64,000 nt of DNA from Corynebacterium heidelbergense (GTDB lineage: Bacteria; Actinomycetota; Actinomycetes; Mycobacteriales; Mycobacteriaceae). Position numbers and translations under genes: made by a program. The stretch covers positions 1,984,001-2,048,000 of the forward strand of contig NZ_CP063191.1 of assembly GCF_028609845.1 (NCBI RefSeq), in the 5' to 3' direction. Below, in pieces: positions 1 to 64,000 of the stretch (within the stretch, counting starts at the first letter, position 1; each line of letters begins with the position of its first letter). The notes beneath the pieces were generated by a model that saw nothing but the letters and a program-made list of their open reading frames with translations, was not told the DNA's origin and ran no database searches.

Positions 1-807
1 TTCGGTCTCATCGCCGTTGCCGTCACGGTCTACTTCAAAGCGGATGTGGACGCCCAGGGCGGCGCGTACGCCACCGGCGTGCTGGTGCTCATGACCTCCG
101 CGGCAGTGGCTGTGGCACTCTCCGCCCGCAAGAAAGCTCAGAAGAAGCAATTCATCGGCTTCACCGCCGTGGCCGTGGTCTTCCTGTACACCACCATCAC
201 CAACATCATCGAACGCCCCGAGGGTGTTCAGGTGGCTTCGCTGTTCATCCTCGCCATCATCGCGGTATCCATCATCTCTCGCGTCCAGCGGGCCTTCGAA
301 CTGCGCACCAGCAGCGTGGCCTTCGATGAAAAGGCAGTGGAATTAGTCCAGCATGTGGTCCGCTCCGGGGGCGGCGAGCGCATTGTCCTCATCGCCCACG
401 ACCCCCATCGCCATTCCTTCGCCGATTACGTGGAAAAGGAAAGTGTCCAACGGCGCATCAACCGCCTGCCCGGGGACCTCATCCCGCTGTTCGTGGAAAT
501 TCAACTACGTGATGCCTCGGAGTTCTCCACGGACCTTCTGGTGAAGGGAATGGAGCGTTATGGCCATCATGTGCTGCAAGTGGAGGCACCATCCATTGGC
601 AACTCCATGGCCGCCGTGCTGCTCCACCTTAGGGACATGACGGGCATTGTTCCGGACGCCTACTTCGAGTGGTTCGAGGGCAATCCCTTTGCCAGTTTCA
701 TCCGCTTCCTCTTCCTCGGCGAAGGAGAAAATGCTGCGGTCGCCCACGAAGTATTGCGCCGCGCCGAAAGCAATCCTTCCGAGCGCCCCCGGGTCCACGT
801 GGGTTAA
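1..807 (+). CDS. APC-type amino acid permease, C-terminal part
   Basis: The reading frame is open from the first base, so the N-terminus lies outside the window; about 268 residues are visible. Roughly the first 105 residues form four hydrophobic segments (for example the stretches around [15 protein letters not shown] and [15 protein letters not shown]), followed by a soluble tail of about 150 residues. This is the layout of the last membrane helices and cytosolic C-terminal domain of APC-superfamily amino acid transporters. The substrate cannot be read. It ends 186 bp before nadA and shows no operon link to it. The family call is an inference from topology and general similarity. Confidence 0.6.
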
Positions 808-993
808 CCGCCCCGCCGGCAGTGATGTAAACTTTGCCCATTACCCCAGCTAAAGGCCTATGCGGGGCACCGGCCTCCTTTCCCGGGCCGTTCCGTTCCC
901 CGCGATGGTCTGTACCGGCGCCCCGGTTGGTGGCGTCCGGAAACAGAAGAAAACCGAAGCACCCTCCCCTCCCCGACGAAGGCAGCAACGTCC

Positions 994-2100
994 ATGACCG
1001 TGGCCCCATCCCCGCATCCATCTCCCGCCACAGCGGCAGTTTCCTGCTCCACCGCTTCTCCCACGACTGCCGCCCCCACAACTGCGTCCGCCACGACCGT
1101 CACGGCGGATCGCCCCTGGGAGCAGTGGAGCAAGGAGCGTTGGAGCGATTGGACACACGAGGTTCGCCGCCTCGCCGAGGAAAACAACGCCATCATCCTG
1201 GCTCACAACTATCAACTGCCCCAGATTCAGGACATTGCCCACCACGTGGGTGATTCCCTGGCCCTATCGCGCATTGCCGCCGATACCGATGCGGATACCG
1301 TGGTTTTCTGCGGTGTGCATTTCATGGCCGAGACCGCGAAGCTCCTCTCCCCCGGGAAGAGGGTTCTTATTCCGGACGCCAATGCCGGATGTTCCCTGGC
1401 CGATTCCATAACGGCAGAGGACCTGCGGGCTTGGAAAGCAGAGCATCCTGGGGCCGTTGTTGTCTCCTACGTCAACACCACCGCAGAGGTAAAAGCGGAA
1501 ACGGATATCTGCTGCACCTCCTCCAATGCTGTGGACGTGGTGAACTCCATTCCCGCTGACCGGGAAGTCCTCTTCTGCCCCGATCAGTTCCTCGGCGCGC
1601 ATGTGCAGCGGGAAACCGGCCGCGAAAACCTACGCATTTGGATGGGCGAATGTCACGTCCACGCGGACATCTCCCCCACCTCCTTGGAACAGCGCGTGCG
1701 CGAGACTCCGCACGCCGAGCTGTACGTGCACCCCGAGTGCGGCTGCACCACGTCCGCCCTGTGGATGGCCAGCAGCGGCGAGTTCGACGCAGAACGCACC
1801 CATGTGATGTCCACCGGCCAGATGTTGGACGCGGCCCGTGGGGAGACCAACTCCGCCGTGCTGGTCGCCACCGAAGTGGGCATGCTCCACCAGCTCCGTC
1901 AGGCGAACCCCAACACCGAGTTCACCGCCGTCAACCCGGAGGCCGCGTGCCCATTCATGCAGATGATCACACCGCCAAAGCTGCTGGAATGCCTGCGCAA
2001 CGGCACCGACGAGGTGGAGGTCCCGGCGGACATCGCCGAGCGGGCGCGGGGGTCCGTGGAGCGGATGATCGCCATCGGTCAACCCGGCGGCGGTGAGTAA
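994..2100 (+). CDS. nadA: Quinolinate synthase
   Basis: Condenses iminoaspartate with dihydroxyacetone phosphate to quinolinate, the second step of de novo NAD synthesis, using a 4Fe-4S cluster. The 368 residues carry family motifs in order: [19 protein letters not shown] near residue 71, [27 protein letters not shown] (first cluster cysteine region), HPECGCTT (second) and [17 protein letters not shown] (third). The first 38 or so residues are Ser/Thr/Ala-rich and look like an unconserved extension. The ATG at 994 has a GAAGG about 10 nt upstream. It overlaps nadC by 8 nt, so the two are co-translated. No nadB or cysteine desulfurase gene lies beside it. Confidence 0.96.
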
Positions 2101-3136
2101 GCCGGTGGTGGACATCGCCTCGCCATCCCCGGCGCGCTCGGCCGACGGCACTGGCCCAACCACCCCGTCCTCCCCACTCTTCGAGGCGGCACTATCCTGC
2201 CTGTCCACGGCGACGAGGACAGCCCTGGACAACGCCCGTGACCTCGGGTTACCTACGCACTACGCCCTCGAGCTCGTACTGAGCACCCTCACGGAGGACC
2301 TATCCTGGGGCCCGGACGTCACCACAAACGCCACCCTCGGCACGGACGCACGCGGAACCGCGGCGATCAATAGTCGGCAATCCGGGTGCCTGGCGGGGGT
2401 CCCTCTCGCCGCTGCGGCCTTCGAAATCCTGCCCATCATTGTGGACGCCCCCAACCCCGCGCAGCCGGACGGGAGCCCGGGGGAAAGCACCGCCTGCCAG
2501 GTAGACATCAAGGCGGCGGACGGGAGCACCGTTCGACCCATCACGACAGTGCTGACCGTCAGTGGCCCGCTGCACATCATCCTCACCGCGGAACGCACCG
2601 CCCTTAACATCCTCTCCCAGCTATCGGGCGTGGCAACGGCGACGGACGCGTGGGTAAAGGCGCTGCGCGGCACCTCCGCGCGGGTTCGGGATACCCGCAA
2701 GACCCAGCCGGGGTTGCGCATCGCTCAGAAGTATGCCGTGCGCTGTGGTGGGGGCGTCAACCATCGCATGGGACTGGGGGACGCCGCGCTGATCAAGGAC
2801 AATCACGTCGCCGCAGTCGGATCCATTGGCGCGGCTGTGCGGGCGGTTCGGGAAAAGGCGCCGAACATCCCCATCGAGGTGGAGTGCGACACTCTGGAGC
2901 AAGTGCGGGAGGCGGTGACTGCCAGAGTCCCGTTGATTTTGTTGGACAATATGAGCCCGAAAACAGCCCGAGCTGCCGTAGACGTTGCCCGGCGCGGCGG
3001 GGTGCGTACGGAAGCCAGTGGCGGGCTGAGCATCGAGGATGCCGCAGAATTCGCCGCCACCGGGGTGGATTACATCGCCGTCGGGGCGCTGACGCACTCT
3101 CCCACGGTCCTCGACCTGGGTCTGGATCTGGCCTAA
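2093..3136 (+). CDS. nadC: Nicotinate-nucleotide pyrophosphorylase (carboxylating)
   Basis: Quinolinate phosphoribosyltransferase: converts quinolinate and PRPP to nicotinate mononucleotide, the step after NadA. The 347 residues show the expected core: [14 protein letters not shown], the substrate-binding segment [50 protein letters not shown] and the C-terminal EASGGLS...VGALTHS. An extension of about 50 residues precedes the usual N-terminus. The GTG start overlaps the end of nadA, which argues for an operon. Downstream there are 129 bp before the convergent surface-protein gene. Confidence 0.96.
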
Positions 3137-3265
3137 GGCTGGCCCGAGGGAGGGCGGGCGAGGGAGGGAGGGCCGAGCGCACGGGACTGCCCGGTGCCCC
3201 GGAGGGGAGGAAGGAACCTGGTACCCAGGCTCACCCACCCCCTCCCCTTCGGTTTCCTCTGCCGG

Positions 3266-4981
3266 TTACTCCTTCCCTGGGCGGCGCTTGCCCTTCAGGA
3301 CCGCAGCGAGACCAAGGCCGATCAGCGCGAGGGCGAGCGCTACCGGTACCGCGATCCGGGCACCCGTGGACGCCAAGGTCGGCTGCTGGTTGGACGCCTG
3401 GGGTTGGGCACCCTGAGCTGGCGGATTCTGCGGGCCGTCCACGGGATCACCGGTAGCCGGGGTGCCAACCGGGCCAGACGGGTTAGCAGGGCCGCTCTCC
3501 GGTTGCCCCGGTGCAGTTGTCGTGGAGATGGGTGACCCGGGGCTGGGGGACGTAGAGGTGGGAGTGGAAGTCGGGGTGGCACTCGGGGAGCTCGAGCCAG
3601 GCGTAGTGGTGGTGGGGGTTGGGGTGGCACTCGGGGAGCTCGGGCTGGGCGACGTAGAGGTGGGAGTAGAGGTTACCTCCGGCGGCGTGGAAGGAGTGGT
3701 GGAGGCCGCAGGCACACAGCCGGGTTTCGTGCCCTTGAGACGATGGAACAGCACAACGTAGTTGCTATCGCCGGTGAGCTGAATGGGGGCGTTGAACGAA
3801 TAGGACGAATTCGCAGGCATGGAATCCATCGTCCCTTTGGCCCCGCTCGGAGCGATATCGCCGCTGAAGCCCGTAACGGCGTTCGTGTAACCATTCTTTT
3901 GCAACTGCCCTAATCCCGGGCTACTGACTTGGGGGGTTCCCGGCAGGAACTGCGCGCCTTCGACCGGGAGTACCTCCCAGGTCACGTTTTCCAGGGCAAT
4001 CTTGGTGGCACCGTACAGTCGCATGTCACGTCCCGCACCGGCGGTGAATGCAGCGGGGGTGTCCCCCCGGCCCCACCCGTCGGCATTGACCTCACCGTTG
4101 TTAACACTTTCGCTGCCGTTGTAGTACTTGTTGCGTTCGGTGATGTCCTTATCGAAGATGTTCCACACCGTGCGCCCGAGAAACTCCACCTCACAGGTAT
4201 TGAGGGCGGGGGAGGGTTGAGGGGCCTGTGTGGGATAACCCTGACACTTGGAATCCTGGTAGCCGCCGGTCACGTGGCCCGTCCCCAGGAACTGCTGGCC
4301 CATATTGAAGTCCGAGGGCATCTGGTAGTTGAACTGGAATAAGGTTGCCTGTCCCGGCAGTAACTGCGGAATGGTCACCGTCCAGGACCCGTCTGGGTTG
4401 GCCACAGCGGAAGAAGCGGGCAACGGGCTCCACGTGTACTGGGCATAGCGCGGCCCCCACGATGCGATCTTTGCGTTCGCCGACACGGGGTCGAACACCG
4501 GGGTAACGTTCTTGAGCTGCTCCGGTGGCGTCCAGGTGAAAGTCAGGTTGGAGACCGGCCGTTTCGTGGCGATCGGGATTCGCCAGAATTGCTTCTTGCC
4601 GCCTCTGTCCTGCCAGTGCTGCAATTCGAATTCGCCGGGATCGCCGAACGCTGCAGAACTGACCTCGGAAACGTACCCACCGTTCGAGTAGTCAACCGGT
4701 TTTCCATCCAATCCCACCATCAGGTTGGGATAAGTGGGATCGTCGTTTTTCAAATTCTCGTCCATGACCGTCTGGGCATTCCAATCCAGGGTGCATTCGG
4801 AGGAGTGGTTTCCCTTGACGGTTCCGGTATTCGTGGCCCAAGCGACGGGGCTCAAGTGGACACCGAGGAGCAGGGCGACAGCAGTCACCGCGAGACTGAG
4901 TAGTGCGTGCCTCTGGGTTAGCCGAAAGTGACCCGTGGCATTGCAGGAAATGTTGATGGTGGTGTTGTGGTGAGTGAGCAT
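3266..4981 (-). CDS. Sortase-anchored Ser/Thr/Pro-rich surface protein
   Basis: A 571-residue secreted protein. It has an N-terminal signal peptide (hydrophobic run about residues 29-46, likely cut after VAWA), a globular region of about 380 residues rich in Trp, Asn and Gly, a low-complexity stalk of about 100 residues made of Ser, Thr and Pro with repeated SPSATPT-type units, and a wall-sorting signal at the end: LASTG, a hydrophobic helix, then the basic tail KGKRRPGKE. The LAxTG motif is a usual variant of LPxTG in high-GC Gram-positives. No sortase gene is nearby, so it would use a housekeeping sortase. The globular part is not recognised; an adhesin role is possible but unproven. Confidence 0.75.
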   Translation of the reverse strand: MLTHHNTTINISCNATGHFRLTQRHALLSLAVTAVALLLGVHLSPVAWATNTGTVKGNHSSECTLDWNAQTVMDENLKNDDPTYPNLMVGLDGKPVDYSNGGYVSEVSSAAFGDPGEFELQHWQDRGGKKQFWRIPIATKRPVSNLTFTWTPPEQLKNVTPVFDPVSANAKIASWGPRYAQYTWSPLPASSAVANPDGSWTVTIPQLLPGQATLFQFNYQMPSDFNMGQQFLGTGHVTGGYQDSKCQGYPTQAPQPSPALNTCEVEFLGRTVWNIFDKDITERNKYYNGSESVNNGEVNADGWGRGDTPAAFTAGAGRDMRLYGATKIALENVTWEVLPVEGAQFLPGTPQVSSPGLGQLQKNGYTNAVTGFSGDIAPSGAKGTMDSMPANSSYSFNAPIQLTGDSNYVVLFHRLKGTKPGCVPAASTTPSTPPEVTSTPTSTSPSPSSPSATPTPTTTTPGSSSPSATPTSTPTSTSPSPGSPISTTTAPGQPESGPANPSGPVGTPATGDPVDGPQNPPAQGAQPQASNQQPTLASTGARIAVPVALALALIGLGLAAVLKGKRRPGKE

Positions 4982-5112
4982 CAGCGGACCTCACATATGT
5001 AGCCGGGGCCCTCCATGTGGAGAGGCACGGGTGGCATTAGTGCGTGTGCACTCAGACTGCCAGCTATCGGCTGGGTGCGCATCTTGAAGCGCAGTATTGC
5101 TCGGCCTAGGGC

Positions 5113-6432
5113 TCAACCAGCAGTGCGGTCGATAGCAATGCGGTCGATAATGACGCTCTCTCGGGCCCGCGGGGGCGCATCGGTGATGGACCAGCCGGGT
5201 TCGAGGGTTTCCAAGGCGCGCTCAAAGCGCTCTGGAGTGTCAGTGTGCAGCGTGAACAGTTTTTCCCCGGCGCGAACGGGTTCGCCGATTTTCTTGCGCA
5301 GCTCAATGCCGGCGCCGGGTTGCACGGGATCCCCCTTGCGCGCCCGCCCCGCACCGAGCCGCCAGGAGGCCACCCCCACGGCCAGCGCGTCCAGGGTGGC
5401 CAGGTAGCCATCCTGATCCGCCGTCACAGTGTGCGTATGCATCGCCGTGGGCAAGTCCGCATCGGGGTCTCCACCCTGCGCCGAGATCATGCCTCTCCAG
5501 GTGTCCATAGCCTGGCCGTTGTCCAGGGCTCGCGCGGGATCGGCGTCCCAAAGACCTGCAGCATCGAGCATCTCCCGAGCCAGGGCCAGGGTGAGTTCCC
5601 GGACGTCATCCGGCCCTCCCCCGGCCAGGACCTCCACTGACTCTTCGACCTCTAGCGCGTTGCCAACTTTCCGGCCCAAGGGGGTATCCATATCCGTCAG
5701 CAGGGCGGTGGTGGTACAGCCAGCGCCGTTGCCGAGGGCCACCATCGTGGTCGCCAACTCCCGGGCCAGCAATTCGTCCTTCATGAACGCGCCAGACCCC
5801 ACTTTGACGTCCAGCACCAGAGAGGCAGTTCCCTCCGCGATCTTCTTGGACATGATGGAGGAGGCGATAAGGGGGATGCAGTCCACCGTGGCGGTGATGT
5901 CGCGCAACGCGTAGAGCTTCCGATCCGCCGGGGCTAACCCTGATCCGGCCGCGCAGACGACGCAGCCCGGACCCCGGAGAATCTCCATCAGCTCGTCGTT
6001 GGCGATGTCGGCGCGCCAACCGGGGATGGACTCGAGCTTGTCCAGGGTGCCGCCGGTATGGCCCAGGCCGCGGCCCGAGAGCTGGGGCACGGCAACGCCG
6101 AAGGAAGCGACCAGCGGCGCCAGCGGGAGGGTGATCTTGTCCCCGACACCCCCAGTGGAGTGCTTATCTGCAGTGATTTTGCCTAACCCGGAGAAGTCCA
6201 GTGTCTCGCCGGAACGGATCATCGCCTGTGTGAGCTGCAAGACTTCGGCGGGTTCCATGCCGCGTATAAAGATGGCCATCGCTAGGGCGGCCATCTGCTC
6301 GTCCCCCACCACGCCGCGGGTATAAGCGTCGACGATCCAATCAATATGCTCCACGCTTAGCGGGTTGCCGTCTCGTTTGAGACGGATGATGTCAACAGCG
6401 TCGAATGGTTCTGGGGCGTTGTCGCGGGCCAA
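5113..6432 (-). CDS. deoA: Thymidine / pyrimidine-nucleoside phosphorylase
   Basis: Phosphorolysis of thymidine or deoxyuridine to base and deoxyribose-1-phosphate, in pyrimidine salvage. The 439 residues match the family length and show KHSTGGVGDK (phosphate site), SGRGLGHTGGTLDKLE, the RDITATV and SSIMSKK segments, and DVKVGSGAFMK. The start is a TTG at 6430-6432 with an AGGAAG five nt upstream; no better ATG exists in frame. It is divergent from cdd and shares a 158-bp intergenic region with it, so the salvage genes may be co-regulated. Confidence 0.93.
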   Translation of the reverse strand: MARDNAPEPFDAVDIIRLKRDGNPLSVEHIDWIVDAYTRGVVGDEQMAALAMAIFIRGMEPAEVLQLTQAMIRSGETLDFSGLGKITADKHSTGGVGDKITLPLAPLVASFGVAVPQLSGRGLGHTGGTLDKLESIPGWRADIANDELMEILRGPGCVVCAAGSGLAPADRKLYALRDITATVDCIPLIASSIMSKKIAEGTASLVLDVKVGSGAFMKDELLARELATTMVALGNGAGCTTTALLTDMDTPLGRKVGNALEVEESVEVLAGGGPDDVRELTLALAREMLDAAGLWDADPARALDNGQAMDTWRGMISAQGGDPDADLPTAMHTHTVTADQDGYLATLDALAVGVASWRLGAGRARKGDPVQPGAGIELRKKIGEPVRAGEKLFTLHTDTPERFERALETLEPGWSITDAPPRARESVIIDRIAIDRTAG

Positions 6433-6590
6433 AGGTACTTCCTGTTCTGAATTCAGCGAGCGGACGGTGCCTGGGGGCCATATCCATTGTGTAGCTTAAT
6501 GGTTGTCCGAGTACCGATGTTCGCGTTCTTTGGCCGACCGAGCACGCCTTGGACTCGACTTGGGCCACATGCCACGAGGAAGGATGCCCC

Positions 6591-7019
6591 ATGTCCCCAG
6601 ACGCACTCCTGGATCGGGCCCGCGAAGCCGCCGCTCACGCCTATGCCCCGTACTCCACTTTTCCGGTTGGATGCGCTCTTCTTCTGCAGGACGGCAGCGT
6701 CGTCACCGGTTGCAACGTAGAGAACGCCTCCTACGGCCTGAGCATGTGCGCAGAGCGCGGCGCTATCAGCCGCATGATCATCGAGACCGGTGCCAACCGT
6801 CCGCCCTCCGCCGACAGTGCGCCTCCCCGGCCGGAGATCGTGCTGGCAGCTACCGCCGGGCTTAAAGCGGCACCCTGTTATCCGTGCCGGGCATGCCGAC
6901 AGGTTCTCCACGAGTTCGATTGCGGAGCCATCGTCGTGGAAGACAAGGAAACCAAGGGGCCAGTTGTCATCGACTTCGCCGATCTTCTTCCCCACGCTTT
7001 CGGCCCCGCCGATCTATGA
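6591..7019 (+). CDS. cdd: Cytidine deaminase
   Basis: Deaminates cytidine and deoxycytidine to uridine forms, as a zinc enzyme. The 142-residue protein has the small homotetrameric Cdd layout: YAPYSTFPVGCALL near the N-terminus, GCNVENASYGLSMCAERGA with the zinc Cys and catalytic Glu, and PCYPCRACRQVL with the remaining zinc cysteines. I chose the ATG at 6591 because GAGGAAGG lies 8 nt upstream; an in-frame ATG at 6549 lacks a site and would add 14 unconserved residues. It is followed 59 bp later by nupC on the same strand and is divergent from deoA. Confidence 0.94.
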   Translation: MSPDALLDRAREAAAHAYAPYSTFPVGCALLLQDGSVVTGCNVENASYGLSMCAERGAISRMIIETGANRPPSADSAPPRPEIVLAATAGLKAAPCYPCRACRQVLHEFDCGAIVVEDKETKGPVVIDFADLLPHAFGPADL

Positions 7020-7078
7020 CCCGGTCGGCGCTGGTCTAGGGGCCCAACTGAGCACGCTGGATTGTAAAGGACCCACTG

Positions 7079-8293
7079 ATGGATAGGCTCCAAGGCCTGA
7101 TCGGCATAGCGCTGATCTTCACCTTCTTGGTCATCTTTTCGCGCCACCGCAAACACATCAAGTGGCGGACCCTGGGCGTGGGGCTGCTGCTGCAGATCGC
7201 GTTCGCCTTGCTGGTGCTCAAGTGGAAACCTGGCTTTCATGCACTGAAGTCCGTAGCGCACGGGCTGGAAAAACTCACCGAATTCACCAACGAGGGCACC
7301 AGGTTCGTCTTCGGGGGATTGTTTCCCCAGGGCAAAGGTTTCGTCTTTGCCCTCAACGTCTTGCCCGTCATCATTGTCCTCGGTGCGATCATCGGGGCGC
7401 TGTACTACTGGCGCGTGATCCAGTACTTCGTCGACTACCTGGGGGGAGCTCTCAAACGCCTGCTCGGGACGTCCAAAGTCGAAAGCGTTTGGGCATCGAC
7501 GGTCATCTTCCTGGGCCAGTCCGAAGCACCCCTGGTGATCCGCCCATACCTGCCGAAGCTCACGAAATCCGAGTTGTTCACCTGTATGACCGGAGGCTTC
7601 GCCTCAGTCGCAGGTTCCACCGTCATCGGCTATTCGCTCCTTGGCGCACCGCTGGAGTATCTCCTGGCGGCTTCGCTGATGAACGCTCCGGGCTCCCTCA
7701 TTGTGGCCAAGGCCTTTTGGCCGGAGACGGAGGAATCCACCCTCGATGCGACCGTTAAGGACGTGCGCGATGAGGATTCGCGAAACATCATCGACGCTAT
7801 CGGGGCTGGCGCCATGGCCGGAGGGCGAATCGCCGTGGCCGTGGGCTGCCTGCTCATCGCGTTCATCGCAATCATCACCATGCTGTCGGCGATCATTGGC
7901 GGCATCGGGAGCTGGTTTGGCCACCCGGATTGGTCCCTGCAGGGGTTGTTCGGATGGGTGTTTGCGCCTCTCGCCTGGGCAATGGGGGTTCCGTGGGACC
8001 ATGCGCCACTGGTGGGTTCCTTCATCGGCGAGAAGACGGTGATCAACGAATTTGTCGGTTACACGTCGATGGGCGATAACCTTCCCAAACTGGATCAGAA
8101 GTCCCTGATGATCTCAACGTTCGCACTTGCGGGCTTCGCGAACTTCTCCTCCATCGCGATCCAGATTGGCTCGATTGGAGGGCTATGCCCTGAACGCCGT
8201 GGGGAGGTGGCCAAGCTCGGGCCGTTGGCCCTCATGGCCGGTTTCCTGGTGAATATGCTCAACGCGGCTATCGTAGGGGTGGTGGTGTTCTAA
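7079..8293 (+). CDS. nupC: Concentrative nucleoside transporter, NupC type
   Basis: Ion-coupled nucleoside uptake across the cytoplasmic membrane. The 404-residue protein is hydrophobic throughout with about eight to ten membrane segments. It carries the family signature region FLGQSEAPLVIRPYL followed by KLTKSELFTCMTGGFASVAG, and later GEKTVINEFVGYTS and ALAGFANFSSIAIQIG. AAAGGA precedes the ATG. It lies directly behind cdd, which fits uptake followed by deamination and phosphorolysis. A hairpin at 8329-8380 separates it from the convergent rplE. Confidence 0.92.
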   Translation: MDRLQGLIGIALIFTFLVIFSRHRKHIKWRTLGVGLLLQIAFALLVLKWKPGFHALKSVAHGLEKLTEFTNEGTRFVFGGLFPQGKGFVFALNVLPVIIVLGAIIGALYYWRVIQYFVDYLGGALKRLLGTSKVESVWASTVIFLGQSEAPLVIRPYLPKLTKSELFTCMTGGFASVAGSTVIGYSLLGAPLEYLLAASLMNAPGSLIVAKAFWPETEESTLDATVKDVRDEDSRNIIDAIGAGAMAGGRIAVAVGCLLIAFIAIITMLSAIIGGIGSWFGHPDWSLQGLFGWVFAPLAWAMGVPWDHAPLVGSFIGEKTVINEFVGYTSMGDNLPKLDQKSLMISTFALAGFANFSSIAIQIGSIGGLCPERRGEVAKLGPLALMAGFLVNMLNAAIVGVVVF

Positions 8294-8324
8294 CGCCCGC
8301 TTAGCCAAATCCCCAGGTAAAACG

Positions 8325-8380
8325 AAAAATCCCGCGCCCCACCTCCACCCTCGCTAGAGGGGAAAGGCAGGGCACGGGAT
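8325..8380 (-). terminator. Intrinsic terminator of the rplN-rplX-rplE operon
   Basis: ATCCCG-c-GCCC at 8329-8339 pairs with GGGC-a-CGGGAT at 8370-8380 (ten pairs, one mismatch). On the minus strand it is followed by five U (A run at 8325-8329). It lies just past the rplE stop and is also placed to stop nupC transcription from the other side, though no U run is seen on the plus side. Confidence 0.7.
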
Positions 8381-8447
8381 CCGTCCGCACTCGAAGGACT
8401 AGGTGGGGACCGTGAGGATTACCCCGACCTCCGTCGCAAGAAGCGCT

Positions 8448-9017
8448 TCAGTTTGCGGAGTCGTTCTTCTTGAAGGGGAAGCCGAGCTCGCGCAACAAGG
8501 CACGGCCTTCCTCGTCGTTGGTGGCGCTGGTCACGACAGTGATGTTCATACCGCGCGGCCGGTCGATCTTGTCCACATCGATTTCGTAGAACATGGACTG
8601 CTCGGACAGGCCGAAGGTGTAGTTGCCGTGACCGTCGAACTGGCGATCAGACAGACCACGGAAGTCGCGAATACGGGGCAGGGCCACGGTCAGCAGGCGG
8701 TCCAGGAATTCCCACATCCGGTCACCGCGCAGCGTGACGCGGGCACCGATCGGCATACCTTCGCGCAGCTTGAAGTTAGCGATGGCCTTCTTCGCGGTGC
8801 GGATCTGCGGCTTCTGACCGGTGATGAGGGTCAGATCGTTGAGGGCGCCGTTGATCAGCTTGGAATCGCGAGCAGCATCGCCAACGCCCATGTTCACCAC
8901 GACCTTGGTCACGCCGGGGATCTGCATGACGTTCTGGTAGCCGAACTCGGAGTTCAGCTTCTCGCGGATCTCACCGCGGTACTGCGTCTTTAGACGGGGG
9001 GTGTAGTTGTCGCTCAT
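8448..9017 (-). CDS. rplE: 50S ribosomal protein L5
   Basis: Large-subunit protein of the central protuberance that binds 5S rRNA and contacts P-site tRNA. It is 189 residues, the usual actinobacterial length, with conserved segments [43 protein letters not shown] and RDFRGLSD. It is the last gene of the three-gene rplN-rplX-rplE transcript; unlike the textbook spc order, no S14, S8 or L6 gene follows. Confidence 0.97.
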
Positions 9018-9019
9018 CG

Positions 9020-9334
9020 TTAGATGTCCTTCCCGTTGCGCTTGGACACGCGGATCTTCTTACCGTTCTCGTCGAAGCGGTAGCCGATACGGGTCGGGTT
9101 GCCGTCGGAATCAACGATCATGACGTTGGACACGTGGATCGGAGCCTCCTGGGTCACGATGCCGCCGGACTCTGCACCACGCTCGGGAGCGGAGTTGACC
9201 ACATGCTTCTTGATGCGATTGACACCCTCCACGAGCACCTTGTCGCGCTGAGGGTAGGCCTCGATGACCTTGCCCTTGGCTCCCTTGTCGGGGCCGGAGA
9301 TTACGAGGACGGTATCGCCCTTACGGATCTTCAT
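9020..9334 (-). CDS. rplX: 50S ribosomal protein L24
   Basis: Assembly-initiating large-subunit protein near the exit tunnel. It is 104 residues with a KOW motif at the N-terminus ([22 protein letters not shown]) and the conserved VNRIKKHV segment. It begins immediately after the rplN stop codon and ends two nt before rplE, indicating one tightly packed operon. Confidence 0.97.
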
Positions 9335-9706
9335 TTACAGCACCTCCGGAGCAAGAGAGACGATCTTCATGAACTTCTTCTCACGCAGCTCACGGGCAAC
9401 CGGGCCGAAGATGCGGGTGCCGCGCGGGTCGTTGTCGTTGGCCTTGATGATGACGGCAGCGTTTTCGTCGAAGCGAATGTAGGAGCCGTCCGGGCGGCGG
9501 GTCTCCTTCTTGGCGCGCACAATGACGGCCTTGACAACGTCGCCAGCCTTCACGGTGCCACCGGGAGTGGCTTCCTTCACCGTGGCTACAACGACATCAC
9601 CGATGCCAGCGAAGCGTCGGGTGGAACCGCCGAGCACGCGGATCACCAGGATTTCCCTGGCGCCGGTGTTGTCGGCAACTCGCAGACGCGATTCCTGCTG
9701 AATCAC
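9335..9706 (-). CDS. rplN: 50S ribosomal protein L14
   Basis: Large-subunit interface protein that contacts 16S rRNA. It is 123 residues from a GTG start at 9706, which has AAGGAG six nt upstream. Motifs: [16 protein letters not shown] at the N-terminus, [29 protein letters not shown] and [14 protein letters not shown]. It heads its own transcript here: 12 kb of other genes separate it from rpsQ, its usual upstream neighbour. Confidence 0.97.
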
Positions 9707-9882
9707 TTGAGTCTCCTTGTTAGACCTAGATTTTGCGAATGTGCGTGGGATTTCCGTCCCGCACGCACGCGGTCTGCGCCCTTGCAACGGCCACACGTGG
9801 CCCAGGGCAACCCGAAGATTATGGCACGCACCTGCCCCCACCTGCAAAACCCTATGGTTTAAGTGACGCTTGCTGTGCAAGT

Positions 9883-9901
9883 TTAGGTAGTGCTAACCTA
9901 G
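9883..9901 (+). promoter_or_regulatory. DtxR-like iron box over the sip promoter
   Basis: TTAGGTAGTGCTAACCTAG matches the DtxR/IdeR consensus TTAGGTTAGGCTAACCTAA at 15 of 19 positions. It covers the -10 (TAACCT at 9894-9899) of a promoter whose -35 is TTGCTG at 9870-9875, spacer 18. Iron-bound repressor here would block the siderophore-interacting gene. A second, weaker match (13 of 19) follows at 9910-9928. Confidence 0.7.
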
Positions 9902-9909
9902 CCGAGACG

Positions 9910-9928
9910 TTAGGCTTGCCTTGCTTAA
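9910..9928 (+). promoter_or_regulatory. Second, weaker DtxR-like box before sip
   Basis: TTAGGCTTGCCTTGCTTAA agrees with the DtxR consensus at 13 of 19 positions and sits eight bp after the better box. It would place repressor just downstream of the transcription start. Weak enough to be chance on its own; its support is the neighbouring box. Confidence 0.4.
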
Positions 9929-10009
9929 CCCAGCTCGCCTTCGAACCTTTCACCCCCCTCGATCGTCGAGCACCCTCGCAACCGAGCACCACCTTGAAAA
10001 GGAGCGGCG

Positions 10010-10909
10010 GTGACATCAGCAATATCCAGCGCCTTCAGCGATACCGCGCTGCTAACCGAACCCGCCGCGCCCCCACATCGCTGGTTCCCAGCGGAGGTGC
10101 TGTCCAACGAGCTCATCGCCGGCAACGTGCGCCGCATCACCCTGCACGCGAGAGATATCGCCTCGTGGACGATGACGGGACCGGACGAGTTTTTCGGCCT
10201 CCTCATGCCACAAAGTGGCGTACCGATCGAGGACCTTTCCGCCCTACTCCACGTGCCCGCCGGCAGCAATCTGCGCGCCGTGCTCAACCGCGTACCCCAG
10301 GCCCAACGCCCCGATTTGCGGTGGTACACCGTCCGCCAATTAGACCGAGCCTCGTGCAGGTTGAGTTTCGACGTGGTTACCCACGGCGTTCGCAGTATCG
10401 GCCCGGGAACGACGGCGGGCCCCGGCCTGACCTGGGCCACCTGCGCGACCCCGGGGGACAAAGTCGGCGTGTGGACGGTTCGGGGTCTGTGGCACCGCGC
10501 CCACCAGCGCCAGTTGCTGGTGGCGGACGCGGCGGCCATGCCCTCCATTCGCTCCATTCTGGAGTTCCAGGCCACCCATAACCCCACCCAGCTCAGCCGG
10601 ATGCACGTCGTGGCCATCGTTGAATCGGACGAGGATATCGAACCGGGAATGACCAAGGAGTGGGTTGCCCGCATCGGCAGCCTCTCCATCATTCGGGCTC
10701 CGCTGTCCGAGCAGGCGGACGCTGCCGAAACCGCGATGGCGACCCTACGCTCCGCCGGGCATCCGGCAGCTCACCCGGAATACGTCTGGGTCGGCGGCGA
10801 GGGGACCATGTGCAAATTAGTCCGCGCCATGGCCGTCCGGGAATGGGGCCTGGATCGCCAGCGCATTCTGTGGTGCCCGTATTGGTTGGTCGGACGCCCC
10901 CGCCCGTAA
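10010..10909 (+). CDS. Siderophore-interacting protein (FAD-linked ferric-siderophore reductase)
   Basis: Predicted cytosolic flavin reductase that releases iron from imported ferric siderophore. The 299 residues have the SIP layout: an N-terminal FAD-binding barrel with RWYTVRQLD (flavin motif) and DVVTHG...GPG...WA...PGDKVGV, and a C-terminal NAD(P)H domain ending in YVWVGGEGTMCKLVRAMAV and LWCPYWLVGR. The GTG start has AAAAGGAG close upstream. It is first in the rightward set sip-desA-desB-desCD and lies under a DtxR-like box. Family ViuB/YqjH; the cofactor preference cannot be read. Confidence 0.9.
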   Translation: MTSAISSAFSDTALLTEPAAPPHRWFPAEVLSNELIAGNVRRITLHARDIASWTMTGPDEFFGLLMPQSGVPIEDLSALLHVPAGSNLRAVLNRVPQAQRPDLRWYTVRQLDRASCRLSFDVVTHGVRSIGPGTTAGPGLTWATCATPGDKVGVWTVRGLWHRAHQRQLLVADAAAMPSIRSILEFQATHNPTQLSRMHVVAIVESDEDIEPGMTKEWVARIGSLSIIRAPLSEQADAAETAMATLRSAGHPAAHPEYVWVGGEGTMCKLVRAMAVREWGLDRQRILWCPYWLVGRPRP

Positions 10910-10978
10910 TCGACCAATAGAGCACCTGTGGTCTGCAAGGATTTGCCCAGCAAAGGTGATACCCACCGCTCTCCCTAT

Positions 10979-10997
10979 AAAGGTTAGCCTTACCTTG
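10979..10997 (+). promoter_or_regulatory. DtxR-like iron box before the decarboxylase gene
   Basis: The segment has AGGTTAGCCT followed by TACCT, matching the DtxR consensus at 14 of 19 positions, centred between a likely -10 (TATAAA at 10976-10981) and the start codon at 11011. Repressor would cover the transcription start, giving the biosynthesis genes their own iron-controlled promoter in addition to read-through from sip. Confidence 0.65.
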
Positions 10998-11010
10998 CTA
11001 CGATGCCGCC

Positions 11011-12555
11011 ATGGCTGTTAGAACACAGCCCGTACACTCGGGCGCACTTATGAACGATTTCCTCACACACAACACAACAGCGCTCCGCAACGCGCTGACA
11101 GCCGCCGAGGAGCTGCTGGAACACCACTTCCGCACCGCAGCACAACCCTGCGGTTCCGCCACCGCAGCCGAACTCACCCGGGCCGTCCGAGAGGTGGACC
11201 TGGACAACCCCACGGGCGACCTCCCCTCCGCCCTCGCCGAGCTCAGCCCCCTGTGGCTCGACCACGCCGTCTGGTACCACCACCCCTATTACGCCTCCCA
11301 CCTGAACTGCCCCATCGCCGCCTCGGCTGTCGCCGGGGAGACCATCGCCACCAGCCTCAACACCGCCGTAGAGAGCTGGGATCAAGCGGGCGCAGCCGCC
11401 GTCATGGAACTACATCTGCTGGATTGGGTCTGCGCTCACATCGGCTGGGAGGGCCCTGGCGTCCCCAAGAACAAAGACGACGAAACGACCCCACCGGTCC
11501 GCGGGGTATTCACCTCTGGAGGCACCCAATCCAACCTCCAAGCCCTCTACATCGCGAGGGAGAAGGCACTGCGGGTCTTGAGCAACACGGGCCTGAGCCA
11601 CCAGGAAAAGATGGGGCGCCTGCGTTTCCTCACCAGCGAGGACACTCACTATTCCGTCGCCCGGGCCGTTCGCCTCCTGGGCCTGGGTGACGAAGCGCTT
11701 CTCACCATGCCAGCACCCCCAACGGCCCCCGGGACAATATGCCCGCAGACCCTCTCGGAGACCCTCGATCGCGCCGAGAAGGAGGGGTTGACGGTAGCCG
11801 CCGTCGTCGCTACGGCGGGCACCACGGATCGCGGCGCCATCGATCCACTACTCCCCATTGGCAACGTGTGCGCCGAGCACGCCACACACCTACACGTGGA
11901 CGCGGCCTACGGCGGGGCCCTCCTGGTCAGCCCCACCGCCCGGCACCGGCTCCGCGGGATCGAGTTGGCCGATAGCGTCACCGTCGATTTCCACAAGGGC
12001 TTCTACCAGCCCGTCGCCTGCAGCGCCGTGGTCTTCCGCAACCCCGCGGACCTGGGGCACGTTACCCACCACGCGGACTACCTCAATCCGCAGGACAGCT
12101 ACCTCACCCCCCAGGGCTCCACCCGGGTCAACCTGGCCGACTACTCCCTGCAAACCACGCGGCGCTTCGACGCACTAAAGCTGTGGGTGACCCTGCGGAC
12201 CCACGGCTCCCGGCCCATCGGGGAGGCCTTCGATCGGTGCTGCGAGCTGGCCGCCAACGCCGCCGAGCAGCTTCGGGAGTTTCCCAATCTTCGCCTGGTC
12301 GCCTCCCCGGAACTATCGACCCTGCTGTTCGCCCCCGCCGATCCGCAAGCGGGCCCCCAGAAGACCGTGGAGAGCGTGCGCGAACAGCTCATGGCACAGG
12401 GGCGCGCACTCGTCGCAACGACCGTGGTAGAGACCAACCCCTGCTTCAAGCTGACCATCCTGGACCCCGCCCTCACCCCCGCCGAGCTGCGCGGGGTGCT
12501 GGCTGCGGTGTCGGACCAGCTCGACCGCCAACGGCCCTTCCCCGCCGCCACCTAA
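11011..12555 (+). CDS. desA: PLP-dependent lysine (cadaverine-forming) decarboxylase, DesA type
   Basis: Group II pyridoxal-phosphate decarboxylase of 514 residues. Visible are the substrate/cofactor segments HPYYASHLNCP, FTSGGTQSNLQAL, VATAGTTDRGAIDPL, HVDAAYGGALL and the PLP-binding lysine in VDFHKGFYQP (Lys329). In siderophore loci with the next two genes, this family turns lysine into cadaverine; glutamate or diaminobutyrate decarboxylases look alike, so the substrate comes from context. Two starts are possible, ATG at 11011 (short or leaderless leader) and ATG at 11050; neither has a strong ribosome site. Regulated by the box at 10979. Confidence 0.88.
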   Translation: MAVRTQPVHSGALMNDFLTHNTTALRNALTAAEELLEHHFRTAAQPCGSATAAELTRAVREVDLDNPTGDLPSALAELSPLWLDHAVWYHHPYYASHLNCPIAASAVAGETIATSLNTAVESWDQAGAAAVMELHLLDWVCAHIGWEGPGVPKNKDDETTPPVRGVFTSGGTQSNLQALYIAREKALRVLSNTGLSHQEKMGRLRFLTSEDTHYSVARAVRLLGLGDEALLTMPAPPTAPGTICPQTLSETLDRAEKEGLTVAAVVATAGTTDRGAIDPLLPIGNVCAEHATHLHVDAAYGGALLVSPTARHRLRGIELADSVTVDFHKGFYQPVACSAVVFRNPADLGHVTHHADYLNPQDSYLTPQGSTRVNLADYSLQTTRRFDALKLWVTLRTHGSRPIGEAFDRCCELAANAAEQLREFPNLRLVASPELSTLLFAPADPQAGPQKTVESVREQLMAQGRALVATTVVETNPCFKLTILDPALTPAELRGVLAAVSDQLDRQRPFPAAT

Positions 12556-12625
12556 TCTTCCACCACTCGCGCTTTCCCCCCCACCCCCCTACCCCGTCCC
12601 TTTTAGTCGAACAGGATGCCCCCGC

Positions 12626-14047
12626 ATGAGGACCACCGAACTGCTTTCCGAAAACCCTGACCACGCCCAGCAAGATGTCTACGACATTGTGGGCATCGGC
12701 ATCGGCCCCTTCAATCTGGGGCTCGCCGCCCTCGCCCAACCCCTGCTCGATTCCGGGGAGCTCAGCGCGCTATTCCTGGACCGCGAACCAGAATTTTGCT
12801 GGCATCCGGGAATGCTGCTGCCCAGCGCCACCATTCAGGTCCCCTTCATGGCCGATTTGGTGACGCTTGCGGATCCGACGAGTCGCTTTAGCTTTTTGAA
12901 CTACTGCAAGCTGCAGGGGCGCATCCACCGGTTCTTCATCAAGGAGGATTTCTATCCGCTGCGGCGGGAGTACTCGGATTACTGCGCGTGGGTGGCCCGC
13001 CAACTGCCCTCCCTGCGCTGGGGGAGCGCAGTCACCGAGGTATACCGAGAGGACTCGGGTTTGTGGGCCGTCACCTACCGGGATAGCGCAGATCAGGACA
13101 GCTCTTCTCAGACCGTTCGGGCGCGACACATCGTCTCCGGGGTGGGAACGCAACCCTTCGTCCCGCCCGCCCTGCGCGGCAAGGAGGACGAAGAAGGCGT
13201 ATACCATTCCGCCGAGTACCTATTCCACAAGGACCGCATTGCGGATGCGGAGTCCGTCACCATCATTGGATCCGGCCAATCCGCAGCAGAAATCTACCGG
13301 GACCTCATGGAACACAGCGCCGCAAAGGGGCACCGGTTGGATTGGATCACTCGATCGCCCAGGTTCTTCCCGATGGAATACACCAAATTGACGCTGGAAA
13401 TGACAAGCCCCGAATACGCCCGGTATTTCCATTCCCTACCCACCGATATTCGGGACGCCACCAACCGGAGGCAGCGGAACTTATACAAAGGCATTTCAGG
13501 GGAGACCATTAACGACATCTACGACACCTACTATCAGCTCTCCCTCGACGAGACCCTGCCCCATCCCTTCCGGTCCACCCTGCGCACCGGGTGGAGTGCC
13601 GCCTGGGCTGAAAGCGGCAACAGCGCAGCGCACACGCTGGAGCTGACGCACGAGGAATCAGGTGCCCAGCTCATCCAGGAATCGGAAGTCGTGGTGCTCG
13701 CCACCGGCTACCGCGGCCCGACCTTCCCCGCCTTCCTGCAGCCCGCCCAGGAGCAGTTCGAATTGGACCCGAAGGGGCGGTTCGCGGTGCGCCTGGATTT
13801 TAGCGTCGATAAGGACCACACCGCGTTCGTCCAAAACGCCGAGGAACACACCCACTCCCTCACCGCACCAGATCTGGGAATGGGACCGTGGCGCAACTCG
13901 GTCATCCTCGCCGCCATCACCGGCCGGGAGGTCTACCCAATCGAACGCCACATCGCTTTCCAGACCTTCGGCACCGTCGATAGCTTCCAGCCACCCTGTA
14001 GCTCGGATACTCCGGCGCGCCACGAACAGGAGGGGCCGGCGTGCTAG
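12626..14047 (+). CDS. desB: L-lysine/cadaverine N-monooxygenase, DesB type
   Basis: FAD- and NADPH-dependent N-hydroxylase of the IucD/SidA/PvdA family, 473 residues. It makes the hydroxamate nitrogen of the siderophore. Motifs: FAD site VGIGIGPFNLGLAAL near residue 20, substrate region PGMLLPSATIQVPFMADLV, NADPH site IIGSGQSAAEIYRDL near residue 212, and ATGYRGP near the C-terminus. It follows the decarboxylase by 70 bp and overlaps the next start by 7 nt, so the substrate is expected to be cadaverine rather than free lysine. That choice is inferred from operon context. Confidence 0.92.
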   Translation: MRTTELLSENPDHAQQDVYDIVGIGIGPFNLGLAALAQPLLDSGELSALFLDREPEFCWHPGMLLPSATIQVPFMADLVTLADPTSRFSFLNYCKLQGRIHRFFIKEDFYPLRREYSDYCAWVARQLPSLRWGSAVTEVYREDSGLWAVTYRDSADQDSSSQTVRARHIVSGVGTQPFVPPALRGKEDEEGVYHSAEYLFHKDRIADAESVTIIGSGQSAAEIYRDLMEHSAAKGHRLDWITRSPRFFPMEYTKLTLEMTSPEYARYFHSLPTDIRDATNRRQRNLYKGISGETINDIYDTYYQLSLDETLPHPFRSTLRTGWSAAWAESGNSAAHTLELTHEESGAQLIQESEVVVLATGYRGPTFPAFLQPAQEQFELDPKGRFAVRLDFSVDKDHTAFVQNAEEHTHSLTAPDLGMGPWRNSVILAAITGREVYPIERHIAFQTFGTVDSFQPPCSSDTPARHEQEGPAC

Positions 14048-16620
14048 TGCAAACGCAACGCGTGGATCACGTCCTCACCTCTACCGCAGGGCTGCTCACC
14101 TTCCGGCCCCTGCGGGTAGACGGGGACATTACCGATGTGCACGCCTGGGTCACCCACCCCAAGTCGGCCTTCTGGGGTGCCCAAGGGGCCAGCGAGCATG
14201 AGGTAGCCGAGGAGTACGAGCGGATTCACGCCTCGGCTGAAGAATCGGCCTGGATCGTTGAGCGCGCAGGCGCGGCCATAGCCCTCGTGGAGACCTACGA
14301 TCCGGGGCAATCCGTGCTCGGTGAGTACGTTGCGGCGGGCACGATCCCGGGCGCGGCAGTAGGTATGCACGTTCTCGTCGCACCCCCCGAAGGCGCCCCA
14401 GAACCAGGCCTGACGAGCTGCATTTTCGCCGCCGTCATGCGCTGGCTCGTGGATGTGCACGGTGCGGACAATGTGGTGGTGGAGCCGGACGCGGCCAACG
14501 ACCTCATCATTGCCAAGAACGCGGCGGCAGGGTTTGTGGACGTCCCCGGGCTCACAGCGGTTTCCCTCCCCTTCGGGGATGGCACGAAGACTGCCCGGGT
14601 TCAGGTTTGTTCCGCTGGTGGCTTCCACGCCTCGGCGTTGGCCTCCCACGCCACCGCGAGGTTCACCGCGCCCGCGGGCGCCGCCCAACGGTCCGCCCAC
14701 CACGCCGTGCCCCCGCTGGACCCGGGGGCCCAGCACCTCGTAGAACACGGGGCGGCGATGCATCGCATCCTCCTGGCCAAGGCGCTGCGAGAGTTCATCC
14801 ACGAGCGGCTACTCGTGGCTCGGCCGATAGCGCCGGAACGGCACGAGGAACACGACGAGGACCAGCCCGAAGAACGCTTGAGCGATCGGCCGTCAACCTT
14901 CGGCGCACCCCGGGAGTACGAGGTGGACTTTGGGGGCCGTCACCTGCGCTTCACCGCCCGCCCCTACCCCCTGGAGCACCTGAAGATCGACCCACACTCG
15001 ATCCGCGCACGGGATGGTCAACCCGTGCATCTGCTCACCCTCATTGCGGCGGGTGCCGACCAATTGGGCCTCGGCGGCGACTATCTGCACACCTACCTGG
15101 CAGAAGTGCAGGCCACCCTGGCCACCCGCACCCGTGCTAGCCACCGGCCGCGACCGTCGGCCGCCACACTTGGGGCCTGCCCCTCCTCCCAATCGGGGCC
15201 CACTGATGTTCAGCGCGCCACCTACCTGCAGTTTGTGGAGGGCTCCATGGTGGAGGGGCACCCCGGTTTCGTCGCCAACGCCGGGCGGGGCGGAATGGGC
15301 GAAAGCGAGTTGGAGGCCTACGCCCCGGAGCTCGGCGATCCCTTTCAAGTGGTGTGGTTGGCCGCCCGCCGCGCCGATTGCGTCACGGAGACGTGCGCCG
15401 ACTACGGCCCCCTTTCCGGTTGCGGGCAGCGGCTCATGGGCGCGCCGATGTGGCACCGATTCTGCGACACCTTGCGATCCAAGGGCCACGATCCGGAAGA
15501 TTTCGCGCCCTTACCTGTTCACCCCTGGCAATGGGATAACCGCATAGTCAGCGCTTTCGCCCAGGACCTGGCGGCGGGCAAGCTGATCTACATCGGACCC
15601 GGCCTGGAAATCTATCGCCCCCAACAGAGCTTGCGTACCCTGTTGAGCATGTCCGATCCGACGTTGCCCTACGTCAAGACGGCCACAGCTGTGCGCAATA
15701 TGGGATTTACCCGCGGGCTTTCCCCTGCATACATGAGCAATACTCCGACCATTAACGATTGGCTGCAGAATACCGTGGCTGCGGATCACGATTTCACTGC
15801 CCATAATGTGCGCCTGTTGCGGGAGGTGGCGACGGTGGGATATGTCGGCGATGTCTATCACGGTGGCCAGACGGCGGAATCTGGGGAGAAAACCGCCTAC
15901 CAGAAGATGTTGGCTGGGTTGTGGCGGGAGTCGCCGATTCCCTTGCTGTCCGAGGGCTGTGTAGCAGCCACCCTGGCGGGCATTCTCCACTGCGACGATC
16001 ACGGCTTCCCGCTGGTCGGGGCGTGGATCGAGCGCTCCGGCCGGAACGCCCGGGAGTGGGTGGCGGCCATGCTGCGGGTCTACTTGCGGCCCACCATCCG
16101 AGCGCTGGATGAATATGCGCTCGCCTTCATGCCCCATAGCGAAAACGTCATCCTGGAACTGCGCGATGGTTTTCCAGTTGGGAGCTTCTTCAAAGACCTC
16201 GGGGAAGAGGTCGCCGTGTTGCGGGCGGATTATCCCCTCCCGGAGGAATGCGAACGAATCCGGGAGGACAAGCGGGGCACCATGACGGATGAGGAGCGGG
16301 CATTATCCGTGCAAACGGACGTTCTCGATGGGGTCCTGCGGCATTTATGTGCCATTATGGACGCCAACAACCTCCTAGCCGCCGAGGACTTTTGGCACCT
16401 GGTGCGCGAATGTGTCCTGGAATATGCCCGGGATTTCCCGGGAATCGAGGAGCGGCTGCCCCTGTTGGCCCCGGACTTCCCGCACTCCTGCCTTAACCGC
16501 CTACAGCTTCGAAATCCGACTTCCATGGTGGACCTCGGCGATCAGAATGCTTCCCTGGTGTACGCCGGCCGGATCGATAATCCGCTGTACCGAGCCGAGG
16601 CAGAGCCTAGTCTGCGGTGA
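14041..16620 (+). CDS. Fused acyltransferase / NIS siderophore synthetase (DesC-DesD)
   Basis: An 859-residue fusion. Residues 1 to about 195 are a GNAT-type siderophore acyltransferase (IucB/RhbD-like: TFRPLR, YDPGQSVLGEY, GMHVLVAP, VVVEPDAAND, AAAGF). After an Ala/Pro-rich linker, about 233-859 are an IucA/IucC NIS synthetase: EGSMVEGHPGFVANAGRGG near residue 398, PVHPWQWDNR near 491, TATAVRNMGFTRGLSP near 547, then LREVATVGYVGDVYH and GSFFKDLGEE. It should acylate N-hydroxycadaverine and join the units with ATP. In the Streptomyces des operon these are two proteins. GTG start with AGGAGGGG upstream, inside the end of desB. Its tail overlaps the convergent ATPase gene by 14 nt. Confidence 0.92.
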   Translation: MLVQTQRVDHVLTSTAGLLTFRPLRVDGDITDVHAWVTHPKSAFWGAQGASEHEVAEEYERIHASAEESAWIVERAGAAIALVETYDPGQSVLGEYVAAGTIPGAAVGMHVLVAPPEGAPEPGLTSCIFAAVMRWLVDVHGADNVVVEPDAANDLIIAKNAAAGFVDVPGLTAVSLPFGDGTKTARVQVCSAGGFHASALASHATARFTAPAGAAQRSAHHAVPPLDPGAQHLVEHGAAMHRILLAKALREFIHERLLVARPIAPERHEEHDEDQPEERLSDRPSTFGAPREYEVDFGGRHLRFTARPYPLEHLKIDPHSIRARDGQPVHLLTLIAAGADQLGLGGDYLHTYLAEVQATLATRTRASHRPRPSAATLGACPSSQSGPTDVQRATYLQFVEGSMVEGHPGFVANAGRGGMGESELEAYAPELGDPFQVVWLAARRADCVTETCADYGPLSGCGQRLMGAPMWHRFCDTLRSKGHDPEDFAPLPVHPWQWDNRIVSAFAQDLAAGKLIYIGPGLEIYRPQQSLRTLLSMSDPTLPYVKTATAVRNMGFTRGLSPAYMSNTPTINDWLQNTVAADHDFTAHNVRLLREVATVGYVGDVYHGGQTAESGEKTAYQKMLAGLWRESPIPLLSEGCVAATLAGILHCDDHGFPLVGAWIERSGRNAREWVAAMLRVYLRPTIRALDEYALAFMPHSENVILELRDGFPVGSFFKDLGEEVAVLRADYPLPEECERIREDKRGTMTDEERALSVQTDVLDGVLRHLCAIMDANNLLAAEDFWHLVRECVLEYARDFPGIEERLPLLAPDFPHSCLNRLQLRNPTSMVDLGDQNASLVYAGRIDNPLYRAEAEPSLR

Positions 16621-17401
16621 AGCCGCGGGGGGCGATGACCAAGTTTCCCCCGTTTCTTGGCTCCGCCCACACCTCAGCTTGGAGCCGATACACATCGGCC
16701 AACACCTGCGGGGTGAGGGTCTCTTCGGGTGTGCCGCGGGTGAATACCCTGCCCTCCTTGAGCACGACGATCTGATCGCTCACCCCGGCTGCCGACATGA
16801 GATCGTGCAGAACCATCACTACCGTCTTGCCCTCCCCCGCAAGTTGACGGGTGAGTTCCAGCACCTCCAACGCGTGGGCCGGGTCCAGGAAAGTAGTGGG
16901 TTCGTCGAGAAGAACCACGGGAGCATCCTGCGCCACCACCATTGCCATCCACACCCGTTGCCGCTGCCCGCCAGAAAGTTGCTGCACCTGGTGGTCCACC
17001 AAGTCTTGCGTATGCGTCAGTTCCAACGCACGGCACAGCGCCCGCCTGTCCTGCGCTGTATCGCGGTGCAAAAGACCTCGGTGAGGGTGGCGGCCCCGAG
17101 CCACCAGTTCCCCCACCGTCAGCCCCTCTGGGCACACCGGGTGTTGGGGCAGCAGGGCCACCCTACGGGCCGCGGCCGCCGCTTTGAGCCGGTGCAGGTT
17201 GTCCTCGCCCACCCACACCGATCCGGCCATGGGGTTGAGCACCCGGCTCATGGTTTTCAGCAGGGTGGATTTGCCGCATCCATTGGGGCCGAGCAGCGTG
17301 GTCACCGTCCCCGGTTCGGCGCGCACGGTCACCTCCTCCACCACGGCCCCGGCGCCATACCCGACCGAGAGGTTCTCCACGCTGATGCCCTGAACTGCCA
17401 T
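16607..17401 (-). CDS. Ferric-siderophore ABC transporter, ATP-binding protein
   Basis: Cytosolic ATPase of a FecE/FepC-type iron-siderophore importer. 264 residues with Walker A GPNGCGKSTLLK, Q-loop region LLPQHPVCPEGLTV, signature LSGGQRQRVWMAM, Walker B VVLLDEPTTFLD and the switch histidine in VLHDLM. The start I use (ATG at 17401) shares one base with the stop of the upstream permease gene and has GGAAGGG before it. Last gene of the leftward operon SBP-permease-permease-ATPase. Confidence 0.93.
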   Translation of the reverse strand: MAVQGISVENLSVGYGAGAVVEEVTVRAEPGTVTTLLGPNGCGKSTLLKTMSRVLNPMAGSVWVGEDNLHRLKAAAAARRVALLPQHPVCPEGLTVGELVARGRHPHRGLLHRDTAQDRRALCRALELTHTQDLVDHQVQQLSGGQRQRVWMAMVVAQDAPVVLLDEPTTFLDPAHALEVLELTRQLAGEGKTVVMVLHDLMSAAGVSDQIVVLKEGRVFTRGTPEETLTPQVLADVYRLQAEVWAEPRNGGNLVIAPRGFTAD

Positions 17402-18456
17402 CACGCCACCCTTCCGTTCTTTTGCACGCCACGCCATACCAACCACACCAACACCGGCCCGCCGACAATGGCGCTGGTCAACCCCACGGGTGCGGCGAAG
17501 GGGAGGAATCCGGCCAGCACTCCACATCCTGCGAGCACGGCTGCGCCCGCGGCCGCTGAGGACAGGAGCTGAGGCGTAGGTGCCCCAGACACGATCCGCG
17601 CGACCTGGGGTGCCATGAGCGCGACAAACCCGATGGGCCCCACCAGGGAGACGACTACTGCAACCACCCCGGTGGCGGCCAGAAGTACACAGGCCCGGGT
17701 GCGCCGCACGTCCACCCCGAGGGTGGTTGCCGTCGCGTCATCGTGGGCCAGCAGGCCGATCTGTCGCTGCGCCCACAGGCCGATCAGGAGGAATGGCGCA
17801 AGCCCCAAGCACAGCGGCAGCAGCGCCTCTATGCGCACGAAGGCCGTGGATCCCGCAAGCCAGGTCTGGGCGTCCGCAGCTCGGTGCATGTCCGCCCGGG
17901 CCAAGGCGTAGTAGACCAGGGCGTTGGCCAACAGGGACAGTGCGAGCCCCACCAGCACGACCCGTTGCGCCGAACTGAACCCGGCCAGTGCAAACAGCAG
18001 CCCAACTACTATTGCAGCCCCCAGCAATCCCAGGCCCGCTCGCCACCAGAACAGTGGTACCTGCTGGGCCCACTCCGGGCGGAGCAGGACAGTCCCCCAC
18101 ACCACACACACCGCCGCTCCCCCGGAAACCCCGAGAATGTCCGGGGAAGCCAACGGGTTGCGGGCCATGACCTGGGTCCAGGATCCCGCCGCGCCCAGGG
18201 CGGCGCCTGCCACAACGGTGGCCACGGCCACCGGCAACCTCAGCTCCCACACCACGGTAATCGCCCGTGTGGATCCGCCCCCCGTGAGTACGTCCAGCAC
18301 CTGCAGCGGGCTCAGCTCCACCGGGCCCTGCCCCAACATCACGCAGTAGGCGGCAGCGGCCAGGGCGCTGAAGCCCACCGCCGTGAGCAGCTCGCGGCGC
18401 AGTCGACGAGCGTGGACAGCGTGGACCCGCTGGGCCGGGTCGGTTGTGACCATCAC
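17401..18456 (-). CDS. FecCD-family iron-siderophore permease
   Basis: Integral membrane subunit of the importer, 351 residues with about nine or ten hydrophobic helices. FecCD signatures: GAALGAAGSWTQVMARNPLASPDILGVSGGAA, here read as separate conserved pieces (GAALG, NPLASPDILGVSGGA), and VGPIGFVALMAPQVAR, the loop that contacts the ATPase. Starts with GTG overlapping the stop of the preceding permease (GTGA), so the two are translationally coupled and probably form a heterodimer. Confidence 0.93.
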   Translation of the reverse strand: MMVTTDPAQRVHAVHARRLRRELLTAVGFSALAAAAYCVMLGQGPVELSPLQVLDVLTGGGSTRAITVVWELRLPVAVATVVAGAALGAAGSWTQVMARNPLASPDILGVSGGAAVCVVWGTVLLRPEWAQQVPLFWWRAGLGLLGAAIVVGLLFALAGFSSAQRVVLVGLALSLLANALVYYALARADMHRAADAQTWLAGSTAFVRIEALLPLCLGLAPFLLIGLWAQRQIGLLAHDDATATTLGVDVRRTRACVLLAATGVVAVVVSLVGPIGFVALMAPQVARIVSGAPTPQLLSSAAAGAAVLAGCGVLAGFLPFAAPVGLTSAIVGGPVLVWLVWRGVQKNGRVA

Positions 18457-19595
18457 GCGACGGCCTTTGGTTCGGGCGCGCGGCTTTTGGCGTCCTCAAG
18501 AGGCATCAATGCCGGGACGGCGACCGCCCGCCGCCGACCTGCCCACCGCCGACGATTGCGCCGCGGTCCCCGGCGCCGGACCACTGCGATCATCAAGGGA
18601 GCCCCGACGATGGCCAGCACAACGGACATTTCCAACTCACCCGGGCGCATGACGAACCGCCCGAGCACGTCCGCAACCAGGGCCATCTGCGCCCCCACCA
18701 CCGCGCAGGCGGGCAGCAGACGGGTCAGGGCGGGCCCCGTCGCCCACCGCACCACGTGCGGCGCCGCGAAACCGACGAACAGGACCATCCCCACAGACGC
18801 CGTCGCCGTGCCCGCGAGCACGACAATCGCGACCGCCGCCAAGAGCCGCACCCGGCCAGCGCTCACCCCCAGGCTCGCGGCAGCCTCCTCCCCCATGGCA
18901 ACGAGATCCAGCGGCCTGGCCACCACCGCGGCCAACACGCCCCCGGCCGCCAGGCCCGCCGCGGCCAGTGCGACATCGCCCATGCCCCGGCCCGAGGTGG
19001 AACCCACCGCCCACATCCGCACCCCGTTGAGCGCCGCGCCGGTGTACAAACTCAGCACGTTCATCACCGCCTGGAAGCACAGCATCACTCCAATGCCGAC
19101 AAGCACCATCGTCATGGGCTCCCGCGCCCCCCGGGCCACCAATAGGACCACGGCGGCCGCCAGCGCAGCGCCCGCAAGGGCCAAGCCAGTCCGACCCGCC
19201 GCCGTCGCCGCCCACCCCACGGTCGCCCCTGCGGCCACGGCGCACCCGGCTCCCGCATTAACCCCCAGGATTCCGGGATCCGCCAGGGGATTGCCCGTCC
19301 AGACCTGCGCTATCGCCCCGGCGATCGCCAGCGCAGCACCGACCGCCATCGCCAGCAGGGCCCTGGGCGCGCGCAGCTGCCACACCACATCGTGCAGCGC
19401 GGCGAACTCCCCGGTACTTCCCCGCTGCACCTGCCCCGGCCCAGCCAGCAGCGCCCGCACAACCTCCCCGGCCCCCGCCCCGTGAGAACCGAGGAACAGG
19501 GAGCCGACGGCCGTGGCGACCAGAACTAACCCGGCCAACACCAGCGCTGCAGAGGCGTTCGGGCGGCGCATCTCACCGCGCACAGCTACGCTCAC
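18453..19595 (-). CDS. FecCD-family iron-siderophore permease
   Basis: Second membrane subunit of the importer, 380 residues, very rich in Ala and Val. Motifs: PRALLAMAVGAALAIAGAI, NPLADPGILGVNAGAG and VGFAAPHVVRW (the ATPase-contact loop). The GTG start overlaps the stop of the binding-protein gene by four nt and its stop overlaps the next permease likewise. The C-terminal 40 residues are basic and Arg-rich, longer than in most family members. Confidence 0.92.
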   Translation of the reverse strand: MSVAVRGEMRRPNASAALVLAGLVLVATAVGSLFLGSHGAGAGEVVRALLAGPGQVQRGSTGEFAALHDVVWQLRAPRALLAMAVGAALAIAGAIAQVWTGNPLADPGILGVNAGAGCAVAAGATVGWAATAAGRTGLALAGAALAAAVVLLVARGAREPMTMVLVGIGVMLCFQAVMNVLSLYTGAALNGVRMWAVGSTSGRGMGDVALAAAGLAAGGVLAAVVARPLDLVAMGEEAAASLGVSAGRVRLLAAVAIVVLAGTATASVGMVLFVGFAAPHVVRWATGPALTRLLPACAVVGAQMALVADVLGRFVMRPGELEMSVVLAIVGAPLMIAVVRRRGPRRNRRRWAGRRRAVAVPALMPLEDAKSRAPEPKAVA

Positions 19596-20626
19596 AGGGA
19601 GGATTTCAGCTGCTCAATGGCCCAGGGGATGGTCACCGGGTTGGGCATGCTCATCGCATTCCCCGTGTCCTCCGACAGGAAGCGCACCTTGCCCTGCCGT
19701 ACCACGTCGAGGTTGTTGAAGGTCGGTTCCTTGCGCACGGCATCCACGGCACCCTGGTAGTCCAGGACGAACAGGTAGTCCACGGAGTTGAGCTGATCGT
19801 AGTTCTCCGGGGCGATATCGCGGTAGAAGGTTTTGCCGTCGCCCTCGAGTTCCTTGGGGATGTCAAAGCCGAGGGATTCGATGAAGGCACCGCGACCGTC
19901 GCCGGAGGTGTACAACCCCAACTTGCCCTGGTAGGGCATCACCACCGCGGCCTTTTTGCCCTGTAGTTCGGGGTGGTTCTTACGGAACTCTTCGAAGGCC
20001 TTGTTTGTGCGCCCAATGAGGTCCTCCCCCTTGTCCTTCTTGTCGACGGCCCCAGCAATGGTCTTTACCTGGTCCTGCCACGGGATTTGCCAGTCCTGGG
20101 TGCCCTCGGGTTTAAGGGTGGTGGGCGCGATTTTGTTCAACGAGTCGGCGGCCTGCTTATCCACGGCCTGGTTGACGGCAATGATCTTGGTGGGGTCCGC
20201 CTTGGTGACCTCCTCGATGACCTGCGGGGTGAAGCCGCGGGCCACGTCGTAGATCACACTCGGTTTTTTGTCCCCCAGCAGGTCTTTGGCCCAGGGGCCC
20301 ACACCGGAGGCGTCCACGTCGCCCTTCTGCCCCCATGCGGCGATTGTTACGGGGGCGACGCCAAGAGCCAGGAGCGTGTCAGAATCACCCAGCCCCAGGG
20401 AGGCAACACGCTCGTTGGTGCCCTGGGTGCCGGCCTGGTCCGACCCATCCACGTTCCCCTTAGCGCATCCCGCCGACACCAGCCCGGCGGCCACAATGGT
20501 GGCGGCGAGTGCCTTGAGCCGGGTGCGTCGACCGCGGTGGGACGGCGCGGCACCCGCGGGCGGCGAGTCCGACGACGCTTCGCGGTGGGTTCCACCGTGA
20601 GTTAGGGGAACTAGAGATGTTGTCAT
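19592..20626 (-). CDS. Siderophore-binding lipoprotein of the ABC importer
   Basis: Extracytoplasmic solute-binding protein of the FepB/FhuD class III fold, 344 residues. A lipobox LVSAGC places the lipidated cysteine at residue 54 after an unusually long N-region that ends in RGRRTRLKAL, which could direct Sec or possibly Tat export. Conserved pieces: ERVASLGLGDSDTLLALGV, PEVI-like FTPQVIEEVTKADPTKII and LFVLDYQG. It heads the leftward importer operon. AGAGG precedes the ATG, and its promoter at 20669-20698 is filled by a DtxR-like box. Confidence 0.9.
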   Translation of the reverse strand: MTTSLVPLTHGGTHREASSDSPPAGAAPSHRGRRTRLKALAATIVAAGLVSAGCAKGNVDGSDQAGTQGTNERVASLGLGDSDTLLALGVAPVTIAAWGQKGDVDASGVGPWAKDLLGDKKPSVIYDVARGFTPQVIEEVTKADPTKIIAVNQAVDKQAADSLNKIAPTTLKPEGTQDWQIPWQDQVKTIAGAVDKKDKGEDLIGRTNKAFEEFRKNHPELQGKKAAVVMPYQGKLGLYTSGDGRGAFIESLGFDIPKELEGDGKTFYRDIAPENYDQLNSVDYLFVLDYQGAVDAVRKEPTFNNLDVVRQGKVRFLSEDTGNAMSMPNPVTIPWAIEQLKSSL

Positions 20627-20668
20627 GCGTGCCTCTTTAACGTTGCTACTTAGTTTCGATAAGAGGTG

Positions 20669-20698
20669 AATGTAGCAAGGCTAGCCTATTTAAAGCAA
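20669..20698 (-). promoter_or_regulatory. Promoter of the siderophore importer operon
   Basis: Read on the minus strand: -35 TTGCTT (20693-20698), an 18-bp spacer, -10 TACATT (20669-20674). The start site would be about 35-40 nt before the lipoprotein start codon. The spacer is occupied by the iron box at 20676-20694. Confidence 0.55.
20676..20694 (-). promoter_or_regulatory. DtxR-like box 1 of the importer operon
   Basis: Contains AAGGCTAGCCTA, the core of the DtxR palindrome (AGGTTAGCCTA in the consensus). It lies between the -35 and -10 of the importer promoter. An identical 13-bp core (GCAAGGCTAGCCT) repeats exactly 20 bp further at 20695-20707. Confidence 0.6.
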
Positions 20699-20714
20699 GG
20701 CTAGCCTTACCCAT
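20696..20714 (-). promoter_or_regulatory. DtxR-like box 2 of the importer operon
   Basis: Contains CAAGGCTAGCCTTACC and resembles the DtxR palindrome as well as box 1 does. It overlaps the -35 of the importer promoter. The 20-bp spacing between boxes is close to two helical turns, so two repressor dimers could bind on the same face. Confidence 0.55.
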
Positions 20715-20884
20715 GGGTTCGGCCAGCACACGGACCGAACGGTCACGTACGGCGACGTCCCTAGCGCCGGCTCTCGACCCGACAGAGTCCGACCTCCCTG
20801 ACGCCAGCGGCTGCTCTCACCACCCCGCGAACAGGCCTCGCCCAGCCCGAAGCATCCCGCACCCCATGTCAAATTTGTTTGACT

Positions 20885-20900
20885 GTAAAGCTTCTTTTAC
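20885..20900 (+). promoter_or_regulatory. Inverted repeat upstream of the membrane protein/XRE pair
   Basis: GTAAA at 20885-20889 and TTTAC at 20896-20900 flank six bp, just after a TTTGAC -35-like hexamer. It could be the operator of the adjacent XRE regulator. The short arms make this tentative. Confidence 0.35.
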
Positions 20901-20944
20901 TTAGGCTCGGTTACGACCCACAGGCATCTTTGGAGGAAGGGACC

Positions 20945-21406
20945 ATGCCGAACACCCAGCACCCACCCACCAACTACCGCTATGGCCTCGTCCGCGGCAC
21001 ACGCAACGTGCCAGCGCTGCCTGCAGCCCTTCCCCTCGGCCTTCTGGTTTCGGCGGTGCTGGCGTGTGTGAATCTCGCCGTCACCTCCGACGGGTCCTCA
21101 CCGTGGCTGAGCACGCTAGTTTGGGGCATGGCTGTCACACCCGCCGCTACGGCGTTGGCATGGGTGGCACTTGTGGACCGAGGATCTCTCCCCGGCGCCG
21201 TAGCCAAACCCGAAGAGGCCGTCGAGAGCACGTGGTACGCCTCTGCGGCGTCCGATGCTTTCCACATCCTGCTAGCCGCCACTGGACTCGGCGCATACAT
21301 GGCCATGTTCTGGCATCGCCCTACCATCGCCTTGACGCTCTCCGCCGTGTTCGGAGCCGCCGCTCTGACCTTCGGCATAAGCTACACCGTGCGGAAAGCC
21401 CGCTAG
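20945..21406 (+). CDS. Small membrane protein of unknown function, paired with an XRE regulator
   Basis: Not recognised. 153 residues with four predicted membrane segments: around AALPLGLLVSAVLACVNLA, GMAVTPAATALAWVALV, FHILLAATGLGAYMAMFW and ALTLSAVFGAAALTFGI. The ATG at 20945 has GGAGGAAGGG upstream, much better than an in-frame upstream codon. A likely -35 (TTTGAC at 20878) and a small inverted repeat (20885-20900) precede it. Six nt separate it from a 65-residue XRE-type regulator. Such membrane protein/HTH pairs are common in Gram-positive bacteria and often self-regulated; no function is claimed. Confidence 0.7.
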   Translation: MPNTQHPPTNYRYGLVRGTRNVPALPAALPLGLLVSAVLACVNLAVTSDGSSPWLSTLVWGMAVTPAATALAWVALVDRGSLPGAVAKPEEAVESTWYASAASDAFHILLAATGLGAYMAMFWHRPTIALTLSAVFGAAALTFGISYTVRKAR

Positions 21407-21412
21407 AGGCTC

Positions 21413-21610
21413 ATGAGGAACCGAGTCTCCGAGCTGCGCCGCCAGCACAGGTTTTCGCAGCAGGGATTGGCGGAGCGCCTAGGGGTGACGCGACAGACCG
21501 TCATCTCCATCGAGAAGGGCCGGTTTTGCCCGTCCCTGCCCCTAGCATTTCAAATAGCTGCAGAGTTCCAGCTCCCCATCGAGGACATCTTCTACCCAGA
21601 CCCGCGTTAA
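21413..21610 (+). CDS. XRE-family helix-turn-helix regulator
   Basis: 65-residue DNA-binding protein consisting of little more than one HTH domain: RVSELRRQHRFSQQGLAERLGVTRQTVISIEKGRF, then PSLPLAFQIAAEF and the closing IEDIFYP. This is the compact YgzD-like type found beside small membrane proteins. AGAGG lies directly before the ATG. It should bind its own promoter; the inverted repeat at 20885-20900 is the nearest candidate site. Last gene of the accessory block before the S10 operon. Confidence 0.85.
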   Translation: MRNRVSELRRQHRFSQQGLAERLGVTRQTVISIEKGRFCPSLPLAFQIAAEFQLPIEDIFYPDPR

Positions 21611-21649
21611 CCGGGCGATTGCACCGGCGAGCAGCCACAGACACACCGA

Positions 21650-21692
21650 AACCCCCATTCTCCCGGCAGTACAGCCAGGAGAACCGGGGGTT
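21650..21692 (-). terminator. Terminator hairpin of the S10 operon
   Basis: AACCCCC (21650-21656) pairs with GGGGGTT (21686-21692), and inside it TTCTCC (21658-21663) pairs with GGAGAA (21678-21683), with a small internal bulge. On the minus strand only a short U-rich tail follows (UUUC). It lies between rpsQ and the convergent XRE gene and may serve both. Confidence 0.6.
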
Positions 21693-21763
21693 GTAGGTAT
21701 CGAGAGCGAGCCAGAGCGCCTTCAGCCGTGCCCGGCCATAGAACAGCCTGGCAGGACGGGAAA

Positions 21764-22081
21764 CTACTTGGCCTTCTCCACGATGGTGACCAGGCGGAAG
21801 TGCTTGTCCTTGGACAGCGGCCGGGTCTCCTCGATGCGGACGCGGTCACCCACGCCCGCGATCTCGTTTTCGTCGTGCGCCTTCACGCGGGTGTTGGTAC
21901 GCATGATCTTGCCGTACAGGGCGTGGCGCTTGCGGTCCTCGAGCTCAACCACGATGGTCTTGCTCATCTTGTCGGACACCACGTAGCCGGTGCGGACCTT
22001 GCGGGCACCCTTCGTGCGCGCCGCAGCGGCCTCGGCCTTGGTCTTTGGTTGGTTCACAGTTGCTCCGTTTACGTCGCTCAT
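21764..22081 (-). CDS. rpsQ: 30S ribosomal protein S17
   Basis: Primary 16S rRNA-binding protein. 105 residues, including an N-terminal extension of about 25 residues typical of actinobacteria, then [39 protein letters not shown]. Its ATG overlaps the rpmC stop by four nt. It is the last gene of the S10 operon; rplN, its usual successor, lies 12 kb further on. Confidence 0.96.
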
Positions 22082-22311
22082 GCAGCGTCACCACCCGGGC
22101 TCGTAGAAAGTCCGAGCTCGCGCTCGCGCAGGACGGTGTAGATACGGGCGATGTCCTTCTTGACCACGCCCAGTCGACGGTTATTGCTCAGCTGGCCGGT
22201 GGCCATCTGGAAGCGGAGGTTGAACAGCTCCTCCTTGGACTCGCTCAGACGAGCGGTGAGCTCGTCATTGCTGAGGTCGCGGAGTTCGTGTGCCGGAGTT
22301 CCGGTAGCCAT
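22078..22311 (-). CDS. rpmC: 50S ribosomal protein L29
   Basis: Tunnel-exit protein of the large subunit, 77 residues. Conserved pieces are [24 protein letters not shown] (here [19 protein letters not shown]) and [15 protein letters not shown]. Its start abuts the rplP stop codon and its stop overlaps the rpsQ start, so it is fully embedded in the operon. Confidence 0.96.
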
Positions 22312-22728
22312 TTAGAACTGATCCTCCTTCTTCACGATGCGGACCTTGCAGGGCAGCTTGTTGCCCGCACGGCGCAGGGCCTCCAAGGCCATCGCCTCGT
22401 TCGGGTAGGAAATCTCGAACAAGATGCGGCCCGGCTTGACGTTGGCCACCCACTTCTCCACGGGGCCCTTACCGGAACCCATGCGCACGCCGAGCGGCTT
22501 CTGGGTCAGGGGACGATCCGGGAAGATGTTGATCCACACCTTGCCGCCGCGCTTGACGTGGCGGTTGATGGCGATACGAGCGGACTCGATCTGACGGTTG
22601 GTGATGTAGGTCGGCTCCAGGGCCTGCAGGCCGTAGTCGCCGAACGTCACGCGGTTGCCACCCTTGGACACGCCACGACGGGTCGGGCGGTGCTGGCGGC
22701 GGTACTTAACGCGCTTCGGGATAAGCAT
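22312..22728 (-). CDS. rplP: 50S ribosomal protein L16
   Basis: Large-subunit protein near the A-site tRNA and 5S rRNA, 138 residues. Motifs: [15 protein letters not shown] at the start, [24 protein letters not shown] (here [15 protein letters not shown]), [14 protein letters not shown] and [12 protein letters not shown]. Six nt after the rpsC stop. Confidence 0.97.
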
Positions 22729-22734
22729 TAGTTC

Positions 22735-23481
22735 TTAGCCCTCCTGCTTCTGCTCAGCGCGCTGGCGGCGGGCACCACCGCGGCGCGGGCGCTCGCGGCG
22801 GCCGCCACGGGACTGGCGGTCATCGCGGGCGTTCATCAGGGACTCACGGCGGCCACCGACAACGTCACCCTTGTAGATCCACACCTTCACGCCAATGCGG
22901 CCGAAGGTGGTGTGGGCCTCGTAGGTGCCGTAGTCGATCTCGGCGCGTAGGGTGTGCAGCGGGACGCGACCCTCGTGGTAGCGCTCGGTGCGACCCATCT
23001 CGGCACCGCCCAGGCGGCCAGAGCACACAACCTTGATGCCCTTGACCTGCGGCTGGCGCATAGCGCCCTGGATGGCCTTGCGCATGGCGCGACGGAAGGC
23101 GACGCGGTTCGTCAACTGCTCAGCGATGGACTGGGCCACCAACTGGGCGTTCGCGTCGATGTTCTTCACCTCGAGGATGTTGAGCTGAACCTGCTTACCG
23201 GTCAGCTTCTCCAGGGCACCGCGGATGCGGTCGGCCTCGGAACCCCGGCGCCCGATGACAATGCCCGGGCGGGCGGTGTGAATGTCGACGCGGACACGGT
23301 CGTGGGTGCGCTCGATGACAACATCGGCGATACCGGCCCGATCCAGGCCCTTGGACAGGAACTCCCGGATCTTGATGTCCTCGGCGAGGTAATCGGCGTA
23401 CTGCTTATCGGCGTACCAGCGGGAGCGCCACTCGGACGTGATGCCCAGCCGGAGGCCGTGGGGATGGATTTTCTGGCCCAC
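22735..23481 (-). CDS. rpsC: 30S ribosomal protein S3
   Basis: Small-subunit head protein at the mRNA entry channel, 248 residues. KH domain with [15 protein letters not shown] near residue 75, then conserved [31 protein letters not shown] and the [19 protein letters not shown] segment. The C-terminal 35 residues are Arg/Gln-rich. GTG start that shares one base with the rplV stop. Confidence 0.97.
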
Positions 23482-23843
23482 TACTGAGCACTTCCCTTCT
23501 GGCTCTCGACGACCACGGTGATGTGGCTGGTGCGCTTGCGGACGTGGAAGGCACGACCCTGAGCGCGGGGACGGAAGCGGCGCATCGTCGGACCCTCGTC
23601 AGCGTAAGCTGCGCTCACCACGAGGGTGCGGGGGTCCAGGCCGAAATTGTTCTCGGCGTTGGCCGCTGCGGAGGCGACTACCTTGCTCACCGGCTCGGAA
23701 GCAGCCTGCGGGGCGTACTTCAGGATGGCGAGGGCGTCCTCCACGGACTTGCCCCGGATCGTGTCGATGACACGGCGGGCCTTCATCGGCGTCACACGCA
23801 CGTAGCGTGCGGTGGCGCGAGCGGAGTTAATGGTCTCAGTCAT
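23481..23843 (-). CDS. rplV: 50S ribosomal protein L22
   Basis: Exit-tunnel protein of the large subunit, 120 residues. Conserved: [42 protein letters not shown], and the C-terminal tunnel region RGRAFH-type ([16 protein letters not shown]). Overlaps rpsC by one nt; starts three nt after rpsS. Confidence 0.97.
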
Positions 23844-23846
23844 GTT

Positions 23847-24125
23847 CTATCGACGACCCTTCTTGTCGTCCTTGACGTGACCCTTAAAGGTCTTCGTCGG
23901 TGCGAATTCGCCCAGCTTGTGTCCCACCATCGAGTCGTCGATGAAGACGGGAACATGCTTGCGGCCATCGTGCACAGCAAAGGTGTGCCCAATGAAATCC
24001 GGGAGAATGGTCGAGCGACGGGACCAGGTCTTGATGACCTGCTTGGTGCCCTTTTCGTTCTGCGCGTCCACCTTCGCTAGGAGGTGCTCGTCGACGAATG
24101 GGCCCTTCTTCAGGCTGCGTGGCAT
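23847..24125 (-). CDS. rpsS: 30S ribosomal protein S19
   Basis: Small-subunit head protein, 92 residues. Conserved [43 protein letters not shown] and [15 protein letters not shown]. Lies 16 nt after rplB in the operon. Confidence 0.97.
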
Positions 24126-24141
24126 TCTCTACTACCTCCTC

Positions 24142-24984
24142 TTAGCGCTTCTTGTTCTTGTTGGTGCGGCGACGGCGGACGATCATCCGGTCGCTCGGGC
24201 GGTTGGGCTTGCGGGTGCGGCCCTCAGGCTGGCCCCACGGGGAAACCGGGTGACGACCACCGGAGGTCTTACCCTCACCACCACCGTGCGGGTGGTCCAC
24301 GGGGTTCATGACCACACCGCGCACCGTCGGGCGAACGCCCTTCCAGCGCATCCGGCCGGCCTTGCCCCAGCGGATGTTGATCTGGTCGGCGTTGCCGACC
24401 TCACCCACGGTGGCGCGGCAACGGATGTCCACGCGGCGGATCTCGGAGGAGGGCATACGCAGGATGGCGTACTTGCCTTCCTTACCCAACAACTGGATGG
24501 ACATTCCGGCAGAGCGGGCCAGCTTGGCGCCGCCGCCCGGCTTCAGCTCCACGGCGTGGATTGTCGTACCGGTGGGGATGTTGCGCAGCGGCAGGTTGTT
24601 GCCCACCTTGATGTCGGCCTCGGCGCCGGACTCGAGCAGGGCACCCTGCTGCAGGCCGCGGGGGGCGATGATATAGCGCTTCTCGCCGTCCCGGTAGTGC
24701 AGCAAAGCGATGTTGGCGGTGCGGTTCGGGTCGTACTCGATGTGAGCGACCTTCGCCACGATGCCGTCTTTGTCATTGCGACGGAAATCGATAACGCGGT
24801 AGCGGCGCTTGTGGCCGCCACCCTTGTGACGGGTGGTGATGTGGCCGTGAACGTTACGGCCGCCGCTCTTCGGCAACGGGCGCAGCAGAGACTTCTCGGG
24901 CGTCGAACGAGTGATCTCGTCGAACTTGGAGACGGAGCTCTGGCGGCGACCCGGCGTAGTCGGCTTGTACTTGCGAATAGCCAT
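24142..24984 (-). CDS. rplB: 50S ribosomal protein L2
   Basis: Large-subunit core protein needed for peptidyltransferase assembly, 280 residues. Conserved: [46 protein letters not shown], the [18 protein letters not shown] segment, and [19 protein letters not shown] containing the histidine near the active centre. Confidence 0.98.
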
Positions 24985-25025
24985 ACTTGTGCTTCCTTAT
25001 TACCTCTCGGTTTTCACCGTCCGCA

Positions 25026-25331
25026 CTAGGCGGCGGTACCACCAAAGATGTCGATCGGATCGCTGCCGGCGACCAGGGTCACCATGGCGCGCTTCGTTGC
25101 CTTACGCTGGCCGTAACCGGAGCGAGAGCGCTTGCGCTTGCCCTCCCGGTTGACGGTGTTCACGCTGGCCACCTTCACGCCAAAGATCTGCTCGACGGCA
25201 ATCTTGATCTGGGTCTTGTTGGAGTTCGGGTTCACCAGGAACGTGTAGACGTTCTGCTCCATCAGGCCGTAGGACTTTTCAGACACAACCGGAGCGATGA
25301 TGATGTCGCGGGGATCGGCGATGGTGCTCAC
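25026..25331 (-). CDS. rplW: 50S ribosomal protein L23
   Basis: Exit-tunnel protein and docking site for signal recognition particle and trigger factor, 101 residues. Conserved: [50 protein letters not shown]. Its ATG overlaps the rplD stop by four nt. Confidence 0.97.
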
Positions 25332-26062
25332 AGTGCCTCCTCCTTCTGGGTTTCAGCCGGGGCGGCTGCGGATTCGGCGCCGGTAGCGGGAACGCTGTGG
25401 TCCGTGGCGTCCACAACATCCTTCTTGCTCCGGTCGGCGAAATCGATGAATGCCTTCAGCGCCTCTACGGAGAACACCACGTCGTCGGCGTTGAGCACGT
25501 CGTAGGTGTTCAGCTGATCGAACACCAGGTAGTGCACGTTCGGCAGGTTGTTGATGGACTTGCGCGCAGTGATGTCCTCGCGGGTCAGCACCACCAACTG
25601 GCGCTTGCGGTTGCTCAGGCGCTCCAGGAAGGCGCGGGCGGCCTTGGTGGAGGGTACCTGGCCGGGGACCAGCTCTTCCACGACATGGATCCGTGCGTGA
25701 CGGGCCCGGTCGGTAAGGGCACCGCGCAGAGCGGCGGCCTTCATCTTCTTCGGGGTCCGCTGGGAGTAGTCGCGGGGTTGCGGCCCGTGGACAATGCCAC
25801 CGCCGGTGAAGTGCGGCGCGCGGATGGAACCCTGACGGGCCCGGCCGGTCCCCTTCTGGCGGAAGGGCTTGCGGCCACCGCCGCGGACCTGGCCGCGGGT
25901 CTTCGTGGCGTGCGTGCCCTGGCGCTTGGCTGCCAACTGCGCATTGACTACCTGGTGCATGAGAGCAATGCTGGCTTCCTTATCGAAGATGGAAGCGGGC
26001 AGCTCTACGGTGCCGTTGGTTGCGCCGTCGGCGGTATGGACATCGAGCGTGAGGTTACTCAT
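25328..26062 (-). CDS. rplD: 50S ribosomal protein L4
   Basis: Large-subunit protein lining the exit tunnel, 244 residues; in some bacteria it also autoregulates the S10 operon. Conserved: [47 protein letters not shown]-type and [12 protein letters not shown]. The last 30 residues are an Ala/Glu-rich tail. Overlaps rplC and rplW by ATGA junctions. Confidence 0.97.
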
Positions 26063-26715
26063 GCGTGTGCACCACCCTTCACTGCGGTCTTGACGACGAC
26101 GATGCCGCCGTTATTGCCGGGGATGGCCCCCTTGATCAGCAGCAGGTTGGATTCTGCGTCGATCTTGGCGACCTTCAGGTTCTGGAGGGTCACCTTGTTG
26201 CTGCCCATGCGGCCTGCCATGCGCTTGCCTTTGAACACACGTCCGGGGGTAGCGGCCTGGCCGATGGAGCCAACGCGGCGGTGGGCGGCCTGGTTACCGT
26301 GCCCGGCACCCTGGCCGGCGAAGCCGTGGCGCTTCATGCCACCGGCGTAACCCTTGCCCTTGGAAATGCCCGTGACGTCCACGAACTTCACATCGTTGAA
26401 GATGTCCACGGTGATGTCCTGGCCCACCTGGTAGCCGGAGGCGTCCTCCAGGCGGATCTCGGCCACGTGGCGGCGCGGGGTGACCCCGGCCTTCTTGAAG
26501 TGGCCCGTCGCCGGCTTGTTGACCTTGCGGGGGTCAATCTCGCCGTAGGCGATCTGGACGGCTTCATAGCCATCGGTTTCGTTGGTGCGCACCTGGGTGA
26601 CCACGCACGGCCCAGCTTCCACGACGGTGACCGGAACGACCCGGTTGTCCTCGTCGAAGATCTGGGTCATGCCGAGCTTCTTGCCCAGGATGCCCTTGAT
26701 CTCAGTTTCACTCAT
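26059..26715 (-). CDS. rplC: 50S ribosomal protein L3
   Basis: Early-assembly large-subunit protein close to the peptidyltransferase centre, 218 residues. Conserved: [50 protein letters not shown], and [20 protein letters not shown]. Second gene of the S10 operon, 65 nt after rpsJ, with GGAG upstream of the start. Confidence 0.97.
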
Positions 26716-26780
26716 TCTTTGTTCTCCGCTGCCTCGAGTGCCTTAGGCCTCAAGTGCTGTGTTGATTCTCGGCCCTGGGC

Positions 26781-27086
26781 TTACTGAATGTTGACGTCGA
26801 CGCTCGCCGGCAGGTCGATGCGCATAAGCGCGTCCACCGTCTTCGGCGTGGGGTCGAGGATGTCGATCAGACGCTTGTGGGTGCGCATCTCGAAGTGCTC
26901 GCGCGAGTCCTTGTACTTGTGGGGCGAACGGATGACGCAGTACACGTTCTTTTCGGTGGGCAACGGCACGGGACCGACGACGCGGGCACCGGTACGAGTC
27001 ACCGTCTCGACGATCTTCTTCGCGGAAGCGTCGATTGCCTCATGGTCGTAGGCCTTGAGCCTGATGCGGATCTTCTGTCCCGCCAC
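26781..27086 (-). CDS. rpsJ: 30S ribosomal protein S10
   Basis: Small-subunit head protein and NusE partner of NusG/NusB in antitermination, 101 residues. Conserved: [55 protein letters not shown]. First gene of the rpsJ-rpsQ operon. Confidence 0.98.
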
Positions 27087-27936
27087 GCTTTTCCTTTTCC
27101 TCAGCGCCCCGCCCGGCCGGATGGGCTAGCCCGAAGGTTTCCGGTCTTTGAGTACCTAGTTCCCCTCCCCCTTGATGCTCTCCCCGGCGAATCGTCGGGG
27201 TTGCGCGGGGAGTTCTAGGGACCGGTCCGGTCTAGCCGCGGTGGCCGTGTGGCGCGCTTCTTGTCTCGTCCTGTGGTGCGCCCGCCATCGTCCCCGTCGT
27301 GGGGTTTTCATGGTGGACGCCAGGAACGTGTTCGTTGGTTCCAAGTTCATCAGACGTGCCAGTGTGTTGTTCGAGCAGGGGTCTCATGAACGAGGAAAGT
27401 GGGCTAGACCGTGTTCCAACTCGACCATCGCGCAGGCATTTCGGTGTCCCCAGGCAGTTTCTGCTGGTCTACCTGGGGCCCGCGTTGGCGATCGGGCCGG
27501 GGCGCGGAGGTTTTCGCACCACGGGCTAGTGTTTAACGCTGTTCATTTGACATGCTCCACTCCGGCACCCGCAGTCGGGCGTGTCACGCCCGTTCTGCGC
27601 ATAACCGCACACCAATTCCCACCCACTGTATGTGGGCGATGAACCGCTGCGAGGGATCATGCTCGCTTTACCATCGTCAGCCGCGTGGCCGTCCGCCGGC
27701 GTCAACTGGTTCCGGTACGGCCTAGTTGAACTGTTCTTCAGATTCGGTCGGCTGCGACTGACGTGTCAAAGCAACGCTGAGTATTCAACCACAGGCCCGG
27801 GCATCCGCCCAAATTCCGGGCCCCCACCGCGCGCAGCCCTCGGCGTGTCGCAGCCGTAAGCTATGAGGGAGGCTCCTGTTGGGGGTTCACCCGTCAGCCG
27901 AGCCCTAGATTGCTGAAAGAGAGTGTGAGTTCAACG
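27087..27936. other. 850-bp leader / intergenic region upstream of rpsJ
   Basis: No convincing gene. Open frames here lack ribosome sites and family features. It must contain the S10 operon promoter (leftward) and the promoter of the J-domain gene (rightward), neither of which I can place with confidence. One clear hairpin lies at 27182-27200: CCCCGGCGA pairs with TCGTCGGGG (one G-U), about 100 nt before the rpsJ start, where it could act on rpsJ leader RNA. Confidence 0.5.
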
Positions 27937-28395
27937 ATGCCAGCCACCACGGGCCATTCTGGTCATTTCCGCGAGGACCCAGAGTACATCCGCCGGAGGC
28001 GTGCCATTATCCGGCGCTACCACCCCGACCGTGGCGGCTCAGACGAGGCGTTAGTGCGGGCATTGCGGGAATTGGACGAGCAGTGGTCCCGAAAGTCTTA
28101 CTTGCGGCATCAGGTAGAGCAGTTGCGCCCCCCATTCATCTCCCGCGAGGTGGCTTTGCAGGCCGTCAATACGGCCGAGGATATCGCCGCGGGGATGCAG
28201 CAGCGCGCTGCGGGCTTGAACCGTCGCGCCGGTGACGTTCGGCAACAAGCTCGTTCGGCCTGGGTGCAGCGGGACAAACTCCGCGATCTGAGCCCGGGTG
28301 ACGTGGGGCGCGCCGCGGTTCGGGTTTCGAGTCGCGCCTCCGGGATCGCGGCTGAGCGCCTGCGTCGGCGGGCTCGCCGAAAGAAGAATGGCTAG
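27937..28395 (+). CDS. Orphan protein with a partial J-domain
   Basis: About 152 residues. Near the N-terminus YIRRRRAIIRRYHPDRGGSD is followed by a helix (ALVRALRELDEQW), matching helix II, the HPD tripeptide and helix III of a DnaJ J-domain; helix I is not evident. The rest is a long Arg/Gln/Ala-rich helical region (residues 60-152) ending in a basic cluster RRRARRKK, which might bind nucleic acid or membrane. Starts GTG 27925 and ATG 27937 are both possible; AAAGAGAG at 27916-27923 is the only purine-rich stretch. It is alone between tuf and S10 and read opposite to both. A J-like co-chaperone role is inferred only. Confidence 0.65.
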   Translation: MPATTGHSGHFREDPEYIRRRRAIIRRYHPDRGGSDEALVRALRELDEQWSRKSYLRHQVEQLRPPFISREVALQAVNTAEDIAAGMQQRAAGLNRRAGDVRQQARSAWVQRDKLRDLSPGDVGRAAVRVSSRASGIAAERLRRRARRKKNG

Positions 28396-28442
28396 GGGTC
28401 CTCGCGTGCAGCCCCCGCAGCAGGTAGCACGCACGGCAAAAT

Positions 28443-28475
28443 CCCCGCAACAGGGGCAGAGACCCTGTTGCGGGG
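28443..28475 (-). terminator. Strong intrinsic terminator of tuf
   Basis: CCCCGCAACAGGG (28443-28455) pairs perfectly over 13 bp with CCCTGTTGCGGGG (28463-28475), loop of seven. On the minus strand it is followed by AUUUUG, a U-rich tail. It is also positioned 47 bp after the convergent J-domain gene. Confidence 0.8.
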
Positions 28476-28479
28476 CTTG

Positions 28480-28529
28480 AACTGTCCTTCCCTCTTCGAG
28501 GTAAGGACAGTTCCTCCCCGAGGGGGAGG
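28480..28529. repeat. Two further hairpins between tuf and its terminator
   Basis: AACTGTCCTT (28480-28489) pairs with AAGGACAGTT (28503-28512), a perfect 10-bp stem; right beside it CCTCCCC (28513-28519) pairs with GGGGAGG (28523-28529). Together with the terminator they form three back-to-back stems in the tuf 3' untranslated region. Confidence 0.65.
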
Positions 28530-28545
28530 AGCGGGGATCAACCTT

Positions 28546-29736
<1,191 letters not shown>

Positions 29737-30170
29737 TGTGTGTCCTCCTGGACTTCCTCGGTGGCTACGACTCTCGCAGCCACATTGCTTTATCGTCAGT
29801 CCGGAGTTCTTCCCGCCCGCTGTCCTTATGGTTCTGAGGTCGCGGGCCTCGGTATCTCCGGGCTTTCTTTGTTGCCGGTTACAGCATGTTGTGTGCATCT
29901 CTGGGCTGGGCACGGCAGGTTACCGCTGATGCTCTTTCACCCATTGACACATGGACTGGGTAACGGCCAGCACAACGCATACTACGCTACGGTGGGCGGG
30001 AGCGAAAAAGCTCCCCCGGTGTGGGAACTGCACTGCAGCTCTTGTCGGTGGTATGCCCCGAGCTGGCCCCTACCCTCCGGCGCCCGCTGGGCGAGCGTCG
30101 GATTTCGCACATTTGGAGAAGGTGAACGCAACGTCCGCCTCCTTCCGATGCGCAAGGGGAACGGCGGTCT
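29737..30170. other. Intergenic region fusA-tuf
   Basis: 434 bp with no gene, lower in GC than its surroundings. A minus-strand -10-like TAGTAT lies at 29979-29984 (weak -35), a candidate tuf promoter giving a leader of about 240 nt. A small perfect hairpin, GGGAGC at 29998-30003 with GCTCCC at 30010-30015, stands just upstream of it. Confidence 0.4.
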
Positions 30171-32285
30171 TTAGGCGTTACCGCCAGTGCGCTCGGCGAT
30201 GATCTCCTGGGCCACGTTGGTAGGCACCTCCGCGTAGGAGTCGAAGATCATAGTGTAGTTGGCGCGACCCTGGGTCTTGGACCGCAGATCGCCCACGTAG
30301 CCGAACATCTGGGACAGCGGCACCCGTGCCTTGACGACCTTCGCTCCGGAGCGGTCCTCCATAGAGGAAACCTGCCCACGGCGGGAGTTCACGTCGCCGA
30401 TCACTTCACCCATGTACTCCTCGGGGGTGATGACCTCCACAGCCATCATGGGCTCCAGCAGCACGGGCTTAGCCTTGGCCACGGCCTCCTTCAGCGCCTG
30501 CGAACCGGCGAGCTTGAAGGCCATTTCGGAGGAGTCCACCTCGTGGTAGGCACCATCGAGGATGGTGGCCTTAATGTTCACCAGCGGGAACCCGGCGAGG
30601 TAGCCGTACTGCATGGCGTCCTGGATACCGGCGTCCACGGAGGGGATGTACTCCTTGGGCACGCGGCCACCGGTGACAGCGTTCTCGAACACGTAGTTCT
30701 CCTCGCTACCTTCCTCCGGCTCGTAGGGCTCGATGGCGATGATGACGCGGGCGAACTGGCCGGAACCACCGGTCTGCTTCTTGTGGGTGTATTCCAGCTT
30801 CTCCACCGGCTTGCGGATGGTCTCGCGGTAAGCCACCTGGGGGGCCCCCACGTTGGCTTCCACCTTGAACTCGCGCTTCATGCGGTCCACCAGCACGTCT
30901 AGGTGGAGCTCGCCCATCCCGCCGATGACGGTCTGGCCGGTCTCTTCGTCCAGCTTCACCGTGAAGGTCGGGTCCTCTTCGGCGAGCTTCTGGATGGCGG
31001 TACCCAGCTTCTCCTGGTCGGACTTGGTCTTCGGCTCGATGGCCACCTCGATCACGGGGTCCGGGAAGTCCATGGATTCCAGGATGATCGGGTTCTGTAG
31101 GTCGCAGAGGGTGTCACCGGTGGTGGTGTCCTTCAGGCCGATGAAGGCGTAGATGTGACCCGCCGAGGCCTTCTCCACCGGCTGCTCCTTGTTGGAGTGC
31201 ATCTGGAAGAGCTTGCCGACGCGCTCCTTCTTGCCCTTGGTGGAGTTGGAGACCTGGGCGCCGGACTCCACGGAGCCCGAGTACACGCGGACGTAGGTCA
31301 GCTTGCCGAAGAACGGGTGCACTGCGACCTTGAAAGCCAGTGCGGAGAAGGGTTCATCGCGGGAAGGCTTGCGGATGAGCTCCTTCTCGGGGTCCTTGAC
31401 ATCGTGGCCCTTGATGGAACCAACGTCCATCGGGTTGGGCAGGAAGTCGATGACGGCGTCCAGCATCGGCTGCACACCCTTGTTCTTGTAAGCGGAGCCA
31501 CAATAGACCGGGTAGACCTCAGAGTTGATGGTCAGCTTGCGAATCTGGGTCTTCAGCTCGTCGATAGTAATCTCTTCACCGGCAAAGTAGCGCTCCATGA
31601 GCTCCTCGTCGGATTCGGCCACCGTCTCAATGAGCCTCTCGCGGTATTCCTCGGCCTTATCCTGCAGGTCAGCCGGAATGTCCTCGATGGTCGGCTCGGT
31701 GCCGATCTCGGTGACGCCGGGCCACATCAGGGCCTTCATCTGGAGCAGGTCAACCACGCCGTCGAAGTCGTCCTCAGCACCAATGGGGAGCTCCATCACC
31801 AGCGGCTTCGCGCCGAGGCGGTTGATGATGGTGTCCACGGTGAAGTAGAAGTCAGCGCCCAGCTTGTCCATCTTGTTGACGAAGCAGATACGCGGGACGT
31901 CGTACTTGTCGGCCTGGCGCCACACCTGCTCGGACTGCGGCTCCACACCTTCCTTGGCGTCGAACACTGCCACCGCACCGTCCAGCACGCGCAGGGAACG
32001 CTCCACCTCCACGGTGAAGTCCACGTGCCCCGGCGTGTCGATGATGTTGATCTGGTTTTCGTGCCAGAAACAGGTAGTCGCGGCGGAGGTGATGGTGATG
32101 CCGCGTTCCTTCTCCTGCTCCATCCAGTCCATCGTGGACGCACCGTCGTGGGTCTCACCGACCTTACGGTTAATGCCGGTGTAGAAGAGGATGCGTTCGG
32201 TGGTGGTGGTCTTACCGGCATCGATGTGTGCCATGATGCCGATGTTGCGGACCTTCTTAAGGTCAGTCAGCGCTTCAAGTGCCAC
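30171..32285 (-). CDS. fusA: Translation elongation factor G
   Basis: Ribosomal translocase, 704 residues, normal length. G1 [15 protein letters not shown], switch II region [41 protein letters not shown], and the C-terminal domains IV-V ([45 protein letters not shown]). GTG start. It follows rpsG by 145 bp in the str cluster rpsL-rpsG-fusA-tuf. Confidence 0.98.
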
Positions 32286-32430
32286 TGTGGGTAACCCCGC
32301 TCATGCTTTCGTGTTTGAGCGACCCGGACCTTAAGGATTCTGCGCGAAGTGTTAAGGCCGAACGAGCCGCAGGCGTTTATGTACTCGATCTATTGTGCCA
32401 GTGTCTGGCGGTTTCGTCGCGGCGAGGAAG

Positions 32431-32901
32431 TTACCAGCGGTAGTGGGCGAAGGCACGGTTAGCCTCGGCCATCTTGTGGGTATCCTCGCGACGCTTGACG
32501 GATGCACCCAAGCCGTTGGAGGCATCCAGGATCTCGTTTGCCAGGCGCTCGGTCATCGTGTTCTCGCGGCGTTGCCGGGTGAAGGTCACCAACCAGCGCA
32601 AAGCAAGGGTGGTGGAACGACCGGGGCGGACCTCGATAGGCACCTGGTAGGTGGCGCCGCCGACGCGGCGGGAGCGAACCTCAAGTGCGGGCTTGACGTT
32701 GTCCAGAGCCTTCTTGAGGGTCAGTACCGGGTCGGTTCCGGTCTTCTCGCGGCACTGCTCCAGGGCGCCGTAGACGATGCGCTCTGCAGTGGACTTCTTG
32801 CCGTCCAACAGCACCTTGTTGACCAGCTGGGAGACGAGGACGTCCCCGTAGACCGGATCCTTGGGCAGCGGACGGGCGGGTGCGGGGCCCTTACGTGGCA
32901 T
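32431..32901 (-). CDS. rpsG: 30S ribosomal protein S7
   Basis: 16S rRNA head organiser, 156 residues, exact family length. Conserved: [71 protein letters not shown] and [20 protein letters not shown] at the end. Starts three nt after the rpsL stop. Confidence 0.98.
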
Positions 32902-32904
32902 TGT

Positions 32905-33276
32905 TTACTTCTCCTTCTTCGCGCCGTAGCGGGAACGTGCCTGCTTGCGATCCTTCACGCCCTGGGTATCCAGGGAGCCGCGGATGATCTTGTAGCGAAC
33001 ACCGGGGAGGTCCTTCACACGGCCGCCGCGCACGAGGACCATGGAGTGCTCCTGGAGGTTGTGGCCCTCGCCGGGGATGTAGGCGGAAACCTCGATACCG
33101 GAGGTCAGCCGAACACGGGCGACCTTACGGAGGGCGGAGTTCGGCTTCTTCGGCGTGGTGGTGTACACGCGGGTGCACACGCCGCGGCGCTGGGGGGAAC
33201 CCTTCAGTGCGGCGGTCTTCACTTTCGCCGTCTTGTCGTGGCGGCCCTTGCGGACCAGCTGCTGGATTGTAGGCAT
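32905..33276 (-). CDS. rpsL: 30S ribosomal protein S12
   Basis: Decoding-centre protein, 123 residues. [12 protein letters not shown] start, then [24 protein letters not shown] split by convention into [13 protein letters not shown], and [16 protein letters not shown]. The two lysines whose change gives streptomycin resistance (in TTPKKPNS and GRVKDLPG) are both wild type. First gene of the str operon; palindromes at 33444-33476 lie upstream. Confidence 0.98.
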
Positions 33277-33443
33277 GTACCGACTTTCTGGATCTACGGT
33301 GCGGACTCGGTTGGGCTTTCTCTGGCGGCGTACCTCGCTGGGAGGCGGGGGTAGCCTCGGTCAGCCAATGCAACGGTTTTTAAACGTGCGCAAACCCCTC
33401 AGCCGCTTTCGCTGGCCTACGGGGTGAGAGTGAGAATCCTTAT

Positions 33444-33476
33444 TGTGACCACAGGTCACACGGTGTTTTAGCACCG
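33444..33476. promoter_or_regulatory. Two abutting palindromes upstream of rpsL
   Basis: TGTGACC-ACA-GGTCACA (33444-33460) is a perfect 7-bp inverted repeat; immediately after it CGGTG (33461-33465) pairs with CACCG (33472-33476) across TTTTAG. They lie 170-200 bp before the rpsL start and 65-100 bp after the end of the adjacent crtB-like gene, in the probable promoter region of the str operon. Confidence 0.5.
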
Positions 33477-33540
33477 GGATTGTCCACATTGGCTGGGACT
33501 AGCTGCTAAGACTACCGAAGGTCGGCCCGGTGCTCCAAAT

Positions 33541-34434
33541 TCATTCTGGACGCCAGGAGCGGCGCGCTACCTGAGCGGCCTCCTTGGCTGCGATTCTCAG
33601 CTTCACTGGACCGGGAACGCTGACCCTCCCAGCCCGCACAGCCTCGGCCGGCATTCGGTCAATGCGGTTGTTAAGCTCCTCGAACAACCCCGCCGCCGCG
33701 GCCACCCCGACCTGGGCCCCACTGGGCAGCCCCGGCAGGGCAGCGCGCGCGACCCGCAGATCCTGCTGAATGTCCCGGACCAGGTGGGCTTTCGTCTCCT
33801 CCGTAAGTCCCCGCTGCTGAATCTCCGGGAAGTACACCCGCCCCAGATGTCCCTCGTCCTGGGCGAAGTCCCGCAGGAAGTTCACCTTCTGGAAAGCCGC
33901 GCCCAGGGCTCGGGCACCTCGATCCAGTTCGGCCCGCGCGCCGGGAGTGGCGTCCTCACCCGAGAGAAAAACCGAAACGCACAACAACCCGATGACTTCC
34001 GCTGAACCGTAGATGTATTCCCCCAGGCTCTCCGGATCGTGGGTGGCCTGGGAGAGATCCATTCGCATGGAACGGAAGAACGCCCGGACGTGATCCGGAT
34101 TGAAGCGGCAGCGTCGGGCCGTTTCCGCGTAGGCGTGCAGGACGGGATCCACGTGAAAGTGCAGGTCGGGCGCTGCTAATACCGCGCGCTCGTAGTTGTC
34201 GAGGGCCCGGGCGACTTGCTCGGCGGTCAGCCCGGCTTCCTCGGCAGTGCCATCGACGATCTCGTCGGCGATGCGGACCATGGCATAGAGGTTCGCTATA
34301 TCCCGGCGCATGGCCGATGGAAGGAGGTTCGTCGCCAGGGAAAAACTGCTGGAATAGGAAGAAATGACACGCCCCGCCGCCCGGATGGACATTGCGTTAT
34401 ACCGGTCCAGCAAGGATGGGGAAGGGCAACTCAT
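33541..34434 (-). CDS. Phytoene/squalene synthase-like head-to-head prenyl synthase
   Basis: 297 residues of the trans-isoprenyl diphosphate synthase family that joins two prenyl diphosphates head to head. First Asp-rich motif in YAMVRIADEIVDG near residue 50, second in NFLRDFAQDEGHLGRVYFP near residue 183, plus SSSFSLATNLLP at the N-terminus: the catalytic set of CrtB/HpnC/HpnD. Chosen start is the ATG at 34434, before MSCPSPSLLDRY, the family N-terminus. It stands alone between rpoC and rpsL, with no phytoene desaturase or GGPP synthase beside it, so its product (phytoene or a squalene-like compound) is undetermined. Confidence 0.82.
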   Translation of the reverse strand: MSCPSPSLLDRYNAMSIRAAGRVISSYSSSFSLATNLLPSAMRRDIANLYAMVRIADEIVDGTAEEAGLTAEQVARALDNYERAVLAAPDLHFHVDPVLHAYAETARRCRFNPDHVRAFFRSMRMDLSQATHDPESLGEYIYGSAEVIGLLCVSVFLSGEDATPGARAELDRGARALGAAFQKVNFLRDFAQDEGHLGRVYFPEIQQRGLTEETKAHLVRDIQQDLRVARAALPGLPSGAQVGVAAAAGLFEELNNRIDRMPAEAVRAGRVSVPGPVKLRIAAKEAAQVARRSWRPE

Positions 34435-34527
34435 ACCACGGAGGCTACCTGGTTTGCGCCGGGCCCCGTGAGGCTGGCGGCGATGGGCGACTGTTCGACT
34501 TATCTGATGGAAGCTCAACAGGGACAC

Positions 34528-34582
34528 AAAAAAGGGGGGACGGCCCCCTCTCCCCTTCGCCAGGAGAGAGTGGACCGTCCCC
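34528..34582 (-). terminator. Intrinsic terminator of rpoBC
   Basis: GGGGACGG (34536-34543) pairs with CCGTCCCC (34575-34582), with an inner stem CTCTCC (34548-34553) / GGAGAG (34563-34568). On the minus strand the stem is followed by six U (A run 34528-34533). It lies 58 bp beyond the rpoC stop, isolating the crtB-like gene from rpoC transcription. Confidence 0.85.
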
Positions 34583-34639
34583 GCTTGCTTGCGCTCCGCG
34601 GCCTGTTACGCCCTACCGTTTGCTGGGCTCCGCGGCGGG

Positions 34640-38608
<3,969 letters not shown>

Positions 38609-38710
38609 GTGGACTTCCTTTCCCCTCCGTTACGCGGAGGGCTTCATTTTTCGCGGTGCTTGTGTCTGTGGTCGGTTGGGGGTATGGGCGGCGGTGGAGG
38701 CCGCCCACCC

Positions 38711-42223
<3,513 letters not shown>

Positions 42224-42344
42224 CTCGGGCGGGAACGACGGGCCCCAAACCGCACGCCGCAGCGTGCTATCCGGCCGCCGTCACTTACCCTTGCATGAGC
42301 GCACGGTGATTGTGATGGTCGTTGTTGTGGCTTAAGATCGCCCG

Positions 42345-42359
42345 CGCACGTAGCGTGCG
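42345..42359 (-). promoter_or_regulatory. Palindrome over the -10 / start site of the rpoB promoter
   Basis: CGCACG (42345-42350) and CGTGCG (42354-42359) are perfect inverted arms around TAG. The element overlaps the proposed -10 hexamer (42356-42361) and the expected start point, the position of a repressor operator or of an initial transcript hairpin. Confidence 0.4.
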
Positions 42360-42385
42360 TAGGAACAGCTAAATGACCTTGTCAA
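42356..42385 (-). promoter_or_regulatory. Likely rpoB promoter
   Basis: On the minus strand a perfect -35 TTGACA (42380-42385), an 18-bp spacer and a -10 TACGCA (42356-42361). It would give rpoB a leader of about 125 nt, independent of rplJL. Confidence 0.5.
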
Positions 42386-42560
42386 ATCGCGATTGTGGAA
42401 CCGTGTGGACGACCCTCGAATGCCCACAATCGGCTACCAACCCCGCTCATTGCCAAGGCCGATGTGTGATGATGTGCCTCATCAGTTCACCTGTCTGCCG
42501 CAATGCACACGTGATCTAAGCCAGCGCAAACAGCAATCCTATATCACAAAGGCCCCAACG

Positions 42561-42600
42561 GCAAAACCCCGACCGGCGGCAATCCTGCCGCCAACCGGGG
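42561..42600 (-). terminator. Intrinsic terminator of rplJ-rplL
   Basis: CCCCG (42567-42571) pairs with CGGGG (42596-42600) and GGCGGCA (42575-42581) with TGCCGCC (42586-42592), separated by a 3x3 internal loop. Minus-strand tail UUUUGCC. Located 44 bp past rplL, it may be partial, since rplL and rpoB are often co-transcribed. Confidence 0.75.
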
Positions 42601-42643
42601 AGTTGGGTCAAACTCATAGGAGAGAGCGAAGCCGCTCCGGAAC

Positions 42644-43030
42644 CTACTTGAGGGAAACCTTGGCGCCAGCCTCTTCGAGCTTGGTCTTGGCAGCCTCGGC
42701 GTCCTCCTTGCTTGCGCCCTCCAGGAGAGCCTTGGGAGCGGACTCCACGAGGTCCTTGGCTTCCTTCAGGCCCAGGCCGGAGACGATCTCGCGGACGACC
42801 TTGATGACGCCGATCTTCTTGGCGCCGGCATCCTCCAGGACGACGTCGAACTCGTCCTTCTCCTCGGCAGCGGCAGCGCCCTCAGCACCCGGGGCGGCGG
42901 CAACAGCCGCGACGGGAGCAGCGGCGGTGACGTCGAAGGTGTCCTCGAACAGCTTGACGAACTCGGAGAGCTCGATGAGGGTCATCTCCTTGAAGGCCTC
43001 GATGAGCTCATCGTTGGTGTACTTAGCCAT
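42644..43030 (-). CDS. rplL: 50S ribosomal protein L7/L12
   Basis: Ribosomal stalk protein that recruits translation GTPases, 128 residues. N-terminal dimerisation part ([20 protein letters not shown]), a flexible Ala/Gly hinge, and the C-terminal domain [41 protein letters not shown]. Directly behind rplJ. Confidence 0.98.
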
Positions 43031-43093
43031 AGTGGCTTGTCCTTTCGTGTGTTGTTGCTTTGTGGTGGGCGTTCCTGCACGCCCGGAGCGGAA

Positions 43094-43606
43094 CTAGTCC
43101 TTTTTCTCCTGCAGGGCAGCAGCCAGGCGGGCGACCTGGGAAGCAGGAGCGTTGAACAGTCCGGCAGCCTTTGCCAAGGAACCTTGCATGGCACCAGCCA
43201 GCTTGGCCAGCGTGGTCTCGCGGTTGTCCAGCTCTGCGATCGCATCGACCTGAGCTGCGGACAGCGCGCCACCATCCATGTAGCCGCCCTTGATCACGAA
43301 GTTCTTGTGATCCTTACCGAAGTCCTTCATGGCCTTCGCGGCATCCACAGCTTCCCCGTGGATGAACGCGACGGCGGTCGGGCCAGTCAGCAGGGTCTCG
43401 TCGAGCTCCATGCCGGCATCTCGAGCAGCCAGCTTGATCAAGGTGTTCTTGGCGACGGAGTAGGTCACATCAGAACCCAGGGCCCGGCGCAGCTCGGTGG
43501 TCTCTGCCACGGAGAGGCCACGGTACTCGGTGAGCACTGCGGCGTCTGCCTTGGAGAAACGCTCGGTGAGCTCTGCCACGGATGCGGTGTTCTTCTGGTT
43601 TGCCAT
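43094..43606 (-). CDS. rplJ: 50S ribosomal protein L10
   Basis: Base of the L7/L12 stalk, 170 residues. Conserved [52 protein letters not shown]. The ATG at 43606 has AAGGAGG eight nt upstream; longer frames are unsupported. In other bacteria L10 (with L12) represses its own leader RNA; a structured leader is present here. Confidence 0.97.
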
Positions 43607-44138
43607 ACTCTCGCCTCCTTCCTCGTATTTTTCGGTGTACGTCTGTACGTGCACCGGCGATCATGCGAAGGAAACACTAGCCACAACGACGATGCGCCCT
43701 ATGCCTGCAGGTGAGGCACAGGGCGCAACGTGGACACCGGAGGGCTGGGGTCAGCTTTCCACCTCAACCCCGCGCTCCCCTTACCGGAGGACCCCGCCGT
43801 AGCGGGATCCCGCTCTAGCGGCGGGGTCTGGGGGAGATGTGTCGAGAACATTCCCGGTGTTCGCTGTACGTCTCTTGTGTTACCTGCGTAGGCCGTCATC
43901 GTGATGATGATCCTTCAACCCCACGCTGCGGTCGATGTACCGCAACTATGTGGTGACCGACGGTCTTGGGTGAAAACTTGAACGTAGTCAAACTTCCTCG
44001 CAGCATGTTAGCCGCGCTGGGGTCGAACCACAAAATCCGCCCCTTGTGCCCGCTCACCGGGAATACTGGTAACCGTCCACCTTGGCAACCCCCGCCTTTT
44101 CCGCAATCGATAGCTACCCCCCAGGAGACCGAAGAACG
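43607..44138. other. Divergent region rplJ / lipase
   Basis: 532 bp without a gene. The half next to rplJ contains strong leader hairpins (43694-43828). The half next to the lipase gene contains no recognised site apart from AGGAGA before the ATG at 44139. Promoters for both directions must be here but were not placed. Confidence 0.5.
43694..43828 (-). promoter_or_regulatory. Structured rplJ leader (candidate L10 autoregulatory leader)
   Basis: Two strong stems precede rplJ. Distal: GACCCCGCC (43790-43798) with GGCGGGGTC (43820-43828), enclosing the self-complementary AGCGGGATCCCGCT. Proximal: GCGCCCT (43694-43700) with AGGGCGC (43720-43726) and an inner GCCT/AGGC stem, an asymmetric two-part helix. 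Position and form suit a ribosomal-protein-binding leader as in L10 operons; I cannot confirm the kink-turn that L10 recognises. Confidence 0.5.
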
Positions 44139-45122
44139 ATGCCCCAGAACCCATCCGATGCAACCGACTCCACGCAGTCCGGCGAACAGGTCGGAACCAA
44201 CCTCGGTTTCCTGCCCGCTTTTCTCGTCTCCCTGGCCAAGCCCACCCTCAAGCCCAAGGGAGTAAACGACTTCTCGCCTGTTGCCGAGGGGCAGGTACCC
44301 GTCGTGCTCATCCACGGCACCTGGCTCAACGCCTTCAACACGTGGTCCTACCTGGCCCCCCAACTCGAGCATGCGGGCTACCGTGTTTTCGCCTTCAACT
44401 ACGGCCGGGATACCTACTCGCTAACGGGTAAGCCCAAGGCGGTGTACGGCACCGCGAGCATCCTAGAGAGCCAGAAGGAGGTGGCCGCCTTCATCGACGA
44501 GGTACTTGAGCGCACCGGCGCTCGGCAGGTGGATCTAATTGGCCACTCCCAGGGTGTTGCCCAGGCTCGCCTTTACCTCACGGATTCCGGGGGCGCGAAC
44601 CCGGAGCACCCAGAGCAGAACAAGGTTCGCAAGCTGGTGGGCATCAGTGGCTGCAACCACGGCACCACCCTGTCTGGCGTTGCCTCTTTCGGAAAGTTCC
44701 TGGATCGCACCGGCATCCTGGACGATCCCATCCGCCGCGTACTGGGGTCTTCGGCGCTGGATCAGCGGCTTGGCTCGGACACGGTGGCCCACCTCAACCG
44801 CCACGGCGATACCGTTCCGGGCGTGGACTACACAATGATCTGCTCCCGCTACGACCAGATCGTCACCCCCTGGCGCACTCAACGCCTAGAGGCGGGGCCC
44901 GGCGCTACGGTCCGCAACCTGCTGGTGCAGACCGGCAACGTGAAGGATTTCTCCGACCACATGGCCGTGCTGTACTCGCCGAAAGTGCTGGACCTCGTTC
45001 TCGAGGCCCTGGAAGGGGAGGAAAGCTACCGGTCGGGCCACCCCCACGTCACCGGCACGGTTTTGCCTTTCCTCGGGTCTCTGCCCAAGGTTCCGTGGCG
45101 GCAAGTGCTGCGCCGCAAGTAG
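44139..45122 (+). CDS. Alpha/beta-hydrolase lipase or esterase
   Basis: 327 residues of the class 2 lipase/EstA type. Oxyanion-hole region VVLIHGTWLNAFNTWSYLAP, the nucleophile elbow GHSQG in VDLIGHSQGVAQARLYL near residue 145, and a late acid/histidine region (MICSRYDQIVTPWRT, KDFSDHMAVLYSP). No clear signal peptide: the N-terminus is polar with a weak hydrophobic patch at about residues 25-33, so location is uncertain. The ATG at 44139 has AGGAGA upstream. It lies between rplJ and rplA, reversed relative to both, and has no functional link to them. Confidence 0.85.
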   Translation: MPQNPSDATDSTQSGEQVGTNLGFLPAFLVSLAKPTLKPKGVNDFSPVAEGQVPVVLIHGTWLNAFNTWSYLAPQLEHAGYRVFAFNYGRDTYSLTGKPKAVYGTASILESQKEVAAFIDEVLERTGARQVDLIGHSQGVAQARLYLTDSGGANPEHPEQNKVRKLVGISGCNHGTTLSGVASFGKFLDRTGILDDPIRRVLGSSALDQRLGSDTVAHLNRHGDTVPGVDYTMICSRYDQIVTPWRTQRLEAGPGATVRNLLVQTGNVKDFSDHMAVLYSPKVLDLVLEALEGEESYRSGHPHVTGTVLPFLGSLPKVPWRQVLRRK

Positions 45123-45145
45123 GCGTAGTTCCCCCCGGTCCCCTC

Positions 45146-45160
45146 CCCCTTCGGAAGGGG
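45146..45160. terminator. Hairpin between the lipase gene and rplA
   Basis: CCCCTTC (45146-45152) pairs with GAAGGGG (45154-45160); further GTCCCC/GGGGAC repeats around it can form alternative stems. It sits in the 64-bp convergent gap, the place for a shared terminator, but no U run follows on either strand. Confidence 0.45.
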
Positions 45161-45186
45161 ACCTCCCCCTCGGAGCGAAAGGGGAC

Positions 45187-45897
45187 TTACGCCTCGACGG
45201 TGAAGTCCTTCACCACGGTCTCGTCCACGTGAACAGACGGGCTGTTGGTGGCGGAGAAGGTCACGCGCTTGAGGTACTTGCCCTTCGCGGCCGAGGGCTT
45301 GATACGCAGCAGCTCGTCGATGAGCGCACCGTAGTTCCCGGCGAGCTGTTCCTCGGTGAAGGAGGCCTTGCCGATAATGGCGTGCAGGTTGGAGGCCTTG
45401 TCCACGCGGAAGGAGATCTTGCCGCCCTTGATCTCGCGGACAGCCTTGGCCACGTCGGTGGTCACGGTGCCCGTCTTGGGGTTCGGCATGAGGCCGCGCG
45501 GGCCCAGGACTCGGGCGACCCGGCCAACCTTGGCCATCTGGTCGGGGGTGGCGATGGCGGCATCAAAGTCCGTCCAGCCGCCCTGGATGCGCTCGATGAG
45601 CTCGGAGGTGCCCACCACGTCTGCGCCTGCCTCCTCGGCGGCGGTGGCGTTCGGCCCCTCCGCGAACACGACGACCCGCACGGTCTTACCCGTGCCGTTG
45701 GGCAGGGAGACGGTGCCGCGGACGAGCTGGTCCGCCTTGCGGGGATCCACGCCGAGGCGGATGGCCACGTCGATGGTCGGGTCGTAGCTGGTGGGGGCGA
45801 TTTCCTTCACCAGCTTGATGGCGTCCAGCGGACGGTAGGTGCGGTTCTTGTCGATCTTTTCCAGGGCGGCGCGGTAGGCCTTGGACGTCTTGCTCAT
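45187..45897 (-). CDS. rplA: 50S ribosomal protein L1
   Basis: L1-stalk protein, 236 residues from the ATG at 45897, with GGGAG upstream. Conserved: [91 protein letters not shown] and [13 protein letters not shown]. It is 255 bp from rplK, a wider gap than in most bacteria. Confidence 0.97.
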
Positions 45898-46152
45898 TGG
45901 AGCTCCCATTCGTATGTCATCGGTCGCCGCCGCGTTCGGTATCCCTCCTTCCGCTTGACCAACCACCTGCGCTCCGAGCGGGGCCGATGGTAGAAGTTCA
46001 CGGAAGGAGGGCGGACAGAAAGCGGGGGCGGACCGCTTGGTGTAGCGGAAGTTGTGGTCTCGTGGGCGCGAAGTTCCCTCGCGGGCCAGCAAGATTGGGC
46101 CCTGCCACGGTTGTTCCTGTATGTGCTCTTCGCCTTGTGGTGGGGGTGTCCG

Positions 46153-46599
46153 CTAGGCGGGCATTCCCTCCACGGTGATGCCCATGGAACGAGCGGTACC
46201 GGCGATAGACCGGGCACCCATTTCCACGTCGTTGGCGTTCATGTCTTCCTTCTTGGTCGCAGCGATTTCCTTGCACTGCTCCCAGGTCACGGAGCCGACC
46301 TTATCGGTGTGCGGCACGCCGGAGCCCTTTTGCAGGCCGGCTGCCTTGAGCAGGAGCTTGGCTGCGGGGGGAGTCTTCAGCTTGAAGGTGAAGGTGCGGT
46401 CCTCGTAGACCGTAATCTCCACCGGCACGATGTTGCCGCGCTGGGACTCGGTAGCGGCGTTGTAGGCCTTGGTGAACTCCATGATGTTCACGCCGTGGGC
46501 ACCCAGGGCCGGGCCGACCGGCGGTGCCGGGGTGGCCTGACCAGCGGGGATCTGCAGCTTAATGAGGCCGGAGACCTTCTTTTTCTTCTTCGGTGCCAT
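46153..46599 (-). CDS. rplK: 50S ribosomal protein L11
   Basis: GTPase-associated-centre protein and thiostrepton target, 148 residues. Conserved [46 protein letters not shown], and [13 protein letters not shown]. Start ATG at 46599; a TTG lies one codon earlier. Follows nusG. Confidence 0.97.
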
Positions 46600-46824
46600 C
46601 AATTACCTTCTTTCTGTTATCGGGCCCCCCATGCGCCCGTGATGCCCGCGCGAGGTGGGTGGCGTCCGCAAGAAAACAGAACATGAGATTGAGGACGCCA
46701 CCAACCCGGCGCTACCCCCAGTGATGGCCACCGAGGGGGACAACAATGCTGGTGGGAGCGGGGGATCCCGACCGGATGCCGGATTTTCACCAGCCACCGG
46801 AATGTGTATAGAACCGGGCTAACC

Positions 46825-47841
46825 CTAGTTCAGCTTCTCTACCTGATCAAATTCCAGCTCCACCGGGGTCTCGCGGCCGAAGATGGAGACCATGGCCTTC
46901 AGCCGGTTGGTGGATGTGTCGATCTCGGAGATCGTGGCCGACACAGAAGCGAAGGGGCCGGACAAGATCGTCACGGACTCGCCGACCTCGTAATCGACAA
47001 CAACCTCGTCGCCTGCGGGCTTCGGCGGGGTGGCGATGCCGGTGGAGGACACGTCCACCGCCCCGGCAACCTCCCCGTCCTCGCCCTCCGGCTTGGCCGC
47101 TGCGGTGGCGGTCTCCGGGGGCAGGAGGAACTTAGCGACCTCGCGAACCTTCACCGGGGTGGGCTTGCCCTCGTTGCCGACGAAGCTGGTCACGCCCGGG
47201 GTATCCCGCACCACGGACCAGGAGGCATCCTCCAGGGACATGCGCACCAGGACGTAGCCGGGCAGCAGCTTCCGCTTCACCTGCTTGCGCTTGCCATCCC
47301 GCAGCTCCGTGACTTCCTCGATGGGCACGACGACCTCATGGATCAGCTCGTCTACCCCGAGGGTCTGCGCACGCATCTCCAGGTTGGTCTTCACTTTGTT
47401 CTCGTAACCGGAGTAGCACTGGATGATGTACCAATCGCCGGGGAGCTTCTTCAGCGCGCGCATGAATTCGCGGAGGCGGGTCTTGTAGGCCTGCATCGCG
47501 GCATCTTCCAAATCCTGCTGGGCTGCTGCGGGGTCGGCTCCAAGTTCAGCCGCACCGGAGTCGGCGGACGCCGCGGCACCGGAGGAGGAGTCCGCGGCAG
47601 ATTGAGAGGTATCGGCCGTTAGGGAAGCGCCGCCGTCGGCCGTAGCGGGGTCCCCCTCGTGGCCATCGTGATCACCCAACTGCTGGGCGGCGGTGACATC
47701 CGCCCGCTTTTCCGCCACTTCCCGCTGCACGTCCTCCTGGGCGGCGGCGGCAAGGGTTTCAGCGGTGAGCTGCTCCGGCTGGGTTTCGGTGGTTTGAGCT
47801 GCTTCTATCTGGGTTTCTGCGGCGTGGTTGTCTTCGGACAT
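46825..47841 (-). CDS. nusG: Transcription termination/antitermination factor NusG
   Basis: 338 residues, much longer than the E. coli protein (181). Residues 1 to about 110 are an acidic Ala/Glu/Asp-rich extension. The NGN domain follows ([44 protein letters not shown]), then a linker of about 50 residues, then the KOW domain ([19 protein letters not shown]). The extension is an actinobacterial trait. NusG binds RNA polymerase and links it to Rho or to ribosomal S10. A terminator-like hairpin lies between secE and this gene. Confidence 0.96.
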
Positions 47842-47970
47842 AGCGGTTGATGGTCCTTTCTTCGGGTGCCTCCGGCTAGCAAAGGTCTCGACCGGGAGGT
47901 TCAGGATGACCTCCGGGGGAAGGTGCGCCGGTAAGAGAGGCAGCACCCGATAGCCTCACGAAAAATCCGC

Positions 47971-48003
47971 CTCCCCGGAAGCGGTGGAGGCGGCTTGTTA
48001 TGC
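47971..48003 (-). terminator. Terminator-like hairpin between secE and nusG
   Basis: CCGCCTC (47977-47983) pairs with GAGGCGG (47997-48003) around a 13-nt loop, followed on the minus strand by AUUUUU (A run 47971-47975). It begins 18 bp after the secE stop. A full stop here would separate secE from nusG, normally one operon. Confidence 0.7.
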
Positions 48004-48020
48004 GTGCGAGTGTAGCACGC

Positions 48021-48383
48021 TTAAACGTCGAAAATGAACTTGAGGGCGAGGTTTGCCACGTAATCCACGCCCGCCACGAGGGCCGTCATGAGGGCCAGGA
48101 AGACAAGGACCACGATGGTGTAGGTCACCATCTCCCGACCCGTAGGCCAGATGACCTTGGACATTTCGCGGAACACGCCCTTGACGTAGTCCACGATCGC
48201 CGCAAAGGGGTTGCGACGGGTCTTGACGACGTCCGGGGACTTGCGGGCAGTGCGTGCAGGCACTTTGGCCGTGGAGGGAGCACCTTCGGAAACCCCCGCG
48301 ACCTGCCGCTTCCCCTCTGGGCGCAAGCTGGCGGTTCGAGTAGCACCCCGGCGAGACGGGGTCTTCTTGCTCTCGTCGCTCAC
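48021..48383 (-). CDS. secE: Preprotein translocase subunit SecE
   Basis: Essential membrane subunit of the SecYEG channel, 120 residues. A basic N-terminal tail of about 60 residues is followed by the conserved amphipathic helix (YVKGVFREMSKVIWPTGREM) and one membrane helix (TIVVLVFLALMTALVAGVDY). It lies just downstream of tRNA-Trp, the common arrangement. Confidence 0.96.
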   Translation of the reverse strand: MSDESKKTPSRRGATRTASLRPEGKRQVAGVSEGAPSTAKVPARTARKSPDVVKTRRNPFAAIVDYVKGVFREMSKVIWPTGREMVTYTIVVLVFLALMTALVAGVDYVANLALKFIFDV

Positions 48384-48496
48384 AGATACGCCTCCTCGAG
48401 ACGGGGTTCATTCGCGATACTTCCACGCGAGGTGGGGGTTCGTTGTCCCACTGAAGATGCTAACCGAAGTTCGGCAGCACTTCCCGGGGAACCTTG

Positions 48497-48569
<73 letters not shown>

Positions 48570-48748
48570 TCGAACTAAGGAAGTGCCGGGGACGCATGCG
48601 ATATGGCGTGTTCCCGGCGCAACACGCAAGGAGTCTAGCAGCCCGGCGGGGGCGGGGGAAATTGCAGCGGCCCGTGGCGGGGCGCGCCCGCGGCCGACGG
48701 TGCGGGGGACCGTTGTCGGAGATCGGAAGCCATCGCGCCAGCGCGCGG

Positions 48749-48802
48749 AAAACCCCGCCCTCGCACCACCCCGAAAGTCAACGGGGAGAGACGAAAGCGG
48801 GG
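48749..48802 (-). terminator. Terminator hairpin after tRNA-Thr/Met
   Basis: CCCCGC (48753-48758) pairs with GCGGGG (48797-48802), with an inner CCCCG (48769-48773) / CGGGG (48782-48786) stem and a minus-strand UUUU tail (48749-48752). It follows tRNA-Met and separates it from tRNA-Trp/secE. Confidence 0.6.
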
Positions 48803-48812
48803 CCTTCGTTAT

Positions 48813-48889
48813 TGGTAGCGGTGGGGGGACTCGATCCCCCGACCTCACGATTATGAGTCGTGCGCTCTAACCAGCTGAGCTACACCGCC
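48813..48889 (-). tRNA. trnM: tRNA-Met (anticodon CAT)
   Basis: Minus-strand cloverleaf: acceptor GGCGGTG with CACCGCT (one G-U), anticodon loop CTCATAA, T-arm GGGGGATCGAGTCCCCC; CCA is encoded at 48813-48815. The G-U first pair and lack of initiator features suggest the elongator form. Confidence 0.93.
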
Positions 48890-48966
48890 ACGGTCATCAT
48901 CACCTTTGGCATCCGACGATCGAGCGCTGTCGCGCAGGAGCGCGCGGTAGCCACCGGAAATGACAG

Positions 48967-49039
48967 AGCCCCCTGACGGAATCGAACCGTCGACCTTTTC
49001 CTTACCATGGAAACGCTCTGCCGACTGAGCTAAGGGGGC
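48967..49039 (-). tRNA. trnT: tRNA-Thr (anticodon GGT)
   Basis: Minus-strand cloverleaf: acceptor GCCCCCT with AGGGGGC, anticodon stem TTTCC/GGAAA around ATGGTAA, T-arm GACGGTTCGATTCCGTC. CCA not encoded. Confidence 0.95.
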
Positions 49040-49191
49040 ATCACTCCACACGGGCCAGCAAGTTCACACCTGAGGGCCGTTGAAGCCTGAGAAAGCATAA
49101 CCACCCGGCGGCTTGATCTACAAATCGGCTGTTCCACGGGGTTTTCCAGCACCAATCGTCGGAACCTCGCCCCGATCCGATGGCACAACAA

Positions 49192-49249
49192 AGGAGGAGG
49201 GAACCAACCGAGTCCGCGTCGAGCGAATCTCGGAGGGTTCCCTCCTCCT
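49192..49249 (-). terminator. Long-stem terminator between tRNA-Tyr and tRNA-Thr
   Basis: AGGAGGAGGGAACC (49192-49205) pairs perfectly over 14 bp with 49236-49249; the loop holds a second stem CCGAG (49208-49212) / CTCGG (49229-49233). On the minus strand UUUGUUGU follows. It would end the tRNA-Tyr transcript. Confidence 0.75.
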
Positions 49250-49270
49250 GGATTGGCCGCAGTACGACCG

Positions 49271-49355
49271 TGGTGCCAGATGATGGATTCGAACCAACGT
49301 AGGCAGAGCCGACGGATTTACAATCCGCTCCCTTTGGCCGCTCGGGCAATCTGGC
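49271..49355 (-). tRNA. trnY: tRNA-Tyr (anticodon GTA)
   Basis: Class II tRNA with a long variable arm on the minus strand: acceptor GCCAGAT with ATCTGGC, anticodon loop TTGTAAA, T-arm with GGTTCGAATCC, and CCA encoded at 49271-49273. Confidence 0.94.
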
Positions 49356-49462
49356 GAACACCTCTCGGTGCGGTAGGTACCTTACTACGGGCGGTGATCG
49401 TTTACCTAACCGGGCCGCGGCGCTGGGGAAACGGCGGTTTTTCTAGCAGCTACCCCCCCTCG

Positions 49463-50503
49463 TTAGCCCAGTCGACGCAGCGCGAAATCCATGAGATGGC
49501 GCAAACCGTCCGCCGCTGGACCGGCAGGAAGCTTAGCCAGTTGCTCCTCCCCCAATTGCCGGTATCGCTCCACGGTGTGTTCCGCCCGCTCCCGGCCGGC
49601 GGACGCCCGAATCAACTCGAGGGCCTCGGCCACCAGGGCATCGTCGGACACGGGGCCCGTCAGGATTTCCCGCAACCGAGCCCCGCCCGGGCTGTCCTCC
49701 TGCAGGGCGTAAAGCACGGGCAGAGTGAACACCCCCTCCCGTAAATCGGTTCCTGGCGTCTTCCCCGATTCCTCCGACGGGGACCACACATCGATGATGT
49801 CATCCACAATCTGGAAGACCTGCCCCAGATAGCGGCCAAACTGCTGCAGAGCGCGGGACTCCTCCTCGGTAGCTCCGGCGTGCTTACTGCCGAGGTACCC
49901 GGCGGAGGCGATGAGCACACCCGTCTTCTCCTGGATCACTTCCATGTAGTGGTCCACCGGATCCACACCGGGAGCTGCGCCAACGGTCTCCCGCATCTGC
50001 CCGGTGACGAGCTCGCGGAAAGTGCGCGCGGAGTGGCGGACCGTCTCCACCCCAAGATCCGCCATCATGTCTGAAGCGACGGCGAAGAGGTAATCCCCCG
50101 CAAGGATGGCGATCGAATTATTCCAGCGGGCATTAGCGGATTTCGCGCCCCGCCGTCGATCCGCCTCGTCCATCACATCGTCGTGATAGAGGGTGGCCAG
50201 GTGGGTGAGCTCCACCACCACAGCGGCATCCACGACCTCGGCACTTTCCGCCCGCGGCCCGAATTGCGCCGCAATGAGTGCGAAGACCACGCGGAAGCGC
50301 TTGCCCCCTGCCCGGGCGAGGTGGCTGATCTTATCCGTGAGGAAATCCTCCCCCTGCACGAGAACAGCGGTCAGGCGTTCTTCCGCCCGGGCCAGCCCGG
50401 CGGAGATGGTGGCGTTGAGATGGGCATCCCCAAGGTCCGGCGCTACCGGCGGATTCGCAGCGCCGCCTGCCTCGCGTGTAACCATGTCCTGCGTTGCCCT
50501 CAT
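49463..50503 (-). CDS. hepB: Long-chain polyprenyl diphosphate synthase (menaquinone side chain)
   Basis: Head-to-tail prenyltransferase of the IspB/GrcC family, 346 residues, making the isoprenoid tail of menaquinone. Motifs: ARAGGKRFRVVF, first Asp-rich HDDVMDEADRRRG, DYLFAVASDMM, EKTGVLI, and second Asp-rich QIVDDIIDVWS. Starts at 50503 and 50485 are both possible; neither has a strong ribosome site. It is divergent from menJ and next to menG, so the menaquinone role is supported by context. Chain length cannot be read. Confidence 0.9.
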   Translation of the reverse strand: MRATQDMVTREAGGAANPPVAPDLGDAHLNATISAGLARAEERLTAVLVQGEDFLTDKISHLARAGGKRFRVVFALIAAQFGPRAESAEVVDAAVVVELTHLATLYHDDVMDEADRRRGAKSANARWNNSIAILAGDYLFAVASDMMADLGVETVRHSARTFRELVTGQMRETVGAAPGVDPVDHYMEVIQEKTGVLIASAGYLGSKHAGATEEESRALQQFGRYLGQVFQIVDDIIDVWSPSEESGKTPGTDLREGVFTLPVLYALQEDSPGGARLREILTGPVSDDALVAEALELIRASAGRERAEHTVERYRQLGEEQLAKLPAGPAADGLRHLMDFALRRLG

Positions 50504-50608
50504 CCTTTGGTTTCCGCGCCCCGCCGTGGCAGGGCCCCAAGTCCGTTCCCACGATACAGTAGCGGACCTCCCCCGCCGGGGCCCCCTCGCGTGCAACAAT
50601 CGACGACG

Positions 50609-51982
50609 ATGCCCAAGTCAGTCCCGTCCGCACACCCCACCCAGCCGCGCGCCCCAAAACCGAGATCCGCCGAGCAGCTCACCGCCGATGTCCTCATCAT
50701 CGGTGGGGGACCCGCAGGCTCCTCCGCCGCCTGCCACTGCGCCGCCCAAGGGTTGGACACCCTGGTGGTGGACTTCGCGGACATGCTGGAACACCCCCGG
50801 GACAAAACGTGCGGGGACGGGTTAACCCCACGGGCCGTTACGGCGCTGCAGGACATGGGGGCGGGGCACATCCTGGCCCACCGCCCCGCCATCGAGGGGC
50901 TCAAGCTGCACGGTTTCGGCGGATCCGTCACAGTCCCCTGGCCGAAACAGAACAGGTTCGCCCCACAGGGCAGCGCCATCGCCCGAACGGAACTCGATAC
51001 GGCCCTGCTGGCCCACGCTGTGGCTTCCGGGGCTCGGTTCCGCGGCGGCCTGCGCGCCGTGGCTGCCCACACCAATAAGCTCCAGCCATCCTCTGTTACC
51101 AACGTTCGATGCGTGGACACGCTGGTCGGGGAGCACCCGGTGGATATCCGGGCTCGTTGGGTCCTGCTCGCCGAGGGGGTACGCAGCCGCATTGCCCGCC
51201 AGCTCGGGGTGTACTGGCTGCGAGGCATGGTGCACGGGGTGGCAGCGCGCAGCTACATTCGCACCCCGCGGGGCGGGGAACCGTGGATTCATACGGACGT
51301 GGAGCTGCGCGACGGACAAGACCAGGTCCAACCGGGTTACGGTTGGGTCTTCCCGCTGGGGGGCGACCGGGCAAATCTGGGCTGTGGCGCCCTGGCGACT
51401 GACCGCTACCCGGTGCAGGTGGGCACGAAGAGGTTGCTGCACACCTACGCGGAGCAGGTGCAGGGTTATTGGCACCATTCGGGGCCCACGGACATCACCA
51501 GTGCCCTACTGCCGATGGGTGGGGCGGTCACCCGGGTGGCCGGGGCCAACTGGGCGGCACTTGGGGATACCGCGGCGCTAGTGAACCCGCTGAACGGGGA
51601 AGGCATCGACTATGCCCTGGAGAGTGGACGCTTAGTGGCCCAGGCCATTGGGGAGGCCGGTCCCGCCGGGCGACGGGGAGCGGGAGGCAGCCTCAGTCGG
51701 CTCTGGCCCGATCTCTTGCGCAGTGAGTACGGCCACGCCTTCAGCATCGCCCGGCGCCTGGCCTTGCTCATCGCGGTGCCTGGCCTGCTGCCCTCCTTTG
51801 GCCCTCTGGCCATGCGGGGCCCCACTGCTGCCCCGGTAATGGGCGTGGCGGTGCGGTTCATGGGCAACCTCGTCACGGCAGAAGACCGGGATGTTGCGGC
51901 CCGGGTGTTTCGGGCGGCGGGCCGCGTTAGCGGGGTGTGGGACCGGGTGGCAGCAGCCGAGTCCCGGCCGTTGTTCGGGTAG
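50609..51982 (+). CDS. menJ: Geranylgeranyl-reductase-family menaquinone reductase
   Basis: FAD-dependent reductase of 457 residues. FAD site LIIGGGPAGSSAACHCA near residue 31, the family motif DKTCGDGLTPRAV, GSAIARTELD, GYGWVFPLGG and the second FAD motif ALGDTAALVNPLNGEGI. In Mycobacterium, MenJ saturates one double bond of the menaquinone tail (MK-9 to MK-9(H2)); the same place beside menG and the prenyl synthase supports that role here. The ATG at 50609 opens a short N-terminal extension. Convergent with menG. Confidence 0.9.
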   Translation: MPKSVPSAHPTQPRAPKPRSAEQLTADVLIIGGGPAGSSAACHCAAQGLDTLVVDFADMLEHPRDKTCGDGLTPRAVTALQDMGAGHILAHRPAIEGLKLHGFGGSVTVPWPKQNRFAPQGSAIARTELDTALLAHAVASGARFRGGLRAVAAHTNKLQPSSVTNVRCVDTLVGEHPVDIRARWVLLAEGVRSRIARQLGVYWLRGMVHGVAARSYIRTPRGGEPWIHTDVELRDGQDQVQPGYGWVFPLGGDRANLGCGALATDRYPVQVGTKRLLHTYAEQVQGYWHHSGPTDITSALLPMGGAVTRVAGANWAALGDTAALVNPLNGEGIDYALESGRLVAQAIGEAGPAGRRGAGGSLSRLWPDLLRSEYGHAFSIARRLALLIAVPGLLPSFGPLAMRGPTAAPVMGVAVRFMGNLVTAEDRDVAARVFRAAGRVSGVWDRVAAAESRPLFG

Positions 51983-52017
51983 CCGGTTCGCCGGGTGGTC
52001 GGCCAGGGCCCCGCCCG

Positions 52018-52704
52018 CTAGGCCTTGACCGCAGTGTGCAGCGCCACGATGCCTGCGGTGAGGTTGCGCCAGGTGACGTTGGCCCACCCATTGGCCTGGA
52101 TCTCTGCGGCGAGGGTCTGCTGGTCTGGCCACGCGCGGATCGATTCGGCGAGGTATTCGTAGGCCTCCGCGTTAGAGCTAACCACCCGCGCGACCGCGGG
52201 CAGGGCGCGCATGAGGTAGTTCTTGTACACCTCGGAGAACACGGGAATCACCGGCGTGGAGAATTCCGCGATGGCCAGCTTGCCGCCGCGCTTGGTAACG
52301 CGGGCCATTTCGCGCAGCCCGGCACGGAAGTCTACGATGTTGCGCAGCCCATAGCTAATGGTCACAGCGTCGAAAGTGTTGTCCGCGAAGGGCAGTTGGG
52401 TGCCGTCGGCGCAAAGTTTGGGCACGTCGCGATGGGATCCGGCGGCGAGCATGCCGTAGGAGAAGTCGCAGGCGATGCAGTAGGCCCCGGTGCGGGCGAG
52501 TTCCTCGGTGGACACCGCAGTCCCAGCGGCGAGGTCGAGCACGACGTCGGTGGGCTTGAGGTCAAGGCGCCGCCTGGTTTCCCTGCGCCAGTGGCGGTCC
52601 TGGCCGAAGCTGAGGACCGTGTTGGTGAGGTCGTAGTTTTTACCCACGGCGTCGAACATCGTCGCCACGTCGTGGGGTTTTTTTTCAAGGCTGGCGCGGG
52701 ACAC
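52018..52704 (-). CDS. menG: Demethylmenaquinone methyltransferase
   Basis: SAM-dependent C-methyltransferase (UbiE/MenG), last step of menaquinone synthesis, 228 residues. SAM motif [17 protein letters not shown], the conserved N-terminal [27 protein letters not shown], and [20 protein letters not shown] near the C-terminal half. GTG start at 52704. Codons 7-9 hold a run of eight A on the coding strand (52678-52685), rare in this GC-rich sequence. Confidence 0.95.
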
Positions 52705-52810
52705 GGTTGCTCATTCTACGCACCGGGTCGGGCAGGGGCGGGGCGAACGTCCGGGCTACGTCCAGCCGACGTCATCCGCCTGCGAGTCACCCACGCGGTA
52801 AGGTGCCGGG

Positions 52811-54202
52811 TTAGCTGGCCAGCTCGGCCGCGGCCTGTTGCTGCTGCGCCCCGACCTCGATGTGTGGGCGCCGTTGGGAATGGGGGTTTTCGGCGGTGGC
52901 GGATGCTGCGGGGGCTGCGGTGGGCACTACGGTCTTTTCTTCTGGACGCCGGGAGCCACCGCGCCGGCCACCAGCCTGCGCCGAGGCGAAGGCGGCCCGC
53001 CGGTTCACGGGCTTGGCGTTCGCCCCAAGGCCGGCGGCGTGCTGGTACACCGCGCGTTCGTAGTACCCCACCAACTGTTCGCATAGGTCCGGCCAGGTCT
53101 TGCCCTTGATGCCGGCGAGCGCGTTGGCCCGGTAGCTTTCGATGCCCTCCTCGATGATGCGCTCCACGGCGAGGGGCAGTTCTGCGGTGAACCCGCGCAC
53201 GCTAAGCAGGTGCCCATTGCTGCCGGGTTGGATGAGGTCGATCGGACCACCCGCCGCGGGGGCGATGGTCGGCAGCCCGGAGGCCTGAGCCTCCTGAATG
53301 GCCTGGCAGAAGGTCTCGAACTCCCCGGTGTGGACGAACACGTCCAGGCTGGCGTAGCCGCGGGCCAACTCCTCCCCGTGCAGCTCCCCGGTGAACACGG
53401 CGGTGGGCATGAGCTTCTGTAGCTGGCAGTGTTCGGGGCCACCGCCGATGATGACGATCTGCACGTTGTCCATCCCGTTGAGCGCTGCCATGCGTTCCAC
53501 GGACTTCTCCGCAGCCAACCGCCCGACGAACCCAACGATGACGCGCTTATGCTGCGCGACGGGGTTTTCCCCCAGCCCGGCGCGGACCCGCTGGCGTTCC
53601 CCGGCGAACAGCCACTGGCGGCGGAGGGCGAGGTCCCGTTTGGAGGGCTGGAATCGCGCTGCGTCTACCCCTCTACCCCAGTGGTAGATGTTGCGCACGT
53701 TGTGCTCCTCCAGCTCGTCGATCGTCACGGAGCTGGGGGCGAGCGTCAGGGTGCAACTGTTGTGTAGACCGCGTGTCCACTGCCAGGCCATCGTGGACAG
53801 AGCCTTGGCCTTGTAGTTGTTGGCAAACCCGGCCACGTCCGTCTGGTAGACCGCCACGCAGGGCAGGCCGAGGGCGCGGGCGGCGAGAGCTCCGGCACCG
53901 CCGAGCACGAAGGGGCTGGCGAGGTGCACCACGTCCGGGTTGAACTGCTTGAGCTCCATGAGCACACGCGGCAGGGGAACACCGATGGGCAACGAGTTAA
54001 TGCCGGGGATCTCCACCGTGGGCACGCGGGCGATGCGGTACCCGGCGTACTGGAAAATCTCTTCCTGGCGGTAGCGAGCGCCGGGGGCGATGACCAGGGC
54101 TTCGTGACCGTGGCGGCGGAGGTGTTCCAGGACCCGGAGAACGGAATTGACCACGCCGTTGACGTTGGGCAGAAAGCTCTCGGCAACAATAGCGACTCGC
54201 AT
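52811..54202 (-). CDS. mgtA: GT4 mannosyltransferase of the MgtA type
   Basis: GDP-mannose-dependent alpha-mannosyltransferase, 463 residues. GT-B fold features: MRVAIVAESFLPNVNGVVNS at the start, GFVGRLAAEKSVERM, IIGGGPEHCQLQ, VFVHTGEFETFCQAIQEAQASG (the E-x7-E signature). Corynebacterial MgtA at this position mannosylates a glucuronosyl diacylglycerol lipid toward lipomannan-like glycolipids. About 75 C-terminal residues form a low-complexity basic and then Gln/Ala-rich tail. Start ATG 54202 chosen from the family N-terminus. It sits within the men cluster but serves the envelope. Confidence 0.88.
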   Translation of the reverse strand: MRVAIVAESFLPNVNGVVNSVLRVLEHLRRHGHEALVIAPGARYRQEEIFQYAGYRIARVPTVEIPGINSLPIGVPLPRVLMELKQFNPDVVHLASPFVLGGAGALAARALGLPCVAVYQTDVAGFANNYKAKALSTMAWQWTRGLHNSCTLTLAPSSVTIDELEEHNVRNIYHWGRGVDAARFQPSKRDLALRRQWLFAGERQRVRAGLGENPVAQHKRVIVGFVGRLAAEKSVERMAALNGMDNVQIVIIGGGPEHCQLQKLMPTAVFTGELHGEELARGYASLDVFVHTGEFETFCQAIQEAQASGLPTIAPAAGGPIDLIQPGSNGHLLSVRGFTAELPLAVERIIEEGIESYRANALAGIKGKTWPDLCEQLVGYYERAVYQHAAGLGANAKPVNRRAAFASAQAGGRRGGSRRPEEKTVVPTAAPAASATAENPHSQRRPHIEVGAQQQQAAAELAS

Positions 54203-54300
54203 ACCGGACAGCCTCTCTGGTGGAAGCCACAACGCCGTGGATATGGCGTTACGGCCGTGCCAAAAGTTAACAAACGTTAGGTTAAGAAACACACCTGCCT

Positions 54301-54798
54301 TCACGTCCCCGCAGGTGGGCTCCCATGGTTTTCCACCCAGCGCTTCTTGCGCCACCGTAGTACGGCCGCTAGCACAGCCGCGATCACCAGTGCGAGCGCC
54401 AGCGAGGAGAGCGCCGGGCGAAAGGCCAGCAGCCAGCTACGCCCCTCCACCTTGACGTTCTTCGGATCGGAGGCCTGGTACTCCACGCGCACCCGCTGCC
54501 CGGTCTGCAGGCCCACGGGGTACTTCAGCCCCGTGTCCGGCTGGTAGTAATTACCGTTCGCGTCGCGGAAACGCACCGTCGTGCGGGTCCCGTCCGCACT
54601 CACGACCGTCGCCACCGCCCGGGCCCGATCCCGGGCGATGCGGGCATCGTCGATGCCGCTGGAGATCACCAAGCCGCTGCACACAAGGATGGCGAAGATC
54701 CCAAAGGCCACAATGGCCTGCGCCGCCCTCCGGAACCGCAGCGGGAGAACGTAGGTTTCGGATACCGGCCGGGCCACGCCGGGGTTGTTGGCGTCCAT
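54301..54798 (-). CDS. DUF3592-type membrane protein
   Basis: 165 residues with one helix near the N-terminus (AIVAFGIFAILVCSGLVI), an extracytoplasmic beta-rich domain of about 75 residues (RARAVATVVSADG, TVRFRDANGNYY, GQRVRVEYQASDPKNV) and a second helix near the C-terminus followed by a basic end. The Y-P-x-G / RVRVEYQASDP pattern resembles DUF3592 proteins. It overlaps the menD stop by one nt (TAATG), so it is co-translated with menD. Function unknown. Confidence 0.75.
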   Translation of the reverse strand: MDANNPGVARPVSETYVLPLRFRRAAQAIVAFGIFAILVCSGLVISSGIDDARIARDRARAVATVVSADGTRTTVRFRDANGNYYQPDTGLKYPVGLQTGQRVRVEYQASDPKNVKVEGRSWLLAFRPALSSLALALVIAAVLAAVLRWRKKRWVENHGSPPAGT

Positions 54799-56621
54799 TA
54801 GCTCTTCCCTCCCCGAGCCGCAATGGCCTGCTCCAGGGCTCGCCGACCGTGCCGATCCACACACGCCTCCACCAGAACCATCCCCGGGTGCCGCTGCTCG
54901 GGGTCGTACAGCTCCCCCTCATTGTGCCGGTGAAGCAGGTCCTCTAGCTCGGCCAGTGTCTCCGCCCGGTGGTAGGCCACCCCCGCCGCCGCGCAGGCGC
55001 CAGCGATCCGATAGCCCGTGGGCGTGCCGAACACCCGCTCGAAGGCCGCCGTCCCGTCGGCGAATGCCCGCAGGTCCTCGGCGCCCGGCTCCAATCCCTC
55101 GAAGATCGCGCCCCCATCATCGTTGATCACCACGAGGAGGAGATTCTCCGGCGCGGGTTCCAAGGGCCCGATGGACAGGCCGGTGGCGTCGTGAATGAAT
55201 GTCAGGTCCCCCATCACCGCCACCGTCCGCGGCGCCCGAACCGCATCGGGATGACCGGCTTCGTGGCACAGGGCCACCCCGATGGCCGTGGAGACGGTCC
55301 CATCGATTCCCGCCGCCCCCCGGCTGGAAAAGGTCTCCACCCCCGCGAAGGGCAACCCGGCGCGGGAGGCGTCCCGGATGGTGGAGGAAGCCCCGATGAC
55401 ACAGGCATCCCCATCCCGGAGGGAATCGGCGACGGCGGCCATGGCATGCACCCCAGTGAAATCGGGCCACTCCCCGCCCTCTGCCAGGGATTCCCGCACG
55501 GCCTCCACGCCAATGTCGCTGATCGCCCGGCAGGCACGGATCCACTGCTGCGGGCTTGTGCCCACCAGGCAAACGGAGCTACCGACTTCTCGAACGGTAT
55601 GGGCCACGTCGGGGATAGTTGTGGTGTCCGTCAGAACGACCACCCGAATACTGGGGTCCGCCAGCAGTGTGGAAACGCTGCGGTGCAACGTGGGCCGCCC
55701 CACCACGATGATCTGTTCCGGCCGAAGGTCCAGGTCTCCCCTATTGACCGTTTTGGTGAACAAGTGGGCCGCCCCGGAGTGCACGGGAAATTCGGGGCTG
55801 GGGCTCATGGGTTCTGCCAGCACCGGCAGCGGGGCCAGCGCCTCCAAGACTGCCCGGGCCCAGGGCCGCTGGCTCACCGCCCCGGCCACCACCAGCGTTG
55901 GGGCGGAGATGTCCACCTGGAGCTCGCCGTAGGGTTCCCGGGCGGGGGCTCGGTAGCTGCGCTGGGGTTGTGCGGCATTGCCCTGCTCGGCGACGCGGCG
56001 GGCGAGCATGCTCATTTCCGTTGTGCTGTGCGGGACCAGCCCGTCGTCGAGGGGGATGTCCAGGTGCGCGCCCCCGCCGCGGGCAGGGTCCGTTGCCGCC
56101 CCCAGCAGGCGGTCCACTACCGCTCGGGCGTGGCGCTGGGCGGCATCCAGGTTCTCCCCCCGGGCTGCGGTGGCGGCATCCAAGCCCTCCGCGGCCACGG
56201 CATGGGCGCCGAAGATGTCGCGCTGGTCGATGGTTTGGTTAGCACCGGACCCCAGGTAGGACCAGGGCCGGTTGGCGGAGAGCACGAGCAGCGGGATGTG
56301 GCTGAGGCTGGCCTCCACCATGGCGGGCAGGCACTGGGCCACGGCCGAGCCGGAGGTCATGACGATGGGAACCGGGCGGCGGGAGTACTGCGCGAGCCCC
56401 AGGGCCAGGAAGGATCCAGTCCGCTCGTCCGTGCGGACGTGCAGGCGCAGCCTGTAGGTGCGGGCGGCTTCGGTGAAGGCCAGGGCCAGCGGGGCGGAGC
56501 GGGATCCGGGGCAGACCACCGCTTCGCGCACGCCGCAGCGGATGAGCTCGTCGACGACGACGGCGGCCGTGTACATCGCCGGGCTCGGCGGGGTCTGGTC
56601 GGTCTCCTGCGGGGTATTCAC
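54798..56621 (-). CDS. menD: SEPHCHC synthase (2-succinyl-5-enolpyruvyl-6-hydroxy-3-cyclohexene-1-carboxylate synthase)
   Basis: Thiamine-diphosphate enzyme joining 2-oxoglutarate and isochorismate, 607 residues. N-terminal VVVDELIRCGVREAVVCPGS with the catalytic Glu region, TSGSAVAQCLPAMVEA, PWSYLGSGANQTIDQ, and the ThDP/Mg site MGDLTFIHDATGL...VINDDGGAIFEGLE. GTG start. Transcribed after menC with a 34-bp gap. Confidence 0.95.
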   Translation of the reverse strand: MNTPQETDQTPPSPAMYTAAVVVDELIRCGVREAVVCPGSRSAPLALAFTEAARTYRLRLHVRTDERTGSFLALGLAQYSRRPVPIVMTSGSAVAQCLPAMVEASLSHIPLLVLSANRPWSYLGSGANQTIDQRDIFGAHAVAAEGLDAATAARGENLDAAQRHARAVVDRLLGAATDPARGGGAHLDIPLDDGLVPHSTTEMSMLARRVAEQGNAAQPQRSYRAPAREPYGELQVDISAPTLVVAGAVSQRPWARAVLEALAPLPVLAEPMSPSPEFPVHSGAAHLFTKTVNRGDLDLRPEQIIVVGRPTLHRSVSTLLADPSIRVVVLTDTTTIPDVAHTVREVGSSVCLVGTSPQQWIRACRAISDIGVEAVRESLAEGGEWPDFTGVHAMAAVADSLRDGDACVIGASSTIRDASRAGLPFAGVETFSSRGAAGIDGTVSTAIGVALCHEAGHPDAVRAPRTVAVMGDLTFIHDATGLSIGPLEPAPENLLLVVINDDGGAIFEGLEPGAEDLRAFADGTAAFERVFGTPTGYRIAGACAAAGVAYHRAETLAELEDLLHRHNEGELYDPEQRHPGMVLVEACVDRHGRRALEQAIAARGGKS

Positions 56622-56655
56622 ACTGCTTAAACCTAGCGGTGCCGGTCGGCGGGGG

Positions 56656-57747
56656 TCATTCGGTGTCGATGCGAACGTGTTCGGCGGCGGCGCGCACCCG
56701 GTTCAGCCACCAGGTCAGGCGGTTCGGGGAGGCCTCATATTTATTGATGACGCCCATATCCACAGCGCCGCTTTCCAGGGGCAGCGAACCGTCGCAGATC
56801 GGGCGGGCTGCAACGTCGCGGCAGAAGAGAGACCCGGTGGCCAGACCCGCCGCCGCGGAACCGATTGCGGCGGCGGCGCGCAGCCCTGCGGTCATGCCCA
56901 CGGCGGTTTCCAAGGCGGAGCTGACGGTGAGGTCCACGCCGTACTCCGCGATGCCCTGCGCGATACGGCAGACCTGGTCCACCCCGCCCAGCGGGGCCAC
57001 CTTCACAACAGCCACGTCGCACGCCCCTGCCCGGACCACGGCATAGGGGTCCGCGGCTTTGCGGATCAGCTCGTCGGCAGCGATGCGCACCGGAACCTGC
57101 CGCCGGGCCAGGCGGGCGCGAAGCTCCGCGAGTTCCGCCGTGGTGCCGCAGGGCTGCTCTGCGTAGTCCAGGGGCCCCTGTTCGGCCAGGGCACTCAGCG
57201 CGGTGCAGGCCTGGTCCACGCTCCACCCGGCGTTCGCGTCCACGCGGATGCGGGGGTTACTCACGCCGCGCTCCGCGTAGTGCTGCCGGACGGCAGCGAC
57301 GCGCCGCAGGTCAGCGCCCAATTGTTCCGGGAAGGGCTGGCCCCCGCCGCGCTCGGCCACTTTGATTTTTACGGTTGTGCACCCCGGGTAGCGCGCCATC
57401 AGCGTGTCGATGGCCTGCGGGTCCGCCGAGACATCCACTGCCGGGATGGTGGCGTTCACTTCCACCCTGTGGCCGGGGGAAACGTGCGGCAATGGGGGGA
57501 AGGGGCCGCGGAGGTCGGGGTTGGCGTCCTGAATAAGAGTGAGGGTGGACCGCAGCCACCGGGCCGATTCCTGCGGGTCATATTCCAGGAATGGGGAGAA
57601 TTCCACCCAACCGCCGGGGGTTTTGCTGAGCAGGACCTCGCGGTGGCTCAGTCCCCGGAAGGGCACCCGCAGCGGGAGGCGAACCACCCGGGCTGTGGCG
57701 GTGAGGGCTTCCAGGAGCTCGGCGAGGGGAGCTGGGGCGTGGATCAC
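56656..57747 (-). CDS. menC: o-Succinylbenzoate synthase
   Basis: Enolase-superfamily dehydratase forming o-succinylbenzoate. About 363 residues from the GTG at 57747; longer forms would run into menB. Catalytic features: KIKVAERGG (KxK base), RVDANAGWS (metal Asp), YAEQPCG (metal Glu), RIAADELIRK (metal Asp/Glu region) and VVKVAPLGG (second Lys). The start is uncertain because no good ribosome site is seen. Divergent from menB across about 50 bp. Confidence 0.9.
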   Translation of the reverse strand: MIHAPAPLAELLEALTATARVVRLPLRVPFRGLSHREVLLSKTPGGWVEFSPFLEYDPQESARWLRSTLTLIQDANPDLRGPFPPLPHVSPGHRVEVNATIPAVDVSADPQAIDTLMARYPGCTTVKIKVAERGGGQPFPEQLGADLRRVAAVRQHYAERGVSNPRIRVDANAGWSVDQACTALSALAEQGPLDYAEQPCGTTAELAELRARLARRQVPVRIAADELIRKAADPYAVVRAGACDVAVVKVAPLGGVDQVCRIAQGIAEYGVDLTVSSALETAVGMTAGLRAAAAIGSAAAGLATGSLFCRDVAARPICDGSLPLESGAVDMGVINKYEASPNRLTWWLNRVRAAAEHVRIDTE

Positions 57748-57797
57748 AACCGTCAACGCTACCGGCGCCCACCGGGCTGGCCCTAGACTGGCTGGCC

Positions 57798-58715
57798 ATG
57801 AACGCATCTGAGCTGAACCCCTTCGAACCGGACCAGTGGCGCGAGGTTCCCGGTTTCCACTTCACGGACATCACCTACCACCGGCACCGTGGGGAGGGCC
57901 GGGAGGACGGGATTGTGCGCATCGCCTTCGACCGCCCAGAGGTGCGCAACGCCTTTCGGCCCCACACGGTGGACGAGCTCTACCGCGCCGTGGATCACGC
58001 GCGGCGTAGCCCGGATGTGGGAACGGTGCTGCTCACGGGCAATGGGCCCAGTCCCAAGGACGGCGGGTGGGCGTTCTGCTCCGGGGGGGATCAGCGCATT
58101 CGCGGTCGGTCCGGGTACGAGTACGCCGAGGGGAATGCGGTGGACGTTCCCGCCGCCGAGGGCGGACGGCTGCACATCCTGGAGGTGCAGCGGCTCATCC
58201 GGACCATGCCGAAGGTCGTCATTGCCGTGGTCAACGGATGGGCGGCGGGTGGGGGGCACTCCCTGCACGTGGTGTGCGACCTGACCATTGCATCCCGGCA
58301 GCACGGCAAGTTCAAGCAAACGGACGCGGACGTGGGCTCCTTCGACGCGGGTTATGGGTCCGCTTACCTGGCCAAACAGGTGGGGCAGAAGTTCGCCCGG
58401 GAGATTTTCTTCCTGGGCCGCAGCTACGACGCGGAAACGATGCAGCGGATGGGGGCTGTCAACTGTGTTGCGGATCACCCCGAGCTGGAGCGCACGGCGG
58501 TGCAGTGGGCCCGGGAGATCAACGGCAAGTCGCCGACGGCACAACGCATGCTGAAGTTCGCGTTCAACCTCACCGACGATGGCCTCATGGGGCAGCAGGT
58601 CTTCGCGGGCGAGGCCACCCGCTTGGCCTACATGACGGACGAGGCCGTAGAGGGGCGGGATGCCTTCCTGCAGAAACGGCCCCCCAACTGGTCAGAGTTC
58701 CCGTACTACTACTAG
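57798..58715 (+). CDS. menB: 1,4-Dihydroxy-2-naphthoyl-CoA synthase
   Basis: Crotonase-family enzyme cyclising o-succinylbenzoyl-CoA, 305 residues. NAFRPHTVDELYRA, GWAFCSGGDQRIRG with the active-site Gly/Asp segment, AVVNGWAAGGGHSLHVVCDL (oxyanion hole), QTDADVGSFDAGYGSAYLA and the C-terminal RPPNWSEFPYYY, typical of MenB. A rightward gene facing away from menC. Confidence 0.97.
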   Translation: MNASELNPFEPDQWREVPGFHFTDITYHRHRGEGREDGIVRIAFDRPEVRNAFRPHTVDELYRAVDHARRSPDVGTVLLTGNGPSPKDGGWAFCSGGDQRIRGRSGYEYAEGNAVDVPAAEGGRLHILEVQRLIRTMPKVVIAVVNGWAAGGGHSLHVVCDLTIASRQHGKFKQTDADVGSFDAGYGSAYLAKQVGQKFAREIFFLGRSYDAETMQRMGAVNCVADHPELERTAVQWAREINGKSPTAQRMLKFAFNLTDDGLMGQQVFAGEATRLAYMTDEAVEGRDAFLQKRPPNWSEFPYYY

Positions 58716-58822
58716 TGGGTCTGGGGGCTGGGCACTGGGGGCCGGGGGTTGCGGCCCATGTGTAGGTTTCCCCTCATAGTACATATTGGTTGGTTCTATC
58801 AGATCGTCGTAAATATAAATGC

Positions 58823-58852
58823 TTGACTTTCTCCACTATTTTTCCGTACACT
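58823..58852 (+). promoter_or_regulatory. Promoter upstream of the 120-residue gene and menE
   Basis: TTGACT (58823-58828), 18-bp spacer, TACACT (58847-58852), inside a markedly AT-rich island (about 58770-58860). It would start transcription about 105 nt before the gene at 58964. Confidence 0.6.
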
Positions 58853-58963
58853 CGTTTACATCGTTAGGGAGGGCCTTCTTCTAGAGCACGCCAACTCGCG
58901 CAACACCACCAGCAGCGGCCTTCCCCCACAACAGCACCAACGCCCCAAGGAAGCGCCAGCATC

Positions 58964-59326
58964 ATGAGCAACCTCATTTCCTCCCTGGTCCGCAAGATCA
59001 GCAGCACCATGCCCACCCTTGGTACCACCCACCGCGCGCCCGCCCCCGGCACCTCCGCGACCAACAAGGACGCGGGCCTGACCCCCACCCAGATCACCGC
59101 CTACCTGGACAGCCAGCAGGATCTGGCCACCCCTGGCCTCAACGCCCTGGACCGCCGCAGCCCCTCCTACCTGGACATCATCTCCTACCTCGTAGACATG
59201 GGGCGCACCCCGGCCCGCTCGCTGGACATTCAGGAGGCCTTCGTGGCCATCCACGACCGCCTCCCCGGCCCCGGGGAACTGGGCCTCATCACCCGCCGGG
59301 TCAGCGATTTTGGATTGCTCGCCTAA
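58964..59326 (+). CDS. Small hypothetical protein between menB and menE
   Basis: Not recognised. 120 residues, soluble, with a Ser/Thr/Pro/Ala-rich N-terminal 45 residues and a more ordered second part (TPTQITAYLDSQQ, SPSYLDIISYLVDMG, IQEAFVAIHDRLPGPGELGL). No signal peptide or membrane segment. It has its own promoter and is followed 17 nt later by menE, which is probably translated from the same message. A role in menaquinone synthesis is only suggested by that position. Confidence 0.7.
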   Translation: MSNLISSLVRKISSTMPTLGTTHRAPAPGTSATNKDAGLTPTQITAYLDSQQDLATPGLNALDRRSPSYLDIISYLVDMGRTPARSLDIQEAFVAIHDRLPGPGELGLITRRVSDFGLLA

Positions 59327-59343
59327 CCCGTACCCTAGGCCCG

Positions 59344-60576
59344 GTGAGCAGTACCCCAGCAACCGATCCCGGCCCCGCTATCCCCCTGGCCGCCCATCAC
59401 CTGGATCCCGCAGATACCCCCCACATCCAGCGCCTCCTTGAATCACTTTTTGCAGGTCGGGCCTCTTTTGTCCCCCTGGCTCCCGGATCCTCCCCCCACC
59501 CCTCCCTGCGGGTCGGCGAACCGGTAACCCCCGGCACCCTCGTGGCCTGCACCTCCGGTTCCACGGGCACCCCCAAGGGCGCCCTCCTCACCGCGGCAAA
59601 CCTCCGCGCCTCCGCCGCCGCCACCGAAGCCTTTATGGCCCGGGCCTTCGCCGCCCACCCCGGCGCGTGGTTGTTGACCGTGCCCGCACACCACATCGCC
59701 GGCCTCCAGGTGTGCCTGCGCAGCCTCCACGCCGGATACTCCCCGGTCGCGGCGCGGCACCTTGGCACCGGGGAATCTTTCAGCGCGCCCGGTTTTGCCG
59801 CGGACACCCGCCGACTTATGCAGACCTTCCCCGGCGTGGACCTCTACACCTCCATCGTGCCCACGCAGTTGAACCGCCTGGCCGCCAGCCCGGGGGGCAT
59901 TGCCGCGCTTGCGCAATACGCCGGTGTGCTGGTGGGGGGCGCGGCTGCGGAGCCTGGCGTCGTTGAAAAACTGCGCAACGAAGGGGCCCACCTGGCCCTG
60001 ACCTACGGCTCCAGCGAGACAGCCGGCGGGGTGATCTACAACGGCCACCCCCTCCCCGGCGTGACAGCCGACATCGATACCCCAGACAACCAGGGCACCG
60101 GCCGCATCATCTTGTCCGGGCCGATGGTCTCCGCTGGCTATCGCAACGGACCGCAGGCGGCCTTCCCCCAGCCCGGCGTTTTCCGAACCAGCGATCTGGG
60201 GCGCCTCGACACACAGGGGAGCCTGCACGTGCTCGGGCGCATGGATGCCGTGATCAACACCGGCGGGATGAAGGTGCTGCCGGAGGATGTGGAACGCGCA
60301 CTCACTGCGCTGCCGGGGATTGCGGAGGCCTGCGCGGTGGGCATCCCGGATCCCGAATTCGGCCAGGCCGTTGCGGCGGGCGTTGTTCTGCAGCCGGACG
60401 CCACCTACCCCAGCGCCAGTCTTACCGCCGCAGTCCGGCAAGCCCTCGCCGCCGCAGGGGTGCCAGCCTATGTTCGGCCCCGCTGCCTCCGAAGTCTCCC
60501 CCGCCTCCCCGTCACCGGCCCGGGCAAAGTCGACCGGCAGGCGGTGGGCCGTCTACTACGGGACGCGCAACGGTAA
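59344..60576 (+). CDS. menE: o-Succinylbenzoate-CoA ligase
   Basis: AMP-forming ligase activating o-succinylbenzoate, 410 residues. AMP motif CTSGSTGTPKGALLT near residue 72, VPAHHIAGLQV, the adenine site TYGSSETAGGVIYNG, FRTSDLGRLD and the C-terminal hinge/lysine regions (GRMDAVINTGGMKVLPEDVE, PRLPVTGPGKVDRQAV). GTG start. menA follows 74 bp later. Confidence 0.94.
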   Translation: MSSTPATDPGPAIPLAAHHLDPADTPHIQRLLESLFAGRASFVPLAPGSSPHPSLRVGEPVTPGTLVACTSGSTGTPKGALLTAANLRASAAATEAFMARAFAAHPGAWLLTVPAHHIAGLQVCLRSLHAGYSPVAARHLGTGESFSAPGFAADTRRLMQTFPGVDLYTSIVPTQLNRLAASPGGIAALAQYAGVLVGGAAAEPGVVEKLRNEGAHLALTYGSSETAGGVIYNGHPLPGVTADIDTPDNQGTGRIILSGPMVSAGYRNGPQAAFPQPGVFRTSDLGRLDTQGSLHVLGRMDAVINTGGMKVLPEDVERALTALPGIAEACAVGIPDPEFGQAVAAGVVLQPDATYPSASLTAAVRQALAAAGVPAYVRPRCLRSLPRLPVTGPGKVDRQAVGRLLRDAQR

Positions 60577-60650
60577 GCCCCTGAGGCGCGGGCCGATAAG
60601 GTGAAGGCACTCAACCGATGTGCCGGCCCGGAAAGGACGCTCCCCCACCC

Positions 60651-61553
60651 GTGAACACCACCCACACCTCAACGACAACCCCCGCGCAGTGGCTGGAAGG
60701 TTCCCGCCCCCACACGTGGGCCAATGCCGTGGCCCCGGTCCTCGCGGGAACCGCCGCCGCTATTTTCACCGGGCACGGCGATGCGGTGCGGGCAGTGCTC
60801 GCGGCCACCGTGGCGCTCGCCTTCATCATCGGGGTGAATTACGCCAACGACTATTCAGACGGCATCCGCGGCACCGATGACGATCGTTCCGGCCCGCTTC
60901 GGCTGACTGGCTCTGGCTTGGTGCCCCCCGCCGCTGTTAAGCGGGCCGCTTTCCTCAGCTTCGGCGTGGGGGCTGTGGCCGGCGCCGCGCTGAGCCTGCT
61001 GAGCGCTTGGTGGCTCATCCCCGTCGGCGCAGCCTGCATTGCCGCTGCCTGGTTCTACACCGGGGGCAAGAACCCCTATGGCTACCGGGGCCTGGGGGAA
61101 GTGGCGGTGTTCGTCTTCTTCGGCCTCGTGGCCGTGCTGGGCACCGAGTTCACCCAAAGCGGGGCGGTCAGCGGCCGCGGGGTACTGTTCGCCATCGCGG
61201 TGGGGGCCATGTCCAGCAGCGTGAACCTGGTGAACAACCTGAGGGATATCCCAACGGACTCCGCCGCCGGGAAGATCACCCTCGCGGTTCGCTTGGGGGA
61301 CGCCCGCACCCGCACTCTGTGGGTGGTCCTCAACGCTGCGGCCATGGTAGCCACCGCGTTTGCCGCGCTGAGCGCCCCCGCTGTGCTGCTGGCGCTGGTG
61401 GCAGCTCCGATACTCTACTGTGCGTCCCGCCCGGTGCGCAGCGGGGCAACCGGTAAGCACCTCGTCCCCGTGCTGGGGCTGACCGGGCGGGGGATGCTGC
61501 TGTGGTCCGTCCTCGCCTTCCTCGCCGCGCTCATCACCACGATGGCCCGCTAG
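60651..61553 (+). CDS. menA: 1,4-Dihydroxy-2-naphthoate polyprenyltransferase
   Basis: UbiA-family membrane enzyme joining dihydroxynaphthoate and the polyprenyl diphosphate. 300 residues, about eight or nine membrane helices. First Asp motif NYANDYSDGIRGTDDD, second NNLRDIPTDSAAGKITLAVR. I prefer GTG 60651, giving MNTTHTSTTTPAQWLEGSRP (with GAAAGGA upstream), over ATG 60618. Its stop overlaps the convergent DUF4229 gene by four nt. Confidence 0.94.
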   Translation: MNTTHTSTTTPAQWLEGSRPHTWANAVAPVLAGTAAAIFTGHGDAVRAVLAATVALAFIIGVNYANDYSDGIRGTDDDRSGPLRLTGSGLVPPAAVKRAAFLSFGVGAVAGAALSLLSAWWLIPVGAACIAAAWFYTGGKNPYGYRGLGEVAVFVFFGLVAVLGTEFTQSGAVSGRGVLFAIAVGAMSSSVNLVNNLRDIPTDSAAGKITLAVRLGDARTRTLWVVLNAAAMVATAFAALSAPAVLLALVAAPILYCASRPVRSGATGKHLVPVLGLTGRGMLLWSVLAFLAALITTMAR

Positions 61554-61903
61554 GTATCCAGGCGCTCCTGCAACTGCTGGCGGATCGTTTCCTTGTGCGC
61601 GCGGCGATTGGCGTCCCACTGCGCCATCTGCTCGGTGACCCGCAGCCGCAGCTTGCGGAACAACAACATAGACAACGGCAACGCCAGGATCAGGGCCAAC
61701 ATGGCGCTGATCAGCAACGGGAAGTAGTTGGCCATCCCCGCCAGGATGACGATCGAATGGATGACGACCGTCAACGCGATGAACAGCAGCAGGCGCAGCA
61801 GCCCGTAGAGGGCGATGTCGCGCCACGCCTTGCCCGAAAGCTTCGGGGTGTTCGGCAGGGACGCGGGTTCTGCGGCCAGGGGAGTGTCGGATTTCTCGGT
61901 CAC
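61550..61903 (-). CDS. DUF4229-type small membrane protein
   Basis: 117 residues with two membrane helices (LLRLLLFIALTVVIHSIVIL and YFPLLISAMLALILALPLSM), then a basic amphipathic C-terminus (RKLRLRVTEQMAQWDANRRA). This resembles the DUF4229 proteins found beside menA in actinobacteria. GTG start at 61903. Function unknown; a link to menaquinone enzymes is suggested by conserved neighbourhood only. Confidence 0.75.
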   Translation of the reverse strand: MTEKSDTPLAAEPASLPNTPKLSGKAWRDIALYGLLRLLLFIALTVVIHSIVILAGMANYFPLLISAMLALILALPLSMLLFRKLRLRVTEQMAQWDANRRAHKETIRQQLQERLDT

Positions 61904-62005
61904 AACACCCACCCTACTTTCGCGCCCCAGCCGGACAATGATCAGTCGGCCCCATGTGCGACAATGAGGCCACATCGACACCCGCCGGCGCAGGGAGGAA
62001 CACTC

Positions 62006-62407
62006 GTGGCTCGCCTTGTTCTACTCGTCCTCATTGTGGCGACAGTCATCCTCTTGTGGAAAGCCTTCGGACCCAAGACCTGGGCGAACCGCAACACTCA
62101 GCCCCGCCAGACGATGCCGCCGCGGGGGCCGGACGACGATGAAGAGTTCCTGTGGAACCTCAAGAAGGAGCGTTTCAAGCAGCGCCGGGAGGCCGAGCGG
62201 CGCCAGCAGGAGGAGACCGGGCAGGAACGGGCCGGGTCGGGGGAGGCTGGGCAGAAGCGGACGGGTACGGACGAGACTGGCGCAGCGGGGCCCACCCCTG
62301 GGACCGAGGACCCGCGGCCGACGGACGGCATTGAAGGTCACGAGCGTCCAGATGAGGGCACCGATGGTTCCCTTGGGCCGTCGGGTCCGTCTGGGCCGTC
62401 GCGCTAG
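62006..62407 (+). CDS. Small membrane-anchored protein with a charged Gly/Glu tail
   Basis: 133 residues. One N-terminal membrane helix (LVLLVLIVATVILLWKAFG), a short basic linker, the segment DDDEEFLWNLKKERFKQRRE, then about 70 residues of low-complexity Glu, Gly, Thr and Pro. The GTG start has a strong GGGAGGA six nt upstream. Not recognised; the FLWNLKKE-like block is the only part likely to be conserved. Ends overlapping the convergent kinase-like gene by four nt. Confidence 0.7.
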   Translation: MARLVLLVLIVATVILLWKAFGPKTWANRNTQPRQTMPPRGPDDDEEFLWNLKKERFKQRREAERRQQEETGQERAGSGEAGQKRTGTDETGAAGPTPGTEDPRPTDGIEGHERPDEGTDGSLGPSGPSGPSR

Positions 62408-63426
62408 GTCAGGGGGAGGCGGGGGCTGCGCCCGGTGCGGAAGTGATCGATGGTGAGGAACACGTCATCCCACTGCCGGTAAATTTCCGCTCGGCGAAGC
62501 ACGCCGGGATCATCGGGGTCCACATCTGGATCCGCCATCTCCGGCGCGATCTCCTGCACCATGGCGAACACCTGGGCTGGCAATTCCGGGTCAATGCGAT
62601 GCAGATGGGCGTAGTCGATCGCCGGATCGCCGACCGTCACATCCGAAAAATCGATGGCCCCCAACCCCAGCCGGGGATCCCACCGCAGATGCACCGGGGC
62701 TACCTCCCCGTGCGTCAGGCAGCGGTAGCGGCCGGACGCCGCCAGCAGGGAATCCATCTTTTCCAGAGCGCGACGGGCCGCTTCGAGCTCAGCCGGTTCC
62801 AGATTGGGCTCTAGGTAACGCTGGACTCGGGACTTCATCAGCGCGTGCTTGCCCGGCAGGGTGCGCTCGGTCTCGTTGAGCTCCGATTGCCCGGGGCCCC
62901 ACCAGCTTTCCAGCCGGTTTACCGGGGGTAGTTGGGGGTTCAGGGTATGCATCGCCGCCAGGAGGCCGCCGAGCTGCGCTATCGCGCGCTGCCGCTGGTG
63001 CTCGGCGAGGGTTCTCCACAACTGACTGTCCAACTGTTTGCCCGGGATTTCCGATAACAGGGTAATTCGGATGCGCTGCGGGCCCCCGGCTGTGCCCGGC
63101 ACATGCGCCTGGCGCAGCGTCTCCGGCAGGCGCATCGCATCCTCCGGGTTGGGGAGCTCGGCGAGTCGGCGCCCCAGGGCCCCCACCACCCCGGTCTCCA
63201 GCGCTGCGTGCTTGCGATAGGCATTCGTGTAGGCTGCCCGGGCCACCAGGGAGTCCGGCAGCATGCCCTGAAACTCGAACTCGGTGGACTGCACGCCCTC
63301 CAAAATGACCACGGCGTGATCCATGCCTTGGATCGGCACGCGCACGCTTTCCCACATGAGATCCCGCCAGGTCAGGCTGACGAGATCAGGTAGCGTTTCC
63401 ACAGTCAGGTCGTCGATGCTCAGCAT
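62404..63426 (-). CDS. Aminoglycoside phosphotransferase-fold protein with altered catalytic loop
   Basis: 340 residues of the APH/choline-kinase fold. In the C-terminal lobe CLTHGEVAPVHL takes the place of the catalytic HGDxxxxN loop (Asp to Glu, Asn to His), while the metal-binding motif AIDFSDVTVGDPAIDYAHL is intact. The N-lobe is longer than in antibiotic kinases (residues 1-120). ATG start overlaps the end of rmlA by seven nt, so the two are co-translated. It may phosphorylate a sugar or be a pseudokinase; resistance to antibiotics should not be assumed. Confidence 0.72.
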   Translation of the reverse strand: MLSIDDLTVETLPDLVSLTWRDLMWESVRVPIQGMDHAVVILEGVQSTEFEFQGMLPDSLVARAAYTNAYRKHAALETGVVGALGRRLAELPNPEDAMRLPETLRQAHVPGTAGGPQRIRITLLSEIPGKQLDSQLWRTLAEHQRQRAIAQLGGLLAAMHTLNPQLPPVNRLESWWGPGQSELNETERTLPGKHALMKSRVQRYLEPNLEPAELEAARRALEKMDSLLAASGRYRCLTHGEVAPVHLRWDPRLGLGAIDFSDVTVGDPAIDYAHLHRIDPELPAQVFAMVQEIAPEMADPDVDPDDPGVLRRAEIYRQWDDVFLTIDHFRTGRSPRLPLT

Positions 63427-64000
63427 GACGGCGGCTCCTCATCTCTGGGCGGAAGTGCGCGCAGGTAGGCACCATAGGGGCTGGAGCCCAAGGAATCGGC
63501 CGCGCCGAGCAGGGTGCCTTCGTCGATCCACCCCATTCGCCAGGCCACCTCCTCCGGGCACGACACCTTCAGCCCCTGCCGTTTTTCGATGGCCCGCACG
63601 AAATCGCTCGCCGCGTTGAGGTCGTCCACCGTTCCGGTGTCCAGCCACGCCGTACCGCGCGGCAAAACCTCCACGTGCAAACGCCCTTCCCCCATATACC
63701 TGCGGTTGATGTCGGTAATTTCCAGCTCGCCCCTGGCCGACGGGGTGATGGACTGGGCGACTTCCACCACATCGCAGGAGTAGAAATACAGGCCCGGCAC
63801 AGCATAAGGGGATTTTGGCTGCTTCGGTTTCTCCTCGATACTTACGGCCCGCCCCTCTGCAGTGAATTGGACCACGCCGTAAGCGCTTGGGTCGGCCACT
63901 CGGTAACCGAAAATCACCCCGCCATCGGGGTCATTGAACCGGCGTAATTGCGTGCCCAGACCGGACCCGTAGAAGATGTTATCGCCCAGGACCAGGGCGA
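63420..64000 (-). CDS. rmlA: Glucose-1-phosphate thymidylyltransferase, C-terminal two thirds
   Basis: The frame is open to the window edge, so the N-terminus (about 100 residues with the nucleotide loop) is missing. Visible: LGDNIFYGSGLGTQL, then GVIFGYRVADPSAYGVVQF, EEKPKQPKSPYAVPGLYFY, GELEITDINRRYM and GTAWLDTGTVDDLNAASDFV, all typical of RmlA. It makes dTDP-glucose, first step to dTDP-rhamnose for the arabinogalactan linker in these bacteria. The last 10 residues (PRDEEPPSC) are an unusual tail overlapping the next start. Confidence 0.92.
   Translation of the reverse strand, partial: ALVLGDNIFYGSGLGTQLRRFNDPDGGVIFGYRVADPSAYGVVQFTAEGRAVSIEEKPKQPKSPYAVPGLYFYSCDVVEVAQSITPSARGELEITDINRRYMGEGRLHVEVLPRGTAWLDTGTVDDLNAASDFVRAIEKRQGLKVSCPEEVAWRMGWIDEGTLLGAADSLGSSPYGAYLRALPPRDEEPPSC

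Follow-up and report, generated by a model that had tools for sequence, protein, structure and literature searches.

Described acyltransferase-synthetase fusions and the desCD locus

Proteins that carry a GNAT acyltransferase and an NIS synthetase in one chain are already known from several siderophore systems. The dfoJAC operon of Erwinia amylovora, the product of which is desferrioxamine E, encodes DfoC (PMC6391442), a 787-residue chain with an acyltransferase-like and an NIS domain (PDB 5o7o); in Aliivibrio (Vibrio) salmonicida the dimer-making BibC has been reported to be such a fusion (PMC5577590, PMC8891985), and from Tenacibaculum mesophilum a single chimeric ORF, BsbCD1, has been described, of which the C-terminal part was inactive in E. 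coli, perhaps because it was not expressed (PMC6164419). Streptomyces has the same two domains and the same pathway, but DesC and DesD are encoded by separate genes. The original prediction, which held the two domains to be separate proteins in the known desferrioxamine, putrebactin and alcaligin pathways, was thus wrong on this point.

We analysed a 64,000-nucleotide stretch of Corynebacterium heidelbergense DNA (the window), in which one gene, herein desCD, encodes an 859-residue protein with both domains. It is aligned with DfoC over both of them (query 15-851 on chain 15-785, E 6.4e-125), while the fusion shared with BibC and BsbCD1 is known from their published descriptions. A relative from Erwinia mallotivora (P0199) is 35% identical to desCD, and the same-genus fusion of C. 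propinquum DSM 44285 (L038) is 43% identical; NIS core proteins of respiratory Corynebacterium have been annotated as GNAT family N-acetyltransferases (PMC12188740). DesCD is an ordinary member of the GNAT-NIS fusion type already described for DfoC, BibC and BsbCD1. With a probability of about 0.9, one gene directs a single GNAT-NIS protein, of which the GNAT half is predicted to succinylate N-hydroxycadaverine and the NIS half would then likely join the units and close the ring to give a desferrioxamine-type siderophore; we infer both activities, and any channelling between the domains, from sequence comparison. The features of the locus, in window coordinates, are as follows.

9883..9901, + strand: weaker DtxR-like box (3 mismatches) between the rplN and reductase genes, which could serve either neighbour
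10010..10909, + strand: siderophore-interacting reductase, PF08021 and PF04954 (Pfam)
10979..10997, + strand: DtxR-like box before desA (consensus pattern)
11011..12555, + strand: desA-like PLP decarboxylase, PF00282 (Pfam; solved relative); true start may be 11050
12626..14047, + strand: desB-like N-hydroxylase, PF13434 (Pfam; solved relatives)
14028..14035, + strand: Shine-Dalgarno-like AGGAGGGG of desCD, 5′ of its GTG
14041..16620, + strand: desCD, fused acyltransferase-NIS synthetase, 859 aa (frame, Pfam, DfoC alignment)
14119..14544, + strand: GNAT domain PF13523, residues 27-168 (Pfam; residues conserved in 100/100 domains)
14611..14751, + strand: interdomain linker, residues 191-237 (profile borders, chosen by us)
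15229..15990, + strand: IucA/IucC domain PF04183, residues 397-650 (Pfam)
16054..16524, + strand: C-terminal domain PF06276, residues 672-828 (Pfam)
16607..17527, - strand: ABC ATPase, its 3′ end overlapping that of desCD by 14 bases
17401..18456, - strand: FecCD-type permease
18453..19595, - strand: FecCD-type permease
19592..20626, - strand: iron-siderophore binding protein, PF01497 (Pfam)
20691..20714, strand not assigned: two overlapping weaker DtxR-like matches (3 mismatches each) before the binding-protein gene

The genes are ordered desA-desB-desCD with the importer genes alongside, so that a decarboxylase and a predicted diamine N-hydroxylase accompany desCD as in GNAT-NIS fusion gene sets. 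Among solved chains the best match of desA was 5o5c, the decarboxylase of desferrioxamine biosynthesis, and the matches of desB were headed by 6xbb, followed by 5o8p, which bears the name of the desferrioxamine biosynthesis hydroxylase; 5o5c and 5o8p bear out the desferrioxamine-type gene set proposed beforehand. Since the putrescine N-hydroxylase 7us3 is also a good match to desB (1.5e-108), the diamine may be other than cadaverine. The NCBIfam names SbnF, SbnC, FslA, diaminobutyrate decarboxylase and the histamine N-monooxygenase model were rejected, the matches being all far under the cut-offs, and a literature search for NcdE and NcdF found nothing. At C. propinquum L038 the importer relatives are placed differently than at the desCD locus, and none of five ribosomal proteins searched for was found in its 6-kb flanks.

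The DtxR-like box before desA, with 3 mismatches, was the only such site, against 0 in 100 shuffles, and has 1 mismatch to a looser pattern, to which the weaker boxes have 3 each. The consensus employed in these scans is not fitted to the C. heidelbergense genome. The locus may be under iron control. A scan for sigma-70-type promoters gave 0 against 1.5 expected, and terminator-like sites stayed at chance level (7 against 7.3 expected).

Frame and domains of desCD

The desCD frame runs from GTG at 14041 to TGA at 16618-16620 on the + strand without any internal stop, and the longest open run was 382 codons over 1000 mononucleotide shuffles of the stretch in the three forward frames. From the layout of both frames, the GTG start overlaps the stop end of desB (TAG, 14045-14047). 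If an internal start or a frameshift were to yield two separate proteins, the in-frame ATG at residue 240 (14758) would be the natural place, being close to the NIS border; no clear Shine-Dalgarno sequence was, however, detected 5′ of this ATG, the Met is not conserved in an alignment of 40 sequences, and the frame is free of any break, making two products extremely improbable. The desCD-type fused frame was also found in four further Corynebacterium genomes, which argues against an assembly artefact, and a frameshift or artefact as the source of the fusion was rejected.

The Pfam search identified PF13523 (E 1.5e-29), PF04183 (E 1.1e-65) and PF06276 (E 1.6e-29) on the same chain. The prediction of a single uninterrupted 859-residue frame, with acyltransferase and NIS synthetase fused in one protein, is confirmed by these findings. 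As measured between profile borders at residues 190 and 238, the linker of desCD consists of 47 residues, including 13 Ala, 6 His and 4 Pro; with the borders set by profiles cut out of our own alignment, the linker median is 33 residues in fused forms (n=76), and the median gap in split forms is 38 residues (n=24).

Within the GNAT domain, H110, E148, D150, N153, N160, G164, F165 and K183 are present in all 76 fused and all 24 split domains compared; the catalytic role of the His and the Asp is presumably the same as in MbtK, from which it is carried over here. An Asp two residues ahead of the GMH motif is, on the other hand, missing from desCD and from its two nearest relatives. This Asp was found in 233 of the 239 motif-bearing homologues among the matches listed (desCD is one of the 6 without it), and in 69/76 fused and 24/24 split members of the tree set described below. 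It is near-universal, not a defining feature of DesC-like acyltransferases, and its loss implies that the acyltransferase of desCD could be altered. One might then suppose that this half is weakened or has switched its acyl donor, some of the monomer being supplied by another enzyme such as the remote DesH-like GNAT, as a stand-alone PF13523 protein is indeed encoded elsewhere in the same genome. The invariant residues are, however, all intact, the GC3 of the domain (0.76) resembles that of the NIS parts (0.73-0.78), and S. coelicolor desH is proposed as the maker of an acetylated unit and not as a substitute for desC (PMC12161575). We therefore regard an altered or bypassed acyltransferase as quite unlikely, and a decayed one was rejected, with the reservation of the one missing Asp.

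Distribution of fused and split forms

Further fused homologues were searched for and found. The set of PF13523, PF04183 and PF06276 was detected in all 120 homologues among the matches listed (the best 120 of 540, desCD included), and a search centred on a fused relative from Pseudoalteromonas showed it in 119 of the 120 matches listed out of 4670, with our own profiles in agreement; the list of 120 among 540 is enriched in fused forms because it is ranked by full-length score. When 296 genomes were sampled evenly across the phylum, a strong match was present in 20 of them: 2 fused (one being desCD), 15 split and 3 other forms. In Corynebacterium the gene is present in 5 of 37 genomes and fused in 5/5.

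A quick tree, with SH-aLRT support alone, was made for a set of our own choice, covering 42 of 240 proteins and 58 of 119 loci, the dimer makers BibC, PubC and MbsD being left out, and its well-supported branches force 7 changes between the fused and split states. At 19 of the 24 split loci there is a candidate desD start that would give a four-base overlap with the desC stop. The simplest reading of the fusion in desCD is that it represents the in-frame form of a desC-desD gene pair, in which the genes, where they are split, can usually overlap by four bases; the fusion need not alter the chemistry.

Ring size and likely product

The fusion had been proposed to steer the choice between dimer and trimer, a claim that finds no support in the published enzymes, which fill all four combinations: DfoC is a fused trimer maker, BibC a fused dimer maker, DesD a split trimer maker, and MbsD and PubC are split dimer makers (PMC5577590, PMC6164419, PMC8891985). 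Since fused and split enzymes each span both ring sizes, ring size is not set by fusion alone. The idea that fusion as such channels the acylated monomer and determines the ring size would fit the behaviour of BibC. When only its C-terminal part was combined with MbsA-C, most of the output was acyclic intermediates, and linear bisucaberin B was present at six times the amount of the ring, as if a helpful neighbour domain had been lost; the authors blame a reduced capacity to close the ring, in E. coli at any rate (PMC4178481). Against this idea, desferrioxamine E was still obtained when MbsA-C were paired with the C-terminal portion of DfoC (PMC5577590), and the repeated fuse/split changes in the tree point the same way, so that we consider this explanation very unlikely. 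The natural misreading is hereby corrected: the fusion is common and by itself no explanation for ring size, and the close fused and split sister enzymes form a comparative set with which one can ask whether tethering shifts the product ratios.

As to the product of desCD, its NIS half gave a higher bit score with the trimer synthetase DesD (382) than with the dimer synthetase AlcC (348). The C. propinquum protein gave the same order (DesD 381, AlcC 324), and the order is reversed, AlcC above DesD, for a Photobacterium relative; given the small gap and this reversal, the score is no calibrated test. Dehydroxynocardamine is a trimer. Strains of C. propinquum, the species of the same-genus fused relative, are reported as producers of this compound (PMC12188740, PMC11296517). 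A cyclic dimer of the bisucaberin type, for which the fused dimer maker BibC sets an example, is unlikely in view of that report and of scores higher with both DesD and DfoC than with AlcC. The product of desCD is likely a trimeric desferrioxamine (nocardamine or DFO E-like), perhaps with a capped desferrioxamine in addition.

A desJGH-like trio is located in the same genome, remote from desCD. The GNAT-domain tree did not place its DesH-like protein (branch length 1.87, with row G050 a quarter filled), and a pattern scan for a DtxR-like box at this locus found none. The PF01804 and PF13523 genes lie within 1 kb of each other, in agreement with the published desGH rule of a distance of ≤1 kb (PMC12161575). 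In Streptomyces coelicolor, desJGH is required for normal desferrioxamine B output. We tentatively propose, as a possibility short of even odds, that the desC-desD border is a recurrent switch, at which a small frame change joins genes with four-base overlaps and lineages flip both ways while Corynebacterium stays fused, and that desCD works with the remote desJGH-like set to make capped, DFO B-like siderophores besides rings. The likely capping locus in this Corynebacterium deserves notice, as it gives a testable prediction on the siderophores of the genus.

Reading frame and domains of desCD

The original prediction of an acyltransferase and an NIS synthetase within one uninterrupted 859-residue frame was confirmed by the open frame itself and by the Pfam domain search of both halves.

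The fused gene, its upstream neighbor and the domains of its protein
12626-14047: desB-like hydroxylase, directly ahead of desCD
14041-16620, plus strand: desCD, open frame of 859 residues from GTG (14041) to TGA (16618-16620)
desCD residues 27-168: PF13523 (Pfam), GNAT acyltransferase
desCD residues 397-650: PF04183 (Pfam), NIS synthetase
desCD residues 672-828: PF06276 (Pfam), NIS synthetase

The longest open run across 1000 mononucleotide shuffles of the stretch was 382 codons. The desCD start overlaps the desB stop, and AGGAGGGG is located upstream of the desCD GTG. An in-frame ATG at residue 240 is preceded by no clear ribosome site, and Met at this position is not conserved across 40 aligned sequences. 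The unbroken frame, the shuffle result and the absence of a clear ribosome site or conserved Met at residue 240 thus indicate, at the level of sequence, that desCD is a single gene; neither a frameshift nor a second start, two of the grounds on which the fusion might have been rejected, is indicated by the sequence. All the residues common to the 100 compared acyltransferase domains are also present in desCD. One caveat concerns the acyltransferase: the Asp before the GMH motif (window 14338-14370, residues 100-110) is missing in the desCD protein and its two nearest relatives; this Asp is present in 233 of the 239 listed homologues having the motif and, in the tree set, in 69 of 76 fused and all 24 split domains.

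Distribution and possible origin of the fused form

The view that these activities reside on separate proteins in the known pathways had to be abandoned, because BsbCD1 of Tenacibaculum mesophilum, described as a chimeric ORF of 810 residues (PMC6164419), BibC of Aliivibrio salmonicida and DfoC of Erwinia amylovora are already fused. The desCD protein aligns with the solved DfoC chain (5o7o) over residues 15 to 851, and NIS core proteins of Corynebacterium are reported to carry the annotation "GNAT family N-acetyltransferases" (PMC12188740). desCD is an ordinary member of a known, widespread enzyme type. Glaciecola amylolytica carries a tandem pair of full-length fused-protein matches (L098 3586-5922 and 6001-8316), an arrangement reminiscent of the bsb cluster in Tenacibaculum, where the C and D genes are doubled.

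The search for fused homologues, as proposed in the original prediction, gave many: all three Pfam domains were found in 120/120 of the best 120 of 540 homologues (desCD protein included) and in 119/120 of the best 120 from a set of 4670 centred on a fused relative from Pseudoalteromonas, the sole exception being a 448-residue piece, and two in-house profiles reproduced both counts. The best 80 named genome loci of 583 relatives comprised 75 fused and 5 split. Because they were ranked by full-length score, these homologue and locus lists are biased to fused forms. As a fairer sample, 296 genomes were drawn evenly from the phylum; 20 matched at E 1e-30 or better, including 2 fused (one being the window's own), 15 split neighbors and 3 other NIS types. 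Within Corynebacterium the gene was detected in 5 of 37 genomes, fused in all five. The DNA of a 2676-base fused-gene open run in one genome of this genus (G031, locus L004) is identical to that of C. propinquum DSM 44285 (L038).

A quick tree was built for 100 hand-picked NIS domains, 76 from fused and 24 from split forms. It requires at least 11 changes between the fused and split states, 7 of which are imposed by branches whose SH-aLRT is at least 95. All 18 rows from Corynebacterium are fused and form one group (support 100). In 19 of the 24 split loci, the stop of desC and a candidate start of desD share a four-base overlap; both domains lie in the same frame with a stop between in L024, L095, L116 and L119, and L117 shows neither arrangement. 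The domain spacing is alike: the linker has a median of 33 residues in the 76 fused forms, and the gap in the 24 split pairs has a median corresponding to 38 residues. The fused gene of Streptomyces orinoci (L090) carries, as one case, an ATG near the desD start place of its split relatives. We infer that desC and desD may have been joined and parted in place by small frame or stop changes.

Ring size, likely product and predicted capping

An influence of the fusion on dimer or trimer formation was not supported: the literature cited here speaks against it, both ring sizes being described for fused enzymes (DfoC, trimer; BibC, dimer) and for split enzymes (DesD, trimer; MbsD and PubC, dimers) (PMC6164419, PMC5577590, PMC8891985). 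Desferrioxamine E is reported from the C-terminal part of DfoC with MbsA-C (PMC5577590). The C-terminal part of BibC alone is reported to give mostly open-chain products (PMC4178481), which leaves a door open to an effect of fusion on ring size.

Scored against known synthetases, the NIS half of desCD ranked DesD (382 bits) above DfoC (369) and AlcC (348), and the C. propinquum protein gave the same order of DesD over AlcC (381 vs 324 bits); the order was reversed for a Photobacterium relative (DesD 652 vs AlcC 677), so the order is an uncalibrated guide to the product. Dehydroxynocardamine is a trimer. Its production has been reported for C. propinquum (PMC12188740, PMC11296517). From this product and the DesD, DfoC and AlcC scores, a trimeric desferrioxamine would be the better guess for the desCD pathway, and no more than that.

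A trio resembling desJ, desG and desH of S. coelicolor lies in the same genome, some 556 kb away from the des cluster; its members are a siderophore-interacting reductase, an amidase of the penicillin amidase type (PF01804) and a further acyltransferase with PF13523.

Remote locus
L124 1167-5695 (own genome, C1 about 1433166-1437694): desJGH-like trio, with an MFS transporter beside it

In S. coelicolor, desferrioxamine B is reported to decrease about 1000-fold on loss of desG and 16-fold on loss of desH, with desferrioxamine E increasing after either loss, and nine reported producers without desGH are described as making E and other uncapped forms only (PMC12161575). Among the 37 same-genus genomes searched, the full amidase was found in the window's own genome only, with a weak, partial match in G018. 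A pattern search at the remote locus found no DtxR-like box. Capped siderophores in the species are thus a prediction. In a genome of the same order, a siderophore-interacting reductase is divergent to amidase and acyltransferase matches (L126 690-1400; G050 C1 1005348-1007921). These two matches share one frame, each falling in an open run of 896 residues, and a split desC-desD pair lies about 5 kb away.

Siderophore cluster within the ribosomal protein genes

Genes and site surrounding desB and desCD
8448-9703, minus strand: rplE, rplX and rplN, one flank of the cluster
10010-10909: siderophore-interacting reductase, upstream of the desA-like gene
10979-10997: DtxR-like site before desA, by similarity to the DtxR consensus
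11011-12555: desA-like decarboxylase, between the reductase and the desB-like gene
after desCD, opposite strand: ABC ATPase, two FecCD permeases and binding protein
21764-22728, minus strand: rpsQ and rplP, other flank

The nearest solved chain to the desA-like decarboxylase is the desferrioxamine decarboxylase 5o5c; the desB-like hydroxylase ranked 6xbb first, followed by the desferrioxamine hydroxylase 5o8p and the putrescine N-hydroxylase 7us3. A looser DtxR pattern gave four matches (two overlapping) in the 64 kb window vs 0.03 expected, at three places: before desA, in the rplN-reductase gap and before the binding-protein gene. A 175-residue open frame without Pfam match is located between the binding-protein gene and rpsQ (20879-21406, plus strand). 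The entire cluster interrupts the run of ribosomal protein genes in the rpsQ-rplN gap (window 8448-22728), and two further Corynebacterium genomes (L121 and L123) carry the same cluster in the same gap, L123 having an additional, partial rplE match. The des and importer genes adjoin rplN in Corynebacterium sp. TAE3-ERU12 (L034), and the des genes adjoin rplE in C. tapiri (L037) and a partial rplE match in Corynebacterium sp. MSK130 (L036).
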